From a virus: a stretch of 35,076 nucleotides of DNA. The notes below the pieces were generated by a model. The model did not search any database, was not told the origin of the DNA, and worked only from the letters and a program-made list of their open reading frames with translations. Position 1 is the stretch's first letter. The number at the start of each line of letters is the position of its first letter. The stretch lies in IMG/VR virus record IMGVR_UViG_3300007363_000055, positions 1 through 35,076 of that record. The stretch is one strand, 5' to 3'. Shown piece by piece: positions 1 through 35,076 of this stretch. The position numbers were made by a program, and so were the translations under genes.

Positions 1-216
1 ATCGAGACGATACTCCACGTAAATCCGGTCTGATCCATTATATTGCATTGCCTCCTTAACACCTGAGATATAGGTATCGTAGAGCTTCTTGGATCTTCTG
101 TAATCCAGTAGACCCTTGATGAAATCTCTAGCGTTCACGATGTTGGCGTCGCTTAGAGATCTAATAGCAGACTGTGATATCTGCTTCTCAAGTTCAAGCT
201 TCTCAAACCTATTCAT
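1..216 (-). CDS. Family A DNA polymerase, third piece (thumb/palm start), partial at window edge
   Basis: The 72 visible codons start with ATG at 216 and run off the left edge with no stop. The stretch LLDYRRSKKLYDTYISG followed by RIYVEYRL resembles the conserved family A polymerase segment at the thumb-to-palm junction (the 'YRelsKLkstYid...' region before the palm). The polymerase active site itself would lie outside the window. The start codon overlaps the end of the preceding polymerase piece by 8 bases (ATGAATAG), and a TAA lies directly before the ATG in this frame, so translation must begin here or ribosomes must shift within those 8 bases. The three pieces align end to end without missing conserved blocks, which suggests a divided but working enzyme. 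Sequencing indels remain the alternative. Confidence 0.75.
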   Translation of the reverse strand, partial: MNRFEKLELEKQISQSAIRSLSDANIVNARDFIKGLLDYRRSKKLYDTYISGVKEAMQYNGSDRIYVEYRLD

Positions 217-718
217 TTAGACCTCTGCGATTGATTTCTTCTTCAAGTTGTTCTAGTAAGATATCTAATGCTTCCGCGCTCGTGCTTGGAGCCCCAGTTT
301 TCTCCGATGTGATCGGGGGATACAGGTTGAACCCACCTTCTACAATATTCTTCTTCTTATCGCAAGAATAGAGTATACGAGTAAGGTCATCAGTGGAGGT
401 AAGCTCTAGAGTCTTGTCTACTTCCTTGAAGGAATACAATCTATCCTCATTATTAAGGATATCATCCTTCAGCAAGACACCCAGTTCGTTTACTTTACTA
501 CCCGATATCAAAAGACCGTCAAGCTCCATGGTCTTGAAGAACTCGACCGCTGGAACCATGAGCTTATCATAGAGGTTATCCATCTTAAGCTCAGAGATTC
601 TTTTCTCTAGCTTCTGGAATACCTTCATGGTGAAGTAGGCATCAAGAGCATTACCTCTAGCCATCGTTGGCAGGGGCATGTTCTTCCAGTCTGTTTTCTT
701 GCCGTCTTGCCCTAACAT
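209..718 (-). CDS. Family A DNA polymerase, second piece (C-terminal half of 3'-5' exonuclease plus linker/thumb start)
   Basis: This 169-residue piece continues the exonuclease domain begun in the upstream ORF. Residues 20-30 (ARGNALDAYFT) match the Exo III block with D26 as the expected metal-binding aspartate, but the usual tyrosine four residues earlier is a glycine (G22). Residues 53-71 (LMVPAVEFFKTMELDGLLI) match the conserved segment after the exonuclease, and residues 129-152 contain FNLYPP and a TGAPSTSAEALD block typical of the thumb entry (FN-SP ... TG-STSAEVL). It starts at the ATG inside a TAATG stop/start junction with the first piece. In its own frame a TGA lies only six codons before that ATG. 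Probably a subunit of a divided polymerase that works together with its two neighbours. Confidence 0.75.
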   Translation of the reverse strand: MLGQDGKKTDWKNMPLPTMARGNALDAYFTMKVFQKLEKRISELKMDNLYDKLMVPAVEFFKTMELDGLLISGSKVNELGVLLKDDILNNEDRLYSFKEVDKTLELTSTDDLTRILYSCDKKKNIVEGGFNLYPPITSEKTGAPSTSAEALDILLEQLEEEINRRGLNE

Positions 719-1743
719 TAGATTACGCCCTGCTCATTTGGAAAGTAGTAGGATACCAAATCCTTGAGGCTCTTAGGAAGATTTTCGTCAACCATGTGCT
801 GCATGAGCTTGGTATCGTAGATGTTCCTTATATCAGACAAGCCCTGCCTAGCCAAGAACTTTGTATCAAATTGTGCCTTGTGAAATATCTTCCGTGTTAA
901 GTCGTTGGTAAATATTTCACTAAAAAGTTTATTTACGGTAGAAATCCATCCGTCCGGGTGAGTGAATTCCTTGTGATACATTGGAATTGTGAAAGTAACT
1001 AGCTTCCCCTTATGATTAAAGCTCAGGGCTACCGTCTGTATCTCGTCTTTGAGGAAGTCTAGCCCGGTGGTTTCAATATCTACCGCCACATCGCAGTTCT
1101 TATATTCCGCTAGCTTATTGAGCTTCTCAATCGTATCTAGCATCTCCCAAGAGAACTCTGAATCAGTCCCACGCTTGTTATAGTATGTCTCAATACCGTT
1201 CTGGATATCCAGTTTGAATAGGTATTGGTTCTGAGGCTCCATTAGCACCTGGACTGGGTGATACAGTGCCACCACAGGGATGCCCTCATACTCAAACGCC
1301 TTCCCTCGCTTGCCCATGATGCCGCTTTTCTTAGTTAGCATCACCAAGGGTAGGTTGCCACAGACAAAGATAACCTTAGGCTTGCAGGCTCGTACAGTCG
1401 CCAGAATATGGTTACGGCAGATATCTTTATCTTCCTTGGTCATATCCTTATCCTTAACGTTGATGCACTTAACTGACGCAGTGTATTCTACGTGTGGGAT
1501 AAGATGCCCAAATCCTGCGGACTCTAAGATAGATTCAATTAAATCCTGCTCCTTCGTTAAGAAGGGTGTTATTTCACCATGCTCAAGCTTAAAAGACTCG
1601 GACACAAATAAAATCTCGCAGAGCTTATTAAAACCCATCTCCCAATGATCCATAATCGAGTGGCACACTTGATTACGTTCAAGTTGAGTGCAACCTTTAC
1701 AATCAATATATTCATATTTAAAAGGATCTGGTAGTATTCTCAT
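718..1743 (-). CDS. Family A DNA polymerase, first piece: family 4 UDG-like domain plus N-terminal part of 3'-5' exonuclease
   Basis: The protein has 341 residues. Residues about 1-190 look like a family 4 uracil-DNA glycosylase domain: C15-x2-C18 and C93-x15-C109 fit the four ligands of its 4Fe-4S cluster, RG sits at 146-147 and H162-P163 fits the conserved HP motif. The catalytic GEAPG motif is replaced by SESFK (48-52), so glycosylase activity is doubtful. Residues about 217-341 start a DnaQ-like exonuclease: Exo I D222-I-E224, Exo II with D293, and an IYDT block with D310. The third exonuclease block lies in the next ORF, because this one ends at a TAATG junction. UDG-like domains fused to phage family A polymerases are known, for example in SPO1. 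The ATG at 1743 has no clear Shine-Dalgarno and sits in a hairpin. Confidence 0.8.
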   Translation of the reverse strand: MRILPDPFKYEYIDCKGCTQLERNQVCHSIMDHWEMGFNKLCEILFVSESFKLEHGEITPFLTKEQDLIESILESAGFGHLIPHVEYTASVKCINVKDKDMTKEDKDICRNHILATVRACKPKVIFVCGNLPLVMLTKKSGIMGKRGKAFEYEGIPVVALYHPVQVLMEPQNQYLFKLDIQNGIETYYNKRGTDSEFSWEMLDTIEKLNKLAEYKNCDVAVDIETTGLDFLKDEIQTVALSFNHKGKLVTFTIPMYHKEFTHPDGWISTVNKLFSEIFTNDLTRKIFHKAQFDTKFLARQGLSDIRNIYDTKLMQHMVDENLPKSLKDLVSYYFPNEQGVI

Positions 1744-1747
1744 ACTA
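1732..1747 (-). promoter_or_regulatory. Candidate translational-operator hairpin over the polymerase start codon
   Basis: On the minus strand TAGTAT-GAGA-ATACTA forms a perfect 6-bp stem with a GAGA loop, which fits the GNRA tetraloop class. The A and T of the polymerase ATG (1743-1741) lie in the stem and its G opens the loop. T4 DNA polymerase represses its own translation by binding a hairpin near its ribosome-binding site; a similar role here is only inference. The stem is short and has a single G-C pair, so its stability is marginal. Confidence 0.3.
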
Positions 1748-1757
1748 TTATTAATTT

Positions 1758-2120
1758 GTGTCGGAGTATCTTAATAACAAGCGTTTTGAACAACTAATTA
1801 AACTACACTGTTCTGGTAATTACGAATTTCAGGATGAGCTGATGTATTGCTTCGACGCCCTCATCAGCAATATTATAGACGCTTTCCATTTTAAAGTGGA
1901 CAAGGAGGATGCAAAACAAGAATGCTTCCTCCTTGTCCTAAGGACACTGCGTAATTTTAAACCGGAGAACGGCTCTGCGTTCAATTATTTTACGACAGTA
2001 ATTATAAATAACTTAAAACTGGTAGCTACTAAAGTTAAAAGACATAAACTCAAGTTGGAAGCTTATTTTGAGTTTAAATTTGGATTTCCTGTTCAGCCAC
2101 CAGACGTTAGTTCATGCTGA
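1758..2120 (+). CDS. Small sigma-70 region 2-like factor, possibly a gp55-type late sigma
   Basis: The 120-residue protein carries a block at residues 51-87 (DAKQECFLLVLRTLRNFKP ... GSAFNYFTTVIINNL) that matches sigma-70 region 2, including the 'F-P...G-aF.yf...ii.n' pattern seen in phage late sigma factors such as T4 gp55. A basic stretch follows (TKVKRHKLKLEA, 91-102). There is no region 4 and it is shorter than T4 gp55 (185 residues). The start is taken as GTG because a TAA stop lies two codons upstream and no earlier start is available; no strong Shine-Dalgarno is visible. It is transcribed divergently from the polymerase, with only 14 bases between the two starts, and its last 28 bases overlap the convergent gene. 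Likely role: directing host RNA polymerase to phage promoters. Confidence 0.65.
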   Translation: MSEYLNNKRFEQLIKLHCSGNYEFQDELMYCFDALISNIIDAFHFKVDKEDAKQECFLLVLRTLRNFKPENGSAFNYFTTVIINNLKLVATKVKRHKLKLEAYFEFKFGFPVQPPDVSSC

Positions 2121-2434
2121 ATGGCAGTAGCATTATCTACAATCACCATTTTAATCTGATCATCTATCATTTGGAAGTTGATCAAAGTTGGGACTGTATT
2201 TAATTTTAAGTCTTGCTCAAAAGTCTCATTTAGAACCTGCATAACTTCAGGGACTTCAAACAAGTTTACGCGAGCATCATAACCCTTGAACTTGGTTGAA
2301 TGCTCATTCCAAGGGCTATATACTAGAACCCTAATCCTATTCTTAGGTCCACCCTTAGGAAGTAGCTCATCTATAGCACGAACAAGTTGCTGTAGACGTT
2401 CCCACGAATTAATATTTTTTGGAATATAGTTCAT
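2093..2434 (-). CDS. Unknown 113-residue protein
   Basis: I do not recognise this protein. It looks globular: the N-terminal half is basic (LLPKGGPKNRIRVLVYSP), and the C-terminal half has alternating hydrophobic strands (VPTLINFQMIDDQIKMVIVD). There are no cysteines, membrane segments or signal peptide. It overlaps the upstream minus-strand gene by 4 bases (ATGA), which points to translational coupling, and its 3' end overlaps the convergent sigma-like gene by 28 bases. The reading frame is long for this AT-rich DNA and uses the same strand as its partner, so it is probably a real gene. Confidence 0.6.
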   Translation of the reverse strand: MNYIPKNINSWERLQQLVRAIDELLPKGGPKNRIRVLVYSPWNEHSTKFKGYDARVNLFEVPEVMQVLNETFEQDLKLNTVPTLINFQMIDDQIKMVIVDNATAIQHELTSGG

Positions 2435-2745
2435 GGCTTAGGGAGATTATTTTCTATTGCGGATACGTTAACACCGGAAGCCTCAAGATTCTTTCTCATC
2501 TCAGGGTCATTTAAAATTTGACGAGAGATAGCTTGAAGCTTATCATTTAAATGCTCAATACCATTAAAGAATATTTGCTTAAAGAAATCCTCATCACTGA
2601 TATTGGGTGGTCTAACTGCCTCAGACCAATTTTTAAACCCTTCAGCCTCATCCTTTGATAATTTAATAGCTAACTTCATACGACCTCTACTTCTTTCTGT
2701 TAATTTTATTTTCCAATTTGAACCATCAAATTTAATTTTATCCAT
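2431..2745 (-). CDS. Unknown 104-residue protein, coupled to the downstream 113-residue gene
   Basis: I do not recognise this protein. The N-terminus (residues 1-30) is lysine- and arginine-rich (KIKLTERSRGRMKLAIKLS). The rest is predicted mostly helical and acidic, ending in ENNLPKP. It starts at an ATG with no obvious Shine-Dalgarno, 30 bases from the divergently transcribed nuclease gene. A near-palindromic CTATAATAG element sits in the gap between them. Its stop overlaps the next gene's start as ATGA, so the two are probably made together. Confidence 0.6.
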   Translation of the reverse strand: MDKIKFDGSNWKIKLTERSRGRMKLAIKLSKDEAEGFKNWSEAVRPPNISDEDFFKQIFFNGIEHLNDKLQAISRQILNDPEMRKNLEASGVNVSAIENNLPKP

Positions 2746-2751
2746 CGAACA

Positions 2752-2759
2752 CTATAATA
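2752..2759 (+). promoter_or_regulatory. Candidate -10 element CTATAATA in a divergent 30-base gap
   Basis: CTATAATA includes a perfect TATAAT at 2753-2758, 17 bases before the nuclease ATG, and the same CTATAATA string recurs before the 813-residue gene. With the next base it reads CTATAATAG, which is nearly its own reverse complement (CTAT-A-ATAG), so it could also serve the minus-strand gene starting at 2745. No -35 box was found. A start about 7 bases downstream would fall in or near the GGAG at 2764-2767. Confidence 0.35.
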
Positions 2760-2775
2760 GCTTGGAGTATTAAAA

Positions 2776-3324
2776 ATGCAAGACAATTTTGATTTAAAAA
2801 ACTTAATCAAGAACAAAAAGAAAAGAAAAAACAGCAGAACAAAAGGTAATACTTTTGAAAGAAAAATTTGTTCTATATTGAATGAATTTTTTGATACTAC
2901 TGAATTTATTAGATCTCCAGGATCTGGAGCTTTTTCTACTACACATAATTTACCTGAACACTTAAAGTTTAGTGGTGATTTAATAACACCTAAAACATTT
3001 AAATTCACTATTGAGTGTAAGAAAGGATATAATAAAGAAAATATTGGATCTGTATTTAATGAGAAATCAGATCTTATGTCTTTTATAGAGCAAGCTGAAA
3101 AAGATTCTAAAAAAATCCAGAAAAATTTTATGTTGATCTTTCAACAAGACAGAAAAGATATCCTATGTCTATTCAAGGAAAAGGGTTCGCTCGCTCTGGC
3201 GACCTACGCCGAAAATCACGACCACATTCATTTGAATTTTTTAAATGAACGGTATATCATATGTCGTCTTCCAGATTTACTAGCTACGACTAAAGAATTT
3301 AATGCAAAACATTTATGGATATAG
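2776..3324 (+). CDS. PD-(D/E)XK family nuclease, possibly a Holliday junction resolvase-type enzyme
   Basis: The 182-residue protein shows the ordered motifs of the PD-(D/E)XK fold: KGNTFERK with E28, RSPGSGAF (46-53), SGDLITP with D68, and IECKK with E80-x-K82. This arrangement resembles archaeal-type Holliday junction resolvases and related phage endonucleases that act on branched DNA or on DNA before packaging. The family is only a fold-level assignment; substrate and role are inferred. The N-terminus is very basic (NKKKRKNSRTK), which suits DNA binding. The ATG at 2776 has GGAG at 2764-2767 at suitable spacing. A short GC-rich patch near 3180-3220 stands out in an otherwise AT-rich gene. 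It ends 9 bases from the convergent 813-residue gene. Confidence 0.7.
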   Translation: MQDNFDLKNLIKNKKKRKNSRTKGNTFERKICSILNEFFDTTEFIRSPGSGAFSTTHNLPEHLKFSGDLITPKTFKFTIECKKGYNKENIGSVFNEKSDLMSFIEQAEKDSKKIQKNFMLIFQQDRKDILCLFKEKGSLALATYAENHDHIHLNFLNERYIICRLPDLLATTKEFNAKHLWI

Positions 3325-3333
3325 GTATTATCC

Positions 3334-5775
3334 TTAAGCTACTTCTAACCCTTGTCTTTCTTTCAAAGAAAGTATTTTAGAATTGTGTTGCTGTAAAATA
3401 GATTTAGGTATATGGCAGTCTGCTCTTTTTCCATTGAAAGTTACTTCTACTCCATTTAAAATAAACTTACCATCACGAACTTCTATTTGAGCATTCTTTA
3501 CATTATCTTGATTTGATATAGAATCTCTTACTGATTGAAGATATTTATTTTGTTCTCCAACATACATAGTTCTATTTTTAGCGTCTATTACTGTAAGCAT
3601 TGAGTTGTCAGCGGCACCGCCAGCAAATAAAGCCAAAGCTACCACAAATCCTAGACCTTTTCTTCTTTGTTTTAAATCTGGAGATCCATCTTCAGTTTTA
3701 GCATCAACTAACTGTTGAATTCTTCTTTTCTGTATTACAGAAGCAATTGTTGCACATACTTTTTCCCAGTCTTGCTCATCAGAAAATTTAATCATTTTTT
3801 CTATTTCTATTATTGCATTTTGAGTTAACCCTTTAAATATATCATTTTTTCTAAAATAATCTAAAGTAGACTTTAAAAATTCTTCTCTCATTTTTGCTGT
3901 TTGAAAAACTCTAACTCCACCTTTCTGAGTAAAATATTTTACTTCCTTTGGAATTTTTTTCATAATATCTAATTCAGATTGAAATCTTGATAATTCTTCT
4001 TTAACTAAATTTAAATCTTGTTCGGTAACCCCAGATTCTTTCATCATTTTTTTTTGTCTTTCAACATCAGCGCGGCATCTAGGAGAATCTTTAACTACTT
4101 TGCCACAATAGGTTCCGTCAATTACTGCAGTAATATTTGATTGGCTTGCCTGACCAAGGTCAATTGATTCAGCTTCATTAGAAAATTTTAAACTATCACC
4201 TATTAAATATACTTTGGATAAATTTTTACAATCTGTCCCATCACATTCTATTTCAGAAATATCTCTCTCTATAATCATTTTTTCTGCAGTGGCTTGGTCA
4301 AATCCCATGCTTAGTAAAGCTTTTACGGCAGACTCTTTTGTAGAATACACTTCAAGCATATCTGCTTTTCTACCTAATCCTACAGTATGCGCAGATTTCA
4401 TAACATGCATGGGCCGTCTAATATCTACTCCCATATATGCCATTCTACTCATTACTCTTGAGAATCTTTCCATAGCTTGTTGAGCATTAGCCATTTTCCC
4501 ATTTCCAAAAGCATTTACTACTGTTTGAATAAAAAACATGCTTAAGTTATCATCTAAATCCATAGACACAGCGCCCTCTGTGTTATATTGATCTATCAAA
4601 CCTTGAAATGCTTCCATTAATTTATCTTGATTTTGTATCCATCTTTCAAAAAGGTCTGATATTTTTTTATTGCATCTATTTGATTCTGGACTATCTTGTT
4701 GTAAATTTCTGCATCTAGCATGTAAAATTACAGCGTTTCTCAAGTCTTCAAAAAAGAAACCTCTAATTGTTGCTCCCCTACCTCCAATACCATTTCCATT
4801 CCTTAAGAAGTTTCCATGATCTGTTTCTAGTTCTAATTGTTTTTCAGTTCCAGGATCTTCATGTAATGAAATCATTCCATTTATTAATGAAGTAATGTAT
4901 TGACTGTCTTCATGGAAAAGCATTCCTTGCCCAGTTATGGGATCTCTAATTATTATTTGACCTACTTTACTTATGCTTACTGATTGTTTAAGATATTGAA
5001 CATCTTCCAAAGTTAATTTTTCTTTAGATAGTATTTTAAATATTTCTTGAAAAATTTTAGATACATTTCTTTTGATGTGGGTTATATCTTGATCATTTCT
5101 AGTTGGAACACATATGGATTCATTTTCATCGCAAGACTCAATAACATAACTACTTTGAGCTATGGTTCTAGCTAAGTCTCCTGAGTTTCCTGTATTGAGA
5201 AGTCTTGCATGGGCACCCCTAAGAATTTTGCATTTTGTTTTATCTATTTTACATATTTTTTCAACAGTTTTATTGTATTCTATTTCTGATAAAAACTCAT
5301 GGGAGTCTAAAAATTCATATGTTTTTTTTGGTTGTTCTTCTACTTTATCTTGTTTTGGATTACTTGGATCTAATTTTAGTTGTCCATTAGCATCTTGATT
5401 TTGTTCACCACCTGTAGCTCCTTGAGATGATTGTCCTCCTTGTGCAGCTTGATCTAATAATCTTGCAAACTCATCTTCATCTGCTGCAGTTTTTATTCCA
5501 TATTCTCTTCCATATCTTGGTCCTGGAAAACCCGTAAAAACTACAACGCCCTTACCATTTATAGTTACATACGCAGGAGGTAATTGAGTTACTGGGATTT
5601 GTCGGCCATTTGATGTTTTTGCATTCGCAATATATTTTTTAGCAGCATACACAGCTTGAGGAGATGGGGGCTGGGATAATCTTCTTTTCCCGCCCGATCT
5701 ATCGCGCTCTAACAATCTGAGACTTCTATTTTTTAACTGACTGTAGCTTTCTAATAATTTATAAAAGTAATTCAT
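3334..5775 (-). CDS. 813-residue candidate internal head protein with T4-like capsid-targeting N-terminus
   Basis: I do not recognise the family. The N-terminus MNYFYKLLES looks like the 10-residue capsid-targeting sequences of T4 internal proteins (MKTYQEFIAE, cut by gp21 after Glu); L7-L8-E9 fits the (L/I)-x-E cleavage rule. Residues 110-150 are a low-complexity Gln/Gly/Ser/Lys linker. Cysteines come mainly as close pairs: 175/182, 215/222, 355/368, 511/516 and 557/567. Residues 707-721 (GLGFVVALALFAGGA) form a short hydrophobic stretch that might insert in a membrane. Residues 690-706 are basic. The gene stands alone behind a terminator-like palindrome, with no Shine-Dalgarno and a TATAAT only 6 bases before the ATG. 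An injected protein is the best inference. A structural or enzymatic virion protein of another kind is possible. Confidence 0.6.
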   Translation of the reverse strand: MNYFYKLLESYSQLKNRSLRLLERDRSGGKRRLSQPPSPQAVYAAKKYIANAKTSNGRQIPVTQLPPAYVTINGKGVVVFTGFPGPRYGREYGIKTAADEDEFARLLDQAAQGGQSSQGATGGEQNQDANGQLKLDPSNPKQDKVEEQPKKTYEFLDSHEFLSEIEYNKTVEKICKIDKTKCKILRGAHARLLNTGNSGDLARTIAQSSYVIESCDENESICVPTRNDQDITHIKRNVSKIFQEIFKILSKEKLTLEDVQYLKQSVSISKVGQIIIRDPITGQGMLFHEDSQYITSLINGMISLHEDPGTEKQLELETDHGNFLRNGNGIGGRGATIRGFFFEDLRNAVILHARCRNLQQDSPESNRCNKKISDLFERWIQNQDKLMEAFQGLIDQYNTEGAVSMDLDDNLSMFFIQTVVNAFGNGKMANAQQAMERFSRVMSRMAYMGVDIRRPMHVMKSAHTVGLGRKADMLEVYSTKESAVKALLSMGFDQATAEKMIIERDISEIECDGTDCKNLSKVYLIGDSLKFSNEAESIDLGQASQSNITAVIDGTYCGKVVKDSPRCRADVERQKKMMKESGVTEQDLNLVKEELSRFQSELDIMKKIPKEVKYFTQKGGVRVFQTAKMREEFLKSTLDYFRKNDIFKGLTQNAIIEIEKMIKFSDEQDWEKVCATIASVIQKRRIQQLVDAKTEDGSPDLKQRRKGLGFVVALALFAGGAADNSMLTVIDAKNRTMYVGEQNKYLQSVRDSISNQDNVKNAQIEVRDGKFILNGVEVTFNGKRADCHIPKSILQQHNSKILSLKERQGLEVA

Positions 5776-5781
5776 ATAGAT

Positions 5782-5790
5782 ATTATAGCA
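5782..5790 (-). promoter_or_regulatory. Candidate extended -10 promoter TGCTATAAT for the 813-residue gene
   Basis: The minus strand reads TGCTATAAT followed by ATCTAT and then the ATG at 5775. TG-n-TATAAT is an extended -10 element. A start site about 7 bases downstream would coincide with the ATG and give a leaderless transcript, which would explain the missing Shine-Dalgarno. A closely similar CTAAATATCTAT precedes the gp13-like gene at 10989. Confidence 0.4.
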
Positions 5791-5820
5791 AAATAGCCTA
5801 CCACTAGTGGTAGGCTATTT
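5791..5820 (-). terminator. Perfect 30-base palindrome, terminator after the tail tube gene
   Basis: The 30 bases are fully self-complementary. Each 15-base half can pair with the other around a central CTAG, with GCCTACCA/TGGTAGGC as the GC-bearing part of the stem. It lies 25 bases after the tube gene stop and before the 813-residue gene. The minus-strand 3' side ends in TATTTTG, a weak U-tract. It could also act on plus-strand transcription, being symmetric. Confidence 0.65.
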
Positions 5821-5823
5821 ATA
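5816..5823 (-). promoter_or_regulatory. T4 late-promoter-like octamer TATAAATA overlapping the palindrome
   Basis: The minus strand carries TATAAATA, the T4 late promoter consensus read by gp55-type sigma factors. A start site 5-7 bases downstream would fall inside the palindrome, so such a transcript would lack the hairpin's 5' arm and escape termination. TATAAATA also occurs by chance inside AT-rich genes here (for example reverse-complemented near 23522 and 24608), so this call is tentative. Confidence 0.3.
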
Positions 5824-5844
5824 ATTAAATAAGATCAAGTAGGA

Positions 5845-6429
5845 TTAGTTATAGTTGTAGTAATCCATGTAGTCATATCTAAACGTTACATTTATAGTAG
5901 CAAACTCGCTTTGTGAATAATTCTTTTCTGAGAACTTAACGGCTCTTGGATATACCCCATAGAACTCAATAGCGGCATGAGGATTACGGGTGTTATCTAA
6001 TTCAAGAACTCTAAGCTTCATAGCTTTGAAAGTTCCTAGTGAACCCCCTGGTCTGGCATACTTGGTAGCATTGCCTGAGAGAGGATCGTAGATGCTTCTA
6101 AACCATTCCCACAAAGTTCCGGCAGACTTCTTCAGGTAAAGGTTATCAAAAGTTATTACCAACTCTTCATTCTTTACTGAGCCTGGGAAGTAAATTTGAT
6201 CGTTTAGTCTTCTTACTTCGATATCTTCTACGCTTATACCAGTGGACTCTACCTGTTTTGCAGCTAAAGTTAATCCATCGGTTTCACCACTTATATCTGA
6301 TGGCAACCCTTCAAAGGTTACCTCAAACATGTAATTCCTTACTGAATCAAGTTCAGTTGATATTACTGGTAGAGCTTGTCCTAGTCTAGCGTTACGAAAT
6401 GTATTCTTATATTTACTTTGAACTGCCAT
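5845..6429 (-). CDS. Tail tube protein (gp19-like)
   Basis: The 194-residue protein sits directly after the sheath gene (5-base gap), as gp19 follows gp18 in T4, and has a similar length to T4 gp19 (163 residues). The pattern fits the family: N-terminal RNYMFEVTFEGLP strand (residues 31-43), a GLTLAAKQVESTGISVEDIEVRR block (52-74) typical of tube subunits, LVITFDNLYLKK, WEWFRSIYDPLSG, and a C-terminal FSEKNYSQSEFATINVTFRYDYMDYYN that closely fits the tube family's end. It polymerises into hexameric rings that form the inner tail tube through which DNA passes. A palindrome follows its stop. Confidence 0.9.
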   Translation of the reverse strand: MAVQSKYKNTFRNARLGQALPVISTELDSVRNYMFEVTFEGLPSDISGETDGLTLAAKQVESTGISVEDIEVRRLNDQIYFPGSVKNEELVITFDNLYLKKSAGTLWEWFRSIYDPLSGNATKYARPGGSLGTFKAMKLRVLELDNTRNPHAAIEFYGVYPRAVKFSEKNYSQSEFATINVTFRYDYMDYYNYN

Positions 6430-6434
6430 TTTTA

Positions 6435-8558
6435 TTATCCATTAAATTTAGCTGACTGAGAGGTTAGGTTAACCTCAAATACGATCCACTCTGCAGTCTT
6501 GGTTGGCTTCAGAAGGATCTTGCACCAAAGTTCATTTCTATCAACTCTTAGTGGAGTGTTAGTAGTTTCATCACAGATTACTCTGAAATCAGTGATGCCT
6601 CTTCTATTTTGAATGTCAGAGAGAACCGCTTGAGCTTTGGCTTTCACTTGATCCCAAGTAAACTGATCGTTGGGCTCAAACAAATCTATACGACCAGCTT
6701 GTAACAAGACCTTTCTCAAGTAGATCATTAGTCTTCTAACATTAACTCTATCCAAAGCAGTTGCTGCTCTTTGAGCAGTCTTCTGTCCAAAGATAGTTAT
6801 ACCATCTGGAACAAAGTTTACTATTGGATTCAAGTTCGTTACGTATAGTGAATCTCTGTCGCCTTGGTTTAATGCAATTTCAGTTGCAGTTGGCTTGGTT
6901 AGTCTTCCGCGACGGAATCCAGCGGGAGCAAACCATGATTCAGCTACATTATCCGTAAACGTCATTTGTCTTACGGCATAGATAGCAGCATCATACCACA
7001 TATCCTTTTGATCAAAGACGTTGTATACTTGAACGTGTGGCCAGTATACAGCAGCCCAAGAGCTATTTATGGCTGCAGTTCTACCTAAGTCTCCCTTACC
7101 ATTCATCCAGTTAGTTGCTTCTTGAACGTTATTTAATCCAATTGGTGGAGCAACTACTGCTATAAAGTTTTGAGAAGTTTCTGCAAGAGTGATCAAATTA
7201 TTTTGAACATCTTGATCATAAATTCCAGGAACTAAAGCTATAGATATGTTAAGATTATCATCATCTAAAGCATACATACCAGTCTTAGCACTTGCAGTTC
7301 CTATTACTTCTGCAAATGAGCTAGTTGCCGTTTCATCTACAGTTCCATTTGAACCATTCGTCATTGAATAAGTTCCATCAACAAACTTTAAGAATCTTGG
7401 GCTAGCTGAAACTTCACCATTAGTAAGAGTTACCTTACCACCTGGAGCCCCTAAACAAGCTATAGACCAGAAGTTTGCATTTGCAGTTGGCGTTGCGCTG
7501 GTTTGGTTAGCAATACCTATTTCACCTTTAATCAAAGTTGATTTAAGATTAGTATCCCCTGTATTGATAGCTTTTTCAATAAAGAATTGATCATCAATTA
7601 AAGAGACTTTGAAAGTTTCTGCAGTGATACCATCAGAATTTACTGTTACATTTGAATATGGCCCAGCGTAAGCATCCAACTCAATACTAAGTCCACTGGT
7701 TTGTCCAGTATTGGTATCAGTTCCGAGATTGTATCCTGAACCCTTATACAGTGCTTGTGATTTATAGAATAATGAGTTTGCTGCTACTGAAGTTACGGTA
7801 TAACCATTTGCAGTAATTGAGCTTACATATCCAGTTGAAGTAACAGAGCCGGAGGAGTGTAATGCTTTTAATATTGGAGCACCCACTAGAGAAGTTAAAG
7901 TTCCACTATAAGCACTTACTGATAATCTTGCATTTGCTCCGGCAAAACTTCCAACTATTAAACCATTATTATAACCTACGAGGGAATCGGTAGAAGTTTG
8001 ATCATAGAACACCCCAACTTTATCGCTTGGATTACTACCATTTCCTATAATTCTTGCCAAAGCAGAAGCTTGTCCATAACCAGTAGGTACATTTAATGAA
8101 GATAAAACATTATATAATGTATCCTCTTGAACTTCTACACCATCAGAATCTTTTACAGAAATTCTAAAAAAGAAATTTATATTAGCACCGGCTGTGCCAA
8201 TACCAGCACCATCATCACCCATTGATCCTGCAGAAACTGAAACCGCAGGGCATGAACCTATTGTAACCAATGATGATGCAGTCGTAGCATTATCTGGGGC
8301 AACTCTAACATATCTAATTTGATTAGTGGTTTCAAGAATTTCAAGAGCAGCCTCTAATCCTTGACCAGGGATAGATTCATTAGGCTTTCCAAACGTATTA
8401 ACTAAATTTTCTTGACTGGTTATTAGGGTTGGAGTATCCAAAGGACCTTTAGTAGCATAGCCAACAATACCAACTATTGATGAGTCGATATTAGCAGGAT
8501 ATGATGAATTATCCCGTTCAAGAAATACAACAGCAGGGCTAGTAGGAATTGCGGCCAT
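6435..8558 (-). CDS. Contractile tail sheath protein (gp18-like)
   Basis: The 707-residue protein is slightly longer than T4 gp18 (659). The N-terminus has the family's 'SPAVVFLERDNSS...IVGIVGYATKGPLDTP' pattern (residues about 7-43), followed by LITSQENLVNTFG. The C-terminal part is strongly diagnostic: VNVRRLMIYLRKVLLQAGR, FEPNDQFTWDQVKAKAQAVL, and a domain of the type that links sheath subunits, ending EWIVFEVNLTSQSAKFNG. The middle (residues about 110-400) is Ser/Thr/Gly-rich and probably forms surface-exposed domains that vary between phages. Its role is to surround the tube and contract during infection. The ATG at 8558 is followed 5 bases downstream of its stop by the tube gene, so the two are co-transcribed. 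Confidence 0.93.
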   Translation of the reverse strand: MAAIPTSPAVVFLERDNSSYPANIDSSIVGIVGYATKGPLDTPTLITSQENLVNTFGKPNESIPGQGLEAALEILETTNQIRYVRVAPDNATTASSLVTIGSCPAVSVSAGSMGDDGAGIGTAGANINFFFRISVKDSDGVEVQEDTLYNVLSSLNVPTGYGQASALARIIGNGSNPSDKVGVFYDQTSTDSLVGYNNGLIVGSFAGANARLSVSAYSGTLTSLVGAPILKALHSSGSVTSTGYVSSITANGYTVTSVAANSLFYKSQALYKGSGYNLGTDTNTGQTSGLSIELDAYAGPYSNVTVNSDGITAETFKVSLIDDQFFIEKAINTGDTNLKSTLIKGEIGIANQTSATPTANANFWSIACLGAPGGKVTLTNGEVSASPRFLKFVDGTYSMTNGSNGTVDETATSSFAEVIGTASAKTGMYALDDDNLNISIALVPGIYDQDVQNNLITLAETSQNFIAVVAPPIGLNNVQEATNWMNGKGDLGRTAAINSSWAAVYWPHVQVYNVFDQKDMWYDAAIYAVRQMTFTDNVAESWFAPAGFRRGRLTKPTATEIALNQGDRDSLYVTNLNPIVNFVPDGITIFGQKTAQRAATALDRVNVRRLMIYLRKVLLQAGRIDLFEPNDQFTWDQVKAKAQAVLSDIQNRRGITDFRVICDETTNTPLRVDRNELWCKILLKPTKTAEWIVFEVNLTSQSAKFNG

Positions 8559-8569
8559 TTAAATATCCT

Positions 8570-8791
8570 TTAATTACTAATTTGAATTAATCTTCTTTTA
8601 TGCAAGTTTTGCGCTTGCACACTAATGTAAGCTTCCGAAACAGTAACTGCTTGTCTAGGAGCTAACCATATAAATTTTGGTCCATTTTCTGTATTTAAAA
8701 GAACACTTAATCCCTGTAATGAATAGTTTTTAATTACTTTAGTTACAGGATTATCCACCCGAGGATTTACCAAAACTTTTTTATTAGACAT
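8570..8791 (-). CDS. Small conserved-looking protein between neck and sheath genes
   Basis: The frame is open from a TTG at 8830, but I prefer the ATG at 8791, which has AGAGAA a few bases upstream and gives 73 residues starting MSNKKVLVNP. The protein is a small, basic, beta-rich chain (SLQGLSVLL, KFIWLAPRQAVTVSEAYIS) that ends in KRRLIQI. Its place between the gp15-like gene and the sheath gene suggests a virion or tail-assembly part. T4 has the terminase genes at this position, so there is no T4 counterpart to name. Confidence 0.6.
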   Translation of the reverse strand: MSNKKVLVNPRVDNPVTKVIKNYSLQGLSVLLNTENGPKFIWLAPRQAVTVSEAYISVQAQNLHKRRLIQISN

Positions 8792-8832
8792 ATATAATTC
8801 TCTATAACTATTTACTCTAGATATGGGCAAAT

Positions 8833-8855
8833 TTAAATTAAATTTTTTAATTTAA
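8833..8855 (-). terminator. AT-only hairpin at the end of the gp15-like gene
   Basis: Arms 8833-8842 and 8846-8855 are 10-base perfect inverted repeats with a 3-base loop, made only of A and T. The structure overlaps the stop codon of the gp15-like gene (8854-8852). It may be a weak attenuator or chance in AT-rich DNA. Confidence 0.2.
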
Positions 8856-9565
8856 TTAGATTTACTTAAAATTTCTACTACTGATGGGTTGTTTTCTATC
8901 TCAACCTCATAATTAAACTCTTCTATTTTTCCTGTTGAAGTATACAAAAACTTTGGACTTGGAATATAAGTTTCAACATTAATTGTGATTTTTTTCCTTA
9001 GAACTCTATCTTCTAAATCACGGGCTTCTACTTCCGAAATATCAGATTCAGATTCTAAAAAAGCTTTTGTTATTTCGCTTTTACTAGTTTTTATCTCTAA
9101 GTCTGGATTAAATAAAAAGAATATATATTCCCTTATTTGATCCATATCTTGTTTATATTTTGTCCAAATATTAACTTCATAGCTAATATCAATGGGTCTT
9201 GGGGCAATACTTAATACTCTTATAGCTCTGTGTTTATCATCATCCCAATACTTGTCATGCACTAGCAAGCTGCTATATCGCCGTCTACCGTCGTTATTAG
9301 CGGTCCTAGATTCGCTAATTGTTATGACAGGCAGTGTCACGTTATCCCCAGTAGAAGTCTTTGCCACGGCCCTTTCTTGATTGCCATGAAAGCATTTAAT
9401 TTTTATTGGATTATTATTTTTATCTACGTAATAGATATTACCAAAAATATTAATAAATTCTCTTAAAGTATCTTTGTATATCTTTTGAATAAACATACCT
9501 GTAGAATTATTAGTTTTTTCTATTATTTCCCTAATAACTTTAGAGCTAACTGGTATTTCTCCCAT
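8852..9565 (-). CDS. Tail completion / sheath-stabiliser protein (gp15-like)
   Basis: The 237-residue protein sits third in a 13-14-15 order and is near T4 gp15 in size (272). Supporting segments are VTLPVITISESRTANNDGRR (75-94), which fits the family's conserved region that gives target-face strands, and an RAIRVLSIAPRPIDISYEVNIW block (about 113-134) resembling 'PRISYEI'. The following QDMDQIREYIFFLFNPDLEI fits 'Rq.n.l.....fnP'. In T4, gp15 caps the tail and connects it to the head via gp13/gp14. The identification depends on synteny as well as motif similarity. A GC-richer patch lies at about 9240-9390 within an AT-rich gene. Confidence 0.7.
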   Translation of the reverse strand: MGEIPVSSKVIREIIEKTNNSTGMFIQKIYKDTLREFINIFGNIYYVDKNNNPIKIKCFHGNQERAVAKTSTGDNVTLPVITISESRTANNDGRRRYSSLLVHDKYWDDDKHRAIRVLSIAPRPIDISYEVNIWTKYKQDMDQIREYIFFLFNPDLEIKTSKSEITKAFLESESDISEVEARDLEDRVLRKKITINVETYIPSPKFLYTSTGKIEEFNYEVEIENNPSVVEILSKSN

Positions 9566-9566
9566 T

Positions 9567-10121
9567 TTAATAATTTAACTCCCCATCTACATCATCAGAA
9601 ACTGGTGGGATTTCATTATGAACATCTTGAGAGTCTCTAAGAAGTTTGGCTGCACAGACTAAATGATAAATACCATAGGTTTCAAAACTATCTTCTTGCA
9701 CTTCATATACTTCATATTTTAAGTTTTGAAATTGTGGTTTAATAATGTCACCAGGAATAACAGATCTATTTAATCTGCGTTCTATATAACTTTTATTAAA
9801 TGTAAACTTTTGATTGTTTACCAACTCTAATCCAAACTGAGTTAAATTTTCTTCAACTGGTCTTGGATCGTAATGGCCATACACTTTTATTGGCTCGACT
9901 GAAATAGTTTTATTTCTTTCTTCACCATAAACATCATCAATTTCTTTATTTTGATAATACTTATAAATCATTAATGGTGACCCGGCTAATCTAAATTGCT
10001 CTTCATCTATTATGTTTAATAGATTTCTATCGCTAGCTTTATTAAATAATCTAAATGGATTATCGAAATCATCGGTATTTGGAATTTTTATATCAGAATT
10101 AAATTTTCCAAAATTACTCAT
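9567..10121 (-). CDS. Neck protein (gp14-like, by position)
   Basis: The 184-residue protein lies 1 base from both neighbours in the gp13-gp14-gp15 order. It has a disordered N-terminus (NTDDFDNPFRLFNKASDRN) and a central LMIYKYYQNKEIDDVYGEERNK region. A C-terminal beta-rich half follows (SYIERRLNRSVIPGDIIKP, KYEVYEVQEDSFETYGIYHL). The 'GDIIKP ... YEVYEVQED' phrase is common in phage head-tail connector proteins that report on a property in a coordinate series. T4 gp14 is longer (256). The gp14 name rests mainly on gene order; a generic connector is the alternative. Confidence 0.6.
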   Translation of the reverse strand: MSNFGKFNSDIKIPNTDDFDNPFRLFNKASDRNLLNIIDEEQFRLAGSPLMIYKYYQNKEIDDVYGEERNKTISVEPIKVYGHYDPRPVEENLTQFGLELVNNQKFTFNKSYIERRLNRSVIPGDIIKPQFQNLKYEVYEVQEDSFETYGIYHLVCAAKLLRDSQDVHNEIPPVSDDVDGELNY

Positions 10122-10122
10122 A

Positions 10123-10989
10123 TTAACCTATTGAGAACATAGGAGGTTCTTCAATATCAGTTCTCAATTCCTCCATTAATTCTTTTTTCTCGGCAGTAGA
10201 TTCTTGACCTAGTATAGATCCATCCATTTGAGCACCACCACCAGGACCAGGAAGAACTTGATACTTACCTCTAACTTTACTTAGTATTCCTTTAGCACAA
10301 GCTAAAGCATATCTTTGAATCCAATTTCTATAAGCATGATGAATTGTATTAGAATTTAATGCTCTGTATTCAATTATAACTGGAGTAGGAGTTTCTGTTG
10401 GGCCTGGGTATAGTTGAATAGCATTACCATTTACTACATTCCAGCTACCATCATTTGATAAAACTCTTCTCATTATTTTTAAATACTGTTGTGTTAAAAA
10501 GAAATCACCTATTCCGCCACCTTGAAAGAATCTATTGGTATTAAAAAATGCTAAAGTTACATCAAATGCTAAAGATCCAGGGGTGTAGTTTAATCCAAGA
10601 ATATCTTTTTTATAAGTTACATAGCTTAAATTATTAATCATAAACTGTGGTAACTCATAAACATTTATACCAGCAGAGGCATCAAATACTGCATATTGAA
10701 TAGACCATTGAGGACAGTGATAGTCTAATTTAGAAATAGCTTCATCTATACAAGTTTTAACTTGAAATGGAGTTAATTCTACAGTTATAATTGGATGCCC
10801 TAATTGAGCTAAAACATAATCATTTATTGCTTGCTCAAATAAATTAAATTGAACTCCGTCAATTTCAAGATTTTTATTTAAATTATCTTGATTAATGTCC
10901 CCACTAGGGGAATAATTAGTTATTTTTAATCCACCATATTTACCATATGAGGACCCATAACTAGCAACATGTGGATTTACGTATGCCAT
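10123..10989 (-). CDS. Neck protein (gp13-like)
   Basis: The 288-residue protein is close to T4 gp13 (309). The C-terminal half is characteristic: NAIQLYPGPTETPTPVIIEYR (about 190-211), then NWIQRYALACAKGILSKVRGKY, then VLPGPGGGAQMDGSILGQE and a terminal KKELMEELR helix. These fit the family's 'alA+e.Lg.iRgKfs.iPGpgg...ngs.L...a..Ek..L...l' pattern. The mid region (QFMINNLSYVTYKKDILG) also fits. It would join the portal vertex to the tail. The gene is the first after a strong intrinsic terminator, so it probably starts a transcription unit that runs through gp14, gp15, sheath and tube genes. No good Shine-Dalgarno is visible before the ATG. Confidence 0.75.
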   Translation of the reverse strand: MAYVNPHVASYGSSYGKYGGLKITNYSPSGDINQDNLNKNLEIDGVQFNLFEQAINDYVLAQLGHPIITVELTPFQVKTCIDEAISKLDYHCPQWSIQYAVFDASAGINVYELPQFMINNLSYVTYKKDILGLNYTPGSLAFDVTLAFFNTNRFFQGGGIGDFFLTQQYLKIMRRVLSNDGSWNVVNGNAIQLYPGPTETPTPVIIEYRALNSNTIHHAYRNWIQRYALACAKGILSKVRGKYQVLPGPGGGAQMDGSILGQESTAEKKELMEELRTDIEEPPMFSIG

Positions 10990-10993
10990 ACTT

Positions 10994-11005
10994 ATAGATA
11001 TTTAG
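10994..11005 (-). promoter_or_regulatory. Promoter-like CTAAATATCTAT before the gp13-like gene
   Basis: The minus strand carries CTAAATATCTAT, 4 bases before the ATG. It matches CTATAATATCTAT before the 813-residue gene with one base missing. Both sites lie just downstream of a terminator. No promoter mapping supports it, and a position so close to the ATG would again imply a nearly leaderless mRNA. Confidence 0.3.
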
Positions 11006-11018
11006 GTATCCTACAAAT

Positions 11019-11049
11019 AAAAAAAGCGGACCTTTTAGAGGTCCGCTTT
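11019..11049 (-). terminator. Intrinsic terminator after the major capsid gene
   Basis: On the minus strand an 11-bp perfect stem (AAAGCGGACCT / AGGTCCGCTTT) with a 5-base loop is followed by an unbroken run of T that makes seven in total with the stem end region (11025-11019). It begins 20 bases after the capsid gene's stop. This is a classic rho-independent terminator and closes the head operon. Confidence 0.92.
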
Positions 11050-11069
11050 AATTAATCTTAAAATTAAGA

Positions 11070-12707
11070 TTAGCCAGTAATCAAGCTGTTTGAAGTTACT
11101 CTTAGCATATCTGGGTTCATGTAACTTGATCCCAAACCTACTAGACGGATAACACGATAGAATCTAGCTGAAGGCTGAATAGCAGCCTTGGCATATCTGG
11201 TCATGATACCCTTTCTTGGCTGGAACGTGCCAGGATCAGTTACCATTGGGAGTGGCATAAGTGGGATGTATGGGCAGTATACGAATCCTGCATCCATTGG
11301 GCTTCCACCATTGTAGCCGAGGATAATCTCGTCTTCTGGGAATAGAGGATCTACAATTAGATCATACTTACCAGCAAACTTACCCTTATACTCAATCTTT
11401 CCACCCATATTGCTTGGACCATCCTTATCAGCAATTCCGCCCTCTAGCTTGGCAGCAGACTCAAGGTATGAAGCAATTAGAGGTGAAGTGATAATTACAG
11501 TACCGGGTCCTCTTTGCGTAGTCTTGTAGATATCCTGTGAAGCAAAATTAAGGACAGCTAGCAAGTTAGCAAACTTGTGGCCTAGGTGCTGTGGAGCAAA
11601 GTTAGTTCCCATAAATTGTTGAGCAAGGTCAACTATGAAAACATTCTTATTAGTTAATGGATCAGAGGTTCTTAAAGCACCTCCAGCACTATTATTCCAA
11701 TCAAATGCACCTAAAGCGTTTCCATTAGCAGCACCGCCTACGGTATCTGCAGTGCCATTTAGTGCTGGGGAAGTTCCGTATTCAACAAAGTTATTTGAAT
11801 TTGAATTTGGATCTAGTGAACCATATTTCCAGCCACCCAAATCTGAGTTGGCTCCATAAGCAATCATACGGATATCCTCAATCAACTCGCGGTCGATTTC
11901 AAGTGAAAGCTCCTTCGTCAAAAGCTCCGTAAGCTCGCGCTCTAGATCTAGATTGTGGTAAGCCTTAAGATCCTGTGAAGCCTCAATCGTCCAGAGAGCA
12001 CGCATCTTGCGGGTTCTGGCGACAACAGGTTGCTGTTGAATGTGGAACTGGATTTCAGGAATTCCCGTCCCATCGAGACGTTCACCGGCTGATACGGTCC
12101 AACCAAGAGTAGTTCCAGTAGTTGGCCAAGTAGCCATTTGACCACCATAAGTAGTGGAGGGTGATCCATACTGGGGTGCCAAAACGTTTGATAGTGAGAA
12201 ACCATTCGTGCCCGTGGCAGTATTGTAGCTTAATCCAGTTGCAGCACCTCCTCCTGGGAGTTGCCATCCGGCAGCATTTGAGTTTGCCGCAGCCGTCGTG
12301 ATGCTTCCAATACCGCTAGTTACAGCGCCACGATAAGTCAGATTAAACTTGGAGTAAAGCTCTTGCTTATTACCTCCATAGAATCTGCTGTTGCCAAGAT
12401 AGAATATTTGGCTTACAGGAGCATCCATTGGTTGCGTAGCTCCAATATAATTAAATACTAGATTGGGATATACGCGACGAACAAGTGGGAATGCGAACTT
12501 TTGGAAAGTTCCAATATTACCAACTTGCGTTGAACCAGTTGAAAGAGTTTCCTCATTGATTCGGTTGCTTTCAGCTAAGACCGCCTTAGCCTGATTCTCA
12601 AGCAACTGAGCCGTAACCCGAGCGGTATATTCGCTTTTGATACCGTCAAGGGCCTTTGACCACTTCTGAACTAATTCAGGTGATCCTCCAATTTTTGAAA
12701 CGTCCAT
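11070..12707 (-). CDS. Major capsid protein (gp23-like)
   Basis: The 545-residue protein is near T4 gp23 (521). Residues 67-97 (FQKFAFPLVRRVYPNLVFNYIGATQPMDAPV, given here in part) contain the gp23-family 'PLVRRVYP...GVQPM.gP' signature, and FYLGNSRFYGG follows. Later blocks MRALWTIEASQDLKAYHNLDLE and ELTKELSLEIDRELI, and the C-terminal PFVYCPYIPL-type and KGIMTRYAKA segments, also fit. The N-terminal 50-odd residues are probably removed by the gp21-like protease: L35-L36-E37, L44-A45-E46 and I50-N51-E52 all fit the (L/I)-x-E rule. The start has a strong AAGGAG at 12722-12717. GC content is visibly higher than in the tail genes, as might be expected for a very highly expressed gene. Confidence 0.95.
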   Translation of the reverse strand: MDVSKIGGSPELVQKWSKALDGIKSEYTARVTAQLLENQAKAVLAESNRINEETLSTGSTQVGNIGTFQKFAFPLVRRVYPNLVFNYIGATQPMDAPVSQIFYLGNSRFYGGNKQELYSKFNLTYRGAVTSGIGSITTAAANSNAAGWQLPGGGAATGLSYNTATGTNGFSLSNVLAPQYGSPSTTYGGQMATWPTTGTTLGWTVSAGERLDGTGIPEIQFHIQQQPVVARTRKMRALWTIEASQDLKAYHNLDLERELTELLTKELSLEIDRELIEDIRMIAYGANSDLGGWKYGSLDPNSNSNNFVEYGTSPALNGTADTVGGAANGNALGAFDWNNSAGGALRTSDPLTNKNVFIVDLAQQFMGTNFAPQHLGHKFANLLAVLNFASQDIYKTTQRGPGTVIITSPLIASYLESAAKLEGGIADKDGPSNMGGKIEYKGKFAGKYDLIVDPLFPEDEIILGYNGGSPMDAGFVYCPYIPLMPLPMVTDPGTFQPRKGIMTRYAKAAIQPSARFYRVIRLVGLGSSYMNPDMLRVTSNSLITG

Positions 12708-12726
12708 AATATATTTCTCCTTAAAA

Positions 12727-13365
12727 TTATGACATCAATTTCATGACCTCATCGGTCAAAAACTTATTACCATTCGTCTCAGGCTTGACGCTATCCTTGC
12801 GTTCCTCTAACCTCTTCCCTTGACGTTGGAAATTTTCCTTAGAAACGACTTCAGCAGTTTCAGAAAGCTTCATAGATTGAATAGCTTTTGACTCTGCTAA
12901 ATTTTGTTTAGTTAATTTAAGTGACTCTTCTAGTTTTTCTGATTTATCAGAAACAACTTTAAGCAATCTCTTAAGGTCTATATTTTCTTTTAGAGAATTA
13001 TTTAATTCTCCAGCTAAGACTTCTATCTTCTTTTCCAGATTATTTTGTTCTAAAGACATTAAATTAACAGCAGTTATCTCATCATCTGGAGATAGCTCTG
13101 CAACAAATAAAGCCTTAGCAGTCTCGTATAGTTGAGCATTACGATAAGTCTCGTTTTCTAACTCAAGCTCACGAAGAGCATGTTCTTTGAGACGTTCAAT
13201 TTGACCTCTTAAATAGGCTTTAACTTTAATAGTTAAATCCTCCGTTTTAGCATTAACCTCTTCTTGAATCTTGGTATGAACTAAAGTAGCAATTTTTTCA
13301 ATTACATCTTCAGTTAAACCCTCAGGTAGTAGGTTCGCTATTTGTTCTAATGAATTTTTCTTCAT
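12727..13365 (-). CDS. Prohead scaffold protein (gp22-like)
   Basis: The 212-residue protein lies between protease and capsid genes exactly as gp22 does in T4. It is highly charged, without cysteine, and has long heptad-like helical stretches (about residues 45-80 and 100-165: NNLEKKIEVLAGELNNSLK, LLKVVSDKSEKLEESLKL), as expected for a coiled-coil core scaffold. T4 gp22 is 269 residues and is degraded by gp21 during maturation. A LLPE motif (L13-P14-E15) could be a cleavage site. The C-terminal FLTDEVMKLM helix would be the natural capsid-contacting end. AAAAGGAT precedes the ATG, at rather long spacing. Confidence 0.8.
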   Translation of the reverse strand: MKKNSLEQIANLLPEGLTEDVIEKIATLVHTKIQEEVNAKTEDLTIKVKAYLRGQIERLKEHALRELELENETYRNAQLYETAKALFVAELSPDDEITAVNLMSLEQNNLEKKIEVLAGELNNSLKENIDLKRLLKVVSDKSEKLEESLKLTKQNLAESKAIQSMKLSETAEVVSKENFQRQGKRLEERKDSVKPETNGNKFLTDEVMKLMS

Positions 13366-13395
13366 ACAACTATCTATCCTTTTAATTAAAAATTT

Positions 13396-13418
13396 AACAA
13401 AAATATATTATTTTTGTT
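13396..13418 (-). terminator. AT-rich hairpin overlapping the protease stop
   Basis: Arms AACAAAAAT (13396-13404) and ATTTTTGTT (13410-13418) are 9-base perfect inverted repeats around ATATT, covering the protease stop codon. It may attenuate transcription so that protease and scaffold are made in different amounts, or may stabilise RNA ends. With one G-C pair it is weak. Confidence 0.25.
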
Positions 13419-14196
13419 ATTTTGGGTAAGCCCCACCCTTAATATTCTTTATTAAAGACTTGGTAGTCTTCTTTACTCTTTTAGCTCCTTGGGGATCTCC
13501 CTCGGATCTGAGTTTCTGTGTTTGTTTTCTTTTATCACCAACCATGGCTCTGGCTTCAGCGTCAGTCTTAGTCACCTCATCTTTTCTACCAAGCTTATCA
13601 TTGATCTTATTCTCAAGAAGCTTAAGAAATAATCTCTCACCAACTACGTTACGAATAGTTGATTCAATAATTTTCTTATCCTTGTTATACTGTTTGGACT
13701 CGGTTAAAGATGGGTAAGCTCCACGAGTTGAGGGGTCAGCCACAATATCAAAAGTAAGAAGTTTAAAGTCTTCATTTACAGTTTTAGCGCCACTCTTACT
13801 CTCACTTAGAGTTCCCATACCACGACTGGAGATACCGATCTTTACTCCACCTTGAATTAACCCCTCTACGACTTTGCCAGCAGGGGTTGGAAGAATTTCA
13901 GCCTCGCCAATAACCTCTTTACCTTCCATCCATAGATTAGTAATTAAGTGAGAAGCATTAGATAACTTCACCATATCGTAAGTGGGGTGATCTAACTCAC
14001 CAACAAGACGGCGTTCTTTAATTGCTTCGTTTAATGATTTAATTGATCCCTCAAGAACTTTTTGTGGATAAATTCTATTGTTGTTATTAGCTTCGTCGGC
14101 TCTTTGAAATATGCCACGAACCTTTAGAGGACCAGATTTACCCTCATTAATAACTCTCATGTTCTGGAGAATAAATACATCTTGTAATTGTTGCAT
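13417..14196 (-). CDS. Prohead maturation protease (gp21-like)
   Basis: The 259-residue protein carries the two catalytic blocks of T4-type prohead serine proteases: VGELDHPTYD with H70, and VKIGISSRGMG with the nucleophile at S123 or S124. An F-DIVADPS segment (149-156) is a conserved downstream element. T4 gp21 is 212 residues; the extra C-terminal part (about 190-259) is rich in Lys and Arg and may be removed on activation. It degrades the scaffold and trims the capsid protein and internal proteins at (L/I)-x-E sites in the prohead. The ATG lies 2 bases after the preceding stop, so its translation is probably coupled. Confidence 0.9.
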   Translation of the reverse strand: MQQLQDVFILQNMRVINEGKSGPLKVRGIFQRADEANNNNRIYPQKVLEGSIKSLNEAIKERRLVGELDHPTYDMVKLSNASHLITNLWMEGKEVIGEAEILPTPAGKVVEGLIQGGVKIGISSRGMGTLSESKSGAKTVNEDFKLLTFDIVADPSTRGAYPSLTESKQYNKDKKIIESTIRNVVGERLFLKLLENKINDKLGRKDEVTKTDAEARAMVGDKRKQTQKLRSEGDPQGAKRVKKTTKSLIKNIKGGAYPK

Positions 14197-14198
14197 GA

Positions 14199-14606
14199 TT
14201 ATTTCTTCTTATCGCTCCAAGGTTTCTTGTCTTTATTTTTTTTATCAGAAGATCCACTATGACGAACCATGGTTCTTATAGAATATTTTTTGACATCACT
14301 AAATTTTGATGGTATATTACCCGGTGAGAATCCTTTGGCGGATCTACCGTTAACAATTTGTTCATCGTCTTTACCCCATTTTTGTTTAGTTATAACATAA
14401 AGACGATCTGATTCTTTAGTTGAGAAAATTTGCCCCATGTAACCTTTTTTAAGGGCATCGGTAATAGATCCGTAAACTCTTACTTTTGATTTTGAGGGCT
14501 GGGTGTGAGATCTTTTACCTCTATCATTAATAGCTTGCCTACCCTCTTTAGATCCTTTAGCCTTCTCAAATCTAGTTTCATTTAGTAAAGTTAAAAAATC
14601 TTTCAT
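14199..14606 (-). CDS. Basic 135-residue protein with capsid-targeting-like N-terminus, candidate internal head protein
   Basis: I do not recognise the family. MKDFLTLLNE at residues 1-10 closely resembles the T4 internal-protein capsid-targeting sequence, and L8-N9-E10 fits gp21 cleavage after residue 10, the same position as in T4 IPI and IPIII. The rest is very basic and Ser/Lys-rich with a Lys-rich tail (KKNKDKKPWSDKKK), suiting a DNA-associated protein packed in the head. The central part (KVRVYGSITDALKKGYMGQIF, ESDRLYVITKQKWGK) may fold as a small beta domain. It overlaps the upstream gene by ATGA and lies 2 bases before the protease start, where T4 keeps its small prohead core genes (67, 68). 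Confidence 0.65.
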   Translation of the reverse strand: MKDFLTLLNETRFEKAKGSKEGRQAINDRGKRSHTQPSKSKVRVYGSITDALKKGYMGQIFSTKESDRLYVITKQKWGKDDEQIVNGRSAKGFSPGNIPSKFSDVKKYSIRTMVRHSGSSDKKNKDKKPWSDKKK

Positions 14607-15091
14607 TTATCTATACCGTATTTACTTTTTATTTTCTTTACGCAGCGTTCAAACTTATCATTCTTCTTAGGTCCAACAGACGAATGGCAAATAGCCCAAG
14701 GATTAGCTTTACTTTTAGACTTCTTACTAGCTGTGTTAACCCCAATATTACCTACAGTGGTAGCCCCGGAAGAAATTTCCTCAACTAATTGCCTAGCCTC
14801 AACTAACAAACTAGAAAGTTTATTTACTAAATTTTCTAATTTTTGTTCTTTTGATTCTCTTATAATTGGGCTTGGGCTTTCTTTAATTAAAACTTTTTTA
14901 TTTTCTCCGGTAACCAAAGAAACAAAATCTTCATTTACTTTAATGTTACTAATATCAGGAACATTAGATGATTGAATAGTTGATTCTTTTAAAGCAGGTT
15001 TTAATGATTTAACAGGGTCCTTTGCCATGTCTTTTAAGATATCCATGGCAAAGTCACCAACTGAAATATTAGGAAATTCTTGGTTACTCAT
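14603..15091 (-). CDS. 162-residue head-region protein with C-terminal NPWAIC...ERCVKK motif
   Basis: I cannot name this gene. Residues 1-75 are helical and acidic to neutral, residues 80-112 form a likely coiled coil (KLENLVNKLSSLLVEARQLV), then a Gly/Ser/Lys linker leads to a compact motif at residues 129-160, NPWAICHSSVG and FERCVKKIKSKYG. A similar 'PWAiC..svg...kyErCVk.iK' motif appears in many phage virion proteins as I recall them, with two conserved cysteines, but its function is not known to me. Position before the protease suggests a prohead core or structural role. The upstream 29-base gap contains no clear promoter. Confidence 0.6.
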   Translation of the reverse strand: MSNQEFPNISVGDFAMDILKDMAKDPVKSLKPALKESTIQSSNVPDISNIKVNEDFVSLVTGENKKVLIKESPSPIIRESKEQKLENLVNKLSSLLVEARQLVEEISSGATTVGNIGVNTASKKSKSKANPWAICHSSVGPKKNDKFERCVKKIKSKYGIDK

Positions 15092-15120
15092 GTAATTAAA
15101 CTAATTACTGCTTAACTTCC

Positions 15121-15567
15121 TCACTTCTTTTTTCCAGCCATTAAAGCTTTCATCTTCTTAGCTTGGCCTTTAGAATCCTTCATCTTAGCTCCGGTTCCAC
15201 AGGATTCCTCATCTAAATCTTCACCGACTTCCTCTTCATCCTGGTCGTCACTATCAATGTCTTCCTCGATGGACTCTAACTCCTCGTCGGTGATATCGTT
15301 CATCTCATTGATAATACCAAGCATCATCTCAATGTGCTCGGTTAACTTCTCATCGGAAATGTCATTTTCCAAGGTTGACTCACAAAGAGGGCAAGTATGA
15401 GTTTCCTCAGTTACAACCTCCTCCTGGGAATCATCGTCATCTGACTGAACTTCTGACCCAACGTCTTCTTGAACCTGAGTATCTTCCTTTAAAGAAACTC
15501 CTGACTTACCCCAGAATGACTGGGATATTAGCTGATCAACTTCCTCTTTGAGGACTTCTTTTTTCAT
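15121..15567 (-). CDS. Very acidic head-region protein with CPLC knuckle, candidate prohead core
   Basis: This 148-residue protein is dominated by Asp and Glu (for example DDDDSQEE at 43-50 and most of residues 93-121) and ends in a basic KKMKALMAGKKK tail. C59-P-L-C62 is half of a zinc-ribbon-like pair, with only C123 as a further cysteine, so metal binding would need a partner or dimer. It begins the head operon, with AAAGGA at 15580-15575 and suitable spacing. T4 gene 67, in the comparable place, encodes a small acidic prohead core protein; the role here is inferred from charge and position only. Confidence 0.6.
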   Translation of the reverse strand: MKKEVLKEEVDQLISQSFWGKSGVSLKEDTQVQEDVGSEVQSDDDDSQEEVVTEETHTCPLCESTLENDISDEKLTEHIEMMLGIINEMNDITDEELESIEEDIDSDDQDEEEVGEDLDEESCGTGAKMKDSKGQAKKMKALMAGKKK

Positions 15568-15596
15568 AATTTAATCCTTTGAAAAACAATATGTCT

Positions 15597-15606
15597 GTAT
15601 ATTATC
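15597..15606 (-). promoter_or_regulatory. Candidate -10 element in the leader of the head operon
   Basis: The 76-base gap 15568-15643 separates the tail operon from the head operon. On the minus strand GATAATATAC (with an ATATATA run just before) resembles the CTATAATATC elements seen before two other unit starts. A TSS near 15590 would leave a leader of about 20 bases containing the AAAGGA. No terminator hairpin is visible, so read-through from the tail operon is likely too. Confidence 0.3.
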
Positions 15607-15643
15607 TATATATATGCCCTGCAAGTAAATTAAATAAAATTTA

Positions 15644-15952
15644 TTAATTATTAATGAATACAAAACTAATTCCCGGATTATTAGCTGTATCCCCACAACT
15701 TAAATTATCTCCTTGTCTTGTTAATGCTTTATCTTGGACAAAAACATTAGGAGAGCCCCTACTTGCTGTAGCTATGTGAACTGGATTAGGGGGCGGGCAG
15801 AATGGTGGGACAATATGAGGATCATAAGTATCCCCAACTAAAACAACTAAATTATTAGCAGCAAAAACGTTTGATTGAGTTGGATTAGAGCATCTAACTG
15901 GTAAATGGCAATGTCCTGTGGATGGTGTGATTGAATTAATAATAAGGGGCAT
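15644..15952 (-). CDS. PAAR-type tail spike tip protein
   Basis: The 102-residue protein shows the PAAR pattern in its second half: RGSPNVFVQDKALTRQGDNLSCGD (65-88, shown in part as PNVFVQDKALTRQGD) matches 'GS..VfvnGkpaaR.GD...cG'. The first half has the 'NVFAANNLVVLVGDTYD' strand pair and several Cys/His residues (H14, H16, C21, C52, H59, C86) that could bind the metal ion found in PAAR tips. PAAR proteins form the sharp point of the central spike in contractile tails. It overlaps the upstream 1071-residue gene by 17 bases and ends the tail operon. Confidence 0.8.
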   Translation of the reverse strand: MPLIINSITPSTGHCHLPVRCSNPTQSNVFAANNLVVLVGDTYDPHIVPPFCPPPNPVHIATASRGSPNVFVQDKALTRQGDNLSCGDTANNPGISFVFINN

Positions 15953-18900
15953 TTTCTCTATCTTGTTCCTTTATATATATTATATCATTTTCTACTGGAT
16001 CTACCAATATACCTGTTTCAGTAATATTAGGACTAGATAATACATCTCTAATTGGTATATCTTTAAATCCATTTGCTAAATCATTAGTAAACTGGGATTG
16101 ATTTGATAATATAAACTTTCCAATTTGATTAGAATTAAGTCTTCTATAAACATCCCACCAAGTTAATTCTTCTGGGTTATATAAAGTTTTTAATTTATCT
16201 ATTAAATTTATTATCACTGATTCTGCCGACCCAGTTCTAGTTGATGAGGGTGGTTGAATATTTGAATATGAATTGGAATAGTAATAAGATTTTGAAAACA
16301 AATTAGAACTTGGATTATACTCATAAATTATACCTTGTGGATCTATATCATTATACTTTTCATATAATCCATAATAATAAGTTCCAAGTTCATCATAAAT
16401 TAATTTTTCATCTAGTGGTGGGGTTAATATGTCTTTTCTGCTTACATCAATATTAGGGACCATTTTTAATAATCTAACAATATTTGAAGAATTATAATTA
16501 ATTAATTCAGAGTAAGCATGATAGGGATTATGGGAAGATCCTAGTCCTGGAGTTATTATTAATCCAAAAGGAATATTTCTTGTTAATATAGATTGATCAT
16601 CTGTTCTATTTATTTGATAGTTCTTAAAATTAACATCATATTGTTTATACTCTATAGAACTAGTATCTCTTAAATAATGAATAATTGGATCATCATAATT
16701 TATATTTAATTTAGAAGTATTTAAACTATAGTTTCTAGCATGTAGGATTGCTTCATCCTTGGATAGCAATCTAAATGTTGCTGTAGTTAAATTTACAAGA
16801 GAATTATTAGTTGTATTATCTTCTAAAGTATCTAAGTCTAATGCAAAATACATAACACTTACATCTGCTGAAGGGTTATAATCAGTAGATAATTCATGCC
16901 CTGATAAATTTGAGGATACTGTTAAAGTGGCAGCATTATCAAAATTTAATATTCTTAATACATTATCTCTTAATACAGGTGGTATAAAAAATGATGCTGA
17001 AGAATCATTTTGGCTAATAACAGGGGACTCAGTTCCAGAAAAATCTATAGCTGAAATATAATATCCTGCACCATCCCCAAGATCCAATACGTCAAAAGTG
17101 GTGCTTAAAGTTAAATCACCATCTAAAGACATAGTTGGGACTCCATGATCAGTTAAAGGTAGCGTTGAATACTCTCCAGATAAATCTACAGTTTGTAGTT
17201 TAACATTAATATCAGTGTTTAGTCTTCTTTGTCTTTTTATTTGATTCTTTTCATACTGATTCATATATGAGGAATAATCAGATGAAGATGCACCATTTGA
17301 TATTAAACCTAATGCAGCCCTGGTAACTTCGTCATAATCACTATTTTGAGAATACCTAATAGGATTATCCTCGGCTTGTCTTAGCTCTAAAGATAAATAA
17401 TAGTTAGAATCAAATTCTGATATCCTGCCAGACAATAAAAGTGATTGAATAATATTTAAAAAATTACTGAGTGGGACAGCTTGTCCACCAAAATCATTTA
17501 TGTTATTAAAAGCTTTTAACAAATCTGTATTTAAACTAATAGCAATTTTATCTTGAGTTAGATTTGATATTGCAACATCACTCCAAGGCAAAGGAGAATT
17601 ATCTTGTCTATCTATAAAATGTTTTACTTCTTTTGTTATTACAGTATTAAATACATTTAAATATTGATCATTTTGAACTAATTCAACTTTAGTGTTTACT
17701 GGGTAAGTAAAGAAGTTATATATTCTATCATACAAACCCTGTTCTCTGTAAGTTGTTGGACCTTCATCAACTGAGTTATCAACTATAGTGTCATCTATTA
17801 ATACTATTTCTTCCACTTGTTTAGTTGGTATATTACTTATTAAATTACTTATAAGAGAGTCAGTAGTTACTATAACAGAATTTGAAATAAATCTTTGATT
17901 ATTCCCAGACATCCTTAATTGTTCAGGGTTAAATCTACCGCCACCGCCTCCACCACCTCCTGGGGGAATTTCAGTTCCAGGAAATACATTTGATAATCCA
18001 GTTTGTTCACTTACTGGAGTATTATTTTCTTCCGTCACTGGATTGCCTACGGGCGTAGTCCCCCCGGTGCTTTGTCCATAGCATTCATTAGATTCATATG
18101 ATGGGCATTGATCTGCGCAGTTTTGCCTACTAGTATAAACGCACCCTGCTTGACTGCTCCAAGTTGGATCACTTAATACCCAAGTTCCATTATTATTTAC
18201 ACACTCAATACATCCATGCAAATAAATATTACCATTTTGACCTTCAGGACAAGAAACAACTTTTTGAGCACATGCAAATCTTTGTTCTACACCAGTACCA
18301 CCTGTTGGAGTGACTGGATCACAAAGTTCTGGATCTTCTTGAACAACATAAGGGCATGTATTATCGCAGTCTCGTTTAAATTGAAAGCATCCATCTCCCG
18401 GACGACTAATACTTAAATTACAATCTTGAACACATTCCTGGATAAATCCATAACGAGTTCCATTTTGACAAAATAAGTCTGTTGTATTACATCTCCACCC
18501 ATCTTCAATTACAGCAGTGGCTATACCGCCACCTGTTGTAGGACCCCTTGGCGTTCTAACACAATCCTCGTATTGAGATGTTAGACATACTTCCTGACAA
18601 TCATCTATTTTTTGATAAATACAATCAGGATCTGATGGCATTATTCTACAGGGTTCACATCTTCTTATTATTTCTTTTATTGGTAATCCAGTAGTTGGAT
18701 CAATTTCTGATACACCTGGAATAGGTGCGGTCCCATAAGGACATAATATCTTTTCTTCTACACACTTAAATCCATCTTGAACTTGGGGTATTGGGCATGG
18801 ATAATCTATATTCAGACAGTGGATTTGACAAAGTTCTTTTCTATGATAAATACACTCAGGTGGCCAAGATCCTGCCAAAGTAGTATTACATTCAATACAT

Positions 18901-19151
18901 CTAAATACACGACTTGAAATTACGTCTAAGTTTGGTGGGGGGCAAGTTATAGTTCCTCTAAATCTACATGCCCATCTCCTCTCTGACCCAGGACCCCTAG
19001 GATCATCTGGTGCTGGTGGAAATGGTGGCCTTGGTATTTTTTTTGGAGGTGGAATATAGATTGGAGGAACTGTATTTACAGTGCCCCCGGTAACAGGTCT
19101 TCGACCAGGGAGAAACTCTCCACAATTAAACCTATTACTAATTCTAGGCAT
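15936..19151 (-). CDS. 1071-residue tail/baseplate protein with four tandem 8-cysteine repeats
   Basis: I do not recognise the family. After a proline-rich leader (residues 28-47) come four repeats at W60-C119, F128-C197, W219-C277 and F292-C357, each with eight cysteines in the order [W/F]-x-C, C, C-x2/3-C, C-x6/7-C-x3-C, C. Then follow a Gly/Thr linker, a run of eight glycines (398-405) that looks like a hinge, and a cysteine-free region of about 660 residues rich in Asn, Ser and Tyr, of structural-protein type. There is no signal peptide, so the repeats would be oxidised only after lysis, or else bind metal. The gene sits between a fibre-like gene and the PAAR tip and overlaps the tip gene by 17 bases. 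It may be a baseplate-associated or host-contact protein. Confidence 0.75.
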   Translation of the reverse strand: MPRISNRFNCGEFLPGRRPVTGGTVNTVPPIYIPPPKKIPRPPFPPAPDDPRGPGSERRWACRFRGTITCPPPNLDVISSRVFRCIECNTTLAGSWPPECIYHRKELCQIHCLNIDYPCPIPQVQDGFKCVEEKILCPYGTAPIPGVSEIDPTTGLPIKEIIRRCEPCRIMPSDPDCIYQKIDDCQEVCLTSQYEDCVRTPRGPTTGGGIATAVIEDGWRCNTTDLFCQNGTRYGFIQECVQDCNLSISRPGDGCFQFKRDCDNTCPYVVQEDPELCDPVTPTGGTGVEQRFACAQKVVSCPEGQNGNIYLHGCIECVNNNGTWVLSDPTWSSQAGCVYTSRQNCADQCPSYESNECYGQSTGGTTPVGNPVTEENNTPVSEQTGLSNVFPGTEIPPGGGGGGGGRFNPEQLRMSGNNQRFISNSVIVTTDSLISNLISNIPTKQVEEIVLIDDTIVDNSVDEGPTTYREQGLYDRIYNFFTYPVNTKVELVQNDQYLNVFNTVITKEVKHFIDRQDNSPLPWSDVAISNLTQDKIAISLNTDLLKAFNNINDFGGQAVPLSNFLNIIQSLLLSGRISEFDSNYYLSLELRQAEDNPIRYSQNSDYDEVTRAALGLISNGASSSDYSSYMNQYEKNQIKRQRRLNTDINVKLQTVDLSGEYSTLPLTDHGVPTMSLDGDLTLSTTFDVLDLGDGAGYYISAIDFSGTESPVISQNDSSASFFIPPVLRDNVLRILNFDNAATLTVSSNLSGHELSTDYNPSADVSVMYFALDLDTLEDNTTNNSLVNLTTATFRLLSKDEAILHARNYSLNTSKLNINYDDPIIHYLRDTSSIEYKQYDVNFKNYQINRTDDQSILTRNIPFGLIITPGLGSSHNPYHAYSELINYNSSNIVRLLKMVPNIDVSRKDILTPPLDEKLIYDELGTYYYGLYEKYNDIDPQGIIYEYNPSSNLFSKSYYYSNSYSNIQPPSSTRTGSAESVIINLIDKLKTLYNPEELTWWDVYRRLNSNQIGKFILSNQSQFTNDLANGFKDIPIRDVLSSPNITETGILVDPVENDIIYIKEQDRENAPYY
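18081..18974 (-). repeat. Coding repeats: four tandem 8-cysteine modules
   Basis: The modules span 18974-18795, 18770-18561, 18497-18321 and 18278-18081. Each has the spacing W/F-x-C-(6-7)-C-(11-27)-C-(2-3)-C-(8-19)-C-(6-7)-C-3-C-(6-10)-C; the fixed C-x3-C and the C-x6/7-C before it are the best conserved. The DNA is well diverged between units, so these are old protein repeats, not recent duplications. Confidence 0.85.
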
Positions 19152-19152
19152 A

Positions 19153-21528
19153 CTAAGCTAGTGTTAAAGTTGGATTATCGGCGTTAAGATTTAAATTTAA
19201 TCCATTATAATTTACTGGATACCCAGTTATTTTAAATGTCACTGAAGGATAAATAGCAATTCCTGCGCTACCTTCGCCATTAAATACAGTTTGATTATAA
19301 TCCCCTCTTCCACCAGCATTAGTTATTCCATCAGTCATAACTAAGAACCCGGCATAATTACTACCATTTCTTCTTGAGTTTGGTAAATTAATTGAAGTAG
19401 AATTATTTATATTCTCTATGATTTCTTCTTTTCCATTTCCGAAATTATAATCACTGGCAACCCAAGCTACGTAAATGGTAAAATAGTTATATGATTTTTC
19501 TACCCAAACTGAATTAGTTCCTGCCGTAGTTATGGATCTTTCCGCTTGCGCCCTGCATCCTAGGGGAGCACAATTCCATAGCTGGACATCAACATGGTAG
19601 TCGTTCATCCAAGGAATAGATCCTCTATTAAAGTATATTTTCTTTTTAACAAAGAACACACAAGTGTGTCCGGTTTTACCAGTTATATTGTCAGTTCCTA
19701 GTCTCTCTAATCTAGTTGTTAATTCCTTATTTTGATAAGGAGCAAACTCTACTGCAGTATTAGCATAAGTAGGTCTCACATTTCCATATCCTCCAGATTG
19801 ATAAACATTCATGTAATCATTTGGAAATGATCCTTGCTCACTTAAATTGTTAGCTACAACCCAAGCACCAATATCCCAATCTGGGAAATCTGGGATTTCA
19901 ATTCCTAATGGTAATCCAAATCTTGATATTACTTCAGACTTTAATCTTTCTTTTGTTAAATTTCCTTGAGTGAGTCTAAGTTCAATATATCTTGCTAATG
20001 TTCCCTCTACACCAAAGTTATATCCACCTTTTACGTATCCCGCTCCAACAACTCTAGGCGTAGTTTGAACAGTAACTGTATTTTGAATAGAATTTAATCT
20101 AGCTTGAATGGCTTGATAACTTCTCTTTACTTCAAAGTCTAATTCAGCTTGAGTAACAACTGGATTGGCTAAAGAGGGCGCAGGGATAGCAGCAGCCAAC
20201 CCAGCCCTCTCATTATAAGTAAGTTCAGTAGTTCTAAAGAAAGGTCTTATATCAATAATATCATTGTTTGAAATTACAGACAAACTTTGATTATTTTCAT
20301 TAACAGCAGCACCAGCCTTAACTACAATATAAGCTAACGGTAATACTGTTTGTCCTACTAATGCAAAATGATTATCCCTTAAATTAATATCTAACATTGG
20401 AGCTATGTTCATTAAATCATCTGGTGCTGGGAATGATCCATGAACGTTAGATAACGAGAATCCATTATTAACTGATAAAGAATCTCCAACAAATGCAAGC
20501 ATTTTTGAAGTTCCGACTTGATCTATTAAATCAACTTGCTTAATTGCAGATCTAATATCATTAGAAGTTTTTCTAAAGTCTACACCTAACCCAGCACCAT
20601 AAACTATACCAAGCTCTGGTTTAGTTATTGTAGTTGGTTGAGAGAACTCAGTGAACTTTGCTATAGTTGTTGAGCTAGCATCAACTGGTTTTGAATAAAT
20701 AAATAATAAATCTATTCTTTGATTAGCTCCTGATATTAATTGCTTAACACCGTTTTCGTCAATATAGAAAAAATCTTCAGCATTAAATGGAGGTATTTCT
20801 AAAGAAGTTTCTTCTGATAAATCTACGACAGCAGTTCTAGCAACACCTCTCCATCGTTTTATAAATGCTGTCTCAGCATTGCCTAATGAGGCAAAACCAG
20901 TAAGAGCATCACCATCTTCATATTGTTTTATAATATATTCAGTTACTTCAGTATCTCCAGGAAAAAGAACTCCTTGAGCTACAGGTAATGGAGAAACACC
21001 AGTTGGAAAAGTTGTACCAAAACCTAGATTATATATTTCAGATAAATATTGGCTGGCTCTTCCTGGGCTGTATGCTGGCCAAGCTAAAACTCTCTCTGAT
21101 AATCCATTCAAATCTAAGTTCGATAACTGATTTTTAAATTTTTCAAGAACTACATCTAAATAAGCTCCATTACTTCCTTCTGCTGCCCAAGTATTGTATT
21201 CATTTATATTTTGACCTAATAAATTTCTTATTTTTTGTAAAGGTGTTATGCTATAGGCATCATTTATTCTTGCAATAAATCTTCCTGGTTTTACTTTTAC
21301 AACATTATCAGTTCCTGTTGAATAAGGTTTTAATTCAGAAAAACCTGATCTATCTATTTCATCAATTTTTAAACCATTAGTAATTTGATCTTTTAGCCAA
21401 AGATCATTTTCCTGTAATTGTTTTAAAGGTATATTTTCAACTTCAAAATATATTGGGTCATTAGCTTTAAAATATCTTATAGGGTCAGTAAATCTATAAT
21501 TACTGTCTTTATATTTAATTGTTACCAT
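19153..21528 (-). CDS. 791-residue baseplate or fibre protein with 'IPLKQLQEN' motif
   Basis: Residues 28-49 (FEVENIPLKQLQENDLWLKDQ in part) match a short motif also found at residues 38-56 of the upstream beta-helix protein (NMPIHDLEERTFYLWEQ), and I recall this motif in structural proteins of other myoviruses. It may be a common attachment element. The remainder is mixed, with TPRVVGAGYVKGGYNFGVEG and a long NWDIGAWVVANNL-type region, ending in a Gly/Asn/Ser-rich beta segment (690-791). No enzyme motif is seen. Its start is inside a TAATG junction with the upstream gene, and the next start follows 1 base after its stop, so it belongs to the baseplate/tail fibre set. Confidence 0.65.
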   Translation of the reverse strand: MVTIKYKDSNYRFTDPIRYFKANDPIYFEVENIPLKQLQENDLWLKDQITNGLKIDEIDRSGFSELKPYSTGTDNVVKVKPGRFIARINDAYSITPLQKIRNLLGQNINEYNTWAAEGSNGAYLDVVLEKFKNQLSNLDLNGLSERVLAWPAYSPGRASQYLSEIYNLGFGTTFPTGVSPLPVAQGVLFPGDTEVTEYIIKQYEDGDALTGFASLGNAETAFIKRWRGVARTAVVDLSEETSLEIPPFNAEDFFYIDENGVKQLISGANQRIDLLFIYSKPVDASSTTIAKFTEFSQPTTITKPELGIVYGAGLGVDFRKTSNDIRSAIKQVDLIDQVGTSKMLAFVGDSLSVNNGFSLSNVHGSFPAPDDLMNIAPMLDINLRDNHFALVGQTVLPLAYIVVKAGAAVNENNQSLSVISNNDIIDIRPFFRTTELTYNERAGLAAAIPAPSLANPVVTQAELDFEVKRSYQAIQARLNSIQNTVTVQTTPRVVGAGYVKGGYNFGVEGTLARYIELRLTQGNLTKERLKSEVISRFGLPLGIEIPDFPDWDIGAWVVANNLSEQGSFPNDYMNVYQSGGYGNVRPTYANTAVEFAPYQNKELTTRLERLGTDNITGKTGHTCVFFVKKKIYFNRGSIPWMNDYHVDVQLWNCAPLGCRAQAERSITTAGTNSVWVEKSYNYFTIYVAWVASDYNFGNGKEEIIENINNSTSINLPNSRRNGSNYAGFLVMTDGITNAGGRGDYNQTVFNGEGSAGIAIYPSVTFKITGYPVNYNGLNLNLNADNPTLTLA

Positions 21529-24500
21529 TAGTTATCTCTCTCTATATCAAAAACATTTAATGATTTTATACCATTACCAAAAACTTTTACAGAATTTTTA
21601 GCAGAGTCTCCTAATTTAGTATCATTATAAGGGAAATAAATTGAAACTAATTTAGGTAACCCAGATTTACCTACAGAACAATGTTTAGCATTAGCAAAAG
21701 TTTCTGCAGCAGATTCATCTAAGTAAGCTCTTACTCTAGAAGGATTATCTATCATAGCAGAACAATAATAATATCCAGAGGGAACTATTGAATTAGATGA
21801 ATTTCTTTGTAATAACATAGGGTATAAGGAACTTACTGTCCCTAAACCAACTAAGTTGCTAGAAGGTTGATATCCTTGAGAATATATTTGATTAATTGCT
21901 CCAAAAGTATCTGAATTGGTATCTGTTAAAACATTAACTACTGGATTAACAGAGAAATATAATCTAAATACTCCGAAGTTTTCGGCTGATCCTGATTTAC
22001 CGAATGGATTAGAATAAGTTCTACCAAAGTAATCTAATATTGATATTGAACTTGTATCTGGTGTCGTTGCAGGTAAGCCGGAAGCTACAATTAATGAGTT
22101 AGTTCCACTACCCCAGTTACCACTAGGTCCAATATATCCTGAGTTTGCAGGAAATAATCCACTGACAGATAATAAGGATGCTTTTATTTGAGAATTATCT
22201 GCAATATTCCATATATATAATCTACTGCAATATTTGTTTTCCCCTTGAGCACTTGTGTCATAAAAAACTGATGAAGGGTTCCACCAACCACAAGGAAAAT
22301 TAACATTTAATAAATTAACCAAGCTATTATTAACTGCTCTTACACACATACCGCCATTCGTAACTGCAGAAAATTCTAAAGGAACTTTATTAACTGGATT
22401 AAACAGCATATATCTTGGTTGGGATGTAGTTCCATTTGCAAAGTTTTCATAAGGTAATCTACTACCATCTGCACCAGTGATATCATCTTTACCTTCATCA
22501 TATGTATAATCATATGAATCATTTGGATTTGGGTAGAACTGAATAAATCCACCGCTAACATATTGTTCAATTCCAAGGTAGGGGCTTTCAATTCTATAAT
22601 CAACTCCGCTTGAATATGCACTAGCACCTAAATTTGTCCTATTCCAATTTAATCTATAAGATCCTAAATCTCTTATATTTAAAGTTGATAATTTATTAAC
22701 AACAATACAAGACCTAGTGCTGTGTAATTCTACTGTGGTATGATTTGCAGGATCAATTAATGAAAATGAACTTACGTCAATTGCGCCATTAGTTCTATCT
22801 CTATGTGGTCCAATATTAATTACAGAATTATCTTCACCTAATATATCAACACCAAATTGTGCTATTGCGGTTGGGCCGTTAATTTCAACTACTGAGTTTG
22901 CTCCAGCGTAGACTGCCGCTAATTTCTTCTGAAGATCATAACTTACTGGACCTACAATTTTTGTTGCATATTCTTTTGAACCTTTTAAAACTGCTATAGA
23001 CCCATTTGTAACAGCTAATTCAGATCCTCTACAAGCTTGCCCATCTATGACTTGACCATCCGATCTCTCAAATTTTGGATGAACTAAAATAGCTTCTGAA
23101 TTATTTTTTAAGCTAACTGAAGGTAATATTCCATTTTTTGTCACTCCACCTATTGTTTGATAAACACCAAGAGGATTTTTAAAACTCATTCTACCATATT
23201 TTACATCCATGGCAGAACATTCATAAGGTAATATTTTAGAATTTAAAAGATTTAAATGTTGTCCATTACCAGAGAATAAAAATTGAACTATTGCTTCAGT
23301 TGCATTACTTGGTTTAAATCTATTTCTGTTATATTTCATAACAGAATTAATTAATTCAATTCCACTTTTTTGATTCAAACCAACAAGAAGTTTGTCAACT
23401 TCTAGGATGGATGATTCACATACAATTCCATATAAATTTTCAGTAGTTAGTAATCTTCCATCAAAAGTAAATTCTGAATTCTTAAGTTTAAGACCACAAC
23501 CAACGTTATTTTCAATTGATATATTTATAGCATTAAATCTAGAATCACCACCAGTCCCTGCGACTTCTGGGAACCCACCTTTAAATGTCGAATTATTTAA
23601 TATAATTCCGTTTGGATTTTTACTAAATTCATAAATATAATAAGTATGAGGTAGAGATGATCCAGCTATATTGAGAGATTCTCCAAAAGGTATTTTTGGA
23701 ACATTTGCAAACTCCATCGCAGAAGTAGAACTTACATTTATAACTGAATTATTTGCAATAAGTCCAGCAGCATCATCATCTAATAAATAGTCTTGAATAG
23801 TATCAAAAGAAATATCTTTTATTCTGGTAGTATAATCAGAAGTAATTCTTTTGTTTGATGGGGTAAATCCATAATTTCTTGTCCCTACACATCCACGAAG
23901 TAACGTGACATTTGAATTATTAAATAAGAATCCAGACTTTCTAAATCTAGTAGATACAATACTTTCTAAATATATATTTGGACAATTACTTATTTCTACT
24001 CCATATTGATTGTCGGTTCTATAAATTGCTGATCCATCAACAAAGAAATTTCTTATATAAATTGGACCATCACAATTTACAACAATTATTTTAGATAATT
24101 TATTACCATAAAATAATCCGTTAGCTACTGCTTTTAAATCACCAGTATCTAAATTATACCATGTTTGTGCATAATATTTATATTCATTATTATTAAATGG
24201 ATCTAATGTGCTAACATCTTTAATTCCTACTTCATCAAAACTATTATTTTTATATTCATAAGCTCTAAAATTTAAAGTAGCTGAAGATCCTACAGTAAAA
24301 GGATTTGGAGATGTATCATCACCTATAAATAAAGTAGATTTATTTAAAGAGAATGAAGTATTATTTTTTATTATACCATTTAGTCTTGAATTTAAACCAC
24401 CAACTCCAGATAATCTAGAATCATAAATTGAACTAAATACAGGAGTTTTTATAGCAACTGCTGATGAATCCGTAAAATGTTTTAAAGGTGCAAATTGTAA

Positions 24501-25052
24501 TAATTCAGCAGCTTGTAATTCGACATTGTATGATATACTTGATGTATATTTTTGTAAATTTAAATTTAAAGTAGTTCCAGTATCAAATATTGATGAAGTA
24601 TATCCAATATTTATATATTCTGTAGTTATTGGTAAAGTTTTAGCAAAATTTCTATTAATAATTTCTAATGAACCTCTTGGTCCAAACTTATGATTGGTTA
24701 ATCTAAGTTCACCTAATTCCCCGAAGTTGGCAACTTCCATTATAATTGGGTAATTAATTATTTGAGGTAATGCAGCTACAGCAGCACTAACAGTCTTAAA
24801 TATATTACTGTTACAAGCAGAATCTGGAGCATCAGCGGAAACTACTAATGCTACACCTGGAATTGAAGACGTTGGATATCCTAACTGTTCCCATAAATAG
24901 AACGTTCTTTCTTCCAAATCATGGATGGGCATATTGTCTTGTTCCCAATTATAGAAAGTATCTGATCCATATTTGGTAACATTCTCAGTCCAACAATGAT
25001 ATAAAGTTACATCACCACTAGTTGTGTAAAGATCTGCTTTTGAAAATGCCAT
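21528..25052 (-). CDS. 1174-residue tail fibre/spike with parallel beta-helix domain
   Basis: Residues 38-66 hold the same attachment-like motif as the next gene (DNMPIHDLEERTFYLWEQLG). Residues about 70-150 include an FKTVSAAVAALPQ-type segment of beta-helix entry. Residues about 200-800 are a long series of short repeats rich in N, S, V and I (for example GVEISNCPNIYLESIVSTRF, FLFNNSNVTLLRGCVGTRNY, GIVCESSILEVDKLLVG, GIELINSVMKYNRNRF), characteristic of right-handed pectate-lyase-like beta-helices. The C-terminal ~350 residues are probably the trimerising or receptor-binding part. It likely binds or degrades a surface glycan; catalytic residues cannot be assigned. The coding DNA is among the most AT-rich here (20% GC in 24541-24600). 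Confidence 0.75.
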   Translation of the reverse strand: MAFSKADLYTTSGDVTLYHCWTENVTKYGSDTFYNWEQDNMPIHDLEERTFYLWEQLGYPTSSIPGVALVVSADAPDSACNSNIFKTVSAAVAALPQIINYPIIMEVANFGELGELRLTNHKFGPRGSLEIINRNFAKTLPITTEYINIGYTSSIFDTGTTLNLNLQKYTSSISYNVELQAAELLQFAPLKHFTDSSAVAIKTPVFSSIYDSRLSGVGGLNSRLNGIIKNNTSFSLNKSTLFIGDDTSPNPFTVGSSATLNFRAYEYKNNSFDEVGIKDVSTLDPFNNNEYKYYAQTWYNLDTGDLKAVANGLFYGNKLSKIIVVNCDGPIYIRNFFVDGSAIYRTDNQYGVEISNCPNIYLESIVSTRFRKSGFLFNNSNVTLLRGCVGTRNYGFTPSNKRITSDYTTRIKDISFDTIQDYLLDDDAAGLIANNSVINVSSTSAMEFANVPKIPFGESLNIAGSSLPHTYYIYEFSKNPNGIILNNSTFKGGFPEVAGTGGDSRFNAINISIENNVGCGLKLKNSEFTFDGRLLTTENLYGIVCESSILEVDKLLVGLNQKSGIELINSVMKYNRNRFKPSNATEAIVQFLFSGNGQHLNLLNSKILPYECSAMDVKYGRMSFKNPLGVYQTIGGVTKNGILPSVSLKNNSEAILVHPKFERSDGQVIDGQACRGSELAVTNGSIAVLKGSKEYATKIVGPVSYDLQKKLAAVYAGANSVVEINGPTAIAQFGVDILGEDNSVINIGPHRDRTNGAIDVSSFSLIDPANHTTVELHSTRSCIVVNKLSTLNIRDLGSYRLNWNRTNLGASAYSSGVDYRIESPYLGIEQYVSGGFIQFYPNPNDSYDYTYDEGKDDITGADGSRLPYENFANGTTSQPRYMLFNPVNKVPLEFSAVTNGGMCVRAVNNSLVNLLNVNFPCGWWNPSSVFYDTSAQGENKYCSRLYIWNIADNSQIKASLLSVSGLFPANSGYIGPSGNWGSGTNSLIVASGLPATTPDTSSISILDYFGRTYSNPFGKSGSAENFGVFRLYFSVNPVVNVLTDTNSDTFGAINQIYSQGYQPSSNLVGLGTVSSLYPMLLQRNSSNSIVPSGYYYCSAMIDNPSRVRAYLDESAAETFANAKHCSVGKSGLPKLVSIYFPYNDTKLGDSAKNSVKVFGNGIKSLNVFDIERDN

Positions 25053-25053
25053 T

Positions 25054-25671
25054 TTAGAAACTAATGCTCCATCTAAAAATTAATGCAAAATCAGAAGTTT
25101 TTCTGATTTCAGTAAAATATCTATAAGCTGCTAATATTGGTGCAGCCGGATTATTATTTTTTATGTTCTTTATAAATAATCCAATTTCACTTAAGTATAC
25201 TGCTACATTATTTCTGTTTAAATCATTACAAGCATTTTGATCTATTACTATAGTATATCTTACTGTAGTATTATCAATTCTAGTAATGTTGTGTGCAGGT
25301 ATCATTCCATACCATACTGGCGTATTTACAACAGAATTATTTTTTATTTGATACCCTGATGCAACTAGTATATTAGAATTATTATTTGCTCCAACATATT
25401 CGCTAAGGCTTGTTAGAGGTCCACTAAGTTGATATGTTGTGCTAGACTCTAAGTTTGCTCCACCAGATAGTCCCAGTTGAAATCTATCAATTTGATAATC
25501 TAAAACAGACCCAGATCCTGATAGAGCAAAAAGGTGAGTTAAACCTACACCCATTCCAGATACGATTATATTATGATCATCAAAAACAATCTCCTCTTCT
25601 CCGTTTGGAAAAAGTTTTGAAATTGTTAAGTGACCTTTAATATCCAATTCTTCTATAGCATTTAAAATCAT
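25054..25671 (-). CDS. 205-residue baseplate-associated protein
   Basis: No firm family name is possible. The N-terminal LTISKLFPNGEEEIVFDDHN followed by NIIVSGMGVGLTHLF is a pattern common in phage baseplate or fibre-base proteins ('...n.IvntGl..la.ll'). The C-terminal VYLSEIGLFIKN, ILAAYRYFTEIRKTSD and ALIFRWSISF match the 'EiGLf......pl.aaR.fp.i.Kt....l.f.W.i.F' ending seen in such proteins. The neighbouring 340-residue protein ends similarly in FNWSIKF, suggesting that the two share a terminal fold. It lies 1 base before the beta-helix gene, so it could act in attaching fibres. Confidence 0.6.
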   Translation of the reverse strand: MILNAIEELDIKGHLTISKLFPNGEEEIVFDDHNIIVSGMGVGLTHLFALSGSGSVLDYQIDRFQLGLSGGANLESSTTYQLSGPLTSLSEYVGANNNSNILVASGYQIKNNSVVNTPVWYGMIPAHNITRIDNTTVRYTIVIDQNACNDLNRNNVAVYLSEIGLFIKNIKNNNPAAPILAAYRYFTEIRKTSDFALIFRWSISF

Positions 25672-25674
25672 GAT

Positions 25675-26697
25675 TTAAGCAAATTTAATAGACCAATTAA
25701 AAATTATAGCACCAAAAGAAAGACCGCCCCAAGCAGTACTCAAATTAGTATTTTTTGTAAATTGCAATAAAAATCCAGAGTATGTTAAATAATCATTTAA
25801 ATATAAAAGATCTTTATTAAACGTATGTTTAGCAAATAATTTATATTTTCTTTGATTATTTAGGGCATCAAATGAATATGGTGGGTATTTTCCTTCTTTT
25901 AATAGTTGTTTTAAGTCTAAGCACCAAAGTCCAAAATGATAGATACCCCCGAATAAAAGTAAACTACCAGCATCGCCGGAGGGTAAATACCATATTAAAT
26001 CTACTTGTTTTGGAAATTGTGCGGTATTAGCTGGTCTTATTACTCCTTTAGAAAAAGCATTAACAAATTTATTATTATTAAAGTCTGAATATAAATCACT
26101 ATGGTCTGATGCTACCCCAGGAGCAAAAGTTAAAAATCCAGAACTATCTAATATTTGTTGTTCATTATAAGTGCTTGAGAGAGTCCCAGAATAAATTATG
26201 CTTCCGGCAGGATTACTTGCCGAAGAAACTACCCAAAAATCTGTCCCTCCCGAAGCTGGGAAACAACCTATCAAGTGGGCATTGGTTTTTATATTATCAT
26301 TTGTGCTTCTGGCAAACGCATTCAAACATTGACCAGCATCTACTACCCCCAAGCTATAATTAGGGACTGTAGACGCCTTTTCTAGCCTCGTATCGGTGGG
26401 TAATGGTGAAGCGGGAAACATCTTATATATTGAATCTAATGCCACAGCAGTGGCTGAAGAATGATAACTAGATACAGTTAGATTTTCATAAGATACTACC
26501 TTAATCTTACCATCTGCCGATGGGCTTAGTATTTCGTGAGCATGAAACTTAAATCCATTTGCATCTTTACCATAACTTATAGCTTGAAAAGTATAATTTG
26601 AAGTATCTAATATTGCAGACGCGGAGGGTATACCAGACAAACTTCTGTTTGCAGTCATTATATCGGCTAAAAGTTCTCTGGCTGTATCTGTTAACAT
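25675..26697 (-). CDS. 340-residue tail/baseplate protein of unknown family
   Basis: I do not recognise it. The N-terminus (LTDTARELLADIMTANRSLSG) is helical. The middle is a mixed beta protein with KFHAHEILSPSADGKIKV (50-67) and a Gly/Ser/Asn-rich region at 150-220. The C-terminal half has YGLWCLDL- and YSGFLLQFTKN-type strands and ends AIIFNWSIKFA, similar in ending to the 205-residue product 3 bases downstream. It follows the gp7/gpI-like gene with a 1-base gap. Position and pattern suggest a baseplate accessory or fibre-base protein. A GC-richer patch near 26340-26400 stands out. Confidence 0.55.
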   Translation of the reverse strand: MLTDTARELLADIMTANRSLSGIPSASAILDTSNYTFQAISYGKDANGFKFHAHEILSPSADGKIKVVSYENLTVSSYHSSATAVALDSIYKMFPASPLPTDTRLEKASTVPNYSLGVVDAGQCLNAFARSTNDNIKTNAHLIGCFPASGGTDFWVVSSASNPAGSIIYSGTLSSTYNEQQILDSSGFLTFAPGVASDHSDLYSDFNNNKFVNAFSKGVIRPANTAQFPKQVDLIWYLPSGDAGSLLLFGGIYHFGLWCLDLKQLLKEGKYPPYSFDALNNQRKYKLFAKHTFNKDLLYLNDYLTYSGFLLQFTKNTNLSTAWGGLSFGAIIFNWSIKFA

Positions 26698-26698
26698 A

Positions 26699-29600
26699 TT
26701 AATTTATAATACTTAGTAAAGAGTGAAGTCCTGTAGCATATTTAGATACTGAGGTATTCCAATCAGGATTATCAACATAGTTTAATCTGCTTCCACCACT
26801 AGTCTCATAGATTCCAGAAGTTTGAGTAGCTATTCTACTTGCATATCCAAAGTTGTTATAAACTCCAGCTAATTCATTAAAATACTTTATTATAGTAAGA
26901 ACTTGTTCCCGAGTTAAATCAATTCTAAACTCTGGGCAATAAATATCACCTATTGGTTTTTTGTTTCTTATTCCACCTACCAATGGTTTAGACCAAGCAT
27001 TTAATGTTGTATCAAGCATATTAAAATCATAGAATAAAGTAAAATTATCTTTAGTTGATGGTAATGTGAAGACCTCAACCACGTATTTTTGATTTAATCT
27101 ATGAACTTTGCTAGAGACATTTTTATAATACTGATTAGGAACTATCAATTGAGTTTCAGGGTCTTCACACAATGCCCTATTTCTAGTATTAAAATTTATT
27201 TCTATAGTTTGAAATTCATCATCACTAAAAGAATTTAAAAGTTGGTTAGATCTATTTGGATCAGACTTATCAATATACTTTGCACACTTTAATACTGGGC
27301 CTCTTCTTCCTGGAACAAAAGTAGATAAATTTGCAAATTTAGTAACTAGGTCTAAAATAGTTATTGCAGATGCAGAATGCTGAACCCATTTACCATCCTT
27401 GGAGTAACTCCAAATATTACCATCTTCCTCTTGAGTATGAATCCATACTCCTACAGCACCATCACCCAATAAGTCCCCATCAGTATTACTAATTAAAGTT
27501 TTAAAAGTTAATTTAAAGTTATGTTCTGGTGTTAAGAAATTTGTAGAGGTATCATAAAGTTCTGATCCTAAGCAGGTATACCTACTCAAATCAAATCTAA
27601 TTCTACCGAATCCATTTTTAGAAGTTTGCTTTATTAGTGTATTATTATAAAGTAATGGATTTATTTTTCTTGGGTCTTTTTGATTCTTATCTAATCTATA
27701 GATTGTAAATGAATTATTTTGCCCTGAGCTTACACTTTGGCAAAGCTCTATATGATCCAATATTCCTGAATTTCTATATTCAAATCCTTCAATAGTTATA
27801 GATGACAAACTACTAGCAATAAATGTTCCAGAATAGCTAACACCAGAACTTGAAAACACCCCAGTTCCATTATAAAATACTGGAACATAATCAAGTGATG
27901 AGACAATTAGATCAGTTCTAACTTTAGTTAGACTTCCATTTTCATTTAATTTAGAATTTTTAAATATTGAACCAAAGGTATGCCCGAAAATAGTTGGACC
28001 ATCTAAATACAATACATTTGGGATAAGTCTTCCTGGCACCGTCCCGCTAGAGAAATTTTTTCTGTAGTCTGAATAGAACTTATGGAAGTCTCTTCCAAAC
28101 TCAAAATTAGTATAATCTTCAAAAGAATTAGGAAAGTTACCACTTAATTCTGTTGAACTATTAGCATAACTTTGTATTACATTTTTCCAATAACTATTTT
28201 CATATAAATAATTTGGGTTATTATAATAATAAGTTGAAGCATCATATAATTTTTTCTTTTCTTTTATATAATGCATAACAGCTATTAAGGGATGTAATTG
28301 ATTTAAATCATGATAATAGTCTGGTCTTGATCCTTGCTGCGGATACTTACCGTTTGATTCTACCCGCCTCCACCCTCGGCATGGGAATGTATTGCTTACC
28401 CAAAGACCAGAGTAATAATTTTTAGATGTTAAATTTTCACAACGATCATAGATGGCTGGTATATTTTTGTAATCAGGTATTGGTACGTATTGTTGTGAAG
28501 ATGGTATCAATCCTAAAGGCAAGAACCCAAGAGAAGATGGTAATGATATTTCGACAGTAGAAACATCCATAGTTACTGGCATATTGAATCCAGTTCTATC
28601 GTAGAATCCATCCTTAGGTAATGTAAATTTAAAGCTTCTTCTTCTATGGTTTCTTCTTGGTAAGTATGCTAAAGTTCCACTTGCAGCTAATAAAGGATCT
28701 ATTATTGAGTCTGCTTGCCATCTTTTAAATGGTGGCTTCCCAGTCGCAATACCTCTCTTGTAGGTATCCATTAATAATCCAGATCCAACAAATCCAGCTA
28801 CAGATGTTCCACTAGAATAATTTACTTGTGTAAATTCAAGTTTGTCTGCACCAACATAAGGCAAAATAATATTTACAAACTCATCTGTATCGGCTGAACT
28901 TAGATCTGCAGTTATATTTGGTATTGAGTGGGCTGGTGAGAACTCTTTAATGATATCAGCAACTATACCAAATGCTTCTCTTGAATCAGTCTCTAATGAA
29001 TTTTTAGTAAAATCAAATTCATTAGAGTGAAAAACAACATTGAAGTGAGATGATTTACTATTCCAAAGAGGAAAATATTCTACTTTTCTATTAGAGATGT
29101 CTTTAATAATATCCGACCAGTTTGGTGGGTATTGGGCAGCGGAAGTGAATAGTAAAAACCTATTATCAGATCTTATGTCATCCTGAGCTAGAACACTGTT
29201 GTCACGTATAAAATCAGATACTTTAAATGCAAAACTATTTGGAACTCCAAAACAAACTAACTTATCTGCTATGGTAGTTATTAAATCATTTGTTAGAATT
29301 GTATTAGCATAGTATGGATATTCTTCAAATGGAGGGACTGGGAACTTTCTTCCTCTGTAATTAAATACGAAAGAAGATGTCCCTATTGGGAATTTACTAA
29401 AGCTAGCTACAAAACTTTCAGTGTCATAATATTCAGGATTATTAGCTACTATAAAGTTTGAAGGGTATTCCTTAGCTAGCTCATACATTATTTGATCTAC
29501 TACCAGCTTAACATTTTCATCTATGCTACTAAAGTTGTAGGATGATACTTGAAGTTTTAATGCTAAGTCTCTTGTCCATGTATCAAAACTTGATAACATA

Positions 29601-30838
29601 GTGGACTCAGTTGCTAAAGAATAGTATATTAAGAATGGAACATATGATTCCCAAAGCTCTGATATTCTGGAGCTTACATCGAACTGACCATTAGGGAATA
29701 CGGAATTTATAGCGTATTGAATAGACTTTTTGGTTCCTATTCTTTTGTAAACATCGACAGCGTTTACAATTTGAAGTCTCCACCGATCAGGGTCCGATCC
29801 AAATAATTTCCAACCTATAAGGTCTGCTAAATATGGTAAATACTCAGATGGACATTTATTTATATCATCTAGTATTTTTAATTTTTCTACATTACTATCA
29901 TAATCAGCAAATCCAAAAGAAAAGGCTTTCATTAACCTAGTAAAAGGGCCATGCTTAACTTTTTGAGTTATCCTGATATTGCTATCTAAATAATCTTGAA
30001 TTGCTGTTTGAACTCTGATATCACCTCTGTCAGAATAAAGTGGTGAGTATACAATATCAATTAAAGTTTTAAGGGCATCTAGTTTTGCTGTTGAACTAGT
30101 AAACGGATCAACGGTTGTTAAATCAGGCTCAAAAGCTTTTGGTATAAATCCTTTTGATTGCCAAGTAGTGGATGTAGTATAATTCCTCCATATATATTCA
30201 GTGACACCTTTCATGGCATCAACTAAATGAATTGGCTGTCCTGCGTATAGTTTTCCAACTATTAAATCATGCACATATGCAGAAGAATTATAACAAGGTC
30301 TGTAAGGTAAATTAAGAAAATATAACCAAGGTATAGTTTCTATTAGATAAGCACTTCTATCATCTTGATTAGATAAATTTCCAAAAGATATTGAAGGTGA
30401 ACCTAATTTTATTCCTGGTAAAAGTTCATTCGTAACATAGTAAGAGAAGTCTGCACTAGTTTCAAATTGATTAAATGATTTTCCTTTATAAGAATCTCCA
30501 GAAAGAGCATTTAATATTTGCCTCTCAAATTCTATAGGCTCAATATCAAACAAGTCATTTTGTTTGATAAAATACTGAGCCATAGTAGATGGGGAGTTTA
30601 TAGAGCTAAATACTGTTTGAGTTAGGTATGTTAAAGGTATATTAATTATTGAACTAAAATTAGCTAGAATACTTACCTGTGAATTAACTACTTGATCAAT
30701 AATATCAAGTTCTCCCAAACCACTAACAAGCAATTCATCTTCTTCAAAATAGATAGAAGGTATAGTATATCTTAAAGCCTGATCAAAATTAGACTTGTAG
30801 TATTTTCTGTTATCAATAAATTGAGTAGGACTAGACAT
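26699..30838 (-). CDS. Large baseplate wedge protein (gp7-like position, P2 gpI-like segment)
   Basis: The 1379-residue protein follows gp25 and gp6, the place of gp7 in T4 (1032 residues) and of gene I in P2. Residues 320-382 (LKILDDINKCPSEYLPYLAD, then LIGWKLFGSDPDRWRLQIVN, then VYKRIGTKKSIQYAI) match the tail protein I pattern 'cP...Lp.LA..lg...w......R..i..a...yr.kGT..ai'. The N-terminus has an F-EEDELLVSGLGELD region, and the C-terminal ~450 residues are beta-rich (HIELCQSVSSG, FRIDLTREQ), as if carrying added lectin-like domains. It would link wedge to fibres. The start overlaps the gp6 gene by 8 bases (ATGTCTAG), so translation is coupled. Confidence 0.8.
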   Translation of the reverse strand: MSSPTQFIDNRKYYKSNFDQALRYTIPSIYFEEDELLVSGLGELDIIDQVVNSQVSILANFSSIINIPLTYLTQTVFSSINSPSTMAQYFIKQNDLFDIEPIEFERQILNALSGDSYKGKSFNQFETSADFSYYVTNELLPGIKLGSPSISFGNLSNQDDRSAYLIETIPWLYFLNLPYRPCYNSSAYVHDLIVGKLYAGQPIHLVDAMKGVTEYIWRNYTTSTTWQSKGFIPKAFEPDLTTVDPFTSSTAKLDALKTLIDIVYSPLYSDRGDIRVQTAIQDYLDSNIRITQKVKHGPFTRLMKAFSFGFADYDSNVEKLKILDDINKCPSEYLPYLADLIGWKLFGSDPDRWRLQIVNAVDVYKRIGTKKSIQYAINSVFPNGQFDVSSRISELWESYVPFLIYYSLATESTMLSSFDTWTRDLALKLQVSSYNFSSIDENVKLVVDQIMYELAKEYPSNFIVANNPEYYDTESFVASFSKFPIGTSSFVFNYRGRKFPVPPFEEYPYYANTILTNDLITTIADKLVCFGVPNSFAFKVSDFIRDNSVLAQDDIRSDNRFLLFTSAAQYPPNWSDIIKDISNRKVEYFPLWNSKSSHFNVVFHSNEFDFTKNSLETDSREAFGIVADIIKEFSPAHSIPNITADLSSADTDEFVNIILPYVGADKLEFTQVNYSSGTSVAGFVGSGLLMDTYKRGIATGKPPFKRWQADSIIDPLLAASGTLAYLPRRNHRRRSFKFTLPKDGFYDRTGFNMPVTMDVSTVEISLPSSLGFLPLGLIPSSQQYVPIPDYKNIPAIYDRCENLTSKNYYSGLWVSNTFPCRGWRRVESNGKYPQQGSRPDYYHDLNQLHPLIAVMHYIKEKKKLYDASTYYYNNPNYLYENSYWKNVIQSYANSSTELSGNFPNSFEDYTNFEFGRDFHKFYSDYRKNFSSGTVPGRLIPNVLYLDGPTIFGHTFGSIFKNSKLNENGSLTKVRTDLIVSSLDYVPVFYNGTGVFSSSGVSYSGTFIASSLSSITIEGFEYRNSGILDHIELCQSVSSGQNNSFTIYRLDKNQKDPRKINPLLYNNTLIKQTSKNGFGRIRFDLSRYTCLGSELYDTSTNFLTPEHNFKLTFKTLISNTDGDLLGDGAVGVWIHTQEEDGNIWSYSKDGKWVQHSASAITILDLVTKFANLSTFVPGRRGPVLKCAKYIDKSDPNRSNQLLNSFSDDEFQTIEINFNTRNRALCEDPETQLIVPNQYYKNVSSKVHRLNQKYVVEVFTLPSTKDNFTLFYDFNMLDTTLNAWSKPLVGGIRNKKPIGDIYCPEFRIDLTREQVLTIIKYFNELAGVYNNFGYASRIATQTSGIYETSGGSRLNYVDNPDWNTSVSKYATGLHSLLSIIN

Positions 30839-32444
30839 ATACTATATTTACAGTAAAATTATTTAATTGAACAATTTCATTAAAGTTTAATTTTATTACT
30901 TCAGCTACATTATCAACTGTAGCAAATCTAACTTCGGGTATTGAAAATATATAATTTACTAAATCTTGAGGATCAAATTGCTTTCCAAAATCATTATTAT
31001 CAACATTAAAATATTGTAATATTTTAGAACGTATTTTAGTTTTTATTACATCTTCTCTAGTTGCATACTTTCTATCTAGTCTGGCAGTTATAACTAAATC
31101 TAAAGTTCTAATAAGACCATCAACGACAATGACCTCATCAGTCATCATCTTAAGTTCATTCATGGCTTCTACTAATTGATGTTTAAACTCTTGGGTTGCT
31201 CTTCTTAACTGTATATTATTAGCCTTTTCTAATACATAAACATCAATAATATTAGCAGATGAATAAGCTCTTCTAACTATTGCATTAGCTTTACCAACTG
31301 ACCCATAGGAAGTTATGTAGCTATTAGCGAAAGCTTTGTAATCTTGTAAAGTTACTAATCTATTCTGGGATCTAAACATTAAAGGTGCATATCTTTTTGC
31401 GTGCTCTAAAGTTTCTGCATCAGATCCTCCAGTAGCTTGCCCAGAATTTTCTACTGTGACATCTATGATACTAGTTGGATTACCACCACCTGGATCAAAT
31501 ACCACCGAAGATCTGGCATCAATAACTTCACTTCTAATATTACCTCTAGTTCCCCCACCAATTCTATAAACTACGGTATATGAATCTCCAAGATTTGGAT
31601 TTTTTCCAAGATTAGAGTCTCCAAATATTATCTTGGCTTGATAGTTTTCACTTGGAATAACTTGAAATATCTTATCATTAGCACCAGAAGCATAGAAGAA
31701 ACTATCAACTTGTCGATAGACTCCGCTAGTATTAGAATCACCAGTTATAAATACTTGAACACTACCCTCAATAACAGGGGCTCTCTCCAAAGTTATACTT
31801 TTAATTTGTTCAACATTAGAAAAAGTTCCGCTATCAATAACCAAAGAACCTTCTAATAATATCAGATTTTCTAATACTGTATCCGAAGCTTTTTCACTAT
31901 TATAAACAGTTATATTCCCAGTGCTGTTAGCTACGTCAATGTCACCATCTGGAGCAACTTTATACAAGGTATAAGTTATTGGTAATCCATCTTGGGGAGA
32001 ATTTATAGTGATTACTCTATTTTGTGGAAAGAAAGTTAAACTTTGACTATCGTCTTCAGTAGTCCATGGATTAGAGTCTAAAGTTATTCTGGCATTAGCA
32101 GCAGCAGCTATGGGGCCTTTTATTCTAACTCCAATCAACTCTAATAACTTACGAACACTGTCTCTTTGTCTAGCTGTTTTTAAATAGTTTTCATTAGCGA
32201 GTAAATCTGATTTATATGACAATACATGCCCCATATAGGCCACTAACTCAACTAGCATCATACCCAAATCAGATTCAGAGAAATAGTTATAATCTAATGG
32301 ATAAACAGCTTTAATATATTCTACTAAAGATTCTCTTAAGCTAATAAAATCTGTGGCAGCATAGTTAATAAGACGTTCCTTATCAACATCCTCTACCTTA
32401 GCTAACTTTAAAAAATCTGATTGTATTTGACCAGTGTAAACCAT
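30831..32444 (-). CDS. Baseplate wedge protein (gp6 / baseplate J-like)
   Basis: The 537-residue protein matches the gp6/gpJ family. Residues 57-110 contain the signature region SESDLGMMLVELVAYMGHVLS and LLANENYLKTARQRDSVRKL, followed by IGVRIKG. The middle holds a GGGTRGNIRSEVIDARSS block and an SGQATGGSDAETLEHAKRYA block (about 300-360), the conserved GG-xGN and 'ggaDaEtle.ak..ap' motifs. The C-terminus (FDPQDLVNYIFSIPEVRFAT) also fits. T4 gp6 is 660 residues. It dimerises and forms the iris that opens the baseplate. It overlaps its upstream neighbour by a TAATG junction. Confidence 0.93.
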   Translation of the reverse strand: MVYTGQIQSDFLKLAKVEDVDKERLINYAATDFISLRESLVEYIKAVYPLDYNYFSESDLGMMLVELVAYMGHVLSYKSDLLANENYLKTARQRDSVRKLLELIGVRIKGPIAAAANARITLDSNPWTTEDDSQSLTFFPQNRVITINSPQDGLPITYTLYKVAPDGDIDVANSTGNITVYNSEKASDTVLENLILLEGSLVIDSGTFSNVEQIKSITLERAPVIEGSVQVFITGDSNTSGVYRQVDSFFYASGANDKIFQVIPSENYQAKIIFGDSNLGKNPNLGDSYTVVYRIGGGTRGNIRSEVIDARSSVVFDPGGGNPTSIIDVTVENSGQATGGSDAETLEHAKRYAPLMFRSQNRLVTLQDYKAFANSYITSYGSVGKANAIVRRAYSSANIIDVYVLEKANNIQLRRATQEFKHQLVEAMNELKMMTDEVIVVDGLIRTLDLVITARLDRKYATREDVIKTKIRSKILQYFNVDNNDFGKQFDPQDLVNYIFSIPEVRFATVDNVAEVIKLNFNEIVQLNNFTVNIVYV

Positions 32445-33001
32445 TAGAATAAATTAACCTTAAGTTCAAAAGTAACTTCTTCTTGCTCTCTAAGAGAACA
32501 GAATAAATTTATAAGAATATAGTGCCCACCACCAAGTCTACTATCCTCTCCTGGAATTACTTGTAATTTTAATACATTTACATTACGGGCATATCCAGCG
32601 AGGGTTTCTAAAATTTCTTCTTTAATTTGATTTAATAGAACTTGGTCTAATGGCTCCATTAAATATCTTTTTAAGTTTGTTCCAAAATTTGGAAGCATAA
32701 CTCTTTGGCCTCGGGTAGTTAAAAGCAACTGCCTTAAATTTTGTTTTATTAAATTTAATCCTGAGCTTTTAGCTACGTAACCACTTCTAGGATCATGGCC
32801 CATAGGAAATAACATACCAAAAGCTTTATTTTTAGTATTTATTATATCCTGTTTAGCAATTTTAGAGGGATTGATACCGTATAGTGTCGTGGTGCCTTGC
32901 CTTGATGCAGCACCTACGCCACCGTAAAAGTCTTCAACACCATCAACACCTCCTGGGTATCCTGGGTCTTCCTCTTCTTCTAAATTTCCTGGGTTTGCCA
33001 T
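32444..33001 (-). CDS. Baseplate wedge protein (gp25-like)
   Basis: The 185-residue protein contains the complete gp25/GPW domain at residues about 75-185: LIKQNLRQLLLTTRGQRVML, then PNFGTNLKRYLMEPL, then QIKEEILETLAGYARNVNV. T4 gp25 is 132 residues; about 60 extra N-terminal residues here are acidic and Gly-rich (NLEEEEDPGYPGGVDGVEDF), probably flexible. It joins the baseplate wedge to the sheath start. The start site has GGATTAATTAAATG; the TGG lies in the loop of a small 8-bp AT inverted repeat (33003-33021), which may modulate initiation. It begins a run of near-contiguous genes reaching to 15644. Confidence 0.92.
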   Translation of the reverse strand: MANPGNLEEEEDPGYPGGVDGVEDFYGGVGAASRQGTTTLYGINPSKIAKQDIINTKNKAFGMLFPMGHDPRSGYVAKSSGLNLIKQNLRQLLLTTRGQRVMLPNFGTNLKRYLMEPLDQVLLNQIKEEILETLAGYARNVNVLKLQVIPGEDSRLGGGHYILINLFCSLREQEEVTFELKVNLF

Positions 33002-33038
33002 TTAATTAATCCAATTAATTATATATAGTGTGGTTATT

Positions 33039-35076
33039 TTAAAGTAGTAACGTGTCTATATTTTTAAAGAATTCTTTTTGTGCCCTGTAGTTAGTGGCAA
33101 CCTCATCGGAACTTAATGGCTTTTTATATAATTTAAAACTACCTAAATAGCCTTTTAATCCACTTATGATTCCGCCATACTTACCACCCATAAAGTTTCC
33201 ATACTGAGACATCCCGTCAGTATAGCCACCACCAACTATCCAAGGAGTAAAGTAAGTATTTAATTTTGGACCTGATTTCAAAGAGTTTGGTGCTAAGGAA
33301 CCTACAGTGGTAGATTTATATTCAAAGCTATTACCTTTCTTAAATGAGGGTATCTTAGGCATCTCATAAGGCTCAACACCAAAGATATTAGATAAAGATG
33401 AGGTTGTAGTATTAACACCATCTAAGTAAAACCTAACCTGATCATTATTTGGATCAAACGTAACACTTATATGGCAGAAGGTATTACCACAAGCTGAGTA
33501 TGCATTACCATTAAATCTATCGTATATATTCTGAACCATGCAGTGATAAGTAGTTCCAGAATTACAGTTTAAATAATCTTTAAAGTTTCTATTAATAAAT
33601 CCTGCAGATGAAACACTTAGAGATTGAGTTGGAGCTAAGAAGAAAGAAATATTTGAACTTGGATTTAAAGAGCTATCATTGCTAGGAGCTTCAGAACTTA
33701 CCAGTCTTCTATCTCTGGTAAATCCCATCACAAATCCATTAACAACATTATCACTAAAATTAAAGAACTTAGCGTCATCGTTTGTTGATGAACTCAGGTT
33801 TCCAGTTACACCAACATTTTCATTTGCTAAAATTAATCTATACAATCCAGAAACGTTAGTTCCACCACCAAAGCCAGCATCGGGATCATTAAACTTAGGT
33901 AAGTGAACCCAGAAGTCTATAGTAGCTCCGTTTTTGTGGTATAATAAATCGTTGAAATCTGCCTCATCTGGCAACTTAACATAAGAACCTAAAGCACTTG
34001 GATACCTAGCATCGGTAGTTGAATGTCTAGTTATTCCGCTTAAATAAGCAATACCTAATCCCTTACTAAATACATCCTGTATATTATTTGCAACTAATTG
34101 CCCATAACCTAAGTTAGTTTCAGATGCATAATTTCTTAAAAGGTTAGCAGTTGAACTTGGAGTTTCAATATTAGTTTCTAAGAAGTTATACATTGCATAG
34201 AGAGAATCATTAACAACCTCATCAGTTATTTCGTAAGTCTGGGCAGACACTGAGTTTACAGTATTACCCTCGCGTAGGATTGCGCCCTCTCCAATATCAG
34301 TCAATATTAGATGGTCAATTACAGTATTCTTACTATGCTCTGGAGCTATTACGTAAGTCGGTGCAGTTATAGGTAATACACTACCTCTAACATCATCCTG
34401 AGTAATAACTATTGATTTTTGTTTTTGAATATCTAAAGAAATATTCAAACCTTCCAAGTAAGAGAAATCATTTAATGGGACTTCTCCAGGATTATATAAA
34501 ATTTTATTTTTGTATATTCCCGGTATTTTTATAGCTAATTCAATTTGCTTCTTTCTCTTATTTATCTTCTCTTGATGGTTTGCATTCTCAGATATCAACG
34601 CTTGCTTGTGATTATAAATTACTGACTGTGGCTGGCTGTTAACCTCAAGTTGGGTAATTTGAGCAGATAGATCGTAAATTCTTTTATTTCTTTCTCCGAT
34701 CAAATCTTGTAAATAACCATCTTTATTATAATAAGCTTGTAACGATACTGAGTTGTCAATTATGTTTGGATCTAATATTGTATTAAAATATAAATTTAGA
34801 TCTTTTGTAGAGAATCCTTTACCTCTTCCACCCAAGTTAGGATCTTGCTCAAACTTCCACCTATCCCCAGGATCTATTTGTTTATTTCTTACATTAAGTT
34901 CTAACAGTGCAGGGTATAGCCCACTAACTTGGGAATCATAATACAGCCCGTCTTTTGAGAATACAAACTGCCCGGTCTTAGATTTAGGTGGACCATATAC
35001 AAGTCTAAATACCTCAGATTCCATACCTGCTTGCATTCCACTAGCGTCTCTACCGTAGACACTTCTAATAGTGTTA
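33039..35076 (-). CDS. LamG/concanavalin-like domain virion protein, 5' end cut by the window edge
   Basis: An ATG occurs at 35036, but the frame stays open to the window edge and encodes a sensible continuation (NTIRSVYGRDASG just before that Met), so the gene very likely starts outside. Residues about 107-170 (counted from that Met) form a coiled coil (IGERNKRIYDLSAQITQLEV). Residues about 350-655 look like a LamG-type lectin fold: GATIDFWVHLPKF, HISVTFDP and VRFYLDG, closing with YLGSFKLYKKPLSSDEV, which is typical of the family's last strand and 'LS..Ei' ending. It is probably a carbohydrate-binding tail or fibre component. A 37-base gap with a CACTATATATAAT sequence precedes gp25. Confidence 0.7.
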   Translation of the reverse strand, partial: NTIRSVYGRDASGMQAGMESEVFRLVYGPPKSKTGQFVFSKDGLYYDSQVSGLYPALLELNVRNKQIDPGDRWKFEQDPNLGGRGKGFSTKDLNLYFNTILDPNIIDNSVSLQAYYNKDGYLQDLIGERNKRIYDLSAQITQLEVNSQPQSVIYNHKQALISENANHQEKINKRKKQIELAIKIPGIYKNKILYNPGEVPLNDFSYLEGLNISLDIQKQKSIVITQDDVRGSVLPITAPTYVIAPEHSKNTVIDHLILTDIGEGAILREGNTVNSVSAQTYEITDEVVNDSLYAMYNFLETNIETPSSTANLLRNYASETNLGYGQLVANNIQDVFSKGLGIAYLSGITRHSTTDARYPSALGSYVKLPDEADFNDLLYHKNGATIDFWVHLPKFNDPDAGFGGGTNVSGLYRLILANENVGVTGNLSSSTNDDAKFFNFSDNVVNGFVMGFTRDRRLVSSEAPSNDSSLNPSSNISFFLAPTQSLSVSSAGFINRNFKDYLNCNSGTTYHCMVQNIYDRFNGNAYSACGNTFCHISVTFDPNNDQVRFYLDGVNTTTSSLSNIFGVEPYEMPKIPSFKKGNSFEYKSTTVGSLAPNSLKSGPKLNTYFTPWIVGGGYTDGMSQYGNFMGGKYGGIISGLKGYLGSFKLYKKPLSSDEVATNYRAQKEFFKNIDTLLL

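Follow-up and report, generated by a model that had tools for sequence, protein, structure and literature searches.

The window, meaning the whole 35,076-nucleotide stretch of DNA that was analysed, encodes a cysteine-rich protein of 1071 residues whose gene has baseplate-type genes (gp25-, gp6- and Tail_P2_I-like) on its upstream side and, downstream, genes for a PAAR-motif protein, a prohead protease, the major capsid protein, the sheath and the tube. Genes resembling gp23, gp21, gp18, gp19, gp6 and gp25 are present (PHROG, best E-values from 1e-18 to 1e-73), the major capsid protein is approximately 31% identical to cyanophage gp23, and these matches mark the window as part of a T4-like viral genome. 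An earlier note on this DNA had described the cysteine-rich product as a phage tail protein encoded next to a PAAR tip gene. The first of these descriptions is supported by synteny with the gp25, gp6, Tail_P2_I, sheath, tube and capsid genes rather than by a homologue of known location. The PAAR neighbour is confirmed: its gene adjoins the cysteine-rich gene directly downstream with an overlap of 17 nt, scores 27.6 bits against PF05488 (cut-off 27) and 1e-15 in PHROG, and encodes a product with four cysteines and four histidines. A PAAR-type gene lies 3' of the cysteine-rich gene in the window's clade and is missing in many more distant relatives, so the link to PAAR is not obligatory.

Table 1. 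Coordinates of the cysteine-rich tail protein gene, its parts and its two neighbours in the window
Feature	Position	Strand	Remarks
Modular cysteine-rich tail protein gene	15936..19151	-	ORF, 1071 aa; syntenic homologues in dozens of viral contigs
Leader, residues 1-56	18984..19151	-	'RFNCGEFLPG' motif with lone Cys10, then proline-rich stretch
Eight-cysteine module 1, residues 59-119	18795..18977	-	Module HMM 5.7e-14; AlphaFold pLDDT 96.8
Eight-cysteine module 2, residues 127-197	18561..18773	-	Module HMM 2.2e-16
Eight-cysteine module 3, residues 218-277	18321..18500	-	Module HMM 1.3e-8
Eight-cysteine module 4, residues 291-357	18081..18281	-	Module HMM 1.1e-11
Eight-glycine run, residues 398-405	17937..17960	-	Within linker from modules to C-terminal domain
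Conserved Cys-free C-terminal domain, residues 441-1071	15939..17831	-	HMM in relatives; AlphaFold model
PAAR-motif protein	15644..15952	-	PF05488, phrog_281; start overlaps end of cysteine-rich gene
791-aa putative structural protein, FTDPIRYFKANDPIYFEVENIPLKQLQEN motif	19153..21528	-	Upstream neighbour; synteny anchor

Several other reading frames of the window, all on the minus strand, are of separate interest. Two adjacent ORFs (209-718 and 718-1743) both match the DNA polymerase family phrog_17, and the 341-aa member of the pair combines a uracil-DNA glycosylase with a PolA-type 3'-5' exonuclease (PF03167, PF01612), a combination that is unusual next to T4-like virion genes. A 665-aa ORF adjoining gp25 (33039-35036) contains a Laminin_G_3/concanavalin-A-like lectin domain (PF13385) and is a possible carbohydrate-binding tail protein. 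Between the PAAR and capsid genes lies a 148-aa protein (15121-15567) with a CxxC element ('HTCPLCES') and a weak likeness, below cut-off, to the Rad50 zinc hook; it is kept at this position in many relatives.

Of the 33 cysteines of the protein, Cys10 belongs to the leader and the other 32 fall within residues 62-357 (window 18081-18968); the 714 residues that follow module 4 are free of cysteine. The spacing C6-7C, 11-27, C2-3C, 8-19, C6-7C3C6-10C recurs four times, and none of 20,000 gap permutations fits this order equally well. Cysteine makes up 10.5% of the module region, which holds 3 histidines among 304 residues; the sheath, tube and gp6 proteins of the window are cysteine-poor (0-0.57%). 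The four ordered eight-cysteine modules, the proline-rich leader and the eight-glycine hinge described in the earlier note were all found, the proline-rich stretch at residues ~24-55. Its interval, 18081-18974, holds for the modules and leaves the leader and the Cys-free C-terminal region of ~630 residues outside.

To place the protein among known families, searches were run with the whole sequence and with its parts. Neither the whole protein, nor the modules, nor the C-terminal domain gave a significant match in Pfam, PHROGs or PDB sequences, and the modules gave none in NCBIfam, in keeping with the previous statement that the repeats could not be assigned to a known domain. The whole protein had no match among 50,697 phage records at tblastn sensitivity, records very close to the window being perhaps excluded, and a C-terminal-domain profile search of cyanophage P-SSM4 returned nothing. 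The predicted fold of the C-terminal domain matched no entry in PDB or BFVD, a result that falls short of proving a new fold, and a literature search found no paper on such modules. Judged by these sequence searches, the protein is a member of an undescribed family, with novelty relative to the libraries searched.

A scan with the protein itself gave no relative, and homologues were therefore obtained only via neighbouring genes: the capsid gene and the upstream neighbour led to the relatives, and an HMM of the C-terminal domain was applied afterwards. This HMM identifies the same gene at the same position in dozens of uncultivated viral contigs. Across 75 non-redundant N-regions the architecture is constant, consisting of a leader, a Pro/Gly-rich region with a variable set of cysteine modules (from 0 to ~10) and the conserved C-terminal domain of about 590-600 aa. 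N-region length spans 21 to 1497 residues, that of the C-terminal domain remaining near 590. Most relatives share the leader motif F-x-C-G-x3-P-G, with glycine after the cysteine in 63 of 70 and proline five residues later in 48 of 70. Cysteine accounts for 0.23% of the residues of the C-terminal domain, 4.0% of those of the N-region and 0.8% of those of other long ORFs. The cysteine-rich part and the C-terminal domain form two separate ORFs in one relative (L055), and no other kind of ORF at the relatives' loci contains the modules; five module matches outside the C-domain set are explained by this split gene (also L063 and L199) and by genes cut at contig ends (L175 and L089).

Some relatives lack modules (L031, L070, L139 and L140), one of them in an Altibacter MAG and another in a Prochlorococcus single-cell genome. 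The latter (L140, Prochlorococcus sp. AG-409-P03, contig QCKN01000003.1) is a T4-like virus contig that encodes the C-terminal domain without modules and connects the family with Prochlorococcus as a likely host; its homologue of the 791-aa neighbour matches, over a short stretch, a protein of Salmonella phage Arash annotated as 'structural protein'. In two further contigs (L010 and L034, capsid protein 73% identical), the cysteine-rich and PAAR genes are both missing at the locus, which lies between a 720-aa neighbour and a 144-aa gene, and the C-terminal domain was not found elsewhere on these contigs, which are fragments. A cellular origin of the module was also considered and rejected: the module profile, which does match the viral relatives, had no match in 292 genomes from the phylum of the Prochlorococcus SAG or in 296 genomes from the phylum of the Altibacter MAG.

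To assess how fast the modules change, the window was compared with a close relative (L004) whose capsid protein is 80% identical. Most virion proteins of the two are 60-98% identical, and the cysteine-rich protein is 72% identical in its leader, 55-56% in its C-terminal domain, 37% in modules 1-2 and 25% in modules 3-4, with five four-cysteine modules in the relative in place of modules 3 and 4. The PAAR protein and an 813-aa ORF are 32% and 33% identical, respectively. This ORF (window 3334-5775, minus strand), which lies downstream of the tail tube gene and has no family match, diverges like the cysteine-rich and PAAR proteins and is a candidate for another fast-evolving tail or host-contact protein. 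In 149 pairs of relatives with C-domain identities of 50-97%, the median identity is 59% for the C-terminal domain and 39% for the N-region. Cysteine counts differ in 100 of these pairs, and the difference is even in 88 of those. The C-terminal domains of L106 and L168 are 87% identical and their proteins have 15 and 9 cysteines; those of L109 and L102 are 82% identical, with 17 and 41 cysteines. Compared with L109 (10244-13030), the L102 gene (3374-6886) encodes several tandem copies of a different cysteine-rich module of ~90 aa, apparently the result of recent tandem duplication. These comparisons show that close relatives gain, lose and swap modules, which diverge more quickly than the virion does as a whole. 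Host-contact parts would be expected to behave in this way, and relaxed constraint on a linker would also give variation.

Cysteine numbers across the family point to the state of these residues. Beyond the leader cysteine, the count is even in 40 of 45 non-redundant proteins (p 8e-8; odd in five) and in 20 of 22 proteins of a held-out set fetched later (odd in two); control proteins from the same loci have an even count in 59 of 97. The even totals comprise 23 that are 0 mod 4 and 17 that are 2 mod 4. The cysteines of 47 modules were assigned to positions 1-8 by eye, and C1-C7, C2-C8, C3-C6, C4-C5 is the sole pairing of 105 that fits all 22 cysteine-deficient modules, a count that overstates independence, given that many modules are related by descent and the positions were hand-assigned. 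With the five distinct loss patterns alone, random loss does equally well in 40 of 20,000 trials. Among 38 held-out modules, all 14 deficient ones obey the same pairing, again the only fit of 105, and they include a new pattern in which C1 and C7 are lost together. A separate variation occurs in L181 (9076-12807), where two modules have ten cysteines rather than eight; in one of these the extra cysteines adjoin C1 and C3, as if a cross-strand disulfide had been gained pairwise. No Trx, Grx or Evr1 was found in the contigs of 21 relatives, which are fragments, and the Evr1 control gave no match anywhere.

Module 1 was modelled with AlphaFold from a 33-row alignment. Residues 5-14 and 23-32 of the model form a beta-hairpin and residues 50-56 a helix; the two hairpin strands bear C1 and C3, the helix includes C6, and C7 lies at its end, a layout with which the predicted bonds 1-7 and 3-6 are compatible. 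The C-terminal domain was modelled with a pLDDT of 86.1 and a pTM of 0.84. Because the count parity is even, the cysteines are lost pairwise and the predicted fold is compatible, disulfides are favoured over metal in the modules, and the pattern indicates that the predicted bonds lie inside modules.

The modules resemble the core of Kunitz domains. Amphibian Kunitz-like proteins (anntoxin and arenin) have two disulfides, Cys5-Cys55 and Cys30-Cys51, and lack 14-38 (PMC6274936); by cysteine-loss covariation, the predicted C1-C7 and C3-C6 bonds would be the equivalents of this pair, and, as in these proteins (PMC6274936), the module model places C-x3-C at a C-terminal helix that follows a hairpin. 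The module profile matched a single PDB sequence, anntoxin, non-significantly (E 0.13), and the four cysteines of anntoxin align to C1, C3, C6 and C7. In an hhalign comparison with a three-sequence Kunitz profile, probabilities were 5.7% for the eight-cysteine and 24.8% for the four-cysteine modules, mainly over the C-terminal helix, and one of 100 cysteine-fixed shuffles scored as high. No Kunitz match (PF00014) was obtained for 33 modules against Pfam-A at E<=0.1, and no Kunitz chain appears among the Foldseek matches or VIA rows, where such small domains are poorly detected. Module C1 differs from its Kunitz counterpart in sitting inside a hairpin strand rather than before it, and neither of the predicted extra bonds, 2-8 and 4-5, equals Kunitz 14-38. 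Given the negative Pfam and Foldseek results and the low profile support, the modules were not filed as Kunitz, and Kunitz homology is not established.

The interpretation that we favour, with moderate confidence, is that the protein is a structural component of a T4-like tail tip or baseplate whose stalk carries variable domains held by intramodular disulfides, likely for contact with a variable host surface. The computations show the family and its architecture, the pairing pattern, the module fold as predicted and the variability; we infer that the protein is in the virion at this site, that it becomes oxidised in vivo and that it binds the host. The leader and the conserved C-terminal domain of ~600 aa would be the constant parts, probably serving assembly and anchoring, and the Pro/Gly-rich stalk between them would bear a variable number of small hairpin-plus-helix domains, each closed by the four predicted bonds. 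These bonds would form on meeting oxidising conditions, probably at or after lysis, and would make the modules rugged enough for exposure at the tail tip, where they may contact the variable host surface as an adhesin or receptor-probing array. Host-surface contact is the most likely job because gain, loss and swapping of modules far outpace change in the rest of the virion, and this indirectly favours the earlier proposal of a host-contact module, as a putative contact only. Relatives without modules, and others without the gene, indicate that the modules are not essential. Disulfide-rich scaffolds serve binding in secreted proteins of animals and plants, and a more specific proposal, in which the modules form interchangeable arrays of Kunitz-like disulfide mini-proteins that are assembled reduced, oxidised on release and used as a fast-evolving surface for binding host proteins (adhesin or inhibitor), is conceivable and rather unlikely.

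Other roles for the modules were weighed against this interpretation. Metal binding, in domains of zinc-ribbon or Fe-S type, was among the earlier suggestions and is now highly improbable. CxxC pairs occur in the modules, one of 33 modules matches a Zn-ribbon model (E 0.011), and the modules adjoin the PAAR gene with its four cysteines and four histidines; both PAAR tips and certain phage hubs are known to contain metals. With a metal site, one would expect ligands to disappear in fours or histidine to replace cysteine, but the cysteines vanish pairwise under one scheme, 17 of the 40 even totals are not multiples of four, histidine is scarce and no Pfam zinc or Fe-S match was obtained. A second possibility, that the N-terminal region serves as a variable and dispensable spacer, its modules drifting and duplicating as units of stalk length and nothing but the leader and the C-terminal domain being important, would account for the range of N-region lengths beside a near-constant C-terminal domain and for the relatives without modules. 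It is, however, very unlikely, since the cysteine pairing and the hairpin and helix features are kept across very divergent sequences, which argues that module folding is under selection.

It is also unlikely, to a lesser degree, that the disulfides, like those of phage Milano, serve mainly to stabilise the particle or lock it covalently and have no part in receptor contact. Virions of Milano and 7-7-1 hold many inter-chain disulfides (PMC10811340, PMC12796354), and the conserved lone cysteine of the leader could cross-link chains. Even parity and pairwise loss, however, point to intramodular bonds, the number of modules differs between close relatives, which would be odd for a load-bearing lock, and some relatives have none. 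The earlier idea that the repeats oxidise on release and lock the particle is therefore retained in part: disulfides are well supported by sequence and oxidation on release is plausible, whereas the lock gained no specific support.

Phage tail proteins assemble in the reducing cytoplasm, and reliance on disulfide-stabilised mini-domains is not expected of them. If the favoured interpretation is true, a family that is widespread in environmental T4-like viruses, with no match detected in isolated phages, would provide a new host-recognition scaffold with a disulfide map predicted from sequence alone, and the timing of disulfide formation in phages would become testable. The gene shares its baseplate-region position with the tail fibre and baseplate proteins of T4-like phages near gp6-gp12, and its leader, modules and C-terminal domain have no sequence or fold match to any T4 protein. 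The closest parallels are the Agrobacterium phages Milano and 7-7-1, which have contractile tails and disulfides in structural proteins despite cytoplasmic assembly (PMC10811340, PMC12796354), as is predicted here; in Milano the disulfides are present in the particle outside the cell, and the phage has to cope with them when it infects (PMC10811340). In these phages the cysteines are scattered over sheath, baseplate and capsid proteins (2.1% cysteine in Milano structural proteins) and form many inter-chain bonds, whereas the protein described here concentrates them in tandem domains of a single chain, in a far more cysteine-rich module region where the bonds are implied to be intramodular.
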